A DNA stretch of 64,000 bases from Rhodothermales bacterium (GTDB taxonomy: Bacteria; Bacteroidota; Rhodothermia; Rhodothermales; VXPQ01). The translations under genes were made by a program, and so were the position numbers. The stretch covers positions 2,328,965 through 2,392,964 of the forward strand of contig OX638295.1 in NCBI GenBank assembly GCA_951812345.1. The letters are read 5' to 3'. The notes beneath the pieces were generated by a model that made no database searches, was not told the origin of the DNA, and was given only the letters and a program-made list of their open reading frames with translations. Positions 1 to 64,000 of this stretch are shown here, in pieces; position 1 is the stretch's first letter; each line of letters starts with the position of its first letter.

Positions 1-1016
1 GTCATCACTACGCCGGGTGCAGAGGAAGGCCCCAGAATGGGCAAATGATCGCGGCTCGCCGGGCGAAGCCCTGCCCATATATCGCGCACGGGCAGATCGT
101 CGATTCCCGGCACGATCCTTCGCGCCTCCTCCAGGATGGTGTACAATCCGCCTGCCGTAACGCGCGCATCGAAGCCCATTTCCTCCATCGTGGTGCCGAC
201 AAGCACACGTCCACCGGACTTGGGCACCACACACATATGCGCACTCCGTACCACATGCTGCAAGTCGAACGGAGGGGCAACCTCCAATTCCATCATCTGC
301 CCGCGCACTGGGCGTACAGGCGGCCGCTGATCCGCGGTCAGTCCTTCCATGCCATACGACCAGGCGCCCGTCGCAAGCACCACGCACGATCCCTCGACCC
401 GCTCGCCGTTTTCCGTTATGATGGCGGGGGTCCGCGCATCGGGTTCAACGGCGCGCACGGGGGTCCCTTCGCGCAACGTGCCCCCGGCCTTCAGAAAAGA
501 AGCCTGCAACGCTTCGACCAACGCACGGCTGTCTACCTGGCTATCCGAAGGGGAATACATCACCGCCGCCGGGCGGGACGTAATAAAAGGTTCTATATCC
601 AGCGCCTCCGCCGGCGAAAGCCACCGGCTGTCCAGCCCCTGCGCCTTCATGAAATCGTAGCGGCGACGGAGCGCTTCCGCCTCGTCCCGATCGGCAGCCA
701 CATGCACGGCCCCGCCGGTCCGAAACCCCGTCCCGATTCCGCTTTCCGCTTCAAGCGCTGCCGCAAACGCCGGCCATCTCCGCAGGCTTTCCCGGTTGAG
801 CCGGTAGAGTTCCGGGTCCTCGAATCCGATTTCCGCATCCGGCGCCAGCATGCCCGCCGCCGCCCAAGAGGCCCCGCGCCCGGCGCGATCCCGTTCGAAA
901 AGCTGCACAGCCCGACCGGCATGCAGCAACCGCCAGCCCAGCGCAAGCCCCGCCACGCCGCCGCCGACGATGAGGACGGGCCTGTCGGAACGGGATGTTT
1001 TCACGGAATCAGGCAT
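1..1016 (-). CDS. thiO: Glycine oxidase ThiO-like FAD-dependent oxidoreductase (3' end outside window)
   Basis: The reading frame is open from an ATG at 1016 leftward through position 1, giving about 338 residues; the last few tens of residues lie outside the window. The N terminus has a Rossmann FAD-binding loop, VLIVGGGVAG, at residues 14-23. It is followed by QVDSRALVEAL, a VRGQMMELE motif and, near the window edge, IWAGLRPASRDHLPILG. These together are characteristic of the glycine/D-amino-acid oxidase (DAO) family member ThiO, which oxidises glycine to iminoacetate for the thiazole moiety of thiamine and is cytosolic. No thiamine genes or TPP riboswitch are visible in the window, so a related D-amino-acid oxidase is the alternative. 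It is transcribed divergently from the methylase gene. Confidence 0.75.
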   Translation of the reverse strand, partial: MPDSVKTSRSDRPVLIVGGGVAGLALGWRLLHAGRAVQLFERDRAGRGASWAAAGMLAPDAEIGFEDPELYRLNRESLRRWPAFAAALEAESGIGTGFRTGGAVHVAADRDEAEALRRRYDFMKAQGLDSRWLSPAEALDIEPFITSRPAAVMYSPSDSQVDSRALVEALQASFLKAGGTLREGTPVRAVEPDARTPAIITENGERVEGSCVVLATGAWSYGMEGLTADQRPPVRPVRGQMMELEVAPPFDLQHVVRSAHMCVVPKSGGRVLVGTTMEEMGFDARVTAGGLYTILEEARRIVPGIDDLPVRDIWAGLRPASRDHLPILGPSSAPGVVM

Positions 1017-1432
1017 GAGAAAACAACGCACGGAAAGAGATAACCGCCGCAAAAACACCGGCAGATGGAATTTGGGGGAAATTAGGAGGACGGGGGGCGG
1101 TATGCAAACGGGAACGGTCCCGAAACCTGAAGCGAATCGGGTTCAAGTTGCTGAACCGATCGGTTGTGCTTTGACAAACTTTGAAGACATTCGCAAAATA
1201 TGCCGCAAAACGGATATACTTGATCAATCAGCCTCAAAAAACGGACCTCCAACACCGTTTCCATGGTTGATTCCGGTATGTATCTACGGTATTTTCTTAT
1301 AGGTGGAGGCGGTGTCCTGCATACGGAATACTGCCCGGTTCGGCGGCGTATGATGCCCTTGGGTTCGGTTTAATCAGCGTCGATCCACGCTACGCCCGGT
1401 AGCTTTCTGCACGAAGTCAATGGAGATGTACG
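1017..1432. other. Intergenic region between divergent thiO-like and methylase genes
   Basis: No convincing gene lies in this stretch of just over 400 bases; the short frames in it have no recognisable features. A TTGACA at 1171-1176 followed 17 bases later by CAAAAT could be a weak sigma-70-like promoter facing the methylase gene, but the -10 match is poor and it lies far from the start codon. No TPP riboswitch core was seen on the thiO side. Confidence 0.4.
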
Positions 1433-2383
1433 ATGACGGTGACGACCGAAGGGCTTGTTGACAAAGCGCGCCAGGATCCCCCTCCCAAAACAGGGCGAAT
1501 ATCCCGACGTCTGGTCGGAAATGCGGCGCGGGCGCGGCGCAAAATGATTGCCTTCGGATGGTATGGAGGCAAGTACGTACACCTGGATTTCATTCTCCCC
1601 CACCTGCCGGTCGATGCAGAGCATTTCTGCGATGTCTACGGAGGCTCGGCTGCCGTGCTCATCAACCGCGCTCCGGCGCCCGTGGAAACCTATAACGACC
1701 TGGATTCGGAGCTCGTCAATTTCTTCTCCGTACTGCGGGACCAGCACGAGGAACTCATCCGCGCTATTGGGCTAACCCCCTTTTCCCGAGAGGAACTCGT
1801 CAATGCCTGTCGTTGCGAACCCGGTTTACCGCCGCTGGAACGAGCACGGCGGTTCTACGTTCGCGCACGACAGACACGTACCGGTCTGGCGCAAACAAGC
1901 AGCGAAGGCCGGTGGGCGCACTGCGTGTTGACATCCCGAGCGGGCATGGCTGGCGCCGTGTCGCGCTGGCTGGGCGCCGTGGAAGGGCTGCCCGAAATTA
2001 CGCAGCGGTTGCAGCGCGTGCAGATCGAAAATGTCCCGGCGCTGGATGTCATTGCGCGGTACGATACGCCCCGTACCCTGTTCTATCTTGACCCGCCGTA
2101 TGTCCACGACAGCCGTGGCGACGCCGCCGCGTACGGCCACGAAATGACCGACGACGACCATCGGGAACTCGCCGATCTGCTGCATCGGATTCAGGGTCGA
2201 GCGGTATTGTCCGGATACCGGTCAGCACTCTACGACGAGTTATTCGAAGACTGGTATTGCGTCGATGCGCCGGAAAAACTATGTAATTCGTCCAAAGGAA
2301 AAAGGCAGGAGTCGTTGTGGATGAATTTCAAACCGCTGACGGGGGGCGGTAATGGCGACGCCGCATACTTCCCGATCCTCTGA
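1433..2383 (+). CDS. DNA adenine methylase, D12 class (Dam-like)
   Basis: A 316-residue protein with the FGWYGGK motif at residues 41-47 (AdoMet-binding motif I of D12-class N6-adenine methyltransferases), YNDLD near residue 87 and the catalytic DPPY tetrapeptide at 220-223. The family transfers a methyl group from AdoMet to adenine N6 in double-stranded DNA. A GGAG at 1422-1425 sits at good spacing before the ATG at 1433. An alternative ATG at 1544 would begin just before the conserved core and remove a basic 37-residue extension. No restriction endonuclease is recognisable next to it, so it could be a solitary regulatory methylase or part of a restriction system whose partner is not recognised. 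A small unknown gene follows closely. Confidence 0.85.
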   Translation: MTVTTEGLVDKARQDPPPKTGRISRRLVGNAARARRKMIAFGWYGGKYVHLDFILPHLPVDAEHFCDVYGGSAAVLINRAPAPVETYNDLDSELVNFFSVLRDQHEELIRAIGLTPFSREELVNACRCEPGLPPLERARRFYVRARQTRTGLAQTSSEGRWAHCVLTSRAGMAGAVSRWLGAVEGLPEITQRLQRVQIENVPALDVIARYDTPRTLFYLDPPYVHDSRGDAAAYGHEMTDDDHRELADLLHRIQGRAVLSGYRSALYDELFEDWYCVDAPEKLCNSSKGKRQESLWMNFKPLTGGGNGDAAYFPIL

Positions 2384-2436
2384 ACGTCACCGAAGCGCTC
2401 ATCAATGCGCCGGCAACCAAGGTATCGGAGGGCAAA

Positions 2437-2655
2437 TTGATTGAAACCCGAATCCGTCTGATGTGGAGTCGCGGCATCAACTTGTATTTGCTTTCAATCG
2501 AAGAACTTGTCTCCGTCACGATGAGTCTGTCGGGAGAAAAAGGCAGGCTTGAATTTGTCGAGGAAGTGGGCAAACAACTCGATGAGTACGCCCGACCGAC
2601 CGGTAGATTCGCGTGGCGGGACCTGCTCAGCGATGTCCTGGACGGCGCCATATAG
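2437..2655 (+). CDS. Small hypothetical protein downstream of the adenine methylase
   Basis: A 72-residue frame opening at a TTG, rich in charged and leucine residues, with no domain recognised. The frame is open further upstream to 2353, and a CTG at 2380 overlapping the methylase stop could be the true start, which would give translational coupling and about 19 more residues. Position and orientation suggest co-transcription with the methylase. It could be a small accessory protein of the methylase or a remnant of a larger gene. Start and even coding status are uncertain. Confidence 0.4.
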   Translation: MIETRIRLMWSRGINLYLLSIEELVSVTMSLSGEKGRLEFVEEVGKQLDEYARPTGRFAWRDLLSDVLDGAI

Positions 2656-2703
2656 GCCATGCGATTTTTCACGGTCCGGCGAATTAGCGAGGCCGCACAT
2701 CAT

Positions 2704-2732
2704 TTGACAAACCATCGCCGGATTCGTACAGT
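2704..2732 (+). promoter_or_regulatory. Putative sigma-70-type promoter of the cytochrome genes
   Basis: A perfect TTGACA at 2704-2709 is separated by 17 bases from TACAGT at 2727-2732, about 105 bases upstream of the ATG at 2838. Spacing and hexamers fit the general bacterial consensus. Bacteroidota often use a different -7/-33 consensus, so function is an inference. Confidence 0.45.
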
Positions 2733-2837
2733 TTGGAGACGATGTTCCCGGTCCGGGTGGGCATGCTATATGGTGGAGACGCTATATCGCGGAGGCGATT
2801 CCGGGCGCAAGGAAAAAAGGGAAACCACCGAAAGCGC

Positions 2838-4130
2838 ATGAAATATCCCCGCTCGTACTTGCGCCGATCAGCTCATGCAGTGGCCCTGCTCGTGCTTTGG
2901 TGCGGCATGGGATTGACCGATGCGTTCGGAGCTTATGAGCCGGAAAGCCGCCATATATCGGCAATCGTCCATGCCGGCGATCCGGTCGACCCGGACGATG
3001 TACGCCACGCCGGGGCGCCTCCCGCAACCTGCCGGGTGCAAATAAAACCCGGGCCCAACCATACGTATAAAGCGTTGCAGCGCAACGGCGCAGAACAAAT
3101 CAGGCCCGAACCTGCGCGTACGAACGATACGGGCGAGGAACTCTACAAAAAGGCCTGCGCAACCTGTCATGGCGCAGACGGCAGAGGCGCTCCCGCCGCC
3201 CTGCTGGGTTTCGACATTCCGCTTCCCGATTTCACCGACTGCAACTTCGCCACCCGCGAACCCGACGCCGACTGGCTTGCGGTAGCCCATCAGGGAGGGC
3301 CCGTGCGCGGGTTTGCCCGGGAAATGCCGGCCTTTGGCGATGCGCTGACGCAGGATGAACTGCAAAAGATACTGGATCACATTCGCACCCTGTGCCCGGA
3401 CGACGCATGGCCCAGAGGCGAATTGAATGCGCCGCGCCCCCTGGTGACCGAAAAAGCTTTTCCGGAAGACGAAGCGGTATGGACCACCGCGATAGATATC
3501 GACGCCGAGAGCGCCGTTATCCATGAGATGCTCTATGAAAAACGATTCGGGGCGCGAAATCAATTCGAAGTAGTCGTACCGTTCGGCTTCCAGGAGCATA
3601 AGCAAGGCGGTCAACTCGGGGATGTAGCGCTCGGTTTGAAACGCGTCATGCTTCAGAGCTTGTCGCATGGCAGCATACTTAGCCTTGGCGGCGAGGTGAT
3701 TCTGCCCACGGGACACAAAAACACGGGCATAGGAAAAGGCCTGACGCGCATCGAACCCTTTGCTTCGTTCGGGCAGATACTGCCTGCGGATGCTTTTGTG
3801 CAGTTTCAGGGTGGTTTCGACATCCCCCTGGATCGGAATGCGGCAATGGACGAGGCCTTTTTTCGCGCCGTGGCTGGCAAAAGCTTCACGCAGGGAGATT
3901 GGGGGCGCACCTGGTCGCCCATGCTGGAAGTACTCGGAACGCGTTCTCTGGGATCGGAGGGCGTTTTACATTGGGATATCGTGCCCCAGGCGCAAATCAG
4001 TCTGAACCAGCGGCAGCATGTGATGCTCAATATCGGACTCCGTATTCCTGTAAATCACTACCCCGCCCCGCAATTTATAGTCTATCTGCTGTGGGAATGG
4101 TTCGACGGAGGCTTCTTCGAGGGCTGGTAA
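2838..4130 (+). CDS. Monoheme cytochrome c fused to an outer-membrane-barrel-like domain
   Basis: The ATG at 2838 gives a clean signal peptide (basic MKYPRSYLRR, hydrophobic core, cleavage after AFGA near residue 32); the frame is open further upstream but that part has no signal character. A class I cytochrome c domain follows, with heme-binding CATCH at residues 107-111 and a likely axial Met around MPAF. From about residue 195 to the end (430) the protein is a series of alternating beta-strand-like segments with GDVALGLKR and an aromatic-rich C terminus, resembling porin/'transporter'-type outer-membrane barrels. It is followed after 26 bases by the pentaheme cytochrome gene, suggesting one electron-transfer unit. 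The barrel assignment rests on pattern only. Confidence 0.7.
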   Translation: MKYPRSYLRRSAHAVALLVLWCGMGLTDAFGAYEPESRHISAIVHAGDPVDPDDVRHAGAPPATCRVQIKPGPNHTYKALQRNGAEQIRPEPARTNDTGEELYKKACATCHGADGRGAPAALLGFDIPLPDFTDCNFATREPDADWLAVAHQGGPVRGFAREMPAFGDALTQDELQKILDHIRTLCPDDAWPRGELNAPRPLVTEKAFPEDEAVWTTAIDIDAESAVIHEMLYEKRFGARNQFEVVVPFGFQEHKQGGQLGDVALGLKRVMLQSLSHGSILSLGGEVILPTGHKNTGIGKGLTRIEPFASFGQILPADAFVQFQGGFDIPLDRNAAMDEAFFRAVAGKSFTQGDWGRTWSPMLEVLGTRSLGSEGVLHWDIVPQAQISLNQRQHVMLNIGLRIPVNHYPAPQFIVYLLWEWFDGGFFEGW

Positions 4131-4156
4131 TCCGTACCTGACCGGGAAATGTACCT

Positions 4157-5812
4157 ATGAGCGGAAAGCTGTTTCTGGTAATCCTTGTTGCTTCGGCAGG
4201 ATTGACACTCGTCCATCCGCTGTTCTTCTCCGTGCCTCCGCAGGCGCCGGAGACAGCTTCTTCCGAAACGGACCCGCACTTGTTCACGACCGGCGCCGCG
4301 TGCATAAGTTGCCATAGCAACCTGATCACCCCTTCCGGCGAAGACATCTCAATCGGCACGGACTGGCGCGCTTCCATGATGGCCAATTCGGCCCGCGATC
4401 CGTACTGGCAGGCCGCGGTCCGGCGGGAAACCATGGATCATCCGGAGGCGCAGGATCTTATCGAAGACGAATGCGCCGCCTGCCATATGCCCATGTCGCG
4501 ATTCGAAGCGAAGACTTCGGGCCAAAAAGGGCAGGTCTTTTCTCATCTGCCGGTCGGCGAAAATACACACCGCACCGACGACCTGGCCGCCGATGGCGTT
4601 TCCTGCACCGTATGCCACCAGATCGCCGCAGAGAACCTGGGCGCCAGAGAAAGCTTCACGGCCGGATTCGCGATCGATACGGAGACGCCGATGGAGCAAC
4701 GCGCCATTTTCGGACCCTATGAGGTGGATGAGGGCCTCAGCACGGTGATGCATTCCGCATCGGGATTCCGGCAGGTGGAGTCACGCCATATTCAACAGTC
4801 CGAACTATGCGCAACGTGTCACACCCTGTTTACCGAGGCGATCGGCCCCACAGGAGAGATTGCGGGCGAATTGCCCGAGCAAGTCCCGTACCTGGAATGG
4901 CTCCACAGCGCCTACCGCGAAGAAAAAAGTTGTCAGTCCTGCCACATGCCCGTCGTGCAGGATACCACGGCTATCTCCTCCGTATTGGGCGAGGAGCGCA
5001 CCGGGGTCTCCCGGCACGTATTCCAGGGGGGTAACTTCTTTATGCTCCGCATGCTCAACCGGTACCGGACCGAACTGGGCGTGGAAGCCCTCCCGAACGA
5101 ACTGGAGGCCACGGCCCGGCAAACCGAGTACCATTTACAGACAAACACTGCGCGCATATCGATAGAAAGCGCCGAACGGGCGCAGGACGCGTTGCACGTC
5201 GAGGTGCGTCTTGAGAACCTGGCCGGTCATAAACTTCCGACGGGCTATCCCTCGCGCAGGAGTTGGATCCGGTTTACGGTGCGCGACCGGAACGGGACGC
5301 CTGTTTTCGAATCCGGCGCTATCCGGCCCACGGGCGAAATCCCGGGAAACGACAACGACACGGATCCGGCACGCTACGAACCCCATTACCGGGAAATCAC
5401 GCAAAGCGATCAGGTGCAGATCTACGAGTCCGTGATGGTCGATACGCAGGATCAGGTGACGACGGGACTTTTGCAGGCGGTGCGGTACGTCAAGGACAAT
5501 CGACTGTTGCCGAGAGGATTCGACAAAGCGTCCGCATCCGAGGATATAGCGGTCCATGGACGGGCGAGGGAGGACGCCGATTTCGTGGGAGGAACCGACG
5601 CCGTGCGCTATATCGTCGATGTGAGCGGACAGCAGGGCCCCTTTGCCGTCCGGGCCTCGCTTTGGTATCAGCCGATCGGCTACCGGTGGGCCCATAACCT
5701 GAAGGGCTATGACGCTCCGGAAACCAATCGATTCGTCGAATTCTACGACGCCATGTCGGACATATCCGGCATATCGCTCGCAACGGTGGAAGTCGTCGTG
5801 CCCGACCCCTGA
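4157..5812 (+). CDS. Pentaheme c-type cytochrome (cytochrome c-554 / multiheme family)
   Basis: A 551-residue exported protein with an N-terminal hydrophobic segment (residues 4-26, signal peptide or anchor) and five CXXCH heme motifs: CISCH at 49, CAACH at 106, CTVCH at 150, CATCH at 218 and CQSCH at 259. The spacing and scattered extra histidines resemble multiheme cytochromes of the c-554/hydroxylamine oxidoreductase-like group. The C-terminal half (about 330-551) has no heme motif and looks like a beta-rich domain with LENLAGHKLPTGYPSRR, typical of secreted multiheme proteins of this type. It probably acts in the periplasm or at the outer membrane with the upstream cytochrome-barrel protein. 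The gene ends 22 bases before a 37-bp palindromic repeat and is convergent with feoB. Confidence 0.85.
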   Translation: MSGKLFLVILVASAGLTLVHPLFFSVPPQAPETASSETDPHLFTTGAACISCHSNLITPSGEDISIGTDWRASMMANSARDPYWQAAVRRETMDHPEAQDLIEDECAACHMPMSRFEAKTSGQKGQVFSHLPVGENTHRTDDLAADGVSCTVCHQIAAENLGARESFTAGFAIDTETPMEQRAIFGPYEVDEGLSTVMHSASGFRQVESRHIQQSELCATCHTLFTEAIGPTGEIAGELPEQVPYLEWLHSAYREEKSCQSCHMPVVQDTTAISSVLGEERTGVSRHVFQGGNFFMLRMLNRYRTELGVEALPNELEATARQTEYHLQTNTARISIESAERAQDALHVEVRLENLAGHKLPTGYPSRRSWIRFTVRDRNGTPVFESGAIRPTGEIPGNDNDTDPARYEPHYREITQSDQVQIYESVMVDTQDQVTTGLLQAVRYVKDNRLLPRGFDKASASEDIAVHGRAREDADFVGGTDAVRYIVDVSGQQGPFAVRASLWYQPIGYRWAHNLKGYDAPETNRFVEFYDAMSDISGISLATVEVVVPDP

Positions 5813-5834
5813 AACGGCCTTAGTTCAGCCCCAG

Positions 5835-5871
5835 GGATGCTCTGATTAAGTCCGCTTCGATCAGTGCATCC
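5835..5871. repeat. 37-bp palindromic copy of the GGATACTCTGAT repeat family, overlapping the feoB 3' end
   Basis: The sequence begins GGATGCTCTGATTAAG and ends ATCAGTGCATCC; the two ends are inverted repeats with one mismatch, so the RNA on either strand would fold into a hairpin. Four-base direct repeats (CCAG) flank it at 5831-5834 and 5872-5875. It lies between convergent genes and could serve as a bidirectional terminator. The feoB stop codon (5861-5863 on the minus strand) and its last two residues lie inside it. Confidence 0.75.
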
Positions 5872-8260
5872 CCAGCATCAGTCCGCCCTGGTAGACGATG
5901 AGCGAGCACAGGTAGGCAAGCCCGGTCATGTATAGCCACATGACCACCGGCCAGCGCCAGGTGTTCGTCTCGCGCCGGGCAATGGCAAGCGTGCTCATGC
6001 ATTGCAGCGCAAACACGAAGAACACCAACAGGCTCAGCGCCACCAGCGGCGTGAAAACGGGCCGACCGTCCGGGTAACGATCTGCCTGAAGGTGATCGCG
6101 GAGAACAGGGCTGGCCTCGTCGGCGTCACTGACGCTGTAGAGCGTGGCAAGCGTGCTGACGATGACTTCGCGCGCAGCAAACGCCGCAATGATGCCCGCG
6201 GTGATCTTCCAGTCGAAGCCGAGGGGTTGCATGACGGGTTCCAGAGCGCGCCCGAACCGGCCGATGAAGCTATGGCGGATCAGGTACCCGGCTTCGGCGT
6301 CGGCCAGGCGGGCTAAACCGTCTTCGTATTCCTGCTGCGCCCGATGCAACGCCTGGGCGCTGGCAACCTGACCGGGGTATTCGTTGCGCAAGGCGTCGAA
6401 GGCCGCTCCGGCTTCGGGATCGCCCTCGGGATCGACCGAGAGAAAACGCATCGCCTCTGCAACGGGAGGCTGTGCAAGCAAGTCGGGGATGGACGCACCT
6501 TCCTGCGCCGCGATCCGGTCGTATGCATCCTGATGCCGGGTTTCGATAGCCGTCCGCTCAGCCAGCAGGTCCGGGCCGAGCTGCGCCTTGGGATAACTGG
6601 CCAGAAACCAGAGCACGATGCTCAGCAGAAAAATGATCTTTCCCGCCCGATAAACGAATATTTTCGACCGCGCAATCATGCGCCAGAAGAGGTATCTCAT
6701 CTTCGGACGCCGGTATGGCGGCAACTCCATGGCAAAGAAGGACGCCGACCCCTTGAAAACGTATCGTTTCAGAATCCAGGCCGCTACGAAAGCGGTCACG
6801 GTACCCATAAGGTACATCGAGAACATCGTCAGACCCTGGTAGCCGAAAACCCCGAAGAGTTTGTTCGCCGGAATAAACGCGGCGATGAACAGGGTATAAA
6901 CCGGCAGGCGCGCCGAGCAGCTCATCAGCGGAGCAACCATGATGGTGATAATCCGGTCGCGTTCGTTGTCGAGCGTCCGAGCCGCCATGATGCCGGGAAT
7001 GGCGCATGCGAAACTGCTCAACAGCGGCACCACAGAACCGCCGCTGAGCCCCACCCTCTTCATCAGCCGGTCCATGATGAATGCCGTGCGGGCCATGTAG
7101 CCGGAATCCTCCATCAGTCCGATGAAGAAAAAAAGCAGCAGGATTTGCGGCAGAAAAATCAGGACATTGCCCACCCCCGCGATGGCTCCTTCAACCAACA
7201 GGTCCGCAAAGGCGCCGCTGGGCAACGTACTTCGTACCAAGGTACCCAGCCCCGCCACCGCCGCCTCGATCAGATCCATGGCCGGAACGGCCCAGGAAAA
7301 GACCGCCTGAAAAACGATCACAAGGACGGCAAGGAATATCGGGAGGCCGAATATCCGATGCGTCAGCACCGCATCGAAACGGTCTGACCATGTCTTGTTC
7401 GAGGAGACCTTGTGCCGGGCCGTCGCTTGCGCAACAATGGGGCCGAGCCATGCGTAGCGTCCCATGATCTCCGCCTGGCGATAAGGCGCCTTGCGCGCCT
7501 CCAGGGTTTCCCGGACAGCCAGCACCGCTGCATGAAACGCCGGGGCGCGTATTGCCCAGTACGCCATGGCCTTCTCGTTGGCAAGAGCGTGCAAGACCTC
7601 GCTGAAACGATGATCTTCGGCAAGATCGGGGGCGTGCTCGGCAAGTATTTCGCACAGCGGCCCCACCTGCGCCGCAACAGCAGGCATCAGCGTCCAGCGC
7701 TGCACCGGCGCAGGCGAAGGAATATCGAGGATGGCGCAGCGCAGCGCATCAAGGCCTTCTTTGCGGAGCGCCGCCATCGGAACGATCGGCAGACCCAATG
7801 CTTTGCCGAGCGCTTCCGTGTCGATCGACAGATCGCTCTCCCGCACCGCATCCATCATATTCAGCGCCACAATGACCGGAAGACCCAGGTCCATCACCTG
7901 CGAAACCAGATACAGGTTGCGCTCCAGGTTGGTAGCATCCACCACGCAAACAACCAGATCGGGTGGCGTCTCGCCCTCAATGCGTCCCACGAGCATGTCG
8001 TAGGCGATCTGCTCGTCGAGCGACCTGGGATTGAGACTGTATGTCCCCGGCAGATCGACTACCTCGACGGTCTCCGTCCCGATAAGCCGCCCGCTCTTGC
8101 GTTCGACGGTGACGCCGGGGTAATTGGCCACTTTTTGACGCCGACCCGTCAACAGATTGAATACCGTCGTCTTGCCGACATTAGGATTGCCGACCAGGGC
8201 GACCCGGCGCAAGTCGGGCTGCGTATCCGTCAGGGAGGGGACCGGCTCAGGTTCGACCAT
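5861..8260 (-). CDS. feoB: Ferrous iron transport protein B (FeoB)
   Basis: The 799-residue product has an N-terminal G-protein domain with G1 GNPNVGKTT (residues 24-32), G3 DLPGTYSL (about 68-75) and G4 NMMD. A membrane domain follows with the two gate segments typical of FeoB (e.g. GLMEDSGYMARTAFIMDRLM and FAAREVIVSTLATLYSV). A roughly 110-residue hydrophilic helical insertion (AQLGPDLLAERT to DAEAGYLIRH) sits between transmembrane segments, as in Bacteroidota FeoB proteins. It imports Fe2+ across the inner membrane with GTP hydrolysis. It lies 100 bases downstream of two feoA genes on the same strand and is presumably in their operon. Its last codons lie in a repeat element. Confidence 0.97.
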   Translation of the reverse strand: MVEPEPVPSLTDTQPDLRRVALVGNPNVGKTTVFNLLTGRRQKVANYPGVTVERKSGRLIGTETVEVVDLPGTYSLNPRSLDEQIAYDMLVGRIEGETPPDLVVCVVDATNLERNLYLVSQVMDLGLPVIVALNMMDAVRESDLSIDTEALGKALGLPIVPMAALRKEGLDALRCAILDIPSPAPVQRWTLMPAVAAQVGPLCEILAEHAPDLAEDHRFSEVLHALANEKAMAYWAIRAPAFHAAVLAVRETLEARKAPYRQAEIMGRYAWLGPIVAQATARHKVSSNKTWSDRFDAVLTHRIFGLPIFLAVLVIVFQAVFSWAVPAMDLIEAAVAGLGTLVRSTLPSGAFADLLVEGAIAGVGNVLIFLPQILLLFFFIGLMEDSGYMARTAFIMDRLMKRVGLSGGSVVPLLSSFACAIPGIMAARTLDNERDRIITIMVAPLMSCSARLPVYTLFIAAFIPANKLFGVFGYQGLTMFSMYLMGTVTAFVAAWILKRYVFKGSASFFAMELPPYRRPKMRYLFWRMIARSKIFVYRAGKIIFLLSIVLWFLASYPKAQLGPDLLAERTAIETRHQDAYDRIAAQEGASIPDLLAQPPVAEAMRFLSVDPEGDPEAGAAFDALRNEYPGQVASAQALHRAQQEYEDGLARLADAEAGYLIRHSFIGRFGRALEPVMQPLGFDWKITAGIIAAFAAREVIVSTLATLYSVSDADEASPVLRDHLQADRYPDGRPVFTPLVALSLLVFFVFALQCMSTLAIARRETNTWRWPVVMWLYMTGLAYLCSLIVYQGGLMLGMH

Positions 8261-8360
8261 CGAAAACGATAACCCCGGATCGGGACATGGAACCAGAAAA
8301 TTGCGAATACCGGATGTCGGCTATCTTCTCCTCACCCGCCGCCATCCTTTACGGACAGGC

Positions 8361-8582
8361 TCATGCTCGCTCAACACAGATCATCGCGGCTTCATGCTTG
8401 CGGATCGAGAGGTGATATCCGCGCACTTTCAGGTCTATGGGATCGCCCAAGGGGGCATACCGTACAACTTCGACACGCGTACCGGACAACAGGCCCATCT
8501 CCAACAGACGACCGGGCGGGACAGGACCCGTAAAGCCGGTCACAATACCGCACTGTCCAGGCTCAAGTTCTTTCAGTGTCAT
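8361..8582 (-). CDS. feoA: FeoA family protein (copy nearest feoB)
   Basis: A 73-residue SH3-like protein. MTLKELEPGQCGIVTGF at the start, LLEMGLLSGTRVEVVRYAPLGDP in the middle and an IRKHEA segment near the end match the FeoA family. FeoA is a small cytosolic partner needed for FeoB-dependent Fe2+ uptake. The start overlaps the stop of the upstream feoA by four bases (ATGA at 8579-8582), implying translational coupling. Confidence 0.93.
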   Translation of the reverse strand: MTLKELEPGQCGIVTGFTGPVPPGRLLEMGLLSGTRVEVVRYAPLGDPIDLKVRGYHLSIRKHEAAMICVERA

Positions 8583-8806
8583 AACGCGACGGCCGGAGTT
8601 CCGAAGATTCGCATGGCCAGTTCGCGCCGAAGGCCAATACGGCTGCCGGACACACGAACGATCAACTTGTCGGAGTTTTGCAGAATGGCGACATGCACGC
8701 CTTCGCGCAGGCCCAGTTCGCGCACACGCTGCGCAGTGGCTGGCTCAAGGCCTAAAAAGGCCAGTTCGATATCGCTGCCGTTGCCGAAGCTGGTCAGGGG
8801 CGCCAT
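8579..8806 (-). CDS. feoA: FeoA family protein (second copy, first gene of the operon)
   Basis: A 75-residue FeoA-like SH3 domain (LAFLGLEPATAQRVRELGL, then GVHVAILQNSDKLIVRVSG, and RRELAMRIFG). It diverges from the adjacent FeoA, so the pair is an old duplication or a specialised heterodimer rather than a recent copy. It is the promoter-proximal gene of the feoA-feoA-feoB unit. Confidence 0.88.
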   Translation of the reverse strand: MAPLTSFGNGSDIELAFLGLEPATAQRVRELGLREGVHVAILQNSDKLIVRVSGSRIGLRRELAMRIFGTPAVAL

Positions 8807-8849
8807 GAATTCATTGTTGGTAAATACAGAACCTCAGGGGCGTTGCTAA

Positions 8850-8870
8850 TTTAGACTTAATACAAATAAA
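8850..8870. promoter_or_regulatory. AT-rich partial palindrome upstream of feoA; possible metal-regulator site
   Basis: TTTAGACTTAATACAAATAAA is an imperfect inverted repeat with TTTA/TAAA ends, lying 44-64 bases upstream of the first feoA start in otherwise GC-rich DNA. Its position fits a promoter or an iron-responsive (DtxR/Fur-type) operator, but it does not clearly match a known box. Confidence 0.25.
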
Positions 8871-8937
8871 TCGCCCGCCGGCCATGGTTCTTCACAAAAT
8901 CTTCGATATTCTGGCGCGTGTCAGTGTCGTTTTACAG

Positions 8938-9115
8938 GCGCGTCACGTCTGCGATGCCCCGAATTCGCAGTGCTTCCTCTGATTCCGACGGTGGAATCAT
9001 GACAACCTGTACTTGCGAACGTGACGCGCTGAGCGAAGCGGTTTTGGTCAGAGTATCCATAGCCTTTACGCGTGAAAGTGAAGCGCTGAGCAAAGTGGTT
9101 TTGATCAGAGCATCC
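8938..9115 (+). repeat. Two truncated, tandem right ends of the GGATACTCTGAT repeat family
   Basis: The stretch 8938-9058 matches the right half of the full-length element at 13884-14130: GCGTCACG, GATGCCCCGAATTC, CGACGGTGGAATCATGAC, GCTGAGCGAAGCGGTTTTGG, then the terminal TCAGAGTATCC. A second, shorter right end (GCTGAGCAAAGTGGTTTTGA then TCAGAGCATCC) follows at 9066-9115. No left terminus is visible. These remnants fill most of the 480-base gap between feoA and ferritin, which holds no other recognisable gene. Confidence 0.75.
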
Positions 9116-9287
9116 TCAAGCAGAAAGAAGGCCCCTGGCGCGTACGCGAAAGAGCAGCAAGGCAAACAGGGACTTGACAGCCGAACGTCCGACGACGTAT
9201 TCTTCAAACGAAAGCCGCTCGCCAAAGCGGCATGACCCGGCGGTACAGTACACGTAAAGCACTATCCAACTTTTACGGACCATTTCC

Positions 9288-9818
9288 ATGCAAACAACAA
9301 AATCGTCTTCGATCAGCCAAACCATGCAGGACGCCATCAACGATCAGATTCAGGCTGAACTGGAATCTGCCTATCTGTATCTGGCCCTGGCGGCGCGCAT
9401 GGAGCAACTCCACCTCAAGGGCTTTGCGCACTGGCTGCGTTTGCAATGGCAGGAAGAAACGCAGCACGCCCTCAAGTTCTACGATTACCTCCTCCAGCGC
9501 GATGGGGTCGTGCAGTTGAAAGAACTGCCGATGCCGACGTACGAAGCCGAGACGCCCCTCGAAATCTTCGAACTCGTCCTGGAGCACGAAAAATACATTA
9601 CCCGACGCATCAACGATCTCTACGCGCTCTCCGGCAAAGAACGCGACTATGCCTCGCAGACGCTGCTGCAATGGTTCGTCGATGAGCAGATAGAAGAGGA
9701 AGAATCCGCCCGCGATATCATCGACGATCTGCGCCTGGTCGGCGATTCCGGCGCCAGCCTTTTCCTGCTCGACCGCGAACTCGGCCAACGCCAATCCGAA
9801 GAAGAGGGGGAAGAGTAA
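9288..9818 (+). CDS. ftnA: Ferritin (FtnA-type non-heme ferritin)
   Basis: A 176-residue four-helix protein. The first helix has QIQAELESAYLYLALA, supplying Glu and Tyr of the ferroxidase centre, followed by EETQHALKFYDYL with the EExxH metal-binding motif, and QWFVDEQIEEEESA in the fourth helix region. Length and order fit bacterial FtnA. It stores iron as ferric mineral in a cytosolic 24-mer. Its position next to feoAAB, though on the opposite strand, suggests a common iron-homeostasis role. The ATG at 9288 follows a run (ccatttcc) without a strong ribosome-binding site. Confidence 0.95.
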   Translation: MQTTKSSSISQTMQDAINDQIQAELESAYLYLALAARMEQLHLKGFAHWLRLQWQEETQHALKFYDYLLQRDGVVQLKELPMPTYEAETPLEIFELVLEHEKYITRRINDLYALSGKERDYASQTLLQWFVDEQIEEEESARDIIDDLRLVGDSGASLFLLDRELGQRQSEEEGEE

Positions 9819-9897
9819 CGGACACCTGATTTCACGGATTGGATTTCAGGGGGTGAGCATGCCCGGCGCCCCGGCCCGTCACGTTCCGGACAGCACC

Positions 9898-10788
9898 CTA
9901 TCCACGCAGCCGCTCATTGAAGAAATCAATGGTCCTTTTCCAGGCCAGTTTGGCGGCTTCTTCGTCATAACGCGGCGTGGTGTCATTGTGGAATCCGTGG
10001 TTCACATCCGGGTAGAAGTGCGCCGTATACTCTTTCTGGTGTTCCATCAATGCGGCCTCATACGCCGGCCATCCTGCATTTACTCTGGCATCAAGCCCTG
10101 CAAAATGAAGGACTAATGGGGCCTTGATCGAAGGCGCCTCTTCCGCAGCAGGCTGCCCGCCGTAGAAAGGAACCGCGGCAAGCAGCCCCGGCGCCCGAAC
10201 CGCCATCATGTTGGAAATCCATCCTCCGAAACAGAACCCGACGACGCCCACGTTACCGCTGCACGCGGGATGGGCTTTCAAATATTCATAGGCCGCGATA
10301 AAATCTTCCAGCATCTCTCCGCGGTCTCGCTGCCGTTGCAGGGCCCTCCCGTCATCATCGTTGCCGGGATACCCGCCAAGCGGCGTTAAGGCATCCGGGG
10401 CCAAGGCAATAAAATCAGCCAGCCCCGCCCTTCTGCACACATCTTCTATGTGCGGATTGAGCCCCCGGTTTTCATGCACCACCACCACGCCCGGCAACCT
10501 GGATTCGTTGCCGACCGGCATAGACAACAGGCCCCGTATCCTGCCCCCACCCTTCGGCGAGTCATACTCGACATATTCCTCATCCAGGCGCGGATCCCCC
10601 GCCCTCACCTGTTGTGCAACGGCATAGTTCGGGGACAGGTAATCGATGATGGCCGCGACAGTAAGCCCGCCCACGGCATACTGGGAAATCCGTTCCATGA
10701 ACTCGCGGCGACTAATCTTGCCATGGACATAGCGGTCGAAAAGGTCGAAAACCTCCTGGCCCAACTGCCCGTTTTCAATGTTCTTCAT
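9898..10788 (-). CDS. Dienelactone hydrolase family protein, probably exported
   Basis: A 296-residue alpha/beta hydrolase. GFCFGGW supplies the nucleophile Cys in the dienelactone hydrolase pattern, AGLDARVN the acidic residue and DVNHGFHND the His. The N terminus carries [12 protein letters not shown] followed by a hydrophobic stretch ([15 protein letters not shown]) and a possible AVA cleavage site, resembling a Tat-type signal. The family hydrolyses lactone or ester bonds; substrate cannot be inferred. It stands alone, convergent with ferritin and preceded by a full repeat element. Confidence 0.88.
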
Positions 10789-10807
10789 CGGAATGCCTCT
10801 CTGTTAA

Positions 10808-11062
10808 GGATATTCTGATTAAGTCCGCAAAGCTCAGAGGCTTGCGAGGAGTGCGCTGGCAAGGAATGACGAAGCAGCGTGGCAGGCCCCACGTAATGAG
10901 GAATGACACAGCCAGCGTGCTCCTCGCAGCCTCCCGAAGGGCGCGTCACGGCCACCATGCCCAAAATTCGTAGTGTTTCCCGTTGATTTCAACGATGGCG
11001 TCATGATGTCCTGTATGCAAGAAAGTGATGCGCTGAGCGAAGCGGTTTTAATCAGAGTATCC
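10808..11062 (+). repeat. Full-length copy of the GGATACTCTGAT repeat (255 bp)
   Basis: It starts GGATATTCTGATTAAG and ends GGTTTTAATCAGAGTATCC, giving terminal inverted repeats. The interior aligns along its whole length with 13884-14130 (shared TCAGAGGCTTGCGAGG, AATGACGAAGCAG, CTCCCGAAGGGC, GCTGAGCGAAGCGGTTTT). It encodes nothing recognisable. It fills the space between the dienelactone hydrolase start and the stop of the DUF5916-type gene, ending four bases from that stop. Confidence 0.85.
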
Positions 11063-11066
11063 TTAC

Positions 11067-13703
11067 TTAATTCAGGAAGTTGTAATTCAGCTTGATCAGG
11101 AAGGCGTTCTCCGGAAAGACATCGAAGGTGTTGCCGAATTGATCGTTGATCGAACGGTCGTAGGGCGAACGGACCATAGGTGCGAGAGGATTCAATATGT
11201 CTTCTGCTTCTCTGCCATGCGTCCAGACGACGAACAGCGCAGAGCCGGGACGGTATTCCCAACGCAATACGAGATTGGAATGCAGGCTGCTGAAGGAAAA
11301 TTCATCCCGCTTGGGATAGGCGTCGAAATCAGTCAGGTTGTCCCGATCCTGATGAATCCGGAAACGGTCGTAGCGGCCCCGCGCCGCAAAAAGCTGGCTG
11401 TAGAGCTGCAAAGAAAGCCTGGGCGTCAGGGTAAACGTGCCGCGTAGCGTAATGTCTGCCGAACGCGTATCCCGCGCGCCGAATACGGACACGTAGTACT
11501 GGTCGACGCCAGTGAGATCAACGCCGGCAAGAATACCGCTAAGCGTTCCGCGATCGTCGAACGCTACAAAATCCGAATAGGTCAAGTCATCCGGATGAGA
11601 CGCTTCCTCCCCGATGCGCCAATCGGATCCGGAACGCAAAAAGGTTTCGTTTGCAGACCAGGCCAGCACATTGCGTTCCCACTCGCCTTCTATTTGGGCG
11701 GACAACGACAAACGATTGCTGGCATTCCATTGCCCTTCGAGGCTGACTTCCGATTCCGTGCCTCCATCGCCGTGAAATGTCAAATCCAGCCCCGGCTCAA
11801 GTTGCCAGTTGCGCCTTTCGTCGGTTGCGAACCGCCCCTGGATGGCGACGTTTCCCGGCGGAGACCAAGGCAAAAGACCGCGCGTCTCGTACAAATCGTA
11901 CCCGCCGAACGGTTTTTCAGATTCAAGGCCGAAAATGATGGACTGGAAACCGCGGAGCGTCCACCGGGAACCGAAATCCAGGCGCTGTCCGAGGTGCAGC
12001 CCTTCCCGGTAGGAGAATTCCTGAACGACGAAGAAACGCGCTCCGGCTCGCGAGAAAGGGCCAAAGGGCCTTCCGCCATTGACCTGGTGCTGAATGGAGG
12101 AGAGAAACGCAATGAAATTGTTCTCGCGAAGTTGACCCGTATCGTTCGGATTAAAGGCGTCGCTGAATACGTCCAGCCCTGCAAATCCGTACCAGGCCCC
12201 CTGTCGCTTGCGCATCCATAGCTTACTGGCGAACCCGGTCTCTCCGTCGATATCCGCATCGATCCGGTTTCTGCTCGTAAGCGCAAAGAATCCCTCGACG
12301 CCATACCGGTTCTCGAGAAACCGGAGATCCCAATCCGCGCCTGCCGCCAGGCTGCGCAAGTGATTCTCATCCACATCGGATCCTTCGAACAGGGTTACGA
12401 TGCCCCCCACGCTCGACCAGGACCCGATTTGCTGACTCGCCCGTCCGACGCCATACCCTCGCGAAGGACTGAAATCGGATCCCGTGGCCGCCCCCAACAC
12501 GCCAAAAGAAAGGCCCGAGCCCGTACGTCCGGAAAGCTTCGTGGCGCCAATAATGGGGGCATCCGCCCCGATCCGGCGCGTATACAGAAGCCGTCCGGGG
12601 CCGACTGAAAATTCGTAGATATTGATGCCCTCTACAAAGAAGGGGCGCCGTTCCTGAAAAAAGGTTTCGAACGCCGTAAGGTTCAACACCGCCGGATCGG
12701 CTTCGACCTGACCGAAATCCGGATTGATCGCCCCATCCAGCGTAACATTCGTGCCAAGACCGACCTTCAGGTCCCCGCCCACATCGAAGGTGCGGCTGCT
12801 TGTCCGTTTTCCGGCGACCTCCTCGCTTTCGAGGGTGTTCACTCCGGTGACGGTATAGGGTATGATCTGTACGTTACGCCGGGGCTTCACGTCCCGAATG
12901 CCTTCCAGACGACCAAACCGGGCCACCAGGTTGGTCCGCTCCGTACGGGGCACATGGGGCCACTCCGATTGTTCGCCGAGCCGGGGAATCCTGCGCGTGA
13001 AGTGAACCCCCCACGTTTGCGTGGGCGCCTCCGAGAAACGCAGCATGCTGTACGGAATGCGCAGCTCCACAGCCCACCCCTCTTGCGTTGCGCGTACATC
13101 CGAATACCATACGGCGTCCCAGGAAGGATCCATGCCTCGGGGCGCATTATTACCGCCTCCTCCGCCCCCCGGTCCGCCGCCGCCCGGCCCGCCGCCGGTT
13201 GTTCCGCTCCCAGTCTGGAGCGCATCGAACTGCACGCCGGCCGCATTCACGCCAAAGACATAGGCGGTACGCCGGTCGAAATAGGCGTCCACGGCCACCA
13301 GAAACCAGTCGGCCCGATTGAAATCGTCCCGCCGCCCCAATGCCCTTTCAATAGCCCCCGGCTCATCGTCATGGAGCAATGCCCCGACGTAGAGATTATT
13401 CGCACCATACAAAACGCGAACTTCCGTTTCCTGAAAGGCCGGGGCGCCGTCCACAGGTTCGTATTGCCGGAAACCGGATACGGCGATCGCCCTTCGCCAA
13501 GCGTCTTCGTCCAGTATGCCGTCGAGGGCGATCTCCTCTTCGACAAACAGGGCCTGCATGACGCCCTCGTTGTCCTGCTCTATCGGAGACGACGGCGCAC
13601 TCGTCTGGGCCGAAACCTCGAGGACGGGCAGCAGGACGCACACGGCGAACGCGGCTGCAACGAATGCCGAAACATGTGGCAAAATCAGTACGTCACGTCG
13701 CAT
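11067..13703 (-). CDS. DUF5916-type outer-membrane protein with N-terminal CBM9-like domain
   Basis: The chosen ATG at 13703 gives MRRDVLILPHVSAFVAAAF, a signal peptide ending near VSA; the frame is open to 13778 but the extra 25 residues spoil the signal. Residues 35-250 read as a carbohydrate-binding family 9-like domain (DGILDEDAWRRA, VRVLYGANNLYVGALLHD, WAVELRIPYSMLRF). The rest, with DFGQVEADPAVLNLTAFETF and FFQERRPFFVEG, is typical of DUF5916 and ends in beta-strand-rich sequence with a C-terminal KLNYNFLN, as in outer-membrane barrels. A glycine-rich loop (GGGPGGGGPGGGGGG) interrupts the CBM9-like part. The natural ligand is unknown. It is a paralog of the divergent gene at 14201. Confidence 0.82.
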   Translation of the reverse strand: MRRDVLILPHVSAFVAAAFAVCVLLPVLEVSAQTSAPSSPIEQDNEGVMQALFVEEEIALDGILDEDAWRRAIAVSGFRQYEPVDGAPAFQETEVRVLYGANNLYVGALLHDDEPGAIERALGRRDDFNRADWFLVAVDAYFDRRTAYVFGVNAAGVQFDALQTGSGTTGGGPGGGGPGGGGGGNNAPRGMDPSWDAVWYSDVRATQEGWAVELRIPYSMLRFSEAPTQTWGVHFTRRIPRLGEQSEWPHVPRTERTNLVARFGRLEGIRDVKPRRNVQIIPYTVTGVNTLESEEVAGKRTSSRTFDVGGDLKVGLGTNVTLDGAINPDFGQVEADPAVLNLTAFETFFQERRPFFVEGINIYEFSVGPGRLLYTRRIGADAPIIGATKLSGRTGSGLSFGVLGAATGSDFSPSRGYGVGRASQQIGSWSSVGGIVTLFEGSDVDENHLRSLAAGADWDLRFLENRYGVEGFFALTSRNRIDADIDGETGFASKLWMRKRQGAWYGFAGLDVFSDAFNPNDTGQLRENNFIAFLSSIQHQVNGGRPFGPFSRAGARFFVVQEFSYREGLHLGQRLDFGSRWTLRGFQSIIFGLESEKPFGGYDLYETRGLLPWSPPGNVAIQGRFATDERRNWQLEPGLDLTFHGDGGTESEVSLEGQWNASNRLSLSAQIEGEWERNVLAWSANETFLRSGSDWRIGEEASHPDDLTYSDFVAFDDRGTLSGILAGVDLTGVDQYYVSVFGARDTRSADITLRGTFTLTPRLSLQLYSQLFAARGRYDRFRIHQDRDNLTDFDAYPKRDEFSFSSLHSNLVLRWEYRPGSALFVVWTHGREAEDILNPLAPMVRSPYDRSINDQFGNTFDVFPENAFLIKLNYNFLN

Positions 13704-13883
13704 GGAGACCACTTTTTGAGCGAATTGAGTGGAAAATTTTTCCTGACAGATCCTTTTTGATGGCAACCCTTCGGGCAAAGCCTAAAATGGAGGTCCATAG
13801 ACTCCCATGGTTAGACCCCAAATACGCGTTCTGCATTCCATACACGGCAAAAAATACGTATATCCAGCTACGTTTGCGTTATA

Positions 13884-14130
13884 GGATACTCTGATTAAGT
13901 CCTCAAAGCTCAGAGGCTTGCGAGGGGCGGGCCGGCAAAGAATGACGAAGCAGTGTATGTGGCGGCCCCGCACAATGAAGAAATGACGCGGCCAGCGCGC
14001 TTCTCGCAATCTCCCGAAGGGCACGTCACGTTCGCGACGCCCCGAATTCCCAGTGCTTCCCATAATTCCGACGATGGAATCATGACACGAACGCGACGCG
14101 CTGAGCGAAGCGGTTTTGGTCAGAGTATCG
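13884..14130 (+). repeat. Full-length copy of the GGATACTCTGAT repeat (247 bp)
   Basis: Its ends GGATACTCTGATTAAG and GGTTTTGGTCAGAGTATCG are inverted repeats, and TA dinucleotides flank both sides. The inside is homologous to 10808-11062 and has no reading frame of note. It occupies half of the roughly 500-base divergent intergenic region between two DUF5916-type genes, so it lies in the leader or promoter region of one or both. The rest of that gap (13704-13883 and 14131-14200) shows nothing recognisable. Confidence 0.85.
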
Positions 14131-14200
14131 TATATTCTATAATCGTATTTTTGGCCTTTATTCGCATCTTCCTCTCTCCTATCCTTTCCGGCCGCCCTCC

Positions 14201-16537
14201 ATGCACTACAGGATGCACTGCGCAAGCCGGGCAACGCTTGCGTCCCTCTTCTTTTTTCTGACCCTGTCCCTTGCGCTTCCCGCCACGGCGCAGCAAGCGG
14301 GACAGACGGGAGCCTACGCCGCCAATAACAGCGCTGCCGATAGCGATCCGATCGCCGCCCCCGCAATACGCGCGGTTAAAAGCGACAGCGACGCCCTGCC
14401 TGTCCTTGACGGCGACGTACTGGGCGATCCCGCCTGGGCCGACCTGGAGCCTGTCACCGGATTTATCCAAATCACTCCGAACGAGGGACAACCGGCTTCC
14501 GAGCAGACCGCGGTCCGCATCCGGTACACCGAACAGACCCTGTACGTCGGCGTCGTGTGCTACGACCGCGACCCGTCGCAGATCATCGTGTCGGACAGCC
14601 GCCGGGATGCGGATCCCCAGGAGGCCGACAGTTTCAGCCTCATTCTGGATACGTACCGGGATCTCCAGAGCGGGTTCATCTTCGGGACGAACTCCGCCGG
14701 GGTCGAGTACGATGCGCAGGTAACGAACGAAGGCCAGAACAGCGGACGGTTCTCGCAGGGCCCACGCAACCAAAGCGGTTCGGGCGGCGGTCTGAACGTC
14801 AACTGGGATGGCGCGTGGACGGTCTACACGGAAACGGGAGCGTACGGATGGAGCGCCGAATTCGCCATTCCGCTGCGCACATTGCGCTTTGCGACCGGGG
14901 AAAATCAGGTGTGGGGCGTCAACTTCGAACGCCGCATCCGGCGGCGGAACGAAACCGCCTACTGGGCCCCGCTTCCCCGACAATACACGCTCGCGCGGGT
15001 CTCGCTGGCCGGAACGCTGGAAGGTCTGGACATCCAGGCGCCGCGCAATCTGCAAATCATCCCGTACGCGCTTGGACAAGGCGCCCGCACCACCGACTCC
15101 TCGGAGTTGCCAACCACCTCGGAATACGCAGACCCTGAAGGAGATGTCGGCATAGACCTGAAGTATAGCCTGACGCCAAGCATGACGCTCGACGTCACGT
15201 ACAACACCGATTTTGCGCAGGTCGAGGTGGACGAGCAACAAATCAATCTGGACCGCTTCAATCTTTTCTTCCCGGAAAAAAGGCCCTTCTTCCTGGAGAA
15301 CGCCGGGGTGTTTTCGGTGGGCGCCCCGGGACAGATCGATCTGTTCTTCAGCCGACGCATCGGCATCGGCGCGAGCGGCGTAGCCGTGCCCATCCTCGGC
15401 GGCGCCCGCCTCTCCGGTTCCATGGGGGATTACCGGATCGGGGTACTCAACATGCAAACCCGGCAACTCGGTGGAGAGGAGGTTCCCGGGAATAACTTCA
15501 GCGTGGCGCGCCTCAAGCGCGAGTTCCCGAACCGCACCTTCGCGGGCGTGCTTGTCACCAACCGGCAGGGCGTGGGCGATCTGGCGAACGCGGACAATTA
15601 CAACCGTGTATTTGCTGTCGACGGTCAACTTGGCATCGGACAGTACGGCCTGATATCGGGTTTCGGGGCTCTGTCCGAAACGCCGGACATGTCAGCAAAA
15701 AACCATGCGTACAGGCTGCTTACCACCTACAACTCCCAGTCCTGGCTGCTGAATGCAGGCTATACCGAAGTAGCCGAAAACTTCAACCCGGAACTCGGTT
15801 TTCTGCAAAGAACATCCTACCGCTATTTCAACGGCCTCGTTTTTTACCGGTATCGTCCCGACTTCCTGCGCTTTCACGAATTGCGCCCGCATGTCAGCTA
15901 CAATGGGTACTGGGGCTTCGACAGGGTGTACGAAACAGGTTTTCTGCATATCGACAACCACTGGGAATGGGAAAACGGCTGGGAGATTCATACAGGCATC
16001 AACTTCACCACCGAAGGCGTCCGGAATGCTTTTCAAATCAGCGAAGGAGTGTGGGTGCCGAGGAAATCGTACCATCATCGGGAAGCCATGATCGTCGGCA
16101 TCACGGACGAGAGCCTTCCGCTCAGCCTGAGCACCCGGGTGATTGCGGGGGGATTCTTCGGGGGCGATCGCGTTACGGTCCTTTCCACCATCCGCGCCCG
16201 GGTCGGAGATGCATTCAACACGGAAATCGGCCTGAGCCAAAACTGGGTGGACCTGCCGGGCGGCAACTTCACCGCGAATCTGGTGCGTACGCGGCTTTCG
16301 TATTCCTTCACCCCGCGGATCTACGTGCAAACCCTGATTCAGTACAACAGCGCAGCAGAACTATGGTCCATGAACCTGCGGTTCGGGTGGCTTCAATCAG
16401 CGGGCACAGGCCTGTTCGTTGTCTTTAACCATACATCCGAATATGACCTGGATGGAGGATTCGGCGCCTTCGAACCACAGTTCACGGACCAGGCAATCAT
16501 TATCAAGTACTCGCGGCTGCTGAACGTGCTGCGGTGA
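14201..16537 (+). CDS. DUF5916-type outer-membrane protein, paralog of the 11067-13703 product
   Basis: A 778-residue protein with a signal peptide (hydrophobic LASLFFFLTLSLALPATAQ), a CBM9-like region (DGDVLGDPAWADLEPVTGF, VRIRYTEQTLYVGVVCYD, WSAEFAIPLRTLRFA) and the DUF5916 hallmark segments DFAQVEVDEQQINLDRFNLF and FFPEKRPFFLENAGVF. A beta-strand-rich C terminus ends KYSRLLNVLR. Gene order and motif conservation with the leftward neighbour suggest a divergent duplicated pair. A second ATG at 14213 is possible. Substrate and function are unknown; the fold suggests an outer-membrane channel or binding protein. Confidence 0.82.
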   Translation: MHYRMHCASRATLASLFFFLTLSLALPATAQQAGQTGAYAANNSAADSDPIAAPAIRAVKSDSDALPVLDGDVLGDPAWADLEPVTGFIQITPNEGQPASEQTAVRIRYTEQTLYVGVVCYDRDPSQIIVSDSRRDADPQEADSFSLILDTYRDLQSGFIFGTNSAGVEYDAQVTNEGQNSGRFSQGPRNQSGSGGGLNVNWDGAWTVYTETGAYGWSAEFAIPLRTLRFATGENQVWGVNFERRIRRRNETAYWAPLPRQYTLARVSLAGTLEGLDIQAPRNLQIIPYALGQGARTTDSSELPTTSEYADPEGDVGIDLKYSLTPSMTLDVTYNTDFAQVEVDEQQINLDRFNLFFPEKRPFFLENAGVFSVGAPGQIDLFFSRRIGIGASGVAVPILGGARLSGSMGDYRIGVLNMQTRQLGGEEVPGNNFSVARLKREFPNRTFAGVLVTNRQGVGDLANADNYNRVFAVDGQLGIGQYGLISGFGALSETPDMSAKNHAYRLLTTYNSQSWLLNAGYTEVAENFNPELGFLQRTSYRYFNGLVFYRYRPDFLRFHELRPHVSYNGYWGFDRVYETGFLHIDNHWEWENGWEIHTGINFTTEGVRNAFQISEGVWVPRKSYHHREAMIVGITDESLPLSLSTRVIAGGFFGGDRVTVLSTIRARVGDAFNTEIGLSQNWVDLPGGNFTANLVRTRLSYSFTPRIYVQTLIQYNSAAELWSMNLRFGWLQSAGTGLFVVFNHTSEYDLDGGFGAFEPQFTDQAIIIKYSRLLNVLR

Positions 16538-16688
16538 AAAAGCCTCCTTGTTGCACGATGACACGGTAGGCGTGCATTGCGAGCGATAAAAAAAGCCGGG
16601 AGCGCGCAAGGCGCCCCGCATATTCGTTCAACAGCATCGCCGCCCTTATCTGCTTGTTGAACGGCAGCAGCCGGATTGCCACCTGCAT

Positions 16689-19600
16689 TCAGAGGGTAGT
16701 ATCCCCGGCGCCGGACACGAAGACCTTCAGGGCCGCATCGTTCTGCGCAACCACCGTAAGCGGACCCGTTGCAGTGCCCACGCGAACCATGCCGCGCACT
16801 ACCCCGGGCGCCAAAAAACCGCTCCGGGAAGCAGGAACGCTTTCCCAGGTCATCTCCCCGCGATGCAACAAAAGAAGGCCGCGCCCCCCATTGTAACGGC
16901 CCCACTGCGCGCGCGTCTCGAAAGCATTGCCTGCAAGAAGGATATCCGTCTGTCCGTCGCCGTCCGCATCCTCGAAAAGGATGGCGTGCACCGGAGCAAA
17001 CTGCGCTTCGACAGGCAATTCCTGCATCCGGAACCGGCCTTCCCCGGTGTTCTCAAAAACGCTGCTGGCAAATTGGAAAGCCTCCAACCTGACCGTGGGC
17101 TCCACCTCGGAAAAAACATCGTCCAGCGTGGCGCGGGCGTACGAGGCATAATCCGGAAATTGCCGGGCAAGCAACGGAATCTCCTCCAGCAATTCGTCTC
17201 GCCAGGGCACAGGGTGCCTTTGCTCGCCGATGTAATATCCCATGACGAATTCGGAATGCCCGTCGGCGCCGAAATCCGCGGAATACACCGCGGCGGGTTT
17301 GTCCGGACCGGCTTGCATCTGCGCGTTCAACCCCCGGTTGCCAGCGACCAGGTCGATATCGCCGTCGCCGTCCAGATCCTGCGCGCGCAGGACATTCCAC
17401 CAGCCTGCCGTACCGGCGAAACCTGTTTCGGAAGCGGGTATCTCGGCCCATTCTCCGGCGTACCGGAACGCCCGGATCGGCATCCACTCTCCCGCCATAA
17501 CCAGTTCGGCGCGCCGATCTCCATCCATATCCATCCACAGGGCGTCGGTCACCATGCCCGGCGCACGCAGCGCTTCCGGCGTGATGTCCGCGAACGCGCC
17601 GTCCGTATTCTCCAGCAGATAACTGCGCGGAGCAAGCGGATAGCGACCCGGAAGCACCCGCCCGCCTACGAAAAGGTCGAGATCGCCATCCGTATCGAAA
17701 TCGTGCGCCGCTACCGTACCTCCGCTGCTGTGCAAAGCGGGCAAGGCTTGCGCGGCATGGGCGTACACGCCGGCGCCGTCATTGACGTACAGGCGATCCT
17801 GATACACCGACATATCCTCCGCTTCGAACGATCCGCCGCTGACCACATACAGGTCCCGGTCGCCGTCCCCGTCCGCATCCAGGAACAGGGCGTCCGTATC
17901 CTCATAGCCGCTATGCGCTTCGAAAGCCGCGCCGGGACCCCGGCCAAACGATCCGTCGGGGCGCTGCAAAAAAAGCGCACCGGACTGACCTCCCGCCCCA
18001 CCCACGAATACATCCTCCAGCCCGTCCCCGTCCGCATCGCCAGCCGCCAGCGCAGGCCCCTGGCGCGACAACATATGCGGGAGAAGGCGCTCGCGCTCAA
18101 AATCGACGAACGGATTCTCTTCATGGACGAACTGCAAACCCCTGGCATCCGCCGCCTCTGCGAAGAACGGAGGGGGTTCCAGGGCCTCCCGTTCATCCGG
18201 CGCCTCGAACCCGGCGTCCCGGCGATGCAGCGTCACCGTTTGATTCGCGGGCACGCCCTGCAGCCGCTGACGCGCCCCGTCCGGCCAGATCACTTCGAGA
18301 TCGACCTGCTCCAATGCGCCCAGGCCGAAAAAAAGCACCGGTTCCACGGACGACAAATACCCCCGCACGGGATTCATTTCCCGGAAAAACCGCTGTCCTG
18401 CCCCTGTTACCCCGACCGCAGCGCCAATCCCGTACCGGTTGCCTTCCGGGCCTTCGAGACGCACCTTCAGATAATGCCCCGTCGCAAGACGATCCGCATC
18501 GTTGCGGTAAACAAAGGCTTCCGCATTGATGTTGTTGACCACAAGATCCAGGTCCCCATCGTCGTCCAGATCGGCGTAGGCCGCGCCGTTCGAAGAGGCG
18601 GCCTCGCCCATCCCCCAGTCCTGCGTCTTGTCCGCAAAGGCGATTCCCGATTCGTTCCGATAGATATAGTTGCGGAGCAGGGTGGAAGGCATTTGCCGGA
18701 TCATTTCCATGGAGGACAAGGCTTCCCCCCGGGCACTCGCTTCCTGGTATGCATTCACCAGCGTGCGCCGGAGAAAATCGAGATTCGTGTAGTCGCGCAC
18801 GAAGCCATTCGTGACGAAAAGATCGTTGCGGCCATCGAGATCGAAGTCTGCCAGCAACGGCGCCCAGCTCCAGTCGGTATTCGAAACGCCTGCGAGTTGG
18901 CCGATTTCCGTAAAAGCCCCATCTCCCCTGTTCAGGTGCAGCATATTGCGCATATACTGCTCGTGAAACCCCTTACTCCGGATGTCTGCGTAAAATACAT
19001 GGTCTTTCGGCCCTTGCAGCACCTTCTGCCGAAAATGATCTTCGGCTATCATATCCAGCGTCGCAATGTCGGGCAACGCATCGTTGTTTATATCGGCAAT
19101 GTCGGCCCCCATGGACGAGTAGGACGTATGCGTCAGGAACGAGCGGACGGATTCGGTAAACGTCCCGTCCCCATTGTTCACGTACAGATAATCGTCCTCG
19201 ATAAAGTCGTTGGAAACGTAGATATCGGACCAGCCGTCCCGGTTCAAATCGCCAACGATCGCACTGAGTCCGAAACCCAGCGGATTGCCGATGACGCCCG
19301 CCGCTTCGCTCACGTCCGTAAACGATCCGCCGTCGTTCCGGTACAGTTTGTCGCCGACCAGGGAGTCGCGAGCACTCCGCATATAGTCTATATAAAAGCG
19401 GGTCAAACGCCGGATCGAATGATTCAGCAGATATACATCCAGGTCGCCATCCCGGTCGTAATCGAACAGGGCCGCGTGGGTCGAGTAGGCAGGATCGTCG
19501 AGACCGTATTCCGCCGCTCGTTCGGTAAACGTCCCGTCCCCGTTGTTGACGTACAAAACGTTCCGGCGGGAATCCGCGCTCACCCGGCCCGATTTGCACA

Positions 19601-20003
19601 CATAGATGTCCAGATGTCCATCCCCGTTGATGTCCGCCATCGTTACGCCGGTCGTCCAGCCGAATTCGCTCGCAAGACCCGCCTGCTCCGTGACGTCTTC
19701 GAACACCAGACCACCCCGGTTGAGATACAGGCGGTCCTGATCCAGGTTGGCGGAAAAATACAGATCGGGCAGGCCGTCGCCATTCACATCGCCGGCAGCC
19801 ACGCCGGCCCCGTTATAGAAACTATCGTACTCCAGCACATTGAATCCGTCCCGTTCTATGATCTCGTTCCTGAAAGTGATACCTGTCTCGACCGAGGACA
19901 AGCGTGTAAAGAGCGGGGCAGCAGCATCCTCGACCTCGCCCGCCGGGCCGCCGCATGCACCAACCAGGCACAAAAGAAATGAAAGCGGAACAATACGCTT
20001 CAT
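16689..20003 (-). CDS. FG-GAP/VCBS repeat lipoprotein with ASPIC/UnbV domain (CRTAC1-like)
   Basis: An 1104-residue protein with a lipobox (LCLVGACGG, Cys near residue 17). Many Ca-binding FG-GAP repeats of the type DVNGDGLPDLYF, DINGDGHLDIYV and DYDRDGDLDVYL form a predicted seven-bladed propeller. An ASPIC/UnbV domain lies at about 520-610 (FFREMNPVRGYLSSVEP, LEVIWPDGARQRL), followed by a second block of FG-GAP repeats to the C terminus. Such proteins are tethered at the cell surface or in the periplasm and are thought to bind carbohydrate or protein ligands. The gene is convergent with the DUF5916-type gene; an imperfect inverted repeat (GTTCAACAGCA at 16626, TGCTTGTTGAAC at 16651) in the short gap may be a terminator. 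Confidence 0.85.
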   Translation of the reverse strand: MKRIVPLSFLLCLVGACGGPAGEVEDAAAPLFTRLSSVETGITFRNEIIERDGFNVLEYDSFYNGAGVAAGDVNGDGLPDLYFSANLDQDRLYLNRGGLVFEDVTEQAGLASEFGWTTGVTMADINGDGHLDIYVCKSGRVSADSRRNVLYVNNGDGTFTERAAEYGLDDPAYSTHAALFDYDRDGDLDVYLLNHSIRRLTRFYIDYMRSARDSLVGDKLYRNDGGSFTDVSEAAGVIGNPLGFGLSAIVGDLNRDGWSDIYVSNDFIEDDYLYVNNGDGTFTESVRSFLTHTSYSSMGADIADINNDALPDIATLDMIAEDHFRQKVLQGPKDHVFYADIRSKGFHEQYMRNMLHLNRGDGAFTEIGQLAGVSNTDWSWAPLLADFDLDGRNDLFVTNGFVRDYTNLDFLRRTLVNAYQEASARGEALSSMEMIRQMPSTLLRNYIYRNESGIAFADKTQDWGMGEAASSNGAAYADLDDDGDLDLVVNNINAEAFVYRNDADRLATGHYLKVRLEGPEGNRYGIGAAVGVTGAGQRFFREMNPVRGYLSSVEPVLFFGLGALEQVDLEVIWPDGARQRLQGVPANQTVTLHRRDAGFEAPDEREALEPPPFFAEAADARGLQFVHEENPFVDFERERLLPHMLSRQGPALAAGDADGDGLEDVFVGGAGGQSGALFLQRPDGSFGRGPGAAFEAHSGYEDTDALFLDADGDGDRDLYVVSGGSFEAEDMSVYQDRLYVNDGAGVYAHAAQALPALHSSGGTVAAHDFDTDGDLDLFVGGRVLPGRYPLAPRSYLLENTDGAFADITPEALRAPGMVTDALWMDMDGDRRAELVMAGEWMPIRAFRYAGEWAEIPASETGFAGTAGWWNVLRAQDLDGDGDIDLVAGNRGLNAQMQAGPDKPAAVYSADFGADGHSEFVMGYYIGEQRHPVPWRDELLEEIPLLARQFPDYASYARATLDDVFSEVEPTVRLEAFQFASSVFENTGEGRFRMQELPVEAQFAPVHAILFEDADGDGQTDILLAGNAFETRAQWGRYNGGRGLLLLHRGEMTWESVPASRSGFLAPGVVRGMVRVGTATGPLTVVAQNDAALKVFVSGAGDTTL

Positions 20004-20074
20004 GCGGGAAGTAGCCGTGGATCAGGCCGGATCGTAAGGAAGGTCGGGACACAAACGTATTGCAACGCATCCGG

Positions 20075-20103
20075 TTGCAATGCGGAGCCGGGCGCACTAA
20101 TAC
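20075..20103 (+). promoter_or_regulatory. Putative promoter of the fbaB gene
   Basis: TTGCAA at 20075-20080 and TAATAC at 20098-20103 are separated by 17 bases, about 165 bases before the fbaB start. If used, the transcript leader would contain the 63-bp repeat at 20149-20211. Confidence 0.35.
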
Positions 20104-20148
20104 CATCACAATTCACACATAAAACACGCCGTATGAAGTATGTATTTA

Positions 20149-20211
20149 GGATACTCTGACCAAAACCGCTTCGCTCAGCCTCTGAACTTTGCAGACTTAA
20201 TCAGAGTATCC
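20149..20211 (-). repeat. 63-bp internally deleted copy of the GGATACTCTGAT repeat
   Basis: Read on the minus strand it joins the left end of the full-length element (GGATACTCTGATTAAG then TCAGAGGCT) directly to its right end (GAGCGAAGCGGTTTTGG then TCAGAGTATCC), missing the roughly 190-base interior. TA dinucleotides flank both sides. It sits in the predicted leader of fbaB and gives a spurious in-frame extension to that gene. Confidence 0.85.
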
Positions 20212-20268
20212 TATCTTATGGGGTTTTTTGCCCGGATACTTGCAAACCTTCATTTTCCTGATCCCTTC

Positions 20269-21348
20269 ATGAGCGACGTACTTACTGCCCGCACCGCCGA
20301 TGTTCTCGGCGAAGAAGCCGCCTACCTGCTCGACCACGAGTGTACTACCATCCCCAAAGAAAGTCTGTATCTGCCGGGGGCCGACTTCGTAGACCGCGTA
20401 TGGCTCGGATCGGACCGCAAGCCGCGCGTCCTGGGCTCCATGCAGCAACTTTTCAACACGGGGCGGCTCGGCGGCACGGGATACCTTTCGATTCTCCCGG
20501 TGGACCAGGGCATCGAGCACGGCGCCGGAGCATCGTTCGCCAAAAATCCGGCCTACTTCGATCCCGAGAAAATCGTCGAACTCGCCATCGAGGGCGGGTG
20601 CAACGCGGTCGCTTCGACGTTCGGCGTCCTGGGAGCGGTGGCGCGCAAATACACGCACAGGATTCCGTTTATCCTGAAATTCAACCACAACGAACTGCTC
20701 ACCTACCCGAATACGTACGACCAGATTCTCTTCGCACAGATCGAAGACGCGTACGAAATGGGCTGTGTGGGCGTGGGCGCCACCGTGTATTTCGGCTCGG
20801 CGGATTCCAACCGGCAGCTTCAGGAAGTCTCGGAGGCCTTCTCCGTAGCGCACGAACTCGGGATGACGACCATTCTGTGGTGTTACGTCCGGAATTCCGC
20901 CTTCAACCAGAACGGCGTGAATCACGAGTCCAGCGCCGACCTGACAGGACAGGCCAACCACCTCGGCGTAACCATCGAGGCCGATATCATCAAGCAGAAG
21001 CAACCGGAGCAGAACGGAGGGCTGAAGGCGATGAATATGGGCGCATCGAGTTACGGCAAGTTGGACGACCGCATGTTCACCGAGCTCTCGAGCGACCATC
21101 CCATCGACCTGACGCGGTACCAGGTGGCCAACTGCTACATGGGGCGGTGCGGCCTGATCAATTCCGGCGGCGGTTCAGGCCAAAACGACTTGCAGCAAGC
21201 CGTACGGACCGCGGTCATCAACAAGCGCGCCGGCGGCATGGGATTGATTTCCGGGCGCAAGGCCTTCCAGAAACCATTGCATGAAGGCGTCGAGATTCTG
21301 AACGCCATCCAGGACGTATACCTCGACGACGACGTAACGATCGCATAG
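20269..21348 (+). CDS. fbaB: Class I fructose-bisphosphate aldolase (FbaB/DhnA type)
   Basis: A 359-residue cytosolic enzyme matching the FbaB family along its length: [19 protein letters not shown] near residue 70, [49 protein letters not shown]-type segment, [19 protein letters not shown] and the C-terminal [12 protein letters not shown]. It cleaves fructose-1,6-bisphosphate to glyceraldehyde-3-phosphate and dihydroxyacetone phosphate through a Schiff base. The ATG at 20269 ([14 protein letters not shown]) is chosen because the in-frame extension back to 20140 is repeat-derived. It sits alone between two large FG-GAP lipoproteins. Confidence 0.95.
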
Positions 21349-21407
21349 GCCGCCGGAAACGACCGCGGCCCATCCGGCAGCACATTTTCGGATACTCTTC
21401 CGATCTC

Positions 21408-24400
21408 ATGACCAGGCACCCAAGCGCCTCGCTCGTTTCCCGGTTTACGGCAGTATCCGCCGTCGTTCCGGCTATTGTTCTGGCCGTTTTTGTCGGAGCA
21501 TGCGGAGGCCCGGACCTGCCGCAACCGGATTCCGAAACGTATCGCGAGACCGTCTCCGCCTTCTATACGGGGCTGGCAGCCATCGAGTCGGGAATCGACC
21601 GGCAAGGCGAGGAACGCCTGCTGCGGGTCACGGAACTGGCGCCGGGAGAACCCGCCGCGTGGGTCAACCTCGGACTGCTGGCCATGCGCCGGAACGAATA
21701 TGCGCTCGCCTCGGAGCACCTCGGGGAGGCGCAAACCCTCGCGCCGGAAAACAGCGTCATACGCCTTCTGCTCGGCCTGTTCGAAAAAACCCAGGGCAAC
21801 GTCACGGAAGCCACTGCCCACCTGCGGGAGGCCGTGGCGCTCGACTCTACAAACGCCAAGGCGTTGTATGCGCTGGCCGAGCACCTGACGGACACCGGAA
21901 GCGACGAAGCAACGGCCTTGCTGGACGCGCTCCTGAAAGTGTATCCGGATAATCTGGCGGCCCTGCTCCGCCGCGCCGGGGCGGCATCGGCTTCGGGCGA
22001 CGCCGATGCATTACGGAATACGCTGGCGCATATCGAAACCTTGTCCGCGTCCTGGCCGGACGAAGCCCTCGAACAACTGGCCGGCGTGAACGCAGCGGTA
22101 TCCGATCCGGACGCACCCGACTTCGCCGCGGCGACCACCCATATCGCTTTTGCGCGGAATGTGCTCCTGCGGGTTTCCTCGTATCGCCAGGACCTGCGTG
22201 CCATCCAGACGCCCGCCGAACAGGTAGGCGATCTGGTAACCGGCTTCCTGCGGCTGGAAGCCCCGCCTCCCGCCATCGCGCCCCGCGACGACCGGTTGAC
22301 GTTCACGCAACAAGCGCTGAATATAGAGGAGGGTCCCTGGCGCAGCGTGGCCGTGTTCTCGCCAGTAGCAGGCATTGACGAAAACACGGACGGCAACGAA
22401 ACGAACGTGCCCGGCATTGCGCTGGCCATTGCCGACGACCAGGCTGTGCACCTTCCAAACGGCCAGATCCTCGATTTTCCCGGAGGAGGCGCAGCGCCCG
22501 GACCGCATGGCGTCGCCGGGATCGATTACGACTACGACTTCACCATGGACCTCGCGCTGGCCGGAGCAGGCGGTTTGCGTATGTTCCGACAGGACAGCAC
22601 GGGGGTCTTTACGGAAACGACCTCGCAGTTAGGGTTGCCCGAGGCCATCCTGAATGCCTCCCTGGCGGGCGTCTGGGCCGCCGACCTCGATCTTGAAGGC
22701 GATGTCGATCTGGTGCTGGCCCGCCACGAAGGCCCCAGCCTTGCCCTGCGAAACAACGGCGACGGCGCCTTCGCGCCCCTGGATCTTTTCGGGGACGTCG
22801 AAGCGCTGCGGAGCTTCGCCTGGGGGGATTTCGACGGCGACGGAGATCCGGACGCCGCGCTCGTGGATGCACATGGAAATCTGCATCTTTTCGCCAACCG
22901 GCGGAGCGGGCTTTTCGAGCGGCAATCTTCGGAAACGGCGCCCGTCCTCGCCGTTGAAGCGGCGGACCTGAACGGCGACGCCACCGTCGATCTTGCGGCG
23001 CTGCAAGCGGACGGAACGATTCTGCAACTTTCGACCACCGGCGAAGATGCGAAAGCCGTATGGTCTTCGGAAGAAATCGCCCGATGGGAAGACATGCCTG
23101 CCGGCATGGCCCCCGGCGCCGGACAGCTTTTCACCGTGGACCTGGACAACAACGGCGGACTGGATCTCGTCGCAGCCACCCCCGCAGGCGCCCGCATCTG
23201 GCTGCGGGATGCGGACGAAACGAACGGCGGACGCCGGGGCGGAACCCTCCACCCGACGGATCACGCCATCGCCTCGCACCTCTTTGCCGTGGCGGATCTG
23301 TCCGCAAACGGGCGGCTCGATCTGCTTGGATTATCCGAAGCGGGACAGCCTGTGCGACTCGAAAACGAGGGAAGCATGCCCTACCACTGGAAACAGATGC
23401 ACTTGCGCGCCGCCGAAGCGGTAGGCGACCAGCGCATCAATTCGTTCGGGATCGGGGGCGAAGTGGAAATCCGAGCGGGTTTGTCTTTCCAGAAACAGGT
23501 CATCCAGGGTCCCGTCGTGCATTTCGGACTGGGTACGCACGCCGTCGCGGATGTGGCCCGCATCGTATGGCCCAACGGCAGCGTACAGGCCGAGTTCGAT
23601 CTGCTCTCCGGGGAAGTCGTGCTGGCGCAGCAACGGCTTAAGGGGTCGTGCCCATGGCTCTTTGCATGGAACGGGGAGAAAATAGACTTCGTCACCGATT
23701 TCATCTGGCGCTCGCCGCTGGGGCTCAAGATCAACGCACAGGAAACGGCGGGAGTCATGACCACCGAGGACTGGGTCAAAATACGCGGCGACCAGTTGGC
23801 GCCCCGCCCCGGCGAGAACGGCGCCCCCCCCTGGTACGATGTGCGGATTACGGCGGAACTGTGGGAGACGCATTTCTTCGATCATGTTTCGCTCCTCGTC
23901 GTCGATCATCCCGACGATACCGAGGTCTACGTGGACGAGCGGTTTGCTTTCCCGCCCCCTGAAATGAAGGTGCACGTGACCTCAAAACCCCACCCGGTCG
24001 CGCAGGCATGGGACGATCTGGGCAACGACGTGACCGACCTCCTCTACGCGGAGGACGAGCGGTACCTTGCCACGTTCGGACACGGACAGTACCAGGGCGT
24101 CACACGGGATCACTACGTGGAACTGACGCTTGAAAACATTCCGGAAGATGCATCGCAACACGGCCCGATCTGGCTTGTGGGCTCCGGCTGGATTTATCCC
24201 ACGGACAGCTCGATCAATGTAGCGCTCGGACAAGGATCGCATGCCCCGCCGCAGGGTCTGCACCTGGAAGCCTCCGACGGACAGGGCGGCTGGCGAACCA
24301 TCCACCCCAACCTCGGCTTCCCCGCCGGCAAGACCAAGACGGTCCTCATAGACATCACGGAGGTGTTTGCGGACGGACAGGAAGCCGGCGCGCCGAATGC

Positions 24401-24992
24401 GTCCGATCCTGTTCGCCTGCGCCTGCATACGAACCTCGAAATCTACTGGGACGCCTTTGCGTGGGCCGTCGGACAGCCCGATACAGAGACCACGACCCGG
24501 CGTCTGGCGCCCGATGCGGCGGATCTGCGCTACCGGGGCTTTTCGGAAACGTACGAAGCGGACGCCTTCTCGCCGGAACTGCCCGTCTACGACGAGTTGG
24601 CCGCAACCGGTCAGGTCTGGCGCGATCTCGTCGGATATCATACCCGGTTCGGGGACGTGCGCGAACTGCTCGCAGAAGTGGACGACCGGTACGTGATCAT
24701 GAATGCGGCCGACGAAATGGCTTTCCGGTTCGAGGCCCCGCCGCCTCCGCCGGAAGGATGGACCCGCGATTTCGTACTGATCGGAGACGGATGGGTGAAG
24801 GACGGCGACTACAACACGGGCTTCTCCAAAACGGTGCTGCCCCTCCCCTCCCATGACGACGCAGCCTACGCCACGCCTCCGGGACAACTCGAAGACGATC
24901 CGGTGTACCGCCGCTTCCCGGACGACTGGGCGCGCTATCACACCCGGTACGTCACGCCGGAGCGCTTTCACGAGGCAATGCGGGCGGAATAA
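21408..24992 (+). CDS. Lipoprotein with TPR, FG-GAP repeats, ASPIC/UnbV and a long C-terminal region
   Basis: An 1194-residue protein with a lipobox (VFVGACGG, Cys near residue 32). TPR-like helices occupy about 60-190 (AAWVNLGLLAMRRNEYALA, LREAVALDSTNAKALYALAE). FG-GAP repeats follow at about 330-640 (DYDYDFTMDLALAG, DLDLEGDVDLVLA, DFDGDGDPDAALVD), then an ASPIC/UnbV domain at about 670-745 (INSFGIGGEVEIRAG, ARIVWPNGSVQ). The last 440 residues (from LKGSCPWLFAWNGEKIDFV) contain no recognised domain but are well-ordered, with many aromatic residues. It shares the FG-GAP plus ASPIC/UnbV core with the protein at 16689 but differs in the TPR and C-terminal parts. It is likely surface-exposed; its function is unknown. 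Confidence 0.83.
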   Translation: MTRHPSASLVSRFTAVSAVVPAIVLAVFVGACGGPDLPQPDSETYRETVSAFYTGLAAIESGIDRQGEERLLRVTELAPGEPAAWVNLGLLAMRRNEYALASEHLGEAQTLAPENSVIRLLLGLFEKTQGNVTEATAHLREAVALDSTNAKALYALAEHLTDTGSDEATALLDALLKVYPDNLAALLRRAGAASASGDADALRNTLAHIETLSASWPDEALEQLAGVNAAVSDPDAPDFAAATTHIAFARNVLLRVSSYRQDLRAIQTPAEQVGDLVTGFLRLEAPPPAIAPRDDRLTFTQQALNIEEGPWRSVAVFSPVAGIDENTDGNETNVPGIALAIADDQAVHLPNGQILDFPGGGAAPGPHGVAGIDYDYDFTMDLALAGAGGLRMFRQDSTGVFTETTSQLGLPEAILNASLAGVWAADLDLEGDVDLVLARHEGPSLALRNNGDGAFAPLDLFGDVEALRSFAWGDFDGDGDPDAALVDAHGNLHLFANRRSGLFERQSSETAPVLAVEAADLNGDATVDLAALQADGTILQLSTTGEDAKAVWSSEEIARWEDMPAGMAPGAGQLFTVDLDNNGGLDLVAATPAGARIWLRDADETNGGRRGGTLHPTDHAIASHLFAVADLSANGRLDLLGLSEAGQPVRLENEGSMPYHWKQMHLRAAEAVGDQRINSFGIGGEVEIRAGLSFQKQVIQGPVVHFGLGTHAVADVARIVWPNGSVQAEFDLLSGEVVLAQQRLKGSCPWLFAWNGEKIDFVTDFIWRSPLGLKINAQETAGVMTTEDWVKIRGDQLAPRPGENGAPPWYDVRITAELWETHFFDHVSLLVVDHPDDTEVYVDERFAFPPPEMKVHVTSKPHPVAQAWDDLGNDVTDLLYAEDERYLATFGHGQYQGVTRDHYVELTLENIPEDASQHGPIWLVGSGWIYPTDSSINVALGQGSHAPPQGLHLEASDGQGGWRTIHPNLGFPAGKTKTVLIDITEVFADGQEAGAPNASDPVRLRLHTNLEIYWDAFAWAVGQPDTETTTRRLAPDAADLRYRGFSETYEADAFSPELPVYDELAATGQVWRDLVGYHTRFGDVRELLAEVDDRYVIMNAADEMAFRFEAPPPPPEGWTRDFVLIGDGWVKDGDYNTGFSKTVLPLPSHDDAAYATPPGQLEDDPVYRRFPDDWARYHTRYVTPERFHEAMRAE

Positions 24993-25098
24993 ATCCGGTG
25001 GGGTCAGAGCCCTGTCCGGACCGGGTCATGGCGCCCAACGAGGAAGGGTACAGGCAAAACAGGAGACGCGGGATTGCCTCAGAGATGCTCAACGCCTC

Positions 25099-28014
25099 TC
25101 AAAAGGCATAACGGAGCCCGAGGTCGATCGTCCTTCCGTAATTTTGTCGTAACCCAACGGCCCTCGTCTCGTCGAGAAACCTGTTGACATCTTCCGACTT
25201 CGTTATGTTGCTGACATTCAGATAGATGTCCAGTCCCTGAACCGGCAGCGACTGCTTTACCGAGAGATCCCATCTCCTGAAGTCATCGGTCGATTCTCTC
25301 AATTCGGGCCAAAAATTAGTCCTTGTGAAAATGTCGGACCGGTAAAGCATGGAAACCCTGGCGGAGAATCCTTTATAGTCGTACCCCATCGACAGATTCA
25401 TGATCTGGTCAGGCTGATCGATCAAACGATCCACATACAGGGTGTCGTTGTTTGTAGCGATTACCTGCAACGGCGGGCCGAAATCAATCTCAAAATCAAT
25501 GATGGTTCGAGGATACTTGACCTCAGAACTTGTGATCGTATAATTCGCATTAAAGACTAATCCTCTTAAAAAACCGGGAAGGTACCAGAATCGGGTTTGA
25601 TAATCGAATTCAAAACCTCGCAATTTTACATTATTGGGATTATTTGAGATGTAATTCTGAATAAATCCTTTTTCTATTTCTGGAGGCAGACCAAATGATT
25701 CCGGATCTGTTATATATCTTCGCCCCCCGGGGAAAACGAGGTCTTTAATATTTTTTTCAAAATATCCGGCGCTCAAAAAACCGATATGACGTTGATGAAC
25801 GGAAACATTCGCATCGATATTTTTAGATAAGGCAGGTTTCAGATAAGGATTTCTATAATTAACACTCCTGTTTGAACCAGCAATGTAATAAAGCGGCAAG
25901 AAGTCGGTATAATTCGGCCGGGCCAACGTATGGGTACCGGCCAATCGTGCTTCAAGCCAAGACAAGGGTCTGTATCGCACGAACAATGCCGGTAGTATAT
26001 GTTGATTATCTCGTTCATGCGTAACAAAATCGGATCCCGCAAAAGTATAACTTGGTATGACATCCTGCCAGCCTTGCCAGGAAGCATAGGCGGTCTTATT
26101 CCTTTCCCAACGTGCACCGGTAACCACGTTGAGCTTGGGGCCGATATCGAGATCCGCCATCAGATAGGACGCCGTATAGGTCTCATCTCCCGAGTAGTCA
26201 AACAGGTTTGAATTGGTCTGGTGGAACGTGTGCGCGATTTCCTCCCAATAGGTAGCGAAACTGAAATTATCGCTCAGGAAATCTGAAATCTCCCCCATAA
26301 AATCCAGGTCTGCAAATGGCCCCAGAGTAAAGTCACCATTCAGAAAATTCCCTGCCTCATAATCATCGCCAAGGAACGCCCTGTAAGGAAGGCGCCTCAC
26401 GCCAGGATCGCCATATTCATCGAGACGAGGAAATGCAACAAGAAGTGAATCCATGGCAGGTTGCCATGGGAAATTAAGGCGTCCCGCCTGAACCCCCTTA
26501 TCAAACTCCCTTGACTTTTTGCGATATTTGACGCCGGCCTTTATTCTGCCGGACAGGTCGTCAGATAATGTGAAATCATATCCCAGATCAAGGCGAATCG
26601 TTTTATCCGTCTCTTTGTTCTCGTCTTCATTAATTGTGTATCCATTGGCATAGACCGCTGGAAGGTTATCTACCAGAAAATCCTGGATGCTTTTCACGCC
26701 TACACCCAGGACCGTTTGATCGAATGCAAAATCCTGAATAAATTGCGCCACGAACGTTTCCAATTCCTGGGTTGACTCAGACAGGGATGCCGAAGCATCT
26801 ATGTGGAATTTGGAGAAGAACACCTGGTTATACTCCAGGATATGCGAATTCACTTTTGTTTTTCTATCCCCCGTACCGGAGTTATAACTTCGATGCCTTG
26901 TGGTAAGGGCATAGGATTCAAAGTATCGGGTTTGGTCAGATCTGATCGAACTATTCAGAAAACTGTAACTGACGTTGCCTTCCCGTAGATTGAAATCGGT
27001 AACGAAGAGGCTATTTATGCGGTCGTTCTGACGGGTAATGTCAAACAAATTTATTCCCGTGCTCCGCAATGCATTAAGCGAATCCAGTTTTGCATTTGGA
27101 TTATCGTAGGAAGCGCTCAATTCATGGGAACTACGATTCCTGTTTTCCACATCAACCAGACCCAGCACCCCGAGACGATCGTTGAAGAACCGGTTGCTCA
27201 CGTTAAGCACCAGTTTATAGTCTTTATACGATTGCCTCAGGTCATTATACATCCCCTGTGCAAGGGCATTTACATGAAATTCCGGCTCGGCTTTCTTGAG
27301 CTTGAAATTGACGGTTCCGCCAAGCACATCGGCATCCTGATCCGGCGTGCCGGCTTTGGTGACTTCTATGCCTGCGAGCATATACTGCGAAACCATGCTC
27401 AGATCGGTACTCCGATCCGAAGAATCCGTAGCGGCCAATCGTACGCCATTCACGGAAATGGCGTTGTATTTGGGGGAAAGCCCCCTGACCACCACTTTAT
27501 TCCCCTCCCCGCCTTCGCGCTGCACCGTAATGCCCGGAATGCGCGCCACAGACTCTGCAGCATTGGCGTCGGGCAATTCTTCGATTCTGTCCGAAGAAAC
27601 GATGTTGACAAGCGATTTTTCTGCAAGCTGCCTGTTAATGGCGTCCATTTGACCCCTGGCTTGGGCAGTAACAAGTATTTCTTCGCCCTCCAGCGTTGTA
27701 TAGCTCAGGGTAAAGTCCTTTTCGATATCGGCTTCGCCCGAAACGATCAGTGTATCGGATACCGAGGCATACCCAATGTAGCCTGCCCGGATTATGTACG
27801 TCCCTGCCTTGACGTTCGGTATAATATATCGCCCGGATTCGTTGGCGGCCGCACCAAGACTTGTGCCCATCAGAATAACGTTCGCGCCAATCAGCGTACC
27901 TCCATCTTGCGCGTCCCGCACCGTCCCGCTAATACTGACGGACTGTGCGTGAGCAAGGCCCGCGCTAAAAAAGAGGGCCAATAAGATGATGGGGCGAATC
28001 GCTCGGCGTCTCAT
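25099..28014 (-). CDS. TonB-dependent receptor with N-terminal carboxypeptidase-regulatory-like domain
   Basis: A 971-residue outer-membrane receptor: signal peptide (LLALFFSAGLAHAQ), a CarboxypepD_reg-like domain at about 25-110 (SISGTVRDAQDGGTLIGANV, AGTYIIRAGYIGYAS), a plug domain (LPDANAAESVARIPGI, VVRGLSPKYNAISVNGVRL) and a 22-strand-type barrel ending in LGLRYAF with the terminal Phe typical of outer-membrane proteins. It imports a large substrate using TonB energy; the plug resembles that of carbohydrate/oligosaccharide receptors, but no SusD partner is present. Base composition is visibly more AT-rich than the surroundings, especially around 25480-27100. It is probably the last gene of the leftward cluster that starts at 30702. 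Confidence 0.93.
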   Translation of the reverse strand: MRRRAIRPIILLALFFSAGLAHAQSVSISGTVRDAQDGGTLIGANVILMGTSLGAAANESGRYIIPNVKAGTYIIRAGYIGYASVSDTLIVSGEADIEKDFTLSYTTLEGEEILVTAQARGQMDAINRQLAEKSLVNIVSSDRIEELPDANAAESVARIPGITVQREGGEGNKVVVRGLSPKYNAISVNGVRLAATDSSDRSTDLSMVSQYMLAGIEVTKAGTPDQDADVLGGTVNFKLKKAEPEFHVNALAQGMYNDLRQSYKDYKLVLNVSNRFFNDRLGVLGLVDVENRNRSSHELSASYDNPNAKLDSLNALRSTGINLFDITRQNDRINSLFVTDFNLREGNVSYSFLNSSIRSDQTRYFESYALTTRHRSYNSGTGDRKTKVNSHILEYNQVFFSKFHIDASASLSESTQELETFVAQFIQDFAFDQTVLGVGVKSIQDFLVDNLPAVYANGYTINEDENKETDKTIRLDLGYDFTLSDDLSGRIKAGVKYRKKSREFDKGVQAGRLNFPWQPAMDSLLVAFPRLDEYGDPGVRRLPYRAFLGDDYEAGNFLNGDFTLGPFADLDFMGEISDFLSDNFSFATYWEEIAHTFHQTNSNLFDYSGDETYTASYLMADLDIGPKLNVVTGARWERNKTAYASWQGWQDVIPSYTFAGSDFVTHERDNQHILPALFVRYRPLSWLEARLAGTHTLARPNYTDFLPLYYIAGSNRSVNYRNPYLKPALSKNIDANVSVHQRHIGFLSAGYFEKNIKDLVFPGGRRYITDPESFGLPPEIEKGFIQNYISNNPNNVKLRGFEFDYQTRFWYLPGFLRGLVFNANYTITSSEVKYPRTIIDFEIDFGPPLQVIATNNDTLYVDRLIDQPDQIMNLSMGYDYKGFSARVSMLYRSDIFTRTNFWPELRESTDDFRRWDLSVKQSLPVQGLDIYLNVSNITKSEDVNRFLDETRAVGLRQNYGRTIDLGLRYAF

Positions 28015-28081
28015 GGGCTCACTCGTTGAGGTTCTTGCGGCTTTCTGTACGGGACAAAAAGGGATTTAGCGTTTGTCCTGC

Positions 28082-28759
28082 CTACGTATCTATACCCAAG
28101 CTGTCCAATTCCTTGCGCAGATCGGATATTTTATCCGGTCGATTACACGCTGAGTCCACGAACAATTTCGTGCCGAATCCTGTCAGGCAATGGTACTGGG
28201 CAGTGCGCCATAACGCTAACAGAGCATTCATTTGTTCGACAGCCTCACGATCTCTCTGGTACTGTTCTGCATTTTCATACTTCTTGCGAAGAAGGATAGC
28301 ATCATTGAGTATACCCACAGCCGATTCGAAACAATCACAAACCGTTTTTAATTCGGAACGGAGGCTGTCCTGGCTTGCGGAGAGCGCAAAATTCGATTTT
28401 GCCCCCTGATCTCTCGTTTGGGGGCTAATGGCCACTTCTTCACCCGCTGCACGTACAGGATTCAGGCGGAAGTTGTTTTCAACATCAGCTTCTCCGGAAA
28501 CAACAAGCGTGTCGCTTTCGGATGCATACCCCTCGTACACAACCGTGAGTATGTACGTCCCCGCCTGCACGTCCTGTAGAACGAATCGGCCATTTTCTTT
28601 AGTGACAGCAACACCGGTGCTGCCAATAAGGTAAACAGGAGCGCCTGTTATGGGGGCGCCAAGCTGCGCATCCTGCACGGTCCCGGTAATGCGCACGGTC
28701 TGCGCCTCGGCAAGGGGCACACTGACGAAGAGCATCAACCACATGATTCGTCGGATCAT
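28082..28759 (-). CDS. Exported protein with carboxypeptidase-regulatory-like domain, related to the adjacent receptor N terminus
   Basis: Start at 28759 gives MIRRIMWLMLFVSVPLAEAQ, a signal peptide; the longer frame to 28825 lacks that. Residues 21-110 form a CarboxypepD_reg-like beta-sandwich (RITGTVQDAQLGAPITGAPV, AGTYILTVVYEGYASESDTL, VVSGEADVENNF) that is clearly similar to the same region of the receptor at 25099, including SDTLxVSGEAD. The remaining part (about 115-225) is helical with several Cys and no known domain, and there is no barrel. It may be a partial receptor duplication that became a separate periplasmic protein. It lies between the receptor and the beta-helix gene, same strand. 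Confidence 0.75.
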   Translation of the reverse strand: MIRRIMWLMLFVSVPLAEAQTVRITGTVQDAQLGAPITGAPVYLIGSTGVAVTKENGRFVLQDVQAGTYILTVVYEGYASESDTLVVSGEADVENNFRLNPVRAAGEEVAISPQTRDQGAKSNFALSASQDSLRSELKTVCDCFESAVGILNDAILLRKKYENAEQYQRDREAVEQMNALLALWRTAQYHCLTGFGTKLFVDSACNRPDKISDLRKELDSLGIDT

Positions 28760-28968
28760 TGGCGCCTCACAGGCTTCGACGGTACGTGTTGCACTCCCTC
28801 TAATGGGCGATGTTGTTACGGTCAAACCCCTTCATTCCATGCCATGGAAACGAATGACCCATCCACCCACACGATAAAGGTTTCGAACAACACATGTCGC
28901 CACCCGCCTCAGGGGATGCCGTATCGGAGTAGACCTGCATGGAGGCCTACTCCGATACAGCAACAAAT

Positions 28969-30702
28969 CTATTTAACCAGGATCATTTTCCTTGAAACGG
29001 ATCTGCTCCCGGTACTAAGCGTGTAGATATACAGACCGCTCGTAACGGCAAGCCCGGCATCGCTGCTGCCATCCCAGCGATATTTGTACGAGCCGGCAGC
29101 CAAAGATCCGCTTGCCAATTCGCGTACGGCCTGACCCAGAATATTGTAGACCACCAGCTTGACATCGGATGGCTCGTCCAGAGAAAATGCAATCTCTGTC
29201 GACGGGTTGAAAGGGTTCGGATAATTCTGATGAAGCGCGAAGGTATTAGGCAGGACATCCTCTTCAACACTCACAGGAACCGGCACCCATCTTGGATCCC
29301 CAACCGGCCCGCCTGTTTCACTTGCAGTTGCAGCAGGTGAGTCGGCGGCGTACCGCAGATCCTCATGGATTGGCCATTGAACATTTACCGGATTGTTGTC
29401 CGCCTCATATTGCCACCATTCATCCAGGAAGGTATCATGCTTTTCGTTATCTCTAAAATCTCTTATACGATCTATAATCAGCTTAAGGTATTGAGGATCC
29501 AGTTCTAATGTGGGAGTTGTTTCCACGTTATTGAATTCTCTGATGGTGGGATCTACCGCCATCAACGCTCGCAGTGTATCCGAGGAGAACTTATTTTGCG
29601 CCTCCACGGTAAACATTGTATCCTGTCGGACTTCCGTACTGCCGTCGTCATTGGTTACCTCCCATTCCCAAGGACCTTCTTGCCAGAATGCCAACACCTG
29701 TTCATCGTTTGCCCAGGCATTGTTATTCCAGGTGATGTTTCTATTGAGATGATCCCAATGCCTCCCCGCAGCGATCGCTGTGCTATCCGGCGCATCAATG
29801 GGGAGGATATTCATAAGGCCCGTCCCCGCTGGGCCTACAGTACCAAATGTACCAGCAAAATGACTGGATTGACCGAATATTCTTGTATTATAGAATAGAT
29901 TATTCTTGAACGTCATGTTGTTTCCCCCCCGGAAGAAAAGAGGATGCATTACAACATTTACAAAGCTCGTGTGATCAACCAAGCCATAATTAACCTGCTC
30001 ATAAACCACGAGGGCTTCGCCCCATGTATTTATAATACTACTGTTGGTGACCGTCAGAGAATCGATGGTCCCTACCCAGGATCCACCACCCCAAAAAAGT
30101 CCATTAAAAAAAACGCCACCCGCATAAGATGGGACGGATTTAAAAATACTGTTGTTAAAATGGAAGGAGGTGTTCTGGCCGAAGGTTATGTGCAGCTGGT
30201 AGCCTGACCAGACGTTATTTTCAACCTTAATGGTCTGGTCGGCGCCTTGCGGAGCCACTACGCCCCAAACATGCGAACTCCCATCGGCAAAGGCGCCATT
30301 GAAGAGCAAGTTGTCCAGGGTAAGAACAACGTCGTCGCCATTCACCCTGAAATGGGCTCCGGGAGGCCAGGCGCTATATCTGGACAGTCCATCCGGCCCG
30401 GGAAACGGCTGTACCGTTGCAGGAAACGAAGCCGGCACATCGGCATCAAAGGCTTGCCCGCGAACGGTGAAGCTGTTCTCGACTTGCAGTTCGTCGATCT
30501 GCAGGTAGATTCTGCTGTGCTCCAGAACATACACATCGTGCGCTTGCGACCCATCGGCCAAGGTATCGGCTGTGATGGTGGTTTCAAGCTGGCCTGGCAC
30601 GCCGTCCCACACGATAACCATTTCGCTTTGTGCGATGGCGGTTGCCGGCAGCATGGCCAGAAAGAGCAAGGTGCAGGTTAAAACTGGTAACGATTTGGAC
30701 AT
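28969..30702 (-). CDS. Secreted beta-helix protein with T9SS C-terminal sorting domain
   Basis: A 577-residue protein with a signal peptide (LTCTLLFLAMLPATAIAQ) and a region (about 150-330) of Asn- and aromatic-rich repeats such as NTSFHFNNSIFKSVPS, IDSLTVTNSSIINTWGEAL and NNMTFKNNLFYNTRIFG, consistent with a right-handed parallel beta-helix of the pectate-lyase type. The C terminus has FALHQNYPNPFNPSTEIAFS followed by an FlgD-like Ig fold ending in SRKMILVK, the T9SS type A sorting domain. It is likely exported across the outer membrane and attached or released. Enzymatic activity cannot be inferred. First gene of the low-GC cluster with the TonB receptor downstream. Confidence 0.85.
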   Translation of the reverse strand: MSKSLPVLTCTLLFLAMLPATAIAQSEMVIVWDGVPGQLETTITADTLADGSQAHDVYVLEHSRIYLQIDELQVENSFTVRGQAFDADVPASFPATVQPFPGPDGLSRYSAWPPGAHFRVNGDDVVLTLDNLLFNGAFADGSSHVWGVVAPQGADQTIKVENNVWSGYQLHITFGQNTSFHFNNSIFKSVPSYAGGVFFNGLFWGGGSWVGTIDSLTVTNSSIINTWGEALVVYEQVNYGLVDHTSFVNVVMHPLFFRGGNNMTFKNNLFYNTRIFGQSSHFAGTFGTVGPAGTGLMNILPIDAPDSTAIAAGRHWDHLNRNITWNNNAWANDEQVLAFWQEGPWEWEVTNDDGSTEVRQDTMFTVEAQNKFSSDTLRALMAVDPTIREFNNVETTPTLELDPQYLKLIIDRIRDFRDNEKHDTFLDEWWQYEADNNPVNVQWPIHEDLRYAADSPAATASETGGPVGDPRWVPVPVSVEEDVLPNTFALHQNYPNPFNPSTEIAFSLDEPSDVKLVVYNILGQAVRELASGSLAAGSYKYRWDGSSDAGLAVTSGLYIYTLSTGSRSVSRKMILVK

Positions 30703-31067
30703 GGTTTTCCGTTGGTTGGGAAATAGGGACAGACAGCCTGTCAGACCGTGTTTAAAAAGGATGTTCGCAGTTTGCGCCGACGCGACGAATCGCCGGGCTG
30801 AAGAGCATCTACTGAACCGAGTTCGATTTTCTCGGACTGAGCCTGATCCGTAGCTTCAACCTGACCGCTACTTGCATCAAGCAAATGTAAGTATAGGACT
30901 TTGGGACGCGAATAACAAAAATGTTATGAATTTTTTTGGATCTGCCGTGCCCGGTTGCACGAAAAGAGCCGTCACCCCGCACGGCGGGCGGAGCGCCCAT
31001 CCTGCCCATCCCGCCCATTTCCCTCGCGCCGCACTTTTTGCCGACCTGCGCCGCAACCTGTATTTTA
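30703..31067. other. Divergent intergenic region upstream of the beta-helix and SGNH-like genes
   Basis: Roughly 365 bases without a credible gene. It must hold the promoters of both flanking genes, but no clear -35/-10 pair was found. An AT-rich patch at about 30915-30940 stands out from otherwise GC-rich sequence. It ends at the 37-bp palindromic repeat. Confidence 0.4.
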
Positions 31068-31104
31068 GGATACTCTGATCGAATCGGACATAATCAGAGT
31101 ATCC
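31068..31104. repeat. 37-bp palindromic copy of the GGATACTCTGAT repeat, 12 bases before a start codon
   Basis: GGATACTCTGAT at 31068-31079 and ATCAGAGTATCC at 31093-31104 are a perfect 12-base inverted repeat around a 13-base centre. TTA flanks both sides. Transcribed rightward, the hairpin would end just before the translation start of the SGNH-like gene, where no Shine-Dalgarno sequence is visible. Confidence 0.85.
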
Positions 31105-31116
31105 TTAATAACCCGC

Positions 31117-32322
31117 ATGAACCCACTTCGTACGTTTGCGGCGGCGCTTCTTCTCGGAGCGCTGCTTTCCCTTGTAATGCACGGATCCGCCAGAGCGCAG
31201 GATCCGCCCCGCTTTGCCCTGCAGGACGGCGACCGCGTCGTGCTCGCGGGGGATGGCCTCATCGAACATGCCCAGCGTTTCGGCTATATCGAGGCCGCGC
31301 TCACCGTGCGGCGGCCCGGCCTGACCTTTCGCAACATCGGCTGGAGCGGCGACACGGTTTTCGGCGAGGCCCGAGACCACTACACCCACCCTCCCACGGC
31401 GTTCGAGCACCTTGTGGAGCAACTGACCGCCCCGCAGCCCACCGTGGCCGTGCTGGCGTACGGCGGTACGCTGGCCTTCGAAAACGACGACGCCCTGTCC
31501 GAAGCCGTCGACGGGTATCATACGCTCCTCGACACGCTGGCTACCCGAGACATACGCTGCGTACTCGTCTCCCCTGTTCCGCATGACAAGCACGCATCGC
31601 CCCACCCGGACGTGGCGGCCCTGAACGAACAGCTTGCCGCCGTGCGGGATGCCTTCAGAAAGGTCGCTGCCGTCCGCGAATGCGGCTGGGTCGATCTCTT
31701 CGACGCCATGGCGGAGGAATACGAGCAGGTGGCGCAGCAAGACATCGCCGGTCTTACCGAAAACGGCGTACGACTGAACGGAGCCGGGTACCGGGCGCTG
31801 GCCCGCCGCCTCGTCGAGGCGATGGAACCGCTGCCACCCGGCCTTTCCTCCGATCTTGCGCTGGACATCGACACCGGGAAAATCGCCGGAGGAACGCCCT
31901 ACGGAAGCAGCGAACAGGAAACCGGCGTCCATGCGATCGTCCCGAACCGCCTGCCCTATCCCGGCGAGGCCCGGAACGTGGTCATAACCGGGCTGCCCAG
32001 AGGAACGTACCGCCTGGCGGCGGGGGAACAGACCCTGACCGTCGGCACGGCCCGCGCATGGCGGGAAGGCGTCGCCGTACATCATCCCCAGGAAACCGAA
32101 CAACTGGCCGCCCTGCGCCGCGCCATCGTCGACAAGAACCGGTTATATTTCCGCCAGTACCGCCCGCAGAACGAAACCTACCTTGTGGGATTTCGCCAGT
32201 ACGAACAAGGCCAGAACGCTCCGGAACTTACCGAACTGGACCCGATCATTCACGAAAAGGAAAACGAGATCGGCAGGCTGCGCATCGGCAGCCCGCTCGT
32301 TTTCACGCTGACCCGCGAGTAA
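31117..32322 (+). CDS. SGNH-fold protein lacking catalytic residues, partner of the downstream cytochrome protein
   Basis: A 401-residue exported protein (signal peptide ending ARAQ). The first 240 residues have the SGNH/GDSL hydrolase layout: block I VVLAGDGLIE, block II GWSGDT, block III AYGGTLAF and block V NGVRLNGAGY. In block I the nucleophile Ser is replaced by Gly, and in block V the expected His is Arg, so it is probably not an active esterase. The remaining 160 residues resemble a beta-rich accessory domain. The stop is one base from the start of the PVC-type cytochrome gene, so the two are translationally coupled. Such pairs are known from Planctomycetota-type genomes. A role in carbohydrate or cell-surface binding is possible. 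Confidence 0.78.
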   Translation: MNPLRTFAAALLLGALLSLVMHGSARAQDPPRFALQDGDRVVLAGDGLIEHAQRFGYIEAALTVRRPGLTFRNIGWSGDTVFGEARDHYTHPPTAFEHLVEQLTAPQPTVAVLAYGGTLAFENDDALSEAVDGYHTLLDTLATRDIRCVLVSPVPHDKHASPHPDVAALNEQLAAVRDAFRKVAAVRECGWVDLFDAMAEEYEQVAQQDIAGLTENGVRLNGAGYRALARRLVEAMEPLPPGLSSDLALDIDTGKIAGGTPYGSSEQETGVHAIVPNRLPYPGEARNVVITGLPRGTYRLAAGEQTLTVGTARAWREGVAVHHPQETEQLAALRRAIVDKNRLYFRQYRPQNETYLVGFRQYEQGQNAPELTELDPIIHEKENEIGRLRIGSPLVFTLTRE

Positions 32323-32323
32323 C

Positions 32324-35300
32324 ATGCGACGATTTCTTCTGACCGCGGTCGGCCTTGCGGTCGCCCCCTCGCTGGCTGCGCAGGACAACCTGACCAATAT
32401 CCCGGATCCCGATCCGGCAGCCCAACTGGCTGCGCTGCACGTAGCGGAGGGATTCGAAATCAACCTCTTCGCCTCCGATCCCATGATCGACCCGCCCATC
32501 CAGATGGCGTGGGACGAACGGGGGAGATTGTTCGTGGCGACCAGCGCATCCTACCCGCAACCCGTACCGGGGCAGGCGGCCAACGACAAGATATTCATCC
32601 TTGAAGACACGGACGGCGACGGGCAGGCGGACCGCTCCATCCTGTTCGCCGACAGCCTGCTTACCCCCACGGGCGTGCTTCCCGGCGACGGCGGCGTATA
32701 TGTGGCCAATTCCACGGAAATCCTGCACCTGCGCGACACGGACGGCGACGGGCGGGCCGACCGGCGGCGCGTGGTGCTTTCGGGGTTCGGCGCGGACGAC
32801 ACGCACCATATTATCCACCGTTTTCTGTGGGGTCCCGACGGGCTGTTTTATCTGAACCAGTCCGTCTATATATATAGCCACATCGAAACGCCCTGGGGCG
32901 TACGCCGCCTCCGACAGGGCGGCATCTGGCAACTCGAACCCTCCACGCTGAAGCTGAATGTGCTGGCCCGCGGCATGTGGAATTCGTGGGGATACGATTT
33001 CGACCGGTGGGGGCAGTCGTTCGCGACGGACGGCGCCGGCGGCGAGGGCGTGTATTTCATCTTTCCCCATGCGGCCTACCGGCCCGCCTACGGGGCCGAG
33101 CGCACGCTCACGGGCCTGAATCCCCAGCAACCCAAATTGTCGGGCCTGGCCTTCCTTTCCGGAAGACATTTCCCCGACTCCCTGAGCGGCCAGCTCATCA
33201 CCAGCGACTTCCGGGCCAATCGGGTCAAACGCTTTGCGCTGACCGAGGACGGCAGCGGCTTTCTATCCGAAGAACAGGAGGACCTGATCTGGACGGATCA
33301 TGTGGCGTTCCGGCCCGTGGACGTGAATGTGGGACCGGACGGGGCCCTGTATCTCGCCGACTGGTACAACCCGATCATCCAGCACGGCGAGGTGGACTTC
33401 CGGGATCCGCGCCGCGATCACCGGCATGGACGAATTTGGCGCGTCACCGCCAAGGGGCAGCAGCCGCTGGCGCCGCCGGCCCTGCACGACGCGTCGGTGG
33501 AAGAGTTGCTGGCGGCGCTTAGCGCGCCCGAAGACTGGACACGGCGACAGGCCAAACGCCTCCTTCGCGAACGCGGCGCCGAGGCGGTCAAGCCGGCCCT
33601 GGACGCACAGGCGCAGCGGATGGACCGCAATGCGCCGGACGCTGCCCACGAATTGCTGCAAATGCTCTGGACCTACCAGGCCATCGGGCGCATGGACGCG
33701 GATTTGCTCCGCGAGACGCTCATGCTGAAGGATCACCGGGCGCGCGCCGCCGCCGTGCGCGTACTGGGCCATTTTCAAAACGAACTCCCCAACACGGATA
33801 CGCTGCTGGCCGCATTGATCGAGGACGAACACCCCCGTGTGCGCAGGGAGGCCATCCATGTGCTGGGCGAACGGGGGATGGTCGGCGGCGCCGAAGCCGG
33901 GGCCAACGCCGCATCCGTAGCGCTGCGGGCCCTTGACCGCCCCATGGACGATTTCCTGGATTACGCGTTGTGGCACGCGATCCGGAGGCTGGAGCCACAC
34001 TGGATGCCGCGTTTCAAGGAAGACAGTACGTTTCTCGGCACAGACCTGCGACACATTGCCTTTGCCTTGCAGACGGCGGAAGCGCCGGAAGCGGCGGCGC
34101 GCCTTGCAGAGCATTACGCCAACGGGGAAATCCCCGAAGACATGACCGCAAGCGCGCTGGAAGCCCTTGCGGAGCGTGGAGCCGCCGGGGAAATGGAAAC
34201 GCTCCTTGATCTTGCGGTCCGCGAAGAAACGCGCGGCGAAAACGGCGCGGTCGAACACCTCGACGCCCTGCTGACCGCCTCGGAAGACGAGGAGCGTCGC
34301 CCCGCCGACGCCACCGACCGGCTGCGGATGCTGCTCGAACGCGAAGACCCGGAAATCCGTACGCGGGCGGCCCGCCTCGCCGGAGCATGGGGCGAAACGA
34401 CGCTGCGATCTTCCCTGACGGACCTTGTGGAGGAACAGGAAGAAGCCGTGCAGGAAGCAGGACTGGAAGGCCTCGCCGCACTGCAGGACAGCACCAGTAT
34501 CGCCTGGTTGACGGCCCTTGTCGAAGACTCGGATCGCCCGCAGGCCTTGCGGCTGGAAGCGGCCCGGCTCCTGCCCTCCGCCGATGTCGAAAAAGCCGCT
34601 TCCGTCGCCGTTGCTTTTTTGAATGCAGCCACGGAGGATATAGACCCCTGGCCGCTTTTCAATGCATTCTTCCTGCAGGAAGGGGGGCGCGACGCCCTGA
34701 CGGACGCCCTGAACGAAGATGCAGGCGGGGCGACTATTCCGGCGGTCTTTGCGCAGGAAGGACTGGACCGCATCCGGGGACGCAACAGCAGCTACGAACC
34801 GCTCCGCGAAGCCTTTCTGGCCTCGGGGGCCGTCTCCACCGAGCCCCGCGTCGATCCCGACATGGACGGCTGGGCGTTGCAACGCCTCCATTACGATGTG
34901 AAAGGCAGAGGCAGCCCGGCCCGAGGCGAAGCGCTGTATGGGCGGCTGCAGTGCGCCAGTTGCCATGTGATTGGCGGGGCCGGCGGGCTCGCGGGTCCGG
35001 ATTTGTCGGATATCGGCGTGACAGCCCCCATCGACTATCTCACGGAATCCCTGCTGAAACCGGAGGAGGCCGTCAAGGACGGGTATACCCTGATACGCAT
35101 CGTGCATACGGACGGCGGCATCATGACAGGAAATCTCGTGGGCGAAACGGATTCGGAAGTGCTTGTGCGGGACGCCGCCGGAAGCGTAGAGCGCATTCCG
35201 AAAAGCCGCATCCAGACGCAGGAAATCATTCCGGGATCGCTCATGCCGCCGGGGCTTACCGCATCGCTCGACCGGGACGAGTTCGTGGACCTGGTGGCCT

Positions 35301-35800
35301 TTTTGTCCGCACTGGGCGAAGAAGGACCGTACCGGGCGCCTGCATGGCCGGAAGGCGAACAAACGGTCCGGCGCTGGCGCGTGCTGCAACACTCCGACGA
35401 GGCTGCCGAAGGGTTCCGGCAAACGGGCGTCTCGTTCGCCGCAGCCGCGCAAGACCTGATGTGGATGCCTGTGCACAGTACGGTGGCCGGAGACTTGCCC
35501 CTTGCGGAACTACCCGAAGCGGGCGGATACAGCGCGGCGTACTTCGAGGTAGACGTCGAAACGGCGGGCCCGGTCGCATTGGCCGTGCATCCCCCGAACG
35601 ACAGGTCGGAGGGGATATCGGCCTGGGTAGACGGGCAGGCGACGCCGCTCAGCGAAGGGCGGATCGAGTTCGCCGGCGAGACGGGACGGCGCCGCATTAC
35701 GCTCGCCATAGACCGCGCGCAACACGCGGAAGGCGCTGTGCACGTGAAACTGCTTGCCGGACCCGGGAGCGCAGAGGCGTCCGTGGTAAAAGGGTGGTAA
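32324..35800 (+). CDS. PVC-type heme-binding protein: beta-propeller, HEAT repeats and cytochrome c domain
   Basis: An 1158-residue exported protein (signal peptide ending SLAAQ). Residues 35-380 form an NHL/PQQ-like propeller typical of 'membrane-bound dehydrogenase' PVC-type proteins (GFEINLFASDPMIDPPIQM, WDERGRLFVATS, FLWGPDGLFYLNQSVYIYS, VNVGPDGALYLADWYNP). HEAT-like helical repeats follow at about 390-800. A cytochrome c domain at about 860-1010 contains the heme motif CASCH (GRLQCASCHVIGGAGG) and a possible Met ligand in SLMPPGL. A beta-rich C-terminal part has no name. The family is predicted to oxidise sugars or related compounds in the periplasm and pass electrons to the heme. It overlaps the SGNH-like gene in an operon. 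Confidence 0.87.
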   Translation: MRRFLLTAVGLAVAPSLAAQDNLTNIPDPDPAAQLAALHVAEGFEINLFASDPMIDPPIQMAWDERGRLFVATSASYPQPVPGQAANDKIFILEDTDGDGQADRSILFADSLLTPTGVLPGDGGVYVANSTEILHLRDTDGDGRADRRRVVLSGFGADDTHHIIHRFLWGPDGLFYLNQSVYIYSHIETPWGVRRLRQGGIWQLEPSTLKLNVLARGMWNSWGYDFDRWGQSFATDGAGGEGVYFIFPHAAYRPAYGAERTLTGLNPQQPKLSGLAFLSGRHFPDSLSGQLITSDFRANRVKRFALTEDGSGFLSEEQEDLIWTDHVAFRPVDVNVGPDGALYLADWYNPIIQHGEVDFRDPRRDHRHGRIWRVTAKGQQPLAPPALHDASVEELLAALSAPEDWTRRQAKRLLRERGAEAVKPALDAQAQRMDRNAPDAAHELLQMLWTYQAIGRMDADLLRETLMLKDHRARAAAVRVLGHFQNELPNTDTLLAALIEDEHPRVRREAIHVLGERGMVGGAEAGANAASVALRALDRPMDDFLDYALWHAIRRLEPHWMPRFKEDSTFLGTDLRHIAFALQTAEAPEAAARLAEHYANGEIPEDMTASALEALAERGAAGEMETLLDLAVREETRGENGAVEHLDALLTASEDEERRPADATDRLRMLLEREDPEIRTRAARLAGAWGETTLRSSLTDLVEEQEEAVQEAGLEGLAALQDSTSIAWLTALVEDSDRPQALRLEAARLLPSADVEKAASVAVAFLNAATEDIDPWPLFNAFFLQEGGRDALTDALNEDAGGATIPAVFAQEGLDRIRGRNSSYEPLREAFLASGAVSTEPRVDPDMDGWALQRLHYDVKGRGSPARGEALYGRLQCASCHVIGGAGGLAGPDLSDIGVTAPIDYLTESLLKPEEAVKDGYTLIRIVHTDGGIMTGNLVGETDSEVLVRDAAGSVERIPKSRIQTQEIIPGSLMPPGLTASLDRDEFVDLVAFLSALGEEGPYRAPAWPEGEQTVRRWRVLQHSDEAAEGFRQTGVSFAAAAQDLMWMPVHSTVAGDLPLAELPEAGGYSAAYFEVDVETAGPVALAVHPPNDRSEGISAWVDGQATPLSEGRIEFAGETGRRRITLAIDRAQHAEGAVHVKLLAGPGSAEASVVKGW

Positions 35801-35803
35801 ATG

Positions 35804-35856
35804 AGTAGAAAAGGTATAAAAAAGGTATAGAAATGGTATAAAAAAGGTATAGAAAA
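35804..35856. repeat. 11-bp tandem repeat with phased A-tracts
   Basis: Four consecutive 11-base units GGTATARAAAW (35813, 35824, 35835, 35846) are preceded by a partial unit. Each carries an A-run, so runs recur about once per helical turn, a pattern known to bend DNA. It lies immediately after the stop of the PVC-type cytochrome gene. Confidence 0.8.
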
Positions 35857-36119
35857 GGCGCTTTTATCAAATCACAGTCGTCCCTTTAGAAGCCCCGCGA
35901 CCGGCGTCGAATGCATAAAAGGCGCCCGCCGCGACAGATCTGAAGGCGGCAACGCGGCCGTTCCAGCGCAAGGCGGGCCGCCATGCCCCACAGGGGTGTT
36001 GAGGCCGACAAGGTGTCTATAGAAACGATCGCGGCAAAAAATTGCTTTTTTATCCCTTGCCCCTGAACAAGCCCGCTCGATGCTCGTAAGACCGAAACGG
36101 GAAGTCGGGGGATAACGCC
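35857..36119. other. Intergenic stretch before the small coiled-coil genes
   Basis: Nothing convincing was found here apart from a short palindrome AAAAGGCGCTTTT at its left edge and a T-run (gcttttttatccc) about 60 bases before the next start. Together with the tandem repeat this is a 319-base gap without a gene. Confidence 0.4.
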
Positions 36120-36344
36120 ATGGCCCATACGATGGAGTATCAGGAACTGCTGAAACGCTTCGATAAACTTGAAGCCCGGTATGCTACCCGGGATTTCGTG
36201 CGAGCGGAAATCAATTCTGTTCGGGCGGAAATCAATTCCGTTCGGACGGAAATCAAAGCCTCCGAAACCCGAATGATCCAGTGGTTCATCGGAACGGCGA
36301 TCGCCCTTACGCTGGCCATGCTTGGCATCGAAAACCTGCTTTAA
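36120..36344 (+). CDS. Small coiled-coil membrane protein
   Basis: A 74-residue protein: an N-terminal segment (MEYQELLKRFDKLEARYATR), a coiled coil of heptad repeats (VRAEINS repeated, written in DNA as 21-base repeats) and a C-terminal transmembrane helix (FIGTAIALTLAMLGI). This resembles the widespread Bdr/DUF1640-like class of small coiled-coil tail-anchored proteins; function is unknown. It is a tandem paralog of the next gene. Confidence 0.65.
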   Translation: MAHTMEYQELLKRFDKLEARYATRDFVRAEINSVRAEINSVRTEIKASETRMIQWFIGTAIALTLAMLGIENLL

Positions 36345-36356
36345 ATTCGGGACGCC

Positions 36357-36599
36357 ATGCCCGATACAATGGAATACAAAGCATTGCTGGAGCGCTTCGA
36401 TACACTCGAAGCCCGGTATGCTACCAAAGACTTTGTCCGGGCAGAGATCGCTGAAGTCCGGATAGAGGTCGCCGAAGTGCGGATAGAAGTCGCCGGGATC
36501 CGCACGGAAATCAAATCCGTCGAGAACCGCTTGTTGAACCGGGTCTCCGTCGGCGCCATCTTGATTATCACCGCCATCATAGGCGGGTATTTCGTGTAG
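36357..36599 (+). CDS. Small coiled-coil membrane protein, tandem paralog
   Basis: An 80-residue protein parallel to its upstream neighbour: MEYKALLERFDTLEARYATK, heptads (VRIEVAE repeated), then a C-terminal membrane helix (VGAILIITAIIGGYFV). The start is 12 bases after the neighbour's stop, so they are likely co-transcribed. The heptads differ in sequence and number between copies, consistent with repeat-driven divergence. Role unknown. Confidence 0.65.
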   Translation: MPDTMEYKALLERFDTLEARYATKDFVRAEIAEVRIEVAEVRIEVAGIRTEIKSVENRLLNRVSVGAILIITAIIGGYFV

Positions 36600-36768
36600 A
36601 ATGACCGCCGCGGCTTTTCTGCCCGAAATTATAGAACCAAAGACGGAAAGCCTGCCAAATCCATGACTCCTCCGCTTCCCAGGCAAACTATCGCTGGTGA
36701 AAAATCCACTTGATCGGAGTAATAAACCGGGTCTCCGTCGGCACCGCCTTGCCGCACCGATATAACGC

Positions 36769-36822
36769 GAAAGGCCCTTCCCCGCAAGAGGAAGGGCCTT
36801 TCTTTATCCTTGCGAACAAGGA
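36769..36822 (-). terminator. Double-hairpin terminator after the truncated T9SS gene
   Basis: GAAAGGCCCTTCC at 36769-36781 pairs perfectly with GGAAGGGCCTTTC at 36790-36802. A second smaller hairpin, TCCTTGCGAACAAGGA, lies at 36807-36822, nearer the gene it terminates (minus strand). The order and loops are like those at 37689-37756, suggesting a duplicated 3' end. Confidence 0.75.
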
Positions 36823-36845
36823 CGGAGATGGCGGGGTTGCCCGCG

Positions 36846-37493
36846 TTACTTGACGAGCACCATCTGCTTCACCTGCCGGAAATCGGGGGTCTCCAGCGAG
36901 TAGAAATAGACGCCGCTCGCCGGCTGCGCCCCGGACGCCGTGCGTCCATCCCACTGCACCCGATACGTTCCGGGTTGTTGCGTAACCCCGTTCACCAGCG
37001 TCGTCACGACACGCCCCAAGCTGTCGAAGACGCGCACAGTAACCGTCGCGGCCTCCATAACCTCGTACTCGATGGTGGTGGAGGGATTGAACGGATTCGG
37101 GTAGTTCTGGTGGAGTACGAACCGGTCGGGCAGTTCGAACGGCTCGTCTTCCGTACCCACCGGCTCCATTCCTGTAGCTTCCAGCACGATGAGCAGCGGT
37201 TGGCCCGGATTACTCGCGTACAGGTTCGTCAAAACGACCTCGTTGTGGCCGTCGCCGTCGAGATCATCGGAAATGCGAAGCGGATAATACCGCTCGACAA
37301 CGCCCCCTTCATCCGCCGAGTTGACCATCTCGGTCCACGTGTAGCTCGTCGAGTCGGCAGGACTTCCGGAGCCATTGTACTCAATGCGCATGACGGTCTC
37401 GGATATACCGGTCGTGGCCACCACATCGAAATTACCGTCCCCGTCGATATCGCCGATATCTCCTCTTTTCCGGAAATACGACTGGGCAAACAA
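36846..37493 (-). pseudogene. 5'-truncated FG-GAP protein with T9SS sorting domain
   Basis: The frame (215 residues from a TTG) has no signal peptide. It starts abruptly in FG-GAP-type sequence (GDIGDIDGDGNFDVVATT, DDLDGDGHNEVVL), and from about residue 115 has a complete T9SS type A sorting domain: FVLHQNYPNPFNPSTTIEYE through VKQMVLVK. Since T9SS substrates need a Sec signal, this looks like the 3' remnant of a larger gene fused to a duplicated upstream region (37470-37665). It could still be expressed, but would not be exported. It is paralogous to the product of 37782-39215 in its last 90 residues. Confidence 0.7.
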
Positions 37494-37665
37494 GGTACGG
37501 TCGTTAATATGTTGTTAACAGCGAGTTAGTAAATGAGCCATGGCCTAAAGACGCAAGCCCACCCGTCATATTTATGCAAAAATCCCAATAATTTATGCAA
37601 GAACAAGGGATTACCGGACTTTCTCCCGGCGCGTATTGATCCGGATCAGACCGGAAGGGGTCGTA
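37470..37665 (-). repeat. Segmental duplication, copy A (matches 39317-39489)
   Basis: Aligned by eye with 39317-39489: both begin CCGGAAATACG, share GGGCAAACAAGG, CGTTAAT, AAAGACGCAAG, TTTATGCA and CCCGGCGCGT, and end with GGGGTCGTA. In both places the segment spans the 3' end of an IPT/TIG-gene reading frame and the spacer to the next leftward gene. Copy A overlaps the 5' edge of the truncated T9SS gene. Confidence 0.7.
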
Positions 37666-37676
37666 AACGACCACAA
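37611..37676 (-). pseudogene. C-terminal fragment of an IPT/TIG-lipoprotein paralog
   Basis: The minus strand encodes TTPSGLIRINTRREKVR followed by TAA (stop at 37611-37613). This matches the last residues of the 39435-40676 protein, TTPPGLFRINTRREAAQ. Only about 17 residues align; upstream the similarity ends. It is the tail of a vanished paralog left by the duplication. Confidence 0.6.
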
Positions 37677-37688
37677 CTGACGTAACCG

Positions 37689-37756
37689 AAAAGGCGCCTC
37701 TCCTCGCGAAAGGAGAGGCGCCTTTTCCTTTTTCCCCCAATCCCTGCGAACAGGAA
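37689..37756 (-). terminator. Strong terminator with paired second hairpin after the T9SS propeller gene
   Basis: AAAAGGCGCCTCTCCT at 37689-37704 pairs perfectly over 16 bases with AGGAGAGGCGCCTTTT at 37711-37726, leaving loop CGCGAA and T-rich tails on both strands. A smaller hairpin TCCCTGCGAACAGGAA is at 37741-37756. It ends the leftward T9SS propeller transcript and would also work in the opposite direction. Confidence 0.85.
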
Positions 37757-37781
37757 TTACGGACCGTCCTGAACAGACAAC

Positions 37782-39215
37782 CTACTTCAGCAACGCCATC
37801 TGCCGGACCTGACGGAAACCGGGTCCCTGGAGCGCATAGAAATAGATGCCGCTTGCGGGCCGTATGCCGGCATCCGAGAGCCCGTTCCATTGCACCCTGT
37901 ACGCGCCTGGCTGCTGTACGACATTGTTCACCAGGGTAGCCACCGTGCGGCCCATGCTGTCGTACACGCGAAGCGTAATCGAAGCCGCTTCTCCGAGTTC
38001 GTACTCAATGGTGGTGGAGGGATTGAACGGATTCGGGTAGTTCTGGTGGAGCGCGAATCGGTCGGGCAGTTCGGACGGCGCATCTTCTACGCTCGTCGGC
38101 CCCATGCGCACGAATTTCTGGACGGAGGGCGGAAGCTGATTGAACTGGCATACATACGCCGTATTCCCGTCCGGAGAAAAGGCAATGCCCCGAGGACGCC
38201 CATCCGGAATCCCATCCGCCCCGGCAAGGTCGGAAAGATTTTCCGGGGTAGATATATCCCACTTGATGCTATCGAGCGCCGTGGGAATCATGTCCACGGC
38301 AAGATCATCGATATCGAACGCGTAATGGGTCTGGATCGACCAGGATGTTGCGACCGGGTTGCCATCTGCGTCTACGTACGTATTCGCCGCATCGTTGGAC
38401 GAACCGGCGCCTACCCACAGGCGCCCAGCCGGATCAAAGCCGAACGACTCCGCAGAAACCCCCGGAATCACTGTGCCCAAAGAATCATACGGCGAAAACT
38501 CGTCGGGACGAGCGTATTCGGTGACCCCTCTGTTCGTATAACCTGCCCAGAAGATGCGGTGCCCGTCCGGAGAAACGGCGAAATCCCGCGAAAAGCCAGG
38601 AGCCGCATCCACCGCATTGCCCACGATGGACAAGTCATCCGGATTCAGCATAATTATGGGTTGCGCAGGACATACGGCGGCCACGAAGATGTTGTCGTTG
38701 CTGGCCGCTGCTTCCGCCAGACTACAGAAGTCAGAGAATGTGTTTTTGGCCATGGCCACGCCCGTTTTATAGTCCAGCTTATAGAGCGTTGTCCACTGGG
38801 ATACGAGGATATTCCCATCCATGTCCGTGGAAAGGCCGCGTCCGCTTTTGCCCTCCCAGGCGGTCCCGTTCCAGAAACCGCCGAGCGTATCGTCAATGGC
38901 CCCATCGCCTGAGGACACGAACTTGATGGGCGATAAGTCGGACGGGGTGCCATCCGCATTGAACACGTAAATGACACGAGTCGGTTGCCAGGCATTGTCC
39001 ATCTGGGGAACCTGCACGCTGTCCTTGGCGCCGAACGGCTGTACCCAAACCTTTCCGTCCGGGTCCACGGCCACGCCATGCACGCTGCTCCACTGAAGCG
39101 GATTCCCGTCGGCGTCTTCCGCCACAGGAGAAACGCCGCCCTCGTAGGTCCATTGCCCGAAGGCTGTGGCCGGAGCAAGCAGAATCGCAAAAAGAATTAG
39201 TAGAAATCGTTTCAT
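37782..39215 (-). CDS. Secreted beta-propeller protein with T9SS sorting domain
   Basis: A 477-residue protein with a signal peptide (RFLLILFAILLAPATAFGQ). NHL/SMP-30-like propeller segments run from about 40 to 370 (VHGVAVDPDGKVWVQPFG, DFAVSPDGHRIFWAGYT, ESFGFDPAGRLWVGAGS, IAFSPDGNTAYVCQF). The C terminus has FALHQNYPNPFNPSTTIEYE and an FlgD-like fold ending VRQMALLK, a T9SS type A sorting signal. It is likely exported to the surface. It lies downstream of the IPT/TIG lipoprotein, also propeller-bearing, and may be co-transcribed. The ligand is unknown. Confidence 0.87.
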   Translation of the reverse strand: MKRFLLILFAILLAPATAFGQWTYEGGVSPVAEDADGNPLQWSSVHGVAVDPDGKVWVQPFGAKDSVQVPQMDNAWQPTRVIYVFNADGTPSDLSPIKFVSSGDGAIDDTLGGFWNGTAWEGKSGRGLSTDMDGNILVSQWTTLYKLDYKTGVAMAKNTFSDFCSLAEAAASNDNIFVAAVCPAQPIIMLNPDDLSIVGNAVDAAPGFSRDFAVSPDGHRIFWAGYTNRGVTEYARPDEFSPYDSLGTVIPGVSAESFGFDPAGRLWVGAGSSNDAANTYVDADGNPVATSWSIQTHYAFDIDDLAVDMIPTALDSIKWDISTPENLSDLAGADGIPDGRPRGIAFSPDGNTAYVCQFNQLPPSVQKFVRMGPTSVEDAPSELPDRFALHQNYPNPFNPSTTIEYELGEAASITLRVYDSMGRTVATLVNNVVQQPGAYRVQWNGLSDAGIRPASGIYFYALQGPGFRQVRQMALLK

Positions 39216-39316
39216 GTTTTCAGGGGGTGTGGTTTACAGAGGCAACGCAGCACACTTCGGGACAGGAACACTCCTTACTTGCGGCGACGCGAAAGCACTA
39301 TACCTTATTTAATTTA

Positions 39317-39489
39317 CCGGAAATACGCCAGGGCAAACAAGGCATGGCCGTTAATGTTATTTACAGTGAGGTAATAAATGCGCTATGCTCCAAAGACGCA
39401 AGTCCACGCACCATTTTATGCAGGAAAAGGTAATTTATTGCGCTGCTTCCCGGCGCGTGTTGATTCGAAACAAACCGGGAGGGGTCGTA
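39317..39489 (-). repeat. Segmental duplication, copy B (matches 37470-37665)
   Basis: This is the presumably original copy: it covers the last 17 codons of the IPT/TIG lipoprotein gene and the upstream part of the spacer before the T9SS propeller gene. Similarity to copy A stops near CCGGAAATACG, after which the two diverge. Confidence 0.7.
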
Positions 39490-40676
39490 TCCGTCCTTCC
39501 CTGCACCATATACAGGTTGGGGGAAGCGCCCCATGCGAACGCGGTCGCCGCCGGCATGAACAAGCCCGGATAGAACACATCCGCCTGACCGTTCGGCTCC
39601 ACCAGCAGCACGGGGTCCGCCCCGTTCGTACCGACGAACAGATCGCCGTTCGCAGCAAAGGCGAGCGCCAGCGCTTCCGCGCCGGTCTCTCCGGTCACGT
39701 CGAAATACAGTTCGGCTTCGCCGGCGCGCCCTCCGGTGACAGGCCAGCGCCATATTCCGCTTGCGTTATCCCGAGTAGCGGCAGCGTATAAATACCCTTC
39801 GAAGAAACGCAGAGAGCGCACGTTCGCCTCGAAAGGAAAGGCTTCCACCGATTTGTCCGGGGCAATGCGGTAAATGTTGGCGTTGTTGCCGCCGGCCCAC
39901 AGGTTGTTTTCCGGATCGAACGTAATCGCCGAGAGCCGGACGGAGTTGTCTGGAATAACCCCCCAGACCTCCTGTCTTCCCCCTTCCGCGAACCGGAACA
40001 CCGCGCGCACCGAGCGTACAGTGTACAGCATATCGTCCGTACCGTACGCCATGTCCGTCCATATAAAGGTCGATTCGACGAACGGGCTGCGGGCGCCGTC
40101 GGGCGCCATGCGCAGCACTCCCACGGAGCGGTTGTCGGAATTCATGGACACATACAGGTTGCCCGCCGGATCGGAAGCAATGGAAAACGGCTCCTCGAAG
40201 CCGGCGATGTCGCCGAACGGTTCGACCGCAGCTTCAAGCCGGTAGGCAATGCCATTGCTGTAATTTTCCGCGCCCAGTACGGAAACCCGGACTTCGATGT
40301 CGGCGCCAGGCGTCGCGGGCGCCTTCACCTGAAGGCGCGTGGCCGAAGCTTCCAGCACCTCGCCGCGCACCTCGTTGAAATACACCAGGTTGTCCGAAGC
40401 TTGCGCCGAGAAGTTGCTTCCGTCGATCGTTACGATATCCACTCCGGCGAGCGCAAATCCCTCAGGAGAGATGGAGGTAACGAGAGGATCCGGCGCCGAG
40501 GCCCTGTCCGGGTCGTACAGGCTGGGGGCAGGCCCGGAATCGCACCCCGCAATGGCAGCACCGAAGAAAAGAACCGCGATCCATGCATACAGCCGGCCGG
40601 CCGGTATGCACGGTATGCAAACCGGTCTTCGGCCAGAAAAGTCGCTATGGCGCGGCGCCGCGGATCCCGGGTTCAT
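39435..40676 (-). CDS. Lipoprotein with IPT/TIG domain and NHL-like propeller
   Basis: The start at 40676 gives a lipoprotein signal (YAWIAVLFFGAAIAGCDSG, Cys near residue 43); the frame continues upstream but inside the preceding gene. Residues about 60-145 form an IPT/TIG Ig-like domain (VTSISPEGFALAGVDIVTI, TRLQVKAPATPGADIEVRV). About 155-410 form an NHL-type propeller (FSIASDPAGNLYVSMNS, AITFDPENNLWAGGNNANIY, ALAFAANGDLFVGTNG). IPT/TIG plus NHL lipoproteins are common beside TonB receptors of Bacteroidota, as surface glycan- or ligand-binding proteins. The gene starts 13 bases after the PorV-like gene, indicating an operon. Confidence 0.83.
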   Translation of the reverse strand: MNPGSAAPRHSDFSGRRPVCIPCIPAGRLYAWIAVLFFGAAIAGCDSGPAPSLYDPDRASAPDPLVTSISPEGFALAGVDIVTIDGSNFSAQASDNLVYFNEVRGEVLEASATRLQVKAPATPGADIEVRVSVLGAENYSNGIAYRLEAAVEPFGDIAGFEEPFSIASDPAGNLYVSMNSDNRSVGVLRMAPDGARSPFVESTFIWTDMAYGTDDMLYTVRSVRAVFRFAEGGRQEVWGVIPDNSVRLSAITFDPENNLWAGGNNANIYRIAPDKSVEAFPFEANVRSLRFFEGYLYAAATRDNASGIWRWPVTGGRAGEAELYFDVTGETGAEALALAFAANGDLFVGTNGADPVLLVEPNGQADVFYPGLFMPAATAFAWGASPNLYMVQGRTDTTPPGLFRINTRREAAQ

Positions 40677-40689
40677 GGCACGCAGAGCG

Positions 40690-41742
40690 TTAGATGGACA
40701 ACGAAAGGGAAATTCGGTGCACGGTGGAAAAAATATCGAAGGTGGTGGCGGAGTAATCCGCCGCGAAACCGCCGTTTCCGAACAAGCGCTGTACGCCGAC
40801 TCCGAGGGTGACGCCCTGTACATCCGTCGGAAATACGTATCCGGCCCGCAAGGAGAAGGTTTGCAGAAACGAATATTCGCCGCCCACCTTGATTTGTTCG
40901 GAAAAATCGCGCGGATTGGACGCATCGAGGGATATGCGCAGGGCATGCGTTTTGCGGTTCCGCGCACCGACCACGCCCCCTGTCACCGGCCCGATCAGCA
41001 GGTCCATGACATCCATCGATACGCCGATAGCAAGCGTAAGGGGAAGCTGAAAACTCTCCTCCTCGTACGATATTTCCTCCGAAAAATTGCGGGCGTTGAC
41101 GGCAAAATTCAGACTGCGGAATCCGGTTTTGTACAGCACGCCGAAATCGAACGCGTACACGCTGGCGCTATTGTCGGAACGAACGTATTCGTTTCCCCCG
41201 GCTGTATCGTAACCGGCAATGCTTTCGGCCAGATTTTCCGCAGCGTACTTGACTTGCCCACCCACGGAGAAGCGATCGCTCAAGGGCCGCGCATACCCGA
41301 AGCCGAAAACCCAGGACGCGGGATTGAACGTACCGATGTCCAGAAAGCCCTGGTCGTTATCGAACCGGATCGTTTCTTCGAGGTCTCCGAAATCGACGGT
41401 CATGAAGGAAAAACCGAACACGCCCAGGCGCCCCCCGCCAGGCCGGAGGGACAGGCTCCCGGCGTAATACTCGATCCCGGCAATCCACTGGGTGGTGGCC
41501 ATCGATGCGCTCACGACCGAACGTTGCCACGCCATGCCGGCAGGATTGTAGAACAGGTTCTGCCCATCGCCTTCCATCGCCGTCATGGCGTCACCGAGGG
41601 CGGCGGCTCTCGGACTGGGTGAAAAGCTGAGGAATTTCATGCCGGTCTGGGCAATTTTATCCTGTTGGGCGTGTGCGCAGGGCACGAACGCCGAAAAGAC
41701 GAGCATGCAGCATCCGATAGCAATGAGTACCGATCCTTTCAT
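40690..41742 (-). CDS. PorV/PorQ-family outer-membrane protein
   Basis: A 350-residue barrel with a signal peptide ending AHAQ. KFLSFSPSPRAAALGDAMTA followed by NLFYNPAGMAW is the N-terminal signature of the PorV/PorQ family; alternating strand pattern continues to a C-terminal HRISLSLSI. PorV is a T9SS outer-membrane component that shuttles substrates from the translocon to the attachment complex; paralogs may serve particular substrates. It lies 15 bases downstream of the T9SS-type surface protein gene and is clearly part of that operon. AGAGAGG just before the ATG is a good ribosome-binding site. Confidence 0.87.
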   Translation of the reverse strand: MKGSVLIAIGCCMLVFSAFVPCAHAQQDKIAQTGMKFLSFSPSPRAAALGDAMTAMEGDGQNLFYNPAGMAWQRSVVSASMATTQWIAGIEYYAGSLSLRPGGGRLGVFGFSFMTVDFGDLEETIRFDNDQGFLDIGTFNPASWVFGFGYARPLSDRFSVGGQVKYAAENLAESIAGYDTAGGNEYVRSDNSASVYAFDFGVLYKTGFRSLNFAVNARNFSEEISYEEESFQLPLTLAIGVSMDVMDLLIGPVTGGVVGARNRKTHALRISLDASNPRDFSEQIKVGGEYSFLQTFSLRAGYVFPTDVQGVTLGVGVQRLFGNGGFAADYSATTFDIFSTVHRISLSLSI

Positions 41743-41757
41743 GGCGTCGTGGCCTCT

Positions 41758-43908
41758 CTAACGGATGATGACGAACTTTTTGATCGCCCGCTCGCCCGTT
41801 TCCGTGTCCGTAATGACCGCGATATACAGTCCGCTGGCAACTACTTGACGAGACGCAGTGGTGTGATCCCAAAATTCGTCCCCGCTGCCGTCGGTGTGCT
41901 CGATGCGGTCGACGAATTCCCCGAGGGTAGTGAATATTTCTATGGTGCACTGCCCGGGAATGTTAAAGAAGGCCAGTTTATCGGTCTGGTCCGGAAAGCG
42001 TACGTCGGGCGAGGACGCGATGTTGAACGGATTCGGTACGATCCGTATGTCGGACAGCATTTCCCCGGCTGGACGCTTGAGCCGTGTGGGCGTGTAGGTC
42101 TGGGAAAAATAGCGGCTGCTCCGCAGCGGACCGGAAGGCGTAAGTCCGCTCGTATCGCCGGATTGGCTCACCCCCACGATATAGTAATAGTAATCGATGC
42201 CCCGTATGGGGGTCGTGTCATCGAAGGAAGTATCGCCGCTTCCGGCCGTGTGAATGAGCGTGTAGGTGCTGTCGAAGCGCCCACGGGCCCGGTAAATTTC
42301 CCAACTGTCCGGCAGGGGTTCCGATGCATAGGGCTGCCAGGAAAGCGCAATGCGGTCGCCCCCGCCGTTTACTTCGAACTGGGCGGGAGGCGCCGGCGGC
42401 CGCGGAATCGCATATCCCGAGTTAAAATTGGCCTGCGCTCGCCGAAACATCTGAAAGAGCGAATCCCGGCTGGTGAAAACCCATTCGTTTTTCGTCATCG
42501 AATGGACGGATCCGTCCACTTCGTAGGAAATCGCCAGATCGTCGTTCGCGCCCGATTCTTTGTAGGCCCGTCCGATGGCGATGTTAGCCTCCCGGCTGAG
42601 GCCCGCCGCGCCTTCCGCGATGACGATACGGACGCTTTCGCCGGGCCCCAGCGTATAAGGACCGTAACCGTTCGCATTGGAAAATCCGCCGGGCGTACCG
42701 AGAGAAGGATCGCCGGTCGGACTCAGGAAACCGTCCATGCCGGAAGGTTCCACCACATCGGCATGACGCGGAGATCGGTGCCCGCTCGTGATGACGCCGT
42801 ATTCCACATCCATTTTCGCCGGATTGAATGCATCGTTCTGCGACGTGTAGGGCTCGTCCGAACCGACCCAGGTGGTCGTGGTCGGCTGGCTGGTATCGTC
42901 CGCCGGATCGGCGGGCGACGTGTCCGCATGCAGCGTAACCACACCGACGAACTGGGAAGCACCCAGACGCCCGAGCGTGTCGGTCGGTGCAACGTTCACC
43001 GCCGGCAAGACCTGGGGTAGAATCGGGCCGCCCACGTTGTCATAAGCCGTAAAGGGAGGAAATTTGCCATGCCAGACGAACTGCGCCCGGAAATCCTCCT
43101 CGGGAGGATCGGGCTTGACACCATCGCCGCGCGTATCCAGCATGGCGTTCAGGCCCCAACCGGTGCCGTTACCGATCACGTAGCGGGTTTCCTTCGCTAC
43201 GGACAAGCGCCACTGGTAAAAGAAATACACCCCTTCCAGCGTCTGGTTGGGTAATTCGATGTCGGGGTCGCCGTCCGTATTCCCTGTGTTCGTGAAGGTA
43301 TATTCCAGCACATGATAATTGTCGTGATATTCCTGGCTGAACTGCATGATTTTGCGCTCCATCGTAATGCCGAGAAGCGTGTTCGCCTCATTCACGATCA
43401 TCACATCGGGGAGTTGCTCCGGATCCACATTGTCGTTGGCCATTTCCGCTTCCGGTATCGAGAGGGCCCCATCCACGAACACCGCCGGAGGATCCCGGCG
43501 GCTTATCATTTCGAAACGCAACGGGAAAAATTCTCCGGAGCCTGAAACCCGGGGACCGGCATGCACCACGCGCGCGAGATACGTGGTGCCCAATTCGTCT
43601 GTTACGTTGGCGGCTGCAATCCATAGCGACTTGGCCGCCTGCATATCGGTAAAGCGATAGATGCCGGGCCAGCGCAGGCCGTCCTGCTGGGTTCCTACGA
43701 AGCCGCACCCTTCGCATTCGCTCCCGATTTCGGAATACCAGTTGTGCATGGAGCCGGCGGAAAGCCATTTGTTCGCAAACTGGGCCTGGGCTCCGTGCAT
43801 CCCGCCTGCAAAGCCCAGTGCAAGGAAAGCCAGACCGGCCGCACCGAGGTATATTCGATGCAGTCGGCTGCCTATGCCTGATTTGTAATGTATTTCCCGG
43901 GGGGTCAT
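41758..43908 (-). CDS. Large secreted surface protein with FnIII-like and T9SS-type C-terminal domains
   Basis: A 716-residue protein with a signal peptide (LGAAGLAFLALGFAGG...AQAQ). The N-terminal 450 residues are beta-rich with no assigned domain (NYHVLEYTFTNTGNTDGDPD is typical of this family). A fibronectin III-like domain lies at about 490-590 (RIALSWQPYASEPLPDSWEI). The C terminus has SDIRIVPNPFN, CTIEIFTTLGEFVDRIEH, a GLYIAVITD strand and KKFVIIR, the pattern of a T9SS-type sorting domain. It is the second gene after the TonB receptor, before a PorV-like gene. It is of the same type as the larger product of 54235-57693. Confidence 0.82.
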   Translation of the reverse strand: MTPREIHYKSGIGSRLHRIYLGAAGLAFLALGFAGGMHGAQAQFANKWLSAGSMHNWYSEIGSECEGCGFVGTQQDGLRWPGIYRFTDMQAAKSLWIAAANVTDELGTTYLARVVHAGPRVSGSGEFFPLRFEMISRRDPPAVFVDGALSIPEAEMANDNVDPEQLPDVMIVNEANTLLGITMERKIMQFSQEYHDNYHVLEYTFTNTGNTDGDPDIELPNQTLEGVYFFYQWRLSVAKETRYVIGNGTGWGLNAMLDTRGDGVKPDPPEEDFRAQFVWHGKFPPFTAYDNVGGPILPQVLPAVNVAPTDTLGRLGASQFVGVVTLHADTSPADPADDTSQPTTTTWVGSDEPYTSQNDAFNPAKMDVEYGVITSGHRSPRHADVVEPSGMDGFLSPTGDPSLGTPGGFSNANGYGPYTLGPGESVRIVIAEGAAGLSREANIAIGRAYKESGANDDLAISYEVDGSVHSMTKNEWVFTSRDSLFQMFRRAQANFNSGYAIPRPPAPPAQFEVNGGGDRIALSWQPYASEPLPDSWEIYRARGRFDSTYTLIHTAGSGDTSFDDTTPIRGIDYYYYIVGVSQSGDTSGLTPSGPLRSSRYFSQTYTPTRLKRPAGEMLSDIRIVPNPFNIASSPDVRFPDQTDKLAFFNIPGQCTIEIFTTLGEFVDRIEHTDGSGDEFWDHTTASRQVVASGLYIAVITDTETGERAIKKFVIIR

Positions 43909-43916
43909 TGCGGCGG

Positions 43917-46900
43917 CTACAGCGTGATCCGGATGCCCCAGTAAATGTCTCTGGGGTTCAGGAACGTCAAATAATTCTGATTGGGCATGTCGATGTACGC
44001 TTTGTTTTCCAGCGCGTCATCGACCTTTTGCTGATCGGCAGGAGTCCACGCGCCATTCCGGTATTCGAGCCAACTTCGGGTATCGTACTCCCAGTAGATC
44101 ACGCCGGGATCGGGCGCCGTCACGCTGGAGCGCTGAGGGATGCGTTCCATAGGCTGGAAGGGCGTGTCGTAACTGCGGTATGCGCCGATCTTGTCCTTGC
44201 CCGGAATGTTGGTGTTGTAATCGTCCGATTCGGGCAAATGAATCGACCGGAGATAGGCATTCTGGTCGTTGCCGTTCACAAATCCGGAAAACGAAAGCGT
44301 CTTGCGATTGAGCAGATTGAAAACATCGACAAAAAATTGCGCCCGCCGCCCTTTGATATCGAACTGTTTCGAAAGGCGCAGATTCAGGTTCCAGGAATCC
44401 CGAAACGAGACATTGTTCAACACGCCCGGGACGGCGCCTCCCCCCGTCCAGGTATATTTGCTGCCCTGTTGCCAACTGCCGATAAAGCTGGCCCGCCAGC
44501 CGCCCAGGGGATAAAACGCGCCCACATCCGGTCCGAAGTCTCGGGGCGAAAGGAAATCGATATTCAAGCGTCCGTACGGTCTGGGCACGGGTCTTGAGGA
44601 AGCGCGCCGCCGCTCCGTGTCGCTTTCCTCGAATTCCCGCTGCGCCGTCGGGTTTTCGAAATTGCGCCGCAGACCGAAATACCCCGAGGTGAAAACCATG
44701 TAGGTATAGTTGACGAACCCCTGCACCCAGCGCCCGCGCGTCCGGGAAAGCGTAACCTCGAATCCCCGGATGTCTTCATAGGAGTTGGGTTCCGTTACGT
44801 CGTAATTGACCTGTCCGTCACGGCTGATGTATTCGACCAGGTAGGGTTGCAGCGATACGTCCTTGTAATACCCGGCCAGACGGGCCAGAAACTGATCGAA
44901 GAAAGCCTGCTCGTATCCGAGTTCGTACGCGATCGTCTTCGGCAGCGGATTGTTGGGGTTCGCCACCCGACTGATTTGCCCGGTTTCCGTAAAGGGGCGG
45001 ATCAGATAAATATTGTTGGGATCGGGGAGCGACCGGAAGTGCCCGTAATTGAAAAACAGTTTGCTGACGGCTGTCACAGGAAACGAGACCCCCATGCGGG
45101 GACTCAACTTGACGAGTCTGGCAGTCGGTTCCTTCGCAAGCAACGAATCGATCTGATGGGCGAATCGGGCCGAGAATGCATTGGTGAACGGATCGTCATA
45201 GGTAATCCAGTCTCCCCCCGCATTGAAATAATCGAGCCGCAATCCGAGGTTGGCGATCATGCCCCTGAATTCGAGTTTGCTCTGGGCATAGGCTGCGCCC
45301 CGTACAGGGGTCTTCTCCCAGGTCGAGTGCGAGTTGCCGCTGGGAAGAAATGCATCGTACCGCCCGTAATTCACCCTAGTATCGGCGAGATTGAATTCCA
45401 GTCCCGTTTTCAATTGCAGAAAACGGTTCAACTGGCTGGTGTAATCGCCCTGCAGATTATAGGTGATGACGCGGCTGCTGTCGCGGGCATTGCTCATGCC
45501 GACACCGGTTCTCATGCCGTCCACGCCGAAAGTGGGTTTGGGCTGGAAACCGAAAGGCGCTTCATCGAAACCTACGCCCCCGAACGTTACGACAGGCGTT
45601 TCGTCGCGCAGCGAACCGGGGTTGGTATCGTAATGGGAGCCAAAGGTGTTGAATCGTACTTCATAGAAGGAAGCATTGCTCAACAAATGCGTGAATTTGG
45701 CGCCGGCCATCCACGTATTCACGGTCGTGGGGCCCCAATAGTCGGTTGAGAAGGTGCGGGAATCGATAAAACTGACCCGGTTCAGTTGTGCAGCGATGCT
45801 GAAAGGAGAGCGGAAGATGCCCGGTTGCCCGGCCCGGCTGCTTGCCGTGCCTGTGCTGCGCCCCTGCAAGCCTTCCACCGTCAATTTTATATCGGGAGCG
45901 ATATTGCTCGTCAACTTTATGTGGCCCGTATGCGCCTGGAATCGATCGGTGTGAAGCGGGATCAGGTACATATCCTGATCGGTTCGGAAAGAGGCGTAGA
46001 AACGCAGATTGCCCAGTGATTTTCCAACGATCGGAAGAGGACCGCCCAAGCCCACATCTATGTTGTAGTCCGGCGTGACGATCTCCATTTCTTTCCGGTG
46101 TTGCCACAGGAACGCTTTCTGAAGCGCTTCCGGCGTCAGGTCGTTGTCGGGGTTGTCGTCCCGCAGCAATTGATCGGATACGGCAACCCACCCCTCGAAA
46201 TTGGGATATTGCTGCTGGGTGGCTTCATCCCAGCCCCCGCTTTCCGTGCCAAGCCAGGCCACGTCCGGGTCCATAAACGGACGAATCCAGTAGGCATTCA
46301 GATCGTCGGCGCGGGCGCCGAAGTGTTTCTGGGCGGGAGGGCTGTAGCGAACGATGGCGTCCACCTCATACCGGTTCGGGTTTCCTTCTCTGGTGACTAC
46401 GTTGACGACTCCGGAACGCACATTGCCGTATTCGGCATTGAAACCGCCGGTTTGCACCTGCACTTCCTGAACGGAGGCAAGGCTGATGTTGGTGAAGGGC
46501 GCATTGTTGCGTTCGTCCCGGAGGCCAAGGCCGTTTACCATGAAGGCCAACTCGTCGGAACCGCTTCCCCGCACGGACAGCCCTTGTACACCCGCCTGCA
46601 AGCCCACTACGCTGGATATGCTGGAGACAGGCAGCGCCTCGATCTGGTCCGAAGATACATTCAGCTGGCTGTTGGACACGTCGGCCTGCACAACGGGAAG
46701 ATCGGCCGTGACCACGACCTCGTCGAGCCCGACGGCGGCCTCGGTCAACAGGAAGTCGATGACGGTCGTCTGGTCGATGTTGACCCGAACGTCCTGTATC
46801 GTTTGCGGCATAGAGCCGATAAAGGAGCCCCGGAGCGCATAGGTCCCGGGCGACACATTCAGGATCACATAATACCCGTCGGCATCCGATGCCGCTCCCC

Positions 46901-47057
46901 TGACCGTTCCATCAATCACTACATTGGCTCCCGGAATCGGCTCTCCGGCTGCGTCGATGATGCGTCCGGCGATTTTGCCGGATTGCGCAAGAGATGCTGA
47001 AGTGGTCAGGAGCGCCAGAATTACGCTCAGCAGAAAGGAAGGAAGATGGTCCTTCAT
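43917..47057 (-). CDS. TonB-dependent receptor (first gene of the leftward module)
   Basis: A 1046-residue receptor: signal peptide (FLLSVILALLTTSASLAQ), a CarboxypepD_reg-like domain at about 27-110 (KIAGRIIDAAGEPIPGANVV, VSPGTYALRGSFIGS), a plug domain (IEALPVSSISSVVGLQAGV, VRGSGSDELAFMVNGLGL, VQTGGFNAEYGNVRSGVVNV) and a large barrel ending IYWGIRITL. The QxGGFNAEYGxxxSGVVNVVTREG motif is typical of receptors adjacent to T9SS-sorted surface proteins in Rhodothermota. GGAAAGG precedes the start at 47057. Eight bases separate its stop from the next gene, so an operon is nearly certain. Confidence 0.94.
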   Translation of the reverse strand: MKDHLPSFLLSVILALLTTSASLAQSGKIAGRIIDAAGEPIPGANVVIDGTVRGAASDADGYYVILNVSPGTYALRGSFIGSMPQTIQDVRVNIDQTTVIDFLLTEAAVGLDEVVVTADLPVVQADVSNSQLNVSSDQIEALPVSSISSVVGLQAGVQGLSVRGSGSDELAFMVNGLGLRDERNNAPFTNISLASVQEVQVQTGGFNAEYGNVRSGVVNVVTREGNPNRYEVDAIVRYSPPAQKHFGARADDLNAYWIRPFMDPDVAWLGTESGGWDEATQQQYPNFEGWVAVSDQLLRDDNPDNDLTPEALQKAFLWQHRKEMEIVTPDYNIDVGLGGPLPIVGKSLGNLRFYASFRTDQDMYLIPLHTDRFQAHTGHIKLTSNIAPDIKLTVEGLQGRSTGTASSRAGQPGIFRSPFSIAAQLNRVSFIDSRTFSTDYWGPTTVNTWMAGAKFTHLLSNASFYEVRFNTFGSHYDTNPGSLRDETPVVTFGGVGFDEAPFGFQPKPTFGVDGMRTGVGMSNARDSSRVITYNLQGDYTSQLNRFLQLKTGLEFNLADTRVNYGRYDAFLPSGNSHSTWEKTPVRGAAYAQSKLEFRGMIANLGLRLDYFNAGGDWITYDDPFTNAFSARFAHQIDSLLAKEPTARLVKLSPRMGVSFPVTAVSKLFFNYGHFRSLPDPNNIYLIRPFTETGQISRVANPNNPLPKTIAYELGYEQAFFDQFLARLAGYYKDVSLQPYLVEYISRDGQVNYDVTEPNSYEDIRGFEVTLSRTRGRWVQGFVNYTYMVFTSGYFGLRRNFENPTAQREFEESDTERRRASSRPVPRPYGRLNIDFLSPRDFGPDVGAFYPLGGWRASFIGSWQQGSKYTWTGGGAVPGVLNNVSFRDSWNLNLRLSKQFDIKGRRAQFFVDVFNLLNRKTLSFSGFVNGNDQNAYLRSIHLPESDDYNTNIPGKDKIGAYRSYDTPFQPMERIPQRSSVTAPDPGVIYWEYDTRSWLEYRNGAWTPADQQKVDDALENKAYIDMPNQNYLTFLNPRDIYWGIRITL

Positions 47058-47340
47058 GCCTTAGGTACCTTTCCGGTCTACACAGGGGGTTTTCCGGTGT
47101 GCATGGCGTCAAAAGACAACACCCCGGTCTTTTTACGGGATGAATCGGCTCTTGTTACAATGAGAGTTATAATATAGCATCACAAAACAGATATGCAATC
47201 CCGCCCGCATCATTCCATTTCGATCATTAATTTTTCGAATAATGGCGCCGCCATGGGGCATGAATAAAGAAGCGCCGCTGAATATTTTTTTATACTTTAT
47301 TTAGCCCGGTGCCCGTCCAAACAATCCGGGCACGCATCCC

Positions 47341-49197
47341 ATGCCTTTCCAAAAACATATCTCCTGCGGCGCGGCGATATTACTCCTTGCGCTCACCGGG
47401 GAGTTCGTGCAGCCTTCACCCGCTCAACCGGCGCCCAAGCACGAGTTCCGGGGCGCATGGATCGCCACGGTCATCAATCTCGACTGGCCAGGTTCGCGCG
47501 GCACTTTCGTAAGTAACCAGCAGAAGGCGCAGTTAACGATCATGCTGGACAGGCTGAAGGAAGCGGGTATCAATGCCGTCTTCTTTCAGGTGCGGTCGGA
47601 GTCCGACGCCATGTACGAATCGCCGTACGAGCCATGGTCCTACTGGCTTACGGGCAGGCAAGGCGTCCCTCCCAATCCTTTCTACGATCCCCTGACCTTC
47701 GCTGTAGAGGAAGCGCACAAACGCGGCATGGAACTGCATGCCTGGTTCAATCCCTATCGGGCCGTGCGGGGTTCGGGGTATACAAACGATGCTTCGCACA
47801 TCTCGGTACAACATCCCGAATGGACGCTTACGATCGGGAATCTGACGGTAGCAAACCCGGGATTGCAGGAAGTGCGCGATCATGTTGCGACCGTTATTGC
47901 GGACGTGGTCCGGCGCTACGACATCGACGGGGTCCACTTCGACGATTATTTCTACCCGTATCCGCCCAACCAGATCAGGTCGGAGGATCGAGAAACCTTC
48001 AACAACGACCCGAGAGGATTTACCAGTATCGGTGCCTGGAGACGCGATAACATAGATATTTTTGTGGCCCAGGTGGCGGACAGCGTGAACGCGATCCGTC
48101 CGTCCGTAAAATTCGGCATCAGCCCGTTCGGCATCTGGAAAAACGGGGTTCCGTTGGGCATCGTGGGGCTGGATGCCTATAACGTGATCTACGGCGACGC
48201 GACGGCCTGGCTGGAAGCCGGAACGGTGGACTACCTCGTCCCGCAACTCTACTGGGCATTCGGGGGCGGACAGGATTACGCCAAACTGGCGCCCTGGTGG
48301 GCTACCCGCACCCGGGAAACGAATCGCCATCTGTACACGGGCCACGGCCTGTACCGGGCCGACAGGGCCACCTTCAGCGGCAATTTGTTTTCGACCAGCG
48401 AGGTGCCCCGGCAAGTCCGCTTTAATCGCGCCCGCGACGACATTCAGGGAAGCGTGTTCTTCCGGGCGAAAAACATCAGCGTCTTTTCATCAAGGGGCTT
48501 CGCGGACACGCTGCGCACGAACCTGTACCATACCCCGGCGCTCACGCCGCCCATGGATTGGAAAGATATGTCCGCGCCCGAGGCGCCCGGCACGCTGACC
48601 TTCGCACGGACCGGCTCAGACGAAGTAGTGCTTTCCTGGACGACGCCTGCATCTTCCATGCCCGACGTGCGGCGCTACGCAGTGTACCGGGTACGTTCTC
48701 CTGCGCCCCCGCCCACGGCCTTTGCGGTGGACGATCCGAACAACCTGATCGCCGTGACAGGAGAAACGTCCTTCACGGATCGTCCCGAAATGCTTGCCGG
48801 TGCGGATCCTCTGCATTATTTCGTGACGTCGGTCAGCGCAAATTCTATCGAAAGCGCGGCAAGCAATCTGGTATCCCTTGACGCAGACCCGACCGGGGTG
48901 GAAACCGAACAGCCGGAAGCGTTCGCGCTCTTCCAGAGTCACCCGAATCCGTTCCGGGAAACGGTTGAAATCCGGTTTTCAATGCGGCAGCCCGCCCCTG
49001 TAACCCTGCGTATATACGATGCGCTGGGCAGAGAAGTCGTGGGACTATCCGAGGCGCAATGGATGCCGGAAGGGCTACACACCCTGCGCTGGAACGGCCG
49101 GGATGCGGCAGGCCGCTCTGTCGCTTCCGGCACGTACTACTATGTACTCGACGCCGGAAACTACCGCGCCTCGAAGGGAATGATCAGGGGGCGATAG
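47341..49197 (+). CDS. GHL10-family glycoside hydrolase (DigH/YngK-like) with C-terminal sorting domain
   Basis: A 618-residue exported protein. Residues 30-400 match the glycosyl hydrolase-like 10 (DUF187) family: EFRGAWIATVINLDWPG, NAVFFQVRSESDAMYES, MELHAWFNPYRAV, IDGVHFDDYFYPYP and GISPFGIWKNG. The family includes E. coli DigH (YddW), which cleaves peptide-free peptidoglycan strands. FnIII-like sequence follows at about 410-520. The C terminus (ALFQSHPNPFRETVEIRFS, RIYDALGREVVGL, SGTYYYVLDAG, SKGMIRGR) is a T9SS-type sorting domain variant. It is transcribed divergently from the receptor module at 47057, with about 280 bases between them that hold no other gene. Confidence 0.88.
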   Translation: MPFQKHISCGAAILLLALTGEFVQPSPAQPAPKHEFRGAWIATVINLDWPGSRGTFVSNQQKAQLTIMLDRLKEAGINAVFFQVRSESDAMYESPYEPWSYWLTGRQGVPPNPFYDPLTFAVEEAHKRGMELHAWFNPYRAVRGSGYTNDASHISVQHPEWTLTIGNLTVANPGLQEVRDHVATVIADVVRRYDIDGVHFDDYFYPYPPNQIRSEDRETFNNDPRGFTSIGAWRRDNIDIFVAQVADSVNAIRPSVKFGISPFGIWKNGVPLGIVGLDAYNVIYGDATAWLEAGTVDYLVPQLYWAFGGGQDYAKLAPWWATRTRETNRHLYTGHGLYRADRATFSGNLFSTSEVPRQVRFNRARDDIQGSVFFRAKNISVFSSRGFADTLRTNLYHTPALTPPMDWKDMSAPEAPGTLTFARTGSDEVVLSWTTPASSMPDVRRYAVYRVRSPAPPPTAFAVDDPNNLIAVTGETSFTDRPEMLAGADPLHYFVTSVSANSIESAASNLVSLDADPTGVETEQPEAFALFQSHPNPFRETVEIRFSMRQPAPVTLRIYDALGREVVGLSEAQWMPEGLHTLRWNGRDAAGRSVASGTYYYVLDAGNYRASKGMIRGR

Positions 49198-49223
49198 AAA
49201 TGCGACCTTCGCTGTGGCGGAAC

Positions 49224-49245
49224 GCTGAAACGCTTCAGCATTTTT
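49224..49245 (+). terminator. Putative intrinsic terminator after the GHL10 gene
   Basis: GCTGAA at 49224-49229 and TTCAGC at 49234-49239 enclose a 4-base loop, followed by ATTTTT. The stem is short but position, 27 bases after the stop, fits a rho-independent terminator. Confidence 0.5.
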
Positions 49246-49391
49246 CAGAGATACTGAATCGTTTCCTGTTTTCCGGTTCCTGGAACCTACCCGAAGGTAA
49301 CATCTTGAAAACATGGGCGGATCTCGCTACCTTTATTGCGCTTGTACGTACCATGCTTGTTAACCACTCCATCTCCAACCAATAGAAACTC

Positions 49392-51290
49392 ATGAAATTC
49401 GCTACCACCTCCTTTTCTTTCCTTACCCTTCTCGCCCTGCTCGTTACCGGCGCCTGGACGGCTTCGGCGCAAAAAGCCGAATACATGTTGCGGGTAGATG
49501 TATCCGAGGATGTGATGGACCCGTATGCCGCCGGTCTCCACTCGGGCGCCCGTGACATAGTCGGCCCCGTGGACCTCGACGGCGACGGCAACATGGAAAT
49601 CGTCGTGAGCGACTATACAGGCGGCGGACGCGCCCATGTGATCGAAAACACAGGCGCGGACACCTGGGAATGGGTGTATTCGACGCCGTGGGTCGATTCG
49701 ACAGGAACAACCAATAACGTCCGGTCCATCGCCGCCGGCGACATGGACGGCGACGGCATGGGCGAGATTCTTTTCTTCGCCGGACAAGGCTACGGGGTAA
49801 CCAGCACCCTGAATCCCGGCCTCTATGCCTACGAATTCAACGGGACCGACTTCGGTACCGGCCCTGCAAGCGTCTACGAATTCGGCGATCACCTGCCAAA
49901 CCGCTGGCGTCAGGAACGCATTACGATTATGGACATCGACGGCGATGGCGCAAGCGAGGCCATGTGGGGCAATAATGGCAATAATGCCCATGATGAATGG
50001 TACATCGTTTCCGTCGACGGCGATATCGGAAGCGGCTTCGAGAGTTGGATCGAGGAAGTGCGCCTGAATTCCCGTGTCGTAGACCATGATCCAGTGAATC
50101 GCGGCGGCGGCAGCCCCTATTACATCGGCGCAGGCGATTTTGACGGCGATGGCATGATGGACCTTTCGCTGCACTCGTGGAACAGCTTCAACCTAACAAC
50201 CGGCCGGGTCACGGGCCCAGACACCTACGAATTCCCCGATTCTACCTCTGCAAACGCATTTTACCGTGCAACCACAACAGATGAGGTAGCCTTTTTCGGA
50301 GGCACCGTCGTGGACATTGACCAGGATGGAAACGACGAAGTGTTCTATACTATCTGCGGTAACACGTGTTCGTCGGCGTCGCGCCCGAACGGAGGCCAAG
50401 CGATCCTCGTCAACTACAACAGTGGAGAAAACACACTGGAGATTACGGAAGACAACGTTGTAGTGGACATCTTCGGCGGATTTTTCACTACGCTTGGTAT
50501 AGGGTCCGGCGATCTCGACGGCGACGGGCGCATGGACGTGTTCGGAACCGGCAGCACCTACAGCGCCGCGTCGCGCATGGCGAATAATGACCCGGTATTT
50601 ATCCGTTTCGCGGAATATCAGGGAGGCGATGTGGAGGACCCTGCCAGTTATACGCTGCACGAACTTCCGTATTTCGAGCCGTTCGACAAGGATGAGTTCA
50701 ATATGGTCGAACGCGATTCGAGCGGGGTAACCAGCACCTACTACGAGGACGGTCCCCAGGGAGGCGCTTTCGTTTCGAAATTCGCCTATCTCGGAGACGC
50801 GGACGGCGACGGGTTCAATGAACTGGCCGTGGCCTTCCAGGGCATCGACGACAGCACGTTCGTAATCAAGGAAACGTTCAATCCCGCCGATACCACATAC
50901 ACCCGGGAAACCCAAGAATCGAAGGCGAACGAAAACCGCATCTTCATGCGCGTGCTGGAGGGTTCGGGTATCACCGTAAGCATTAAAGACGAACGCATCG
51001 TACTCCCGTCGGACTACGAACTCTCAGCGAATTACCCCAATCCGTTCAATCCCACCACCACGTTCAGCTACACGCTGCCGCTCGACAAGGCGGTCAGCGT
51101 AAAGGTGTACGATATCACAGGGCGCCTTGTCCGGACCCTCGTAAACAACGTCCAACACACGGCCGGCACCCATGAAGTGTCCTGGAACGGCACGAATGAC
51201 TCCGGACATCCTGTCGCAAGCGGAACGTACATCTACACGCTCGAATGGGGGCAATTCATGCAAAGCAAGACGATGATCCTCCTCAAGTAA
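49392..51290 (+). CDS. Secreted FG-GAP repeat protein with T9SS sorting domain
   Basis: A 632-residue protein with a signal peptide (FSFLTLLALLVTGAWTASAQ). FG-GAP propeller repeats cover about 50-500 (DLDGDGNMEIVVSD, DMDGDGMGEILFFA, DIDGDGASEAMWG, DFDGDGMMDLSL, DIDQDGNDEVFY, DLDGDGRMDVFG, DADGDGFNELAVAF), each with Ca-binding Asp. The C terminus is a T9SS type A domain: LSANYPNPFNPTTTFSYT, VYDITGRLVRTLV, SGTYIYTLEW and SKTMILLK. This is the kind of complete gene from which the truncated 36846-37493 copy could derive. Probably surface-exposed, perhaps binding carbohydrate or protein. It stands between GHL10 and the second receptor module. Confidence 0.87.
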   Translation: MKFATTSFSFLTLLALLVTGAWTASAQKAEYMLRVDVSEDVMDPYAAGLHSGARDIVGPVDLDGDGNMEIVVSDYTGGGRAHVIENTGADTWEWVYSTPWVDSTGTTNNVRSIAAGDMDGDGMGEILFFAGQGYGVTSTLNPGLYAYEFNGTDFGTGPASVYEFGDHLPNRWRQERITIMDIDGDGASEAMWGNNGNNAHDEWYIVSVDGDIGSGFESWIEEVRLNSRVVDHDPVNRGGGSPYYIGAGDFDGDGMMDLSLHSWNSFNLTTGRVTGPDTYEFPDSTSANAFYRATTTDEVAFFGGTVVDIDQDGNDEVFYTICGNTCSSASRPNGGQAILVNYNSGENTLEITEDNVVVDIFGGFFTTLGIGSGDLDGDGRMDVFGTGSTYSAASRMANNDPVFIRFAEYQGGDVEDPASYTLHELPYFEPFDKDEFNMVERDSSGVTSTYYEDGPQGGAFVSKFAYLGDADGDGFNELAVAFQGIDDSTFVIKETFNPADTTYTRETQESKANENRIFMRVLEGSGITVSIKDERIVLPSDYELSANYPNPFNPTTTFSYTLPLDKAVSVKVYDITGRLVRTLVNNVQHTAGTHEVSWNGTNDSGHPVASGTYIYTLEWGQFMQSKTMILLK

Positions 51291-51303
51291 CCCCTTCTGC
51301 GTT

Positions 51304-51333
51304 GGGGCCTGTCGGACATACCCGGCAGGCCCC
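51304..51333 (+). terminator. GC-rich hairpin after the FG-GAP T9SS gene
   Basis: GGGGCCTGTCGG at 51304-51315 pairs with CCGGCAGGCCCC at 51322-51333 with one mismatch and a 6-base loop; a pyrimidine-rich tail (ttcttttct) follows after several bases. It lies between the gene and the following TonB receptor and likely separates two transcription units. Confidence 0.6.
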
Positions 51334-51362
51334 TGCGCTCCCTTCTTTTCTACGCCGGAGAT

Positions 51363-54194
51363 ATGCGCAAGACGACCGGCTTTCCCCTTCTCTTTGCAGT
51401 AGTACTCCTCGCAGGACTCGGCGCGGCGCTCCCCGCATACGGACAGGGAAAGATTGCCGGACAGGTGACCGACGCCGGAAACGGCGAGCCGCTCATCGGC
51501 GTGAACGCGGTCATCGAGGGCACGACCCAGGGCGCCACCACGGACGCCAGCGGCCAGTACGTCATCCTGAATGTGCGCCCCGGCGAATATACGCTGGCCT
51601 TCACCTACATCGGATTTGCGCGGCAGGTGGTCCAGGAGGTGCAGATTTCCTCTGACTACACCACGCGTATCGACGTCGAGATGGCGGAAGAGACCATTGA
51701 GGGGGAGGAGATCATCGTCGTCGCCGACCGCCCCCTCATTCGCAAGGACCTGACGTCCTCGCGAAAAACGACCATCGCCGAGGAAATCGAACTGTTGCCC
51801 GTGGAGGGTTTCTTCGGCGTACTCGCCACCCAGGCGGGCGTCACGCAGGGACCCGGCGGAGCCTTCCACATCCGGGGAGGACGCTCCAACGAGATCGCCT
51901 ATCTCGTGGACGGCATGTCGGTGGGAAATCCCTTCAACACGAACGGCCTCGCCACCGAAGTGGCTGCCGACGCCATCCAGGAAATGACCGTGATCTCGGG
52001 CGCCTTCAACGCCGAGTACGGCAAGGCCATGTCGGGGATCGTGAATCTCGTCACGAAGGAAGGCGGCGATTCCTTCGAAGGATCCGTCAGCGTCTACGGC
52101 GGCGATACGTTCACGAACAACAAGACCGCCTACGGCACGCCCGATGGGCAGGACCTGAACGTATACGTGCTGGAAGGTTCGCTGAGCGGGCCGCTTTTTT
52201 CGGACAGGCTGCGCTTCTTCGTTTCCGGGCGCCGGGACGTGGACCGGGGCCATATCTACGGATGGCGGCGCTTCCTCCCCTCCGATTCGGCGAACTTCAA
52301 TGCGGACCTCGACCGGTTGGGAAAGATCCGGGAATATCTCCCCGACTACGACGGTCCGAACTGGTACTACGAAATGCACGGGCGCCCGTGGTGGGAATAC
52401 GCGGCGGATTCGACGCAGGCCCTGCCGAACGAAATCGTCGCCCTGAATCCGAGGGAAAGTTTCAACATCCTCGGAAAGATCACCTTCCGGCCCTTCCGGG
52501 GCGGCAAAATCGAATACAGCCACCTGCGCGACGGCGTACGGCGAACGCCCTTCGATTTCAGCTACCGGTATAATCCCGACGGCAACGCGCCCTACAGGGA
52601 TCACAGCTGGAATCATGCCCTGCACTGGACGCACACCCTCAGCGACCGGTCCTTCTACACGGCCCGGTTCTCGTACGCAAAAAACCGGTACCGGCAATAT
52701 CGCTACGAGGACCCGCAGGACAGCCGCTATGTCGTGGACCGCAACGGCATCGGTCAGGGAAACATGATCGGTTTTCCGGGGACCAACTTCCTGTTCGCCG
52801 GAAACGAAAAATCCCATATCTACGAGGACGCGGCGTCGCTGCGCGCGAAGCTCGACTTCACCCGGCAGTTCGGACTGGTGCACGAGGCCATGGCGGGCCT
52901 GGACGTGGAATTGCATACGCTCGATCGGGAGAACTTCGTGGTCCTGTACGACGGCAACCGCTACCGCAGGCCCACGGTAGTGGACATCGACAATCCTTCG
53001 CGGGACAAGTACGGCTGCACGGAATTCCTGAGTACCGAAGGAGCCTACGACGGCTACGACTGCGCGGAGCAGAACGCCACGCATCTTGCCGCCTACGTCC
53101 AGGACAAACTGGAATTCACCGATTTTATCGTCAATGCAGGGGTCCGCGCCGAGCATTTCATCCCTAACGGGCGATACATCCCCGACCTGCTCGATCCGCA
53201 GAACAAACCCGAAGACGCCAGCCCAAAAACGATGGTGCTGCCCCGCATCGGCGTATCGTTCCCTATTACGGCGCGCGGCATCATCCACTTTTCCTACGGG
53301 CACTTTGCGCAGATGCCGAGGCTGCGCAATATGTACATCAACCCGGAGTTCGAATTTCCGGTGGGCAGCGTACCCACGTTCGGAAATGCCAACCTGCGCC
53401 CGGAGCGAACGGTGCAGTATGAAATCGGTCTGCAACAGCAGCTCACCGAAACGCTGGCCTTCGACCTGACAGGCTATTTCAAGGATATCCGCGATTATCT
53501 GACGCGGCGTACGATCCGATACAGCACGATCCCGGGCGAGGACGTATACGGCATCTACACGAACCAGAATTACGTGAACGTGAAAGGCGTGACGTTTGCG
53601 CTTACGAAACGGCGCGCGCGCAACGGCCTGCTGTCGGCGAACCTCGACTATACCTACCAGATCGCCGAGGGAGACAACGACAACCCGAATGCGGCCTTCT
53701 TTAATTTTTTGTCCGGACGGGAAACGGAGTTGGAAATCATCCCGACGGACTTCGACCAGCGCCACATCATTTCGTCGATCGTGACCGTTTCGCGGCCCGC
53801 CAGTTGGGGGATTTCGTTCATCGGACGATTCGCCACGGGCTATCCGTATACGCCGCTGCTCATCGACCAGAATATCGACGATCTGCCGCGCAGCGGGCGC
53901 AAACCGACCCAATTGAAACTGGACGCCCGGATTTTCAAGACGTTTACCGTAGGAACCCTCGACCTGCGCGCCTTCGCCAAGATTTTCAATGTGCTGGACG
54001 TACGCAACGAGGTGTTCGTGTTCAACGATACGGGGCGCGCCTCCTATTCGCTGAGCGAGGAACTGAACCGGCACGCCACATGGCGCCCCGGCTACGGCCT
54101 GCCCGGCGTGCCCACCCTCGACGAGTGGGAAACCCGGCCCCAGTATTTCTCGGCCCCGCGCGAAATCCGCGTCGGCGTAACCGTCGCCTTCTGA
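51363..54194 (+). CDS. TonB-dependent receptor (first gene of the rightward module)
   Basis: A 943-residue receptor: signal peptide (FAVVLLAGLGAALPAYGQ), a CarboxypepD_reg-like domain at about 23-110 (IAGQVTDAGNGEPLIGVNAV, VRPGEYTLAFTYIGFARQ), a plug (LLPVEGFFGVLATQAGVTQ, HIRGGRSNEIAYLVDGMSV, ISGAFNAEYGKAMSGIVNLV) and a barrel ending REIRVGVTVAF with a terminal Phe. The start at 51363 is preceded by a GGAG. The next gene begins 40 bases later on the same strand. It is of the same family as the receptor at 43917 in domain order and plug motifs, but the sequences are clearly different, so substrate specificity probably differs. Confidence 0.94.
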   Translation: MRKTTGFPLLFAVVLLAGLGAALPAYGQGKIAGQVTDAGNGEPLIGVNAVIEGTTQGATTDASGQYVILNVRPGEYTLAFTYIGFARQVVQEVQISSDYTTRIDVEMAEETIEGEEIIVVADRPLIRKDLTSSRKTTIAEEIELLPVEGFFGVLATQAGVTQGPGGAFHIRGGRSNEIAYLVDGMSVGNPFNTNGLATEVAADAIQEMTVISGAFNAEYGKAMSGIVNLVTKEGGDSFEGSVSVYGGDTFTNNKTAYGTPDGQDLNVYVLEGSLSGPLFSDRLRFFVSGRRDVDRGHIYGWRRFLPSDSANFNADLDRLGKIREYLPDYDGPNWYYEMHGRPWWEYAADSTQALPNEIVALNPRESFNILGKITFRPFRGGKIEYSHLRDGVRRTPFDFSYRYNPDGNAPYRDHSWNHALHWTHTLSDRSFYTARFSYAKNRYRQYRYEDPQDSRYVVDRNGIGQGNMIGFPGTNFLFAGNEKSHIYEDAASLRAKLDFTRQFGLVHEAMAGLDVELHTLDRENFVVLYDGNRYRRPTVVDIDNPSRDKYGCTEFLSTEGAYDGYDCAEQNATHLAAYVQDKLEFTDFIVNAGVRAEHFIPNGRYIPDLLDPQNKPEDASPKTMVLPRIGVSFPITARGIIHFSYGHFAQMPRLRNMYINPEFEFPVGSVPTFGNANLRPERTVQYEIGLQQQLTETLAFDLTGYFKDIRDYLTRRTIRYSTIPGEDVYGIYTNQNYVNVKGVTFALTKRRARNGLLSANLDYTYQIAEGDNDNPNAAFFNFLSGRETELEIIPTDFDQRHIISSIVTVSRPASWGISFIGRFATGYPYTPLLIDQNIDDLPRSGRKPTQLKLDARIFKTFTVGTLDLRAFAKIFNVLDVRNEVFVFNDTGRASYSLSEELNRHATWRPGYGLPGVPTLDEWETRPQYFSAPREIRVGVTVAF

Positions 54195-54234
54195 TCCACG
54201 AACCGCACCCCTGCGCAAGCACACGCCACGCGAC

Positions 54235-57200
54235 ATGCCCTTTCGCACCCTCTTCCTTGGCTGCCTGACAGCCGGTTTTCTTCTGCTCCCCGCAGCGCAT
54301 AGCGCCCGGGCGCAGCAGGTAGAGAGCCGTTCGCGGGACTGGTCGTACCGGGAAGTCGGCCGTTGGCTGGAGCGCCAGTCGGTATCGGGAAGCCCGGCGG
54401 TAAACAACACATGCCCGGATTTCACGAACCGGCGCGACGCCATTATGAACGGCAACAAGATCACGACCCAGATCACCAACTTCGGGTCGATCTCCTCGCC
54501 GGGCAATACGATTACCGACATCGTATGGAACGGGCTGGGCTACGGGTACGAATTCGGGCCGTTCGTGGGCGCCGAGATCGTCGATCCGAACCGCGAAGAC
54601 CCGCAAAGCGTGCCGAAACGCGACGAGAACGGCCAGATCGTTCTGGATGCGGTGGGCGACACAGTGTATGTAATGCATATCGTGTCCGACGGCCTCGCAT
54701 CCAATGGAGGCGAAATCTCCCCGGACGGCAGGGAACGCTGGGGCTGGCAGCCTATTCCCTGCGCCCAACCGGTGGGCAGCTTCGCGGGCATCCAGGTGGT
54801 CAATGCCGAATCGAGACTGATCCCGACGAGCGACGACCGGGACAAGGACCTCGACGGCAAGCCGGACCCGTGGCCGGAAGACTGGTACAACGTAAACCTC
54901 GGCGAATACGTGTGGCCCGGAGCGCTGCAACAAGGGGCGTCCAATGCGGACAAGGAAGCCCTGTACTTCATGAACGACTACGGAAACAGGGAATACGCGT
55001 ACCTGCCGTTTCCCGGCGATTCGACCCGCAAGGGTCTCGGACTGGAGGTCGAAACACGGCTCTACCAATGGTCGAACCCGCTGGCGGAAGACGCTATTTT
55101 TCTCGTCTACAAAATCACGAACAAGAGTGAGAAGAATCTTGAGCGGGTCCGTTTCGGGATGTGGGGCGATCCGCATGTCGGCGGTCCGAGTGACTGGCAC
55201 GACGACCTTGCCAACTTCGATACGGACCTGAATATGGTCTTCGCCTGGGACGACGACGGACGATCCGACGTGGCCGGGCGGCCGCCGGGCTATTTCGGGT
55301 ACAAGTTCCTCGAAAGCCCCGGGCGAGGCCGCGAATGCATCGACGGCAGCGGCGCCGACGCCGCTACGTGCGAAGCGTCCGGGGGCACATTCTTTCCGGG
55401 CGACGGCGTGGACAACGACGGGGACGGCATGCTGGACGAATCCTGGACCGACGGGCTCGACAACGACGGAGACTGGGACCCGGAAACGGACGATGTGGGC
55501 CTTGACGGCGTACCCGGCACGGGAGATCAGGGGGAAGGAGACGGCATGCCTACCGGAGGCTCCCAGTTCGATATCACCAAACCGGGCGAGCCGAACTTCG
55601 AGTTCACGGACATTGACGAAAGCGACATGATCGGGCTGACGTCGTTTGCTTCGCCCCCGTTCGGCGGCAACAACATCTCCAACGATGCGCGCGTGTGGAA
55701 TTTCGTGGAACCGGGCCGCTTCGACGACATCCCCACCGAGCCGGGCGACTACGTATTCATCTACGGGGCCGGTGACTTCCCGCTACGCGCCGGCGAAACG
55801 AAGCGTTTCTCTATTGCGCTCCTCGTAGGCGAAAACCTCTCAGACCTGCGCCTGAACGCCCGCACGGTACAGCAGATTTACGATGTGGGCTACCGGTTCG
55901 CGAAGCCCCCCCGCAAACCGCTTGTACAGGTCGTACCGGGAGATAAAAAGGTGACGCTGTACTGGGGAACCCGCTCCGAGGACACCATCGACCCGCTCAC
56001 CCGAGAGGCGGATTTCGAGGGGTACGCGATCTACCGTTCGACCGATCACGAATTCGCCGACCAGCAGACCGTCACAGACGTAAACGGTACGAAGTTTCTT
56101 TTCCGCCCGCTCACGGACGAACGGGGCGTCGAAGCGAAATTCGACCTCGAAAACGGGATTACCGGCCCCTCCCCCATTCCGTTCGCCGATCGCGGCATCG
56201 CCTACGACCTCGGGGACGATACGGGTCTGTTTCATACCTACGTGGACTCGAACAACGTACGCAACGGACAAACGTATTACTACGCGGTTAGCGCCTACGA
56301 CCGGGGCTATGCAGGCAACGACGTACAGGGGTTCTCCGGCGGCATTCCCCCCACGGAAACGAGCAAGACCATCACGTACAACCCCACGACGGACGAATAT
56401 GTCTTCGATGTGAACGTCATGTCCGCCATACCCCGTCCCCCGGCGGCGGGGTATGTGGCGCCTTCTATCCAACTCGATCATACACAGGGCGTAGCTACCG
56501 GCAACCTGGAGATCGTGATCGTGGACGCACCGGCTATAGCGGACGGCAACCCGTACCGGATCGACTTCGACAAGGTGGGCGCCAGAACGGTCTACACGGT
56601 AACCAACGAGCTACCGCGCACGGTGACCGTGACCGGGCGGCCGGGACAGTTTTCCGGGCTGGGTCACAAGAATATCGTCGCGGATTCCTTCACGCTGCGC
56701 ACGGAAGACGGGCGCATGCTGGAGGCCGATTCGGAATATGTGCTGTATCCGGATGCAGGATCCGTCGAAATCCTGCCCGACGCGAATATAGAGGCCTTCC
56801 AGAGACTTGTCGCCTCGTTTTTGTACGCACCAGTCTACCAAAGCAGTCTCTTGAAAAACGAGGAAGGCAACCCCGTCTTCGAAGGTCTGCACGTGTTTGT
56901 ACAGAATCACGTCCTGGAGATCGACGCCGAACAGACGGGATGGACACAAGGCGACGCCACGTTGCCGTTCGAAGTGCGGGTGGCCTCCGCCGGACCGGGG
57001 CGGCGCGGACAACCCGGCGACTACGAGATACGGTTCGACGACGCCACGGTCATGCAGGCCTTCGTGACGAATCTGGACCTTCCCTTCGAGATCGTCAATC
57101 TGACCAAAGCGAACGAGTCGATCCGGGCATTCGTACCGGACGCCAACCGGAATGGAGTCTGGGACCTGAACGAAGCCATCATTTTCGTGGAAAACATTGA

Positions 57201-57693
57201 CGGACGCGACCTTGCCACCTGGCAGGTCCGCTTCCCGGTGAAGGCGGGAAGCGACGCCGAACCGCCCGGCGCCGGAGATGTGTTTTTCATCCGAACGAAC
57301 AAACCGTTCGCCGACGAGGATACGTATACGTTCCGCACGGCGGCCGCCGGATCGGACCCCGTCCTGGCGCAGGAAGCGTTAGACAATATCTACGTAGTGC
57401 CCAATCCCTACGTCGCCACGAACGAGATCGAACCCAGAAACCCGATTGCGAATACCGAACGGGGCGACCGCCGGCTGTATTTCGCCAACGTGCCGAAGGA
57501 ATGCACGATCCGCATCTACACCCTAGCCGGAGAACTGGTCGATACGATCGAACACAGCAGCGCCGTGGACGACGGCAAGGTCTTCTGGGACCTGCGGACC
57601 CTCGACAACATGAACATCGCCTACGGCCTCTACATCTTTCACGTGGATGCGCCGGAAGGATCGGCTATCGGAAAATTCGCCGTCATAAAGTGA
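54235..57693 (+). CDS. Very large secreted surface protein with T9SS-type C-terminal domain
   Basis: An 1152-residue exported protein (signal peptide near LTAGFLLLPAAHSARAQ). The region about 370-440 has Ca-binding, acidic, thrombospondin-3-like motifs (GVDNDGDGMLDESW, GLDNDGDWDPETDD). FnIII-like sequence lies around 560-690 (KVTLYWGTRSEDTIDPLTRE, YYYAVSAYDRGYAG). The C terminus contains IYVVPNPYVATNEIEPRN, CTIRIYTLAGELVDTIEHSS, AYGLYIFHVDAPEG and GKFAVIK, parallel to the end of the 41758-43908 protein. It is flanked by the TonB receptor and by a PorV-like gene one base downstream. It is presumably a surface or receptor-capping protein; no catalytic motif is visible. Confidence 0.82.
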   Translation: MPFRTLFLGCLTAGFLLLPAAHSARAQQVESRSRDWSYREVGRWLERQSVSGSPAVNNTCPDFTNRRDAIMNGNKITTQITNFGSISSPGNTITDIVWNGLGYGYEFGPFVGAEIVDPNREDPQSVPKRDENGQIVLDAVGDTVYVMHIVSDGLASNGGEISPDGRERWGWQPIPCAQPVGSFAGIQVVNAESRLIPTSDDRDKDLDGKPDPWPEDWYNVNLGEYVWPGALQQGASNADKEALYFMNDYGNREYAYLPFPGDSTRKGLGLEVETRLYQWSNPLAEDAIFLVYKITNKSEKNLERVRFGMWGDPHVGGPSDWHDDLANFDTDLNMVFAWDDDGRSDVAGRPPGYFGYKFLESPGRGRECIDGSGADAATCEASGGTFFPGDGVDNDGDGMLDESWTDGLDNDGDWDPETDDVGLDGVPGTGDQGEGDGMPTGGSQFDITKPGEPNFEFTDIDESDMIGLTSFASPPFGGNNISNDARVWNFVEPGRFDDIPTEPGDYVFIYGAGDFPLRAGETKRFSIALLVGENLSDLRLNARTVQQIYDVGYRFAKPPRKPLVQVVPGDKKVTLYWGTRSEDTIDPLTREADFEGYAIYRSTDHEFADQQTVTDVNGTKFLFRPLTDERGVEAKFDLENGITGPSPIPFADRGIAYDLGDDTGLFHTYVDSNNVRNGQTYYYAVSAYDRGYAGNDVQGFSGGIPPTETSKTITYNPTTDEYVFDVNVMSAIPRPPAAGYVAPSIQLDHTQGVATGNLEIVIVDAPAIADGNPYRIDFDKVGARTVYTVTNELPRTVTVTGRPGQFSGLGHKNIVADSFTLRTEDGRMLEADSEYVLYPDAGSVEILPDANIEAFQRLVASFLYAPVYQSSLLKNEEGNPVFEGLHVFVQNHVLEIDAEQTGWTQGDATLPFEVRVASAGPGRRGQPGDYEIRFDDATVMQAFVTNLDLPFEIVNLTKANESIRAFVPDANRNGVWDLNEAIIFVENIDGRDLATWQVRFPVKAGSDAEPPGAGDVFFIRTNKPFADEDTYTFRTAAAGSDPVLAQEALDNIYVVPNPYVATNEIEPRNPIANTERGDRRLYFANVPKECTIRIYTLAGELVDTIEHSSAVDDGKVFWDLRTLDNMNIAYGLYIFHVDAPEGSAIGKFAVIK

Positions 57694-57694
57694 C

Positions 57695-58735
57695 ATGAGA
57701 TATCTCGTTGCGATAGCTGTCCTCCTGATGCTGCCCCTTGAAGTCCGGGGGCAGGAGAATGCGGCGGCGGCCCGGAACAAGACCGTTACGAAAACGGGCG
57801 CGACGGCAGCGCAATTCCTTAAACTCGGCGTGGGCGCCCGGCCCATTGCACTGGGAGGCGCGTTCGTCGCCCAGGCAAACGACCTGTCCGCCATGTACTG
57901 GAATCCGGCGGGCCTCGCTCTTCTGCCCGGCGCTTCCGTGCAGTTGGCGCACACCCGGTATCTTGCCGATATCGCCTACAACTTCGCTGCGTTCGGTACC
58001 TCGCTCGGCAATGCGGGCACGCTGGCCGCTTCGTTGATCTATCTCGACTCCGGGGATATGCTCGTGCGGACGATCGCGCAGCCGGAAGGCACCGGAGAAC
58101 GTTTCAAGGTGCAGAATTACGCCATCCAGGTGTCGTACGGGCGAGGGCTGACGGACCGCTTCTCCATCGGCGGAAGTTTCAAGTTCATTCAGGAACGCAT
58201 CTGGCACAGCACGGCGGCGTCCATTGCCCTCGATGTGGGTACGCTGTTCACGACGCCCTACGAGCGTCTGCGCCTCGGCGCCAGTTTCTCGAACTTCGGG
58301 CCGAAGATGCAAATGGGCGGGCGCGACATCGTGTTCAGCACGGACCCGACGCCAAACCAGGGCGGCGTGGTGGAGATCGTCAATTCCGAATACCTGCTGG
58401 ACCGGCATCCGCTGCCGCTCCTGTTTCGGATCGGCCTGTCCTGGGATGCCCTGGAGACCGCGAATCATACCTTCGTGCTTTCCACCGACGCAACCCACCC
58501 GAACGATAACTACGAATACCTGAACTTCGGCGCAGAGTACGACTTCCGGAATCTGATCGCGTTGCGGGCAGGCTACCGCAACCTGTTCGAGGCAAACAGC
58601 GAACAGGGGCTTACCATGGGAGGAGGTCTGAATCTTCGTATCGACAGGGCGCTCCGTGTCCGCATCGACTATGCCTGGGCGGATTTCGGGCGCCTCGAAC
58701 AGACGCACTGGTTCACGATCGATCTCGGATTTTGA
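57695..58735 (+). CDS. PorV/PorQ-family outer-membrane protein (second copy)
   Basis: A 346-residue barrel with a short signal peptide ending VRGQ. AAQFLKLGVGARPIALGGAF followed by AMYWNPAGLALLPGA gives the PorV/PorQ signature. Strand repeats continue through NYEYLNFGAEYDFRNLIALRAG to a C-terminal HWFTIDLGF ending in Phe, the usual outer-membrane targeting residue. The start follows the stop of the surface-protein gene after one base, so translation is coupled. It corresponds in position and type to the PorV-like gene at 40690. Confidence 0.87.
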   Translation: MRYLVAIAVLLMLPLEVRGQENAAAARNKTVTKTGATAAQFLKLGVGARPIALGGAFVAQANDLSAMYWNPAGLALLPGASVQLAHTRYLADIAYNFAAFGTSLGNAGTLAASLIYLDSGDMLVRTIAQPEGTGERFKVQNYAIQVSYGRGLTDRFSIGGSFKFIQERIWHSTAASIALDVGTLFTTPYERLRLGASFSNFGPKMQMGGRDIVFSTDPTPNQGGVVEIVNSEYLLDRHPLPLLFRIGLSWDALETANHTFVLSTDATHPNDNYEYLNFGAEYDFRNLIALRAGYRNLFEANSEQGLTMGGGLNLRIDRALRVRIDYAWADFGRLEQTHWFTIDLGF

Positions 58736-58745
58736 GAATGCTCTC

Positions 58746-58910
58746 AGGCCCCGCACTGCTTCGTCATTCCTTGCCAGCCCACCCCTCGCAGCCTCTGATC
58801 TTCGCGGACTTAATCAGAGTCCATGTCATGGTTCCATCGTTGAAATCAGCGAGAAACCCTTCGGATGCGGGGCATCGCGGGCGGGAAGCGCCCTTCGGGA
58901 GACTGCGCTT
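58746..58910 (-). repeat. Two tandem truncated copies of the GGATACTCTGAT repeat
   Basis: On the minus strand, 58746-58822 reads as the left half of the element (GGACTCTGATTAAG, then GAGGCTGCGAGGGG, AAGGAATGACGAAGCAG). 58823-58910 reads as its right interior (CTCCCGAAGGGC, then TGATTTCAACGATGGAACC), without the right terminus. Both have the same orientation and abut, so they are remnants of two adjacent insertions. They occupy most of the space between the PorV-like and amidase genes. Confidence 0.7.
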
Positions 58911-59015
58911 TCGCATAACCGCGCGCGGCGCATAAACACCCTCCCGGCATCATATATGGCTGTCCGGTGGAAACCCGTCCGCCATGCGGGTGCGTAAGCG
59001 TCCCATCCCCTGCGT

Positions 59016-60752
59016 ATGACCCGATCTTTTATGCGGTATCCCGTCAGGACACTTCGGAAAAAGCGGCTGCGTGCATTGTCGCTGTGTATGACCGTCGTGC
59101 TGGGATGTATGGGCTGGACTGCGGCCTCCCTGCCCGCCGCCGCGCAGCCGGCGTCTTCCCTGTTCGCCGATCTGGGAACCGACGCCGTAACGCTGGCGCC
59201 GTCCCCCCTCTCCAAAACGGGAGAACCGGCATGGATCACCGAACCCATCCCCGCCGAGGCCACCGGCTTCGTCGTACAGGGAACCACTCCGGACCGGAAT
59301 CTGACCGGATGGGTGCGCTTCGAAGACGGTCCCTGGCGCGCGCTGCGCATCGTGTTTTCCGCCACCGGAGATACCTTCTTCGCCGGTTTTCACGGGGAGG
59401 ACGTGTTTACGGCGGGCCGGTTCGAGACGCGCTTTGAAACGCGGGCGTCCGTTCGCCTCTCCGCCGCAGGCGTTTTCGATAACCGCAAGGATGCGGACCG
59501 GGAAGCAGAATCCGTCGAGAAGCGCGAAGGGGAACGAGGCGATCAGGAAGAAGCGCCTCCCGAAGAAACCGGCGAAGCGCATCTGCAGAAAACGGGTATC
59601 ATCGTCCCGCCCTTCATGTACGACAGGGACACATGGAACGCCGACCCTTTCCGGGGCGATCCTGTGGCGCTGGCCCGCCCCGATTACCGGAACATGGCCT
59701 TCCACCATGCCGCCGGTTTCTGGGCTACCACACACGAAGAGGGACTGGCGCAACTGAAAGCCATCCAGGACCTGCACCAGAATATCCGGGGATGGAGCGA
59801 CATCGGATACCATTTCGTACTGGATCAAAGCGGCCGGCTCTACCAGGGTCGGCCCTTTTTGCAGGGCGACGCCTCGCTGGATTCCGCGCCCGCGCTGGCG
59901 ATGGGCGCGCATGTGGGCGGCCATAACACCGGCAACATCGGGGTATGCATGCTGGGGTGCTACCATCCCCCCTATATCGCCCGGTGCATAGACACGCTGG
60001 CGCCGCCGACCTTCGATTCGCTGGCCGTCACCTTTTCGTTTCTGTCCGAAAATTACGGCGTCTCGCCGGACAACCTGCGCGGACACGGCCAGTTTCCCGG
60101 CGCCGCTACGAGCTGCCCGGGGGAGAACAATCTTGCGATCTTCGACGATCTGGTCAAGCGCATCCGCACCCTGCTCGTAACCGGCAATGCCCCGCTCGGC
60201 CGCGCCGCGCTTGCCGCCCGGAGCGACGAGGACGGCGTGGTGCATCTGTCCTGGGAATTTCTCGACGCCCGCGACATCGCCGCCTATCGCGTAGAGCGCG
60301 TGGAAGGCAGCGCGTCCGTGATCATTTTCGAGGGAGAGGAGCCGCATCCGGGCGATTTCACGGACGGGGGCGCAACGTATCCGGGGCAGATATCGTACCG
60401 GCTCTATGCCCGTTCGGCAGGCGGACGGGAACAGCTGCTGGCTACGGTCGCCGCAACCCTCGAACGCCCGGAACAGCATGCGCTCACCGAGAACTACCCG
60501 GACCCGTTCCTGCACGCCACGACGATCCGGTATTATCTGCCCCAGGACGGCATCGTCCACCTGACCGTGTTCGATGCGCTTGGACGCAGCGTGGCGAATC
60601 TCGTCGAAGGAGCGGCGGAGGGAGAACAATGGCACCATATTCCCTTCGATGCAACCGGACTCCCGTCGGGTACGTACTTTTATCGTTTGCGAATAGAAGG
60701 TTTTTCCGGCACGACCTACGACGAAACCCGTTCGCTTGTGCGAATGCGGTGA
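59016..60752 (+). CDS. Exported N-acetylmuramoyl-L-alanine amidase (PGRP/Amidase_2) with sorting domain
   Basis: A 578-residue protein with a signal peptide (LSLCMTVVLGCMGWTAASLPAAAQ). The PGRP/Amidase_2 domain spans about 190-390: FHHAAG (Zn-ligand His near 230), GWSDIGYHFVLD, GHNTGNIGVCMLG, and GHGQFPGAATSCPG with His 357 and Cys 367 in the usual ligand positions. It should cleave the bond between muramic acid and the stem peptide. A charged helical linker (about 155-190) and a C-terminal FlgD-like domain (HALTENYPDPFLHATTIRYY to RSLVRMR) suggest T9SS export to the cell surface or medium. A second ATG at 59031 is an alternative start. Confidence 0.88.
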   Translation: MTRSFMRYPVRTLRKKRLRALSLCMTVVLGCMGWTAASLPAAAQPASSLFADLGTDAVTLAPSPLSKTGEPAWITEPIPAEATGFVVQGTTPDRNLTGWVRFEDGPWRALRIVFSATGDTFFAGFHGEDVFTAGRFETRFETRASVRLSAAGVFDNRKDADREAESVEKREGERGDQEEAPPEETGEAHLQKTGIIVPPFMYDRDTWNADPFRGDPVALARPDYRNMAFHHAAGFWATTHEEGLAQLKAIQDLHQNIRGWSDIGYHFVLDQSGRLYQGRPFLQGDASLDSAPALAMGAHVGGHNTGNIGVCMLGCYHPPYIARCIDTLAPPTFDSLAVTFSFLSENYGVSPDNLRGHGQFPGAATSCPGENNLAIFDDLVKRIRTLLVTGNAPLGRAALAARSDEDGVVHLSWEFLDARDIAAYRVERVEGSASVIIFEGEEPHPGDFTDGGATYPGQISYRLYARSAGGREQLLATVAATLERPEQHALTENYPDPFLHATTIRYYLPQDGIVHLTVFDALGRSVANLVEGAAEGEQWHHIPFDATGLPSGTYFYRLRIEGFSGTTYDETRSLVRMR

Positions 60753-60817
60753 GTTCCGGCGAGGCCGCCGCTGTTTTACAAGCCCCGTCCGAAAGGGCAT
60801 AAGCCCGGCGCGAAACC

Positions 60818-62731
60818 ATGACCGATCAACGCCACACGGCTTCTCCGGTGGAACAACAAACCCCCGAATCCGGGGAGGCGGCGGAGCATTCGTCGCCGGA
60901 AGGAACGCTGCGCAACGACGCTCCCCCGCCCGAAACGCCCGCCGGAGCAGACCAGGCCCCCATGCCCGACACCTGGGCCCGGTATCCATCCTGGGCCCGC
61001 GATCTGGCGCGCAAGTACCTCACGAAGACGCTCACGCAGTTCATCCTGTACGGCAATGTCCGCGATCTCGTCCCCGGAGAAACGGAAGAAGGAAAGCCCG
61101 GATACGCCCCGCTCCGCGATTTTCTGGTAAACGACCTGTTTGCGGCGCGGGACATCGTGATTTTTTACGACCGTTCCGCCGGCATCCATTTTGCCGACGC
61201 CGCGTCGCGGAAAGACTTCCACCGGGCCGTTTCGGGGTACGACGCCATTTTCGGCACCGACTATGCGCGCGCCCTGCCGAGAGACCCGGTCCGCGTGTTT
61301 TCCGTGCTGGAAAATTATTTTCGTACGCGCCTTGCCGACGGTTTGCGCATTGCCTGCGTGGTGGATTATGCGGAAACCATCGTTCCGATGGCCGAGGCGT
61401 CCATGTATTCCGCCGAAGATCGAAACGCGCTCGTGTTCCTCCAGAAATGGGCGCACGATCCCCTCTTCCTCGAAGGCGACTTCACCCTCTGCCTCATTGC
61501 GGAAAATCTCACGGACCTGAACCGGCAACTCGTGCAAAGTCCGTACACGGCGGAAATACGGATTCCCATGCCGGACGAGGAAGCCCGGCTCGCCTTCGTA
61601 CACTGGTCCCTGATCGACCGGAAAAATATCTTTGCGCAACATTCGGAGGTCTCTCCGGAAGCCGTAGCCCACCACAGCGCCGGACTCGGCTATATCCAGC
61701 TCCGCACGATTCTTGCCGACGTGCTCGAAAACCGCACGCTGCTGACCTTCGAGGCGCTTTCCAGCATGAAAAAGGAGTTCATCGAGGCGGAAGCGTACGG
61801 CATGCTGGAATTCGTGGAAACCGAACTCGATCTCGACATGGTGGCGGGGCACCGGGAAGCAAAGGAGCATCTCCGGCAGGCCGCCGGGGCGTTGCGGGCC
61901 TCCCGCCCGGATGTATTGCCCATGGGATATCTGGTCAGCGGTCCCGTGGGAACGGGCAAAACCTTCCTGATCACCTGCTTTGCGGGCGAGATAGGCATCC
62001 CGATGGTCACGCTGAAAAACTTCCGCTCGCAGTGGCAGGGCGTCACGGAAGGCAATCTCGAAAAAATTCTCCATTTGCTCGAGGCCATGACACCGGTGGC
62101 GGTAATGATCGACGAGGCGGACACGGCCCTCGGCAACCGCGACGCCCAGGGCGACTCGGGCGTTTCCAGCCGGGTGTTCGGACAGATCGCCACCTTCATG
62201 AGCAACCCGTCGCACCGGGGGCGCATTCTCTTTTTTCTCGTCACGGCGCGCCCTGACCTGATGCCCATCGACCTGAAGCGGCAGGGACGCGCCGAAGAAC
62301 ACATCGCCCTGTTCTACCCGGAAGCGAAGGAAGAACGCGAGGAACTGCTTCGCGTCACCATGCAGCGGACAGGCACCCGGCTGGACATGGGCGACATGCC
62401 GGATGTGCTGCTCGACAGCGACCGCCCGTTCAGCGGGGCGGACATGGAGGCGTTGTTTACGCGGGCGAAGTTCCGAGCAGGGATTCAACGAACGGAAGAC
62501 GGCGCCGTGCTGCCGAGCATGGCGACAGGCGTATACCCCATTACAAAAGAGATTCTCGAAGAAGCCGTACGCGACTTCATCCCGCCCGCCTATCCCGAAG
62601 AAGTGGAGCTGCAAACGCTGGTGGCCGTGCTGGAATGCACAAGCAGGGCCCTGCTGCCCGAAAAATATCGAACGATGGAACGGGCTGCCATCATCCGGCG
62701 CGTGCAGGAATTGAAGCACCTCGTGGAATAG
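60818..62731 (+). CDS. AAA+ ATPase, Ycf46-like, with degenerate N-terminal P-loop domain
   Basis: A 637-residue cytosolic protein. An acidic, disordered N terminus (1-50) is followed by a RecA/AAA-like region (about 60-300) containing FILYGNVRDLVP and a Walker B-like IACVVDYAETI but no Walker A. A canonical AAA+ module follows (about 340-520): Walker A GPVGTGKT at 375-382, Walker B VAVMIDEAD at 427-435, sensor 1 LFFLVTARPD and an Arg-rich second region. Two-domain proteins of this type are known as Ycf46-like; their role is not well defined. It starts 65 bases after the amidase gene. It is convergent with mazG. Confidence 0.83.
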   Translation: MTDQRHTASPVEQQTPESGEAAEHSSPEGTLRNDAPPPETPAGADQAPMPDTWARYPSWARDLARKYLTKTLTQFILYGNVRDLVPGETEEGKPGYAPLRDFLVNDLFAARDIVIFYDRSAGIHFADAASRKDFHRAVSGYDAIFGTDYARALPRDPVRVFSVLENYFRTRLADGLRIACVVDYAETIVPMAEASMYSAEDRNALVFLQKWAHDPLFLEGDFTLCLIAENLTDLNRQLVQSPYTAEIRIPMPDEEARLAFVHWSLIDRKNIFAQHSEVSPEAVAHHSAGLGYIQLRTILADVLENRTLLTFEALSSMKKEFIEAEAYGMLEFVETELDLDMVAGHREAKEHLRQAAGALRASRPDVLPMGYLVSGPVGTGKTFLITCFAGEIGIPMVTLKNFRSQWQGVTEGNLEKILHLLEAMTPVAVMIDEADTALGNRDAQGDSGVSSRVFGQIATFMSNPSHRGRILFFLVTARPDLMPIDLKRQGRAEEHIALFYPEAKEEREELLRVTMQRTGTRLDMGDMPDVLLDSDRPFSGADMEALFTRAKFRAGIQRTEDGAVLPSMATGVYPITKEILEEAVRDFIPPAYPEEVELQTLVAVLECTSRALLPEKYRTMERAAIIRRVQELKHLVE

Positions 62732-62894
62732 CGAGTGGGCCGGATTTCCGCAAGAGATCAATCAGATCGACCGGCGCGGGCAGCACGCGGGCGGCTTGCC
62801 TCAGGGCATTGCGGAATGCATGCGGGGACACTGATTGTTGCGAAGGGGTACGAGGAAAGTCCGCCGCCGATGCCCGGATTGGCTAAAAGGGCGG

Positions 62895-63785
62895 TCAATC
62901 CTGGCCGCTGCCGCCTTTTGCATCCAGCCCTTTCGCCTCTTCCCAGAAGGCGTCCATTTCCGCCAGATCCGATTCGGCAGGGGTCCGGCCCGACGCCGCC
63001 AGCCGCTCCTCGATATGCCTGAAGCGCCGTACGAACGTATCGTTCGTGCGAGAAAGCGCGTTTTCCGCATTGAGGCCGCTCATCCGCGCATAATTCACCA
63101 GCGCAAAGAGCACATCGCCGAACTCGCGCTCCCTTTCTTCCGGCGAGGCGCCCGGAGCGTCCGCATCCGCAAATTCGCGGATCTCCTCGACAACCTTCTC
63201 CCAGGCGTCTGCCCGCTCCGGGAAGTCGAAGCCCACGCCGGAGGCTTTTTGCTGGACGCGATGCGCCCTGAGGAGGGCCGGGAGATGCCGGGGCACGCCC
63301 TCCAGCGCCGATTTCTTCGCGCCCTCGGCCAACTTGATCTGCTCCCAATTACGAACCACTTCTCCCGCATTTTCCACCTGCGTATCCTCGAACACATGCG
63401 GGTGGCGCCGCACCAGTTTCGCGGTTTCCTTCCGGATAATGTCCGTCATAGAGAACCGCTCGTCCCCCTCGGCAATCACGCCATGAAACGCCACGTGCAG
63501 CAGCAGGTCGCCCAGTTCCTCGCACAAGCCGTCCAGGTCCCCTTCGTCGATGGCCGAAACGGTCTCGTAGGCCTCCTCGATCAGCAGGTGCTTGACGGAT
63601 TCGTGGGTCTGCTCCCGATCCCAGGGGCAATCCCTCCGCAACTGCCGGACAATCGCGGAAAATGCGGCATACGCCGCCTGCTCTTCTTCGCCCGGCGCAA
63701 ACGCGGGGTCAGCGATGCGATCGTACGCATTTTTTTTCGTGGAAACGTTTTTTGCGGAAACCGAGGACATATGTTCAGTGTACAT
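62895..63785 (-). CDS. mazG: MazG family nucleoside triphosphate pyrophosphohydrolase
   Basis: A 296-residue protein with two MazG-like domains: LRRDCPWDREQTHESVKHLL, EEAYETVSAID and EELGDLLLHVAFH (metal-binding EExxE and ExxD) in the N-terminal half, and KASGVGFDFPERADAWEKVV, EEIREFADAD, EFGDVLFALVNYAR in the C-terminal half. It hydrolyses NTPs to NMPs and pyrophosphate, cleaning the nucleotide pool. The ATG at 63785 is preferred; a TTG at 63803 and an ATG at 63770 are alternatives. The upstream region begins with a repeat element only a few bases away. Convergent with the AAA+ gene; no terminator was recognised in the 163-base gap. Confidence 0.95.
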   Translation of the reverse strand: MYTEHMSSVSAKNVSTKKNAYDRIADPAFAPGEEEQAAYAAFSAIVRQLRRDCPWDREQTHESVKHLLIEEAYETVSAIDEGDLDGLCEELGDLLLHVAFHGVIAEGDERFSMTDIIRKETAKLVRRHPHVFEDTQVENAGEVVRNWEQIKLAEGAKKSALEGVPRHLPALLRAHRVQQKASGVGFDFPERADAWEKVVEEIREFADADAPGASPEEREREFGDVLFALVNYARMSGLNAENALSRTNDTFVRRFRHIEERLAASGRTPAESDLAEMDAFWEEAKGLDAKGGSGQD

Positions 63786-63808
63786 ATATTGTTGTCGAGA
63801 CAAAAACA

Positions 63809-63872
63809 GGGTACTCTAATTAAGTCCGCAAAGTTCAGAGGCTGAGAGGGGTGGGCGGCGGCGCGTTCCGGC
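63809..63872 (+). repeat. Left-end fragment of the GGATACTCTGAT repeat upstream of mazG
   Basis: GGGTACTCTAATTAAG followed by CGCAAAGTTCAGAGGCTGAG and GAGGGGTGGGCGG matches the left end of the full-length elements; similarity fades after about 64 bases and no right end is present. It sits in the promoter/leader region of mazG. Confidence 0.7.
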
Positions 63873-63915
63873 ATGATGAAAAACATGCGGCGGGTTGCGC
63901 GCAGGCGTACGCCAG

Positions 63916-63982
63916 TGTGCACAACCACCCTGTTTTCCACAAGATGTACACCACCCGCGAGAATCCGGGACTTTTATCCACA
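63916..63982. other. Cluster of DnaA-box-like sequences at the right edge
   Basis: TTATCCACA at 63974-63982 is a perfect match to the DnaA-box consensus; TTTTCCACA at 63933-63941 differs by one base; TGTGCACAA at 63916-63924 resembles the reverse box. They lie in non-coding sequence extending to the window end. Such spacing is typical of a replication origin upstream of dnaA, but the AT-rich unwinding region and dnaA itself are not in view. Confidence 0.4.
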
Positions 63983-64000
63983 ACCCAAAGCGAAACGTGT

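Follow-up and report, generated by a model that had tools for sequence, protein, structure and literature searches.

The repeats scattered through the window, that is, the whole 64-kb stretch of DNA analysed here (positions 2,328,965-2,392,964 of a genome of 2,817,622 bases (2.82 Mb) assembled in one contig), are very probably copies of a non-autonomous DNA transposon, a MITE of the IS5 family, which is moved in trans and generates 4-bp AT-rich target duplications. They constitute a new MITE family of a known IS5 kind in the Rhodothermales, an assignment that has solid support, and literature searches, although not exhaustive, retrieved no report of this family. In particular, the element is short and non-coding, with a canonical length of 253-255 bp and inverted 12-bp ends that form part of an imperfect terminal stem, about 30 bp long; it is dispersed and present in high copy number; and its insertions are polymorphic, with an empty site and a target duplication. 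The duplications show an excess at 4 bp and a TTAA consensus, that is, the AT-rich, YTAR-like type of the IS5 family (NF033581-type group). The MITE interpretation proposed in an earlier note on this DNA is thus supported by copy number, by presence or absence between relatives and by the IS5-type ends.

A profile derived from 58 full copies, run on the window and on a shuffled window, assigns to one family all eight locations (8/8) that the earlier note had listed, with 0 matches in the shuffled sequence. In other words, the two long copies and their listed derivatives are real. Likewise, when up to 2 mismatches are allowed, the 12-base end occurs 18 times in the window, whereas 100 shuffled versions gave 2.6 occurrences on average and never more than 6. 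One full-length element of 255 bp (10808-11062, plus strand) has a stem of about 30 bp, formed by 10808-10837 with 11033-11062, and two arms inside; its TTAA duplication lies at 10804-10807 on the left and, after 4 extra bases (TTAC), at 11067-11070 on the right. This insertion lies immediately next to the stop codon of gene 11067-13778, a stop that is contained in the TTAA target. The other full-length element, of 247 bp (13884-14130, 13884-14129 in the profile, plus strand), lies between divergent genes and is found only in this species among five genomes. It is delimited by a left terminal inverted repeat GGATACTCTGAT (13884-13895, plus strand), by a right one CGATACTCTGAC (14119-14130, minus strand) and by the target duplication TATA at 13880-13883 and 14131-14134. 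Within 13876-14150, the empty target of the sister species (GTTATATTTTATAATTG), which lies between divergent genes, resembles the -10 region of a promoter, and the insertion may therefore alter transcription.

The remaining copies are shorter. Two 37-bp forms are located at 5835-5871 (5835-5874 in the profile, minus strand), with a CCAG duplication at 5831-5834 and 5872-5875, and at 31068-31104 (31070-31104 in the profile, plus strand), while a 63-bp form at 20149-20211 (minus strand) has kept both ends. The derivative previously placed at 8938 resolves in the profile into two consecutive pieces on the plus strand, namely the right half of an element (8937-9058) and, directly 3′ of it, a second right-end fragment (9061-9115); those placed at 58746 and 63809 are fragments of the same family, specifically a degraded copy in two pieces (58751-58907, minus strand) and a left-end fragment (63811-63856, plus strand). 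The succession of two right halves at 8937-9115 suggests recombination or nested insertion between copies. The claim that all copies are intergenic holds for the most part: by a rough gene call, the overlap with coding sequence is below 10% for 44 of the 77 two-ended copies, but for only 4% of randomly chosen places. It is not strictly true, because the copy at 5835 extends into feoB, overlapping the 3′ end of its reading frame (5861-8260). The stop codon of this frame (5861-5863) is supplied by the 37-bp insertion, and the frame of the sister species G003, which is without the insertion, ends a few codons differently. Elsewhere in the window, 47341-49197 encodes a protein with a weak match to a C-terminal type IX secretion sorting domain.

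The earlier note had named dozens of intergenic copies as support for a mobile family, and the genome holds well over a hundred copies. Termini at up to 1 mismatch number 400 in the whole genome, against 2 for a reversed control pattern, and a single copy of the element used as blast query finds 43 places. The 149 distinct two-ended copies gathered comprise 103 of at least 242 bp and 14 of exactly 37 bp, with the rest in between; full copies mostly measure 253-256 bp. The context of gene pairs in which they reside (divergent, tandem or convergent) is only slightly different from that of all gaps, and no orientation preference relative to neighbouring genes was detected (17 same, 25 opposite, p 0.28). 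The 37-bp copies arose from full-length copies by deletion, as they correspond to a deletion between two CTGA repeats, one in the left end and one 30 bases from the right end, and match the predicted products at 34-37 of 37 bases; the other short forms would also derive from full-length copies by internal deletion. The element occurs in all six genomes (6/6) of its genus, which is uncultured, and was not found in 239 other genomes of the class. Among the matches listed, every record with the end pattern comes from uncultured Rhodothermales, and the searches of plasmids and phages gave no match to the element.

Exact 4-bp flank repeats border 41 of the 149 copies, whereas shuffling gives 12.8 on average and 22 at most, and repeats of 3 bp border only 5; the lack of an exact 4-bp duplication in the other 108 counts against an IS5-type MITE. 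The commonest duplication is TTAA (18), followed by TAAA and TATA, and, since TTAA and TATA are palindromes, counting inverted flanks adds no independent support. Target duplications, which had been described as inconsistent, become consistent when a length of 4 bp is taken (TATA at 13884, TTAA at 10808 and CCAG at 5835).

In the sister species G003, one stretch is collinear with window positions 14201-20003 at 90% identity, and further synteny blocks extend to about 36000; empty sites were read directly from the unaligned flanks. G003 is without the element at both 10808 and 13884, and its flanks there overlap by exactly 4 bp. The 13884 site is empty in four sister species (G001, G003, G004 and G005). 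The target has the sequence TTTATATTC in G003 and CGTTATATTTT in both G004 and G005, where the genome under study has CGTTATA-element-TATATTC. Of the two 37-mers, the CCAG-flanked one at 5835 is missing from G003, whereas the one at 31068 is common to both species, with diverged ends. The closest relative of the 10808 copy is found in G003 at another locus with other flanks (245/255 bases, 96%), the orthologous G003 site being empty, and bodies that are 99.2-99.6% identical stand at unrelated flanks within this genome (L019, L024 and L028). Empty sites together with near-identical bodies at unrelated sites demonstrate movement. Accordingly, presence or absence differs between close relatives at 10808, 13884 and 5835, and the fixed identical positions across relatives that had been named as evidence against mobility are not what is seen. 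In the same pair of genomes, a sequence of about 7 kb that is internally repeated (L052:15671 to L053:2779 of G000, the genome under study) is about 70-75% identical to a repeated stretch of G003.

As for the transposase, a PF01609 search of the genus returned nine places, and only those in this genome (L094, L087 and L091) carry the ends of the element. Specifically, L094 (G000:1211472-1212138) is an IS5 transposase gene with its middle deleted, which lies between perfect copies of GGATACTCTGAT and ATCAGAGTATCC, 666 bp apart, so that the ends GGATACTCTGATYAA of the element also bound a decayed IS5-family transposase copy; the L087 and L091 remnants have retained the right end. The further DDE transposases of G001, G002 and G003 (L088-L090, L092, L093 and L095) are without these ends and were discarded as candidates. 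The partner protein combines PF01609 with PF05598, and its fragment matches the NF033581 IS5_4 model with an E value of 5e-40 and 137.6 bits, against a cut-off of 140. An intact relative was found in G029, among 114 genomes of the order searched: it is 328 aa long, 72% identical over the fragment, scores 336 bits with NF033581 (cut-off 140) and has the ends GGATGTTCTGAT and AGGAATGTCTGATCAA. In G066, some 33 matches to the transposase fragment are mostly decayed, with stop codons (L179, L189, L195, L201, L205 and L206), and have variant ends such as GGATAGTCTGAT and GGAAACTCTGAT; this genome of the same order appears as a graveyard of the same IS5 group. Moreover, five annotated plasmid-borne IS5 relatives, 48-52% identical, combine GGAnnnTCTGA-like ends with target duplications of 4 bp (CTAA, TTAG, CTAG, CTAA and TCAA), with terminal repeats such as GGATGCTCTGAT (CTAA), GGAAACTCCGGA (TTAG), GGAAGGTCTGCA (CTAG) and GGAAGATCTGCA (CTAA). 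Ends, duplication length and target preference of these relatives agree with those of the element.

The transposase with the same terminal repeats that a mobile family should have is therefore present in the genome, with both ends, but as a broken copy only. No intact transposase was found in the six genomes of the genus, most of the sister genomes being fragmented assemblies from which plasmids may be missing, and hence an active partner was not seen; nor did an autonomous copy turn up where two ends lie 1.4-3.7 kb from each other, as only ordinary genes were found between such pairs in 400 kb each of this genome and G003. Outside the ends, the body of the element is unlike the IS5 remnants, so the element did not arise from that insertion sequence by simple deletion. 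Judging from the shared ends, we infer that the element was moved by this IS5 enzyme, of which every copy found is now broken. In the proposed mechanism, an IS5-family transposase supplied in trans would bind the GGATACTCTGATYAA ends, excise or copy the element and insert it into 4-bp AT-rich sites (TTAA, TATA, TAAA and similar), and the insertion would duplicate those 4 bp.

The palindromic ends, the high copy number and the mostly intergenic positions are also properties of REP or BIME-like repeats mobilised by a RAYT protein (Y1 transposase), a class which the earlier note had considered as an alternative. This origin is extremely improbable and is contradicted by three observations: PF01797 is found in 0 of 6 genomes of the genus, against 5 of 14 control genomes; the target duplications are of 4 bp; and the IS5-type ends are common to a DDE transposase.

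Within the MITE, the body raises a separate question, as the consensus of the full copies (255-bp body) folds on one strand into a Y, composed of a terminal stem of about 30 bp, which corresponds to the inverted ends with their inner neighbours, and two arms. The plus strand of the 10808 copy has a predicted folding energy of -119.6 kcal/mol (z -9.2), compared with a z of -6.8 for the other strand, and the plus strand is the more stable one in 51 of 58 copies; the 13884 copy folds only modestly (z -2.7). Covariation was examined in 58 copies less than 95% alike, on a structure taken from one copy. The stems of the Y are 94-98% paired across this set and 35 of 85 pairs have changed on both sides, with 138 cells of both-sided change against 62 after shuffling and 20-38 in slid structures. 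That the stems are kept by compensatory changes is thus an observation, while the role of the fold is putative.

How the paired changes arose can be explained in two ways. A possibility, which we consider tentative, is that the body specifies a structured RNA, with the transcripts from one strand folding into the Y and selection on them keeping the stems while the IS5 ends moved the element. The suggested selection would act against RNase attack or read-through damage, or on a small RNA. This possibility is compatible with the MITE and not an alternative to it, and the stability and strand bias of the fold and the paired changes speak in its favour. At the same level of doubt, the paired changes might instead reflect correction at the DNA level between the inverted arms, through template switching in cruciforms, in which case the structure itself would not be under selection. 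In line with such a process, the same variant appears at both ends of one copy 8 times, against a chance mean of 1.35, and the central bases of the 31068-31104 copy are in opposite orientation in G003, as if a hairpin had flipped, which template switching or cruciform resolution could produce.

DNA correction predicts no excess of G-U over A-C intermediates, and here the two explanations diverge. Changes were counted by parsimony on a tree of the copies, which is uncertain; copies may also recombine. In the conserved stems, Watson-Crick pairs changed to G-U 92 times and to A-C 42 times (p 2e-5), whereas the variable inner helices, used as internal control, have no G-U excess (19 against 27), and in the unpaired columns transitions are without strand bias. 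On internal branches, 17 double compensations stand against 5 A-C and 7 other mismatches, most mismatches lying on the tips. The excess is therefore seen at the level of events and in the stable stems only, and the preference for G·U over A·C suggests that, in multiplying lineages, it is one specific strand that pairs. On the other side, a structured RNA has against it the null orientation preference reported above, the modest fold of the 13884 copy and the absence of an Rfam family (in the window no match reached the gathering threshold, with only a 14-bit chance match, E 0.13), and its support depends in part on the uncertain tree. The further claim that the MITE body encodes a strand-specific structured RNA, with the Y kept through G-U intermediates, which would make the element an IS5-borne parasite with a functional RNA, either evolved or captured, is slightly more doubtful. 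Returning to the MITE itself, the Y fold on one strand of its body is kept in multiplying lineages, and its candidate roles are shielding RNA, aiding transposition, or neither.

In this uncultured genus of the Rhodothermales, the family accounts for a visible part of the intergenic DNA. Recent movement, combined with no intact transposase found, offers a clean case for how MITEs outlive their transposase. The strand-biased conservation of the fold is the part most worth a specialist's time: whether selection acts on the RNA fold of a transposon is seldom settled, since bacterial MITEs tend to be too scarce or too alike, and compensatory stem changes with a G-U bias provide a way to test it.

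MITEs in general have been reviewed (PMC10969869), and IS5-type MITEs are known in Porphyromonas gingivalis, namely MITEPgRS/MITE464, MITE700 and BrickBuilt (PMC4596501). Like the element described here, these have IS5-family terminal repeats, many intergenic copies, predicted stem-loops and no transposase remnant inside (PMC4596501). They differ in that their ends belong to another IS5 subgroup (GAGACC.../ACGTCA... against GGATACTCTGAT), their body is unrelated by description, and lengths and duplications are different. IS5-family insertion sequences of the NF033581 type share with the element the GGAnnnTCTGA-like ends and the 4-bp AT-rich duplications, and broken copies with identical ends are present in this genome; unlike them, the element has no coding capacity and a body not derived from the insertion sequence seen here. 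The Correia elements, or NEMIS, of Neisseria have other ends, are shorter and undergo documented cleavage by RNase III. Like the family described here, they are small, palindromic and mobile, reside near genes and can fold in RNA (PMC10969869, PMC2649163).

Follow-up and report, generated by a model that had tools for sequence, protein, structure and literature searches.

What does a protein with the fold of an SGNH hydrolase do once the catalytic residues are gone? The question is raised by P0001, a protein of 401 residues encoded by an exact open reading frame at 31117..32322 of the window (the whole stretch of DNA analysed here, 64,000 nucleotides of a Rhodothermales bacterium contig); this and all other features given below lie on the + strand. 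P0001 is the separate-gene form of an SGNH head that, in other lineages, makes up one chain with the propeller protein encoded here by the next gene. Its parts follow one another in the order of a hydrophobic N-terminal stretch (residues 1-28, 31117..31200; by eye a probable signal peptide), the SGNH domain, a C-terminal beta domain common to P0001 and BT4096 (7br2) whose boundaries are approximate (about residues 245-322, 31849..32082), and a conserved tail (about residues 328-389, 32098..32283; KNRLYFRQYRPQN...EQGQN) that is probably a docking or linker element. The partner (32324..35800, 1158 residues) has a DUF7133/TIGR02604 propeller, HEAT repeats and a C-terminal cytochrome c with a CASCH heme motif (residues 877-881, 34952..34966). 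The two genes had been described in the first-pass annotation as translationally coupled, which is nearly the case: across the TAA-C-ATG junction (32320..32326), the stop codon of P0001 (32320-32322) and the start codon of the partner (32324) stand one base apart and do not overlap. An inverted repeat 5' of P0001 (31068-31104, found also at 5835-5871) is a copy of a dispersed palindromic element with 75 forward and 82 reverse matches genome-wide at no more than 3 mismatches, figures in which one site can be scored once per strand; the control gave 0. Also near the pair, at 16689-24992, FG-GAP/ASPIC-UnbV repeat proteins flank a DeoC/LacD-type aldolase.

Blocks I, II, III and V of the SGNH fold occur in order in P0001, as judged from the PF13472 match and a fold search with a weak model, and the catalytic positions within them have largely been replaced. 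Block I reads GDG in place of GDS (residues 45-47, 31249..31257), with Gly47 at the position of the nucleophile, and block V reads NGVRLN (residues 216-221, 31762..31779), with Arg219 at the position of the expected His, both as the first-pass annotation had claimed. We found two further losses: Thr118 stands for the oxyanion Asn in block III (GGT, residues 116-118, 31462..31470), and Asn216 stands for the Asp of block V. The oxyanion Gly78 of block II (GWSGD, residues 75-79, 31339..31353) is thus the only residue of the catalytic set left. The PF13472 match (4.9e-9, over the cut-off) aligns from profile position 24 onward, so block I of P0001 lies outside it. A PF13472 search of 21 related genomes gave 30 loci, which are the best-scoring ones and so lean towards proteins with block I intact; all 30 have G[DN]S near the start of the match and D..H near its end, and the three canonical SGNH proteins used as an outgroup each have all four catalytic residues. 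The window's own genome has five PF13472 matches; three GDSL proteins of this genome without a link to a propeller (GDS..DGVH, GNS..DGIH and GSSS..DGLH) have both Ser and His. Within the genus, Ser loss is common to all five readable members, and position 219 is Arg in five of six and His in the other (L006, 85% identical), so the loss of His in P0001 is recent or reversible.

To place these losses, profile searches for the family covered 244 genomes at the level of the class and 394 at that of the phylum, with 4-7 candidates scored per genome; they yielded 138 ORF copies, 102 of them distinct, of which three are the canonical enzymes of the outgroup and 99, P0001 included, were kept. On a quickly built tree with long outgroup branches, clade A consists of 19 separate genes including P0001, with a branch of three fused members (A') inside it; clade B of six separate genes, a paralog in the window's genus; clade C of 25 fused members and one whose ORF is ended by a contig edge (L044, G293:C60); and clade D of 45 fused members. 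A', B, C and D each occupy a single branch. In an alignment of homologs, such as the first-pass annotation had proposed, Ser and His stand together in 24 of these 99 Bacteroidota relatives. Ser47 is retained in 25 of 98 readable members (A 7/18 readable, A' 2/3, B 0/6, C 16/26, D 0/45) and His219 in 47 of 99 (A 13/19, A' 2/3, B 6/6, C 26/26, D 0/45), while Asn118 is present in 65/99 and Asp216 in 48/99. Two members combine Ser, His and Asp216, one of them (L030) with Asn118 as well, and 51 have neither Ser nor His. By parsimony the tree requires a minimum of 8 changes at Ser, 4 at His, 13 at Asn and 5 at Asp. From the alignment, the loss of catalytic residues is a trait of the family and not of P0001 alone. 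A search of plasmids returned one full relative, from Runella rosea, and the same search with the paralog returned the Runella rosea protein and a Kitasatospora GDSL protein; of 44 stretches examined in viral contigs none was confirmed as a relative. A single scan of genome contigs, with a reach limited to close relatives, found four loci, all in Rhodothermales. Similar SGNH-propeller fusions may also occur in Planctomycetes and Verrucomicrobia.

The best full-length solved relative of P0001 is BT4096 (profile A2, E 4.1e-24), the entry title of which reads "diltiazem-metabolizing enzyme". Both have an SGNH domain followed by a C-terminal beta domain; however, BT4096 has GNS, GMND and DRIHP intact in the alignment, which ends before the P0001 tail, whereas P0001 has none of these four catalytic residues (Ser, Asn, Asp, His) and has a propeller as its partner. 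An AlphaFold2 model made from P0001 and four relatives (pLDDT 54, pTM 0.48) is adequate for the fold and too weak for the pocket; the partner's model (pLDDT 42) is too weak for a pocket to be read. With the weak P0001 model, the best Foldseek match has an E of 1.6e-8, and VIA-align gives a Z of up to 16.1 for the SGNH domain against SGNH hydrolases (rmsd 3.0 over 187) and 12.9 for residues 28-401 against BT4096 (rmsd 6.2 over 255 residues). Matches to Pfam DUF459 (0.17) and to PDB entries from the single sequence (0.47 and 1.7) were set aside as chance or general SGNH similarity. Cys148 and Cys189 could form a disulfide: each recurs in 8 of the 19 clade A proteins, and all six genus members have both.

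The downstream neighbour had been described as a heme-propeller protein, and we confirmed this: it exceeds the curated cut-offs of both DUF7133 (PF23500; 266.2 bits, cut-off 27) and TIGR02604, the "PVC-type heme-binding CxxCH" proteins (255.8, cut-off 122.2), and its C-terminal CxxCH cytochrome domain, with the one CASCH motif, matches TIGR02603 at 96.8 bits (cut-off 68.15). SGNH head and DUF7133 propeller share one ORF in 73 of the 99 family members, and for 24 of the 25 separate genes the propeller follows directly in the same orientation, with a frame that starts no more than 130 nt past the SGNH stop. For the 25th (G254, L076/L216), one gene, acyltransferase-like by eye, stands before the propeller; a second contig opens with this same gene, followed by a propeller of the subtype, so a single gene intervenes, and we rejected the case as a counterexample because the matching contig ends link the intervening gene to that propeller. 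In the reverse direction, a search of 247 genomes with propeller profile A4 (7 candidates scored per genome, and thus showing coherence of the subtype, not a full census of propellers) found an SGNH module just upstream in all 32 propellers above 490 bits, the two matches lying 37-449 nt apart, a result that is partly circular since A4 was built from SGNH-linked propellers. Outside the subtype, propeller scores did not exceed 315 bits, and the listing shows no SGNH match within 2 kb of any of the remaining 52 DUF7133 places. The fused or split state has changed at least twice on the tree, and the SGNH gene and its partner are together in all six members of the genus. Near-obligate pairing is thus well supported by gene order and fusion, and the propeller is very likely the obligate functional partner of P0001. 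The same genome has a second SGNH-propeller pair (L090 5238-9522; G000:C1:1293238-1297522), in which block I of the SGNH protein reads GAS, aligned as Ala47, the His is retained, and the propeller has a C-terminal cupredoxin in place of a cytochrome. A third candidate pair, near G000:C1:2164339, was rejected: the SGNH protein there is intact and the window's propeller, used as query, had no match on that stretch (L173), where a TIGR02604 match below the cut-off lies 2 kb upstream.

The pair remains the same while the electron carrier at its C-terminus is exchanged. Partners in A, A' and D have a C-terminal cytochrome c with one C..CH in every complete frame (in A', L087 and L088 in full), and those in B and C have a plastocyanin/azurin-type (cupredoxin) C-terminus, assigned in C by eye from eight complete members; the exception is one C-type ORF (L129), the Pfam match of which is Cytochrom_C. 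At the N-terminus, four further DUF7133 members encoded in this genome (L212-L215) have DUF6807, ThuA (with a cupredoxin), an unrecognised stretch or nothing in the place of the SGNH head. Head and carrier thus both vary over DUF7133, and the SGNH head, found on one subtype only, is constant within it. As for the chemistry, the partner is likely a redox protein. Its residues 875-997 match the C-terminal cytochrome domain of Kustd1711, an anammox diheme cytochrome (7zs0, E 2.2e-17), the heme of which is described as a high-potential, electron-transferring one in PMC11791136, and it is from this resemblance that an oxidation is proposed. Kustd1711 differs from the P0001-partner system in having two cytochrome domains and neither propeller nor SGNH head. 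Against the GSDH profile the partner scores 16.9 bits, under the 25-bit cut-off, and none of the four PDB matches of the propeller profile is a solved dehydrogenase.

The first-pass annotation had proposed that P0001 is a binding subunit of an oxidoreductase complex and not an esterase. Drift and fixation at the catalytic positions, the near-obligate partner, the true fusions and purifying selection together argue for a non-esterase part of an oxidoreductase complex, and the non-esterase and partnership portions of that proposal stand; the binding and the redox role of the propeller are what we infer. The inactivity of P0001 and its partnership are well supported by comparison of sequences. 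On balance, we think that P0001, a deacetylase-like protein of the SGNH (GDSL) kind, has been retired from catalysis and now forms the N-terminal head of an exported oxidoreductase made up of two proteins. Export would be in keeping with the signal peptide judged by eye, and the conserved tail of P0001 probably docks on the DUF7133 propeller, which would bring the two into contact in the split form. The role of the head would then be to keep a substrate in place or to orient it, the best candidate being a glycan like those on which its deacetylase ancestor acted; oxidation of this substrate would fall to the propeller, and electrons would pass to the C-terminal cytochrome c, or to a cupredoxin in two sister clades. 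That the substrate may be of sugar type is suggested by the ancestry of P0001 together with the role in carbohydrate use proposed for related PVC cytochromes in PMC5615132. The chances that P0001 itself has a recognition or binding role appear evenly balanced.

The chief rival, which we nevertheless consider unlikely, is that the SGNH head binds no substrate and is a scaffold only, one that folds, stabilises, places or helps to mature the propeller, with a vestigial pocket. Contact alone would suffice to account for pairing and fusion, and the pocket positions of clade A are poorly conserved (position 118 ranks 192nd among 201 columns, 47 ranks 83rd and 219 ranks 75th), with the tail and the structural glycines retained; the ten most conserved columns of this clade include Gly45, Arg72, Asn73 and Gly78, which are structural residues of the same blocks. 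The pocket of clade A is indeed the most degenerate, which fits docking and binding equally. However, in clade D the substituted site is itself fixed (Asn47 45/45, Asp216 45/45, Gln219 44/45), and all 26 members of clade C have Asn118, Asn216 and His219, which argues for a retained binding site in those two clades.

A retired enzyme is also to be weighed against one still at work, through other residues or in some members of the family, in which case the pair would deacetylate and then oxidise a glycan. This we regard as improbable. With Ser and His together in 24 of 99 relatives, some may still be enzymes, and L030 has all four residues; clade C, with its His and Asn118 in 26/26, may include active members, and the entry title of BT4096, a close relative of solved structure, describes an active enzyme. 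Yet P0001 retains the block II Gly alone, the other four residues being gone, and close relatives in clades A and C have Gly or Ala in place of Ser, with the alternation in clade C speaking against activity. Nor did we find, in the SGNH domain of clade A, any invariant Ser or His that could serve as a replacement, the best being Ser152 (17/19) and His98 (14/19). Ser77 was rejected as a new nucleophile because it alternates with Thr within clade A and because clade D has Gly, Pro or Ala there besides Ser, and Ser152 was rejected because it stands also in the aligned, intact BT4096 and is thus probably structural. From its residues, P0001 is almost certainly not an SGNH hydrolase. That P0001 is a decaying gene losing all function, as the loss of several catalytic residues and the fast tail of substitutions at the clade A pocket positions might suggest, is highly improbable given a dN/dS of 0.16-0.36 over 15 pairs of the six genus members, the lack of stop codons, and a gene that stays with its partner in 6/6 of them. 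This range, against 0.17-0.23 for the partner, indicates purifying selection on a protein in use and speaks against a pseudogene; the catalytic residues are gone and the protein sequence is under constraint, as in a pseudoenzyme.

Reuse of a dead SGNH domain is already known from the OSK domain of insect Oskar, in which Ser and His are disrupted and the domain has a non-catalytic role, as described in PMC2848206 and PMC7250577. OSK and P0001 are alike in being dead, reused SGNH domains; OSK belongs to insect germ plasm, is fused to LOTUS/OST-HTH and is without a part in electron transfer. DUF7133 and TIGR02604 are likewise known as named families. A further parallel is offered by the planctomycete-specific cytochrome c (PSCyt) proteins, bacterial cytochromes which according to PMC5615132 have exchangeable domains and a proposed role in carbohydrate use. 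None of the partner's nine Pfam matches is to a PSCyt or PSD family, and the extra domains are carbohydrate-binding modules (CBMs) in the PSCyt proteins and a pseudo-esterase in the P0001 system. The recurrent pseudo-esterase head on a DUF7133 subtype appears to be new, as the open-licence literature searched yielded no description of an SGNH head on a DUF7133 protein.

A wider and more tentative generalization, which we put forward as possible though doubtful, is that DUF7133 proteins are modular exported oxidoreductases in which a retired alpha/beta enzyme (SGNH, perhaps ThuA) often serves as the N-terminal recognition head; choice of the substrate would lie with the head, its oxidation with the propeller, and removal of the electrons with a cytochrome c or cupredoxin that can be exchanged, the dead site in the largest SGNH clade having been rebuilt as a fixed Asn-Asp-Gln ligand site. 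Automatic annotation labels such proteins as hydrolases of the SGNH/GDSL type, as with the relative from Runella rosea, and would mislead those who search for esterases. With Ser and His lost several times while the partner stayed the same, the family provides a natural series from enzyme fold to binding module. If the reading of P0001 as a retired head is correct, the ligand of the dead head could be used as bait, and the fused forms, such as L087 with its 1383 residues, would be single-chain targets for structure determination. The SGNH head would then be a handle on the substrate of the DUF7133 proteins, which are widespread exported cytochromes.
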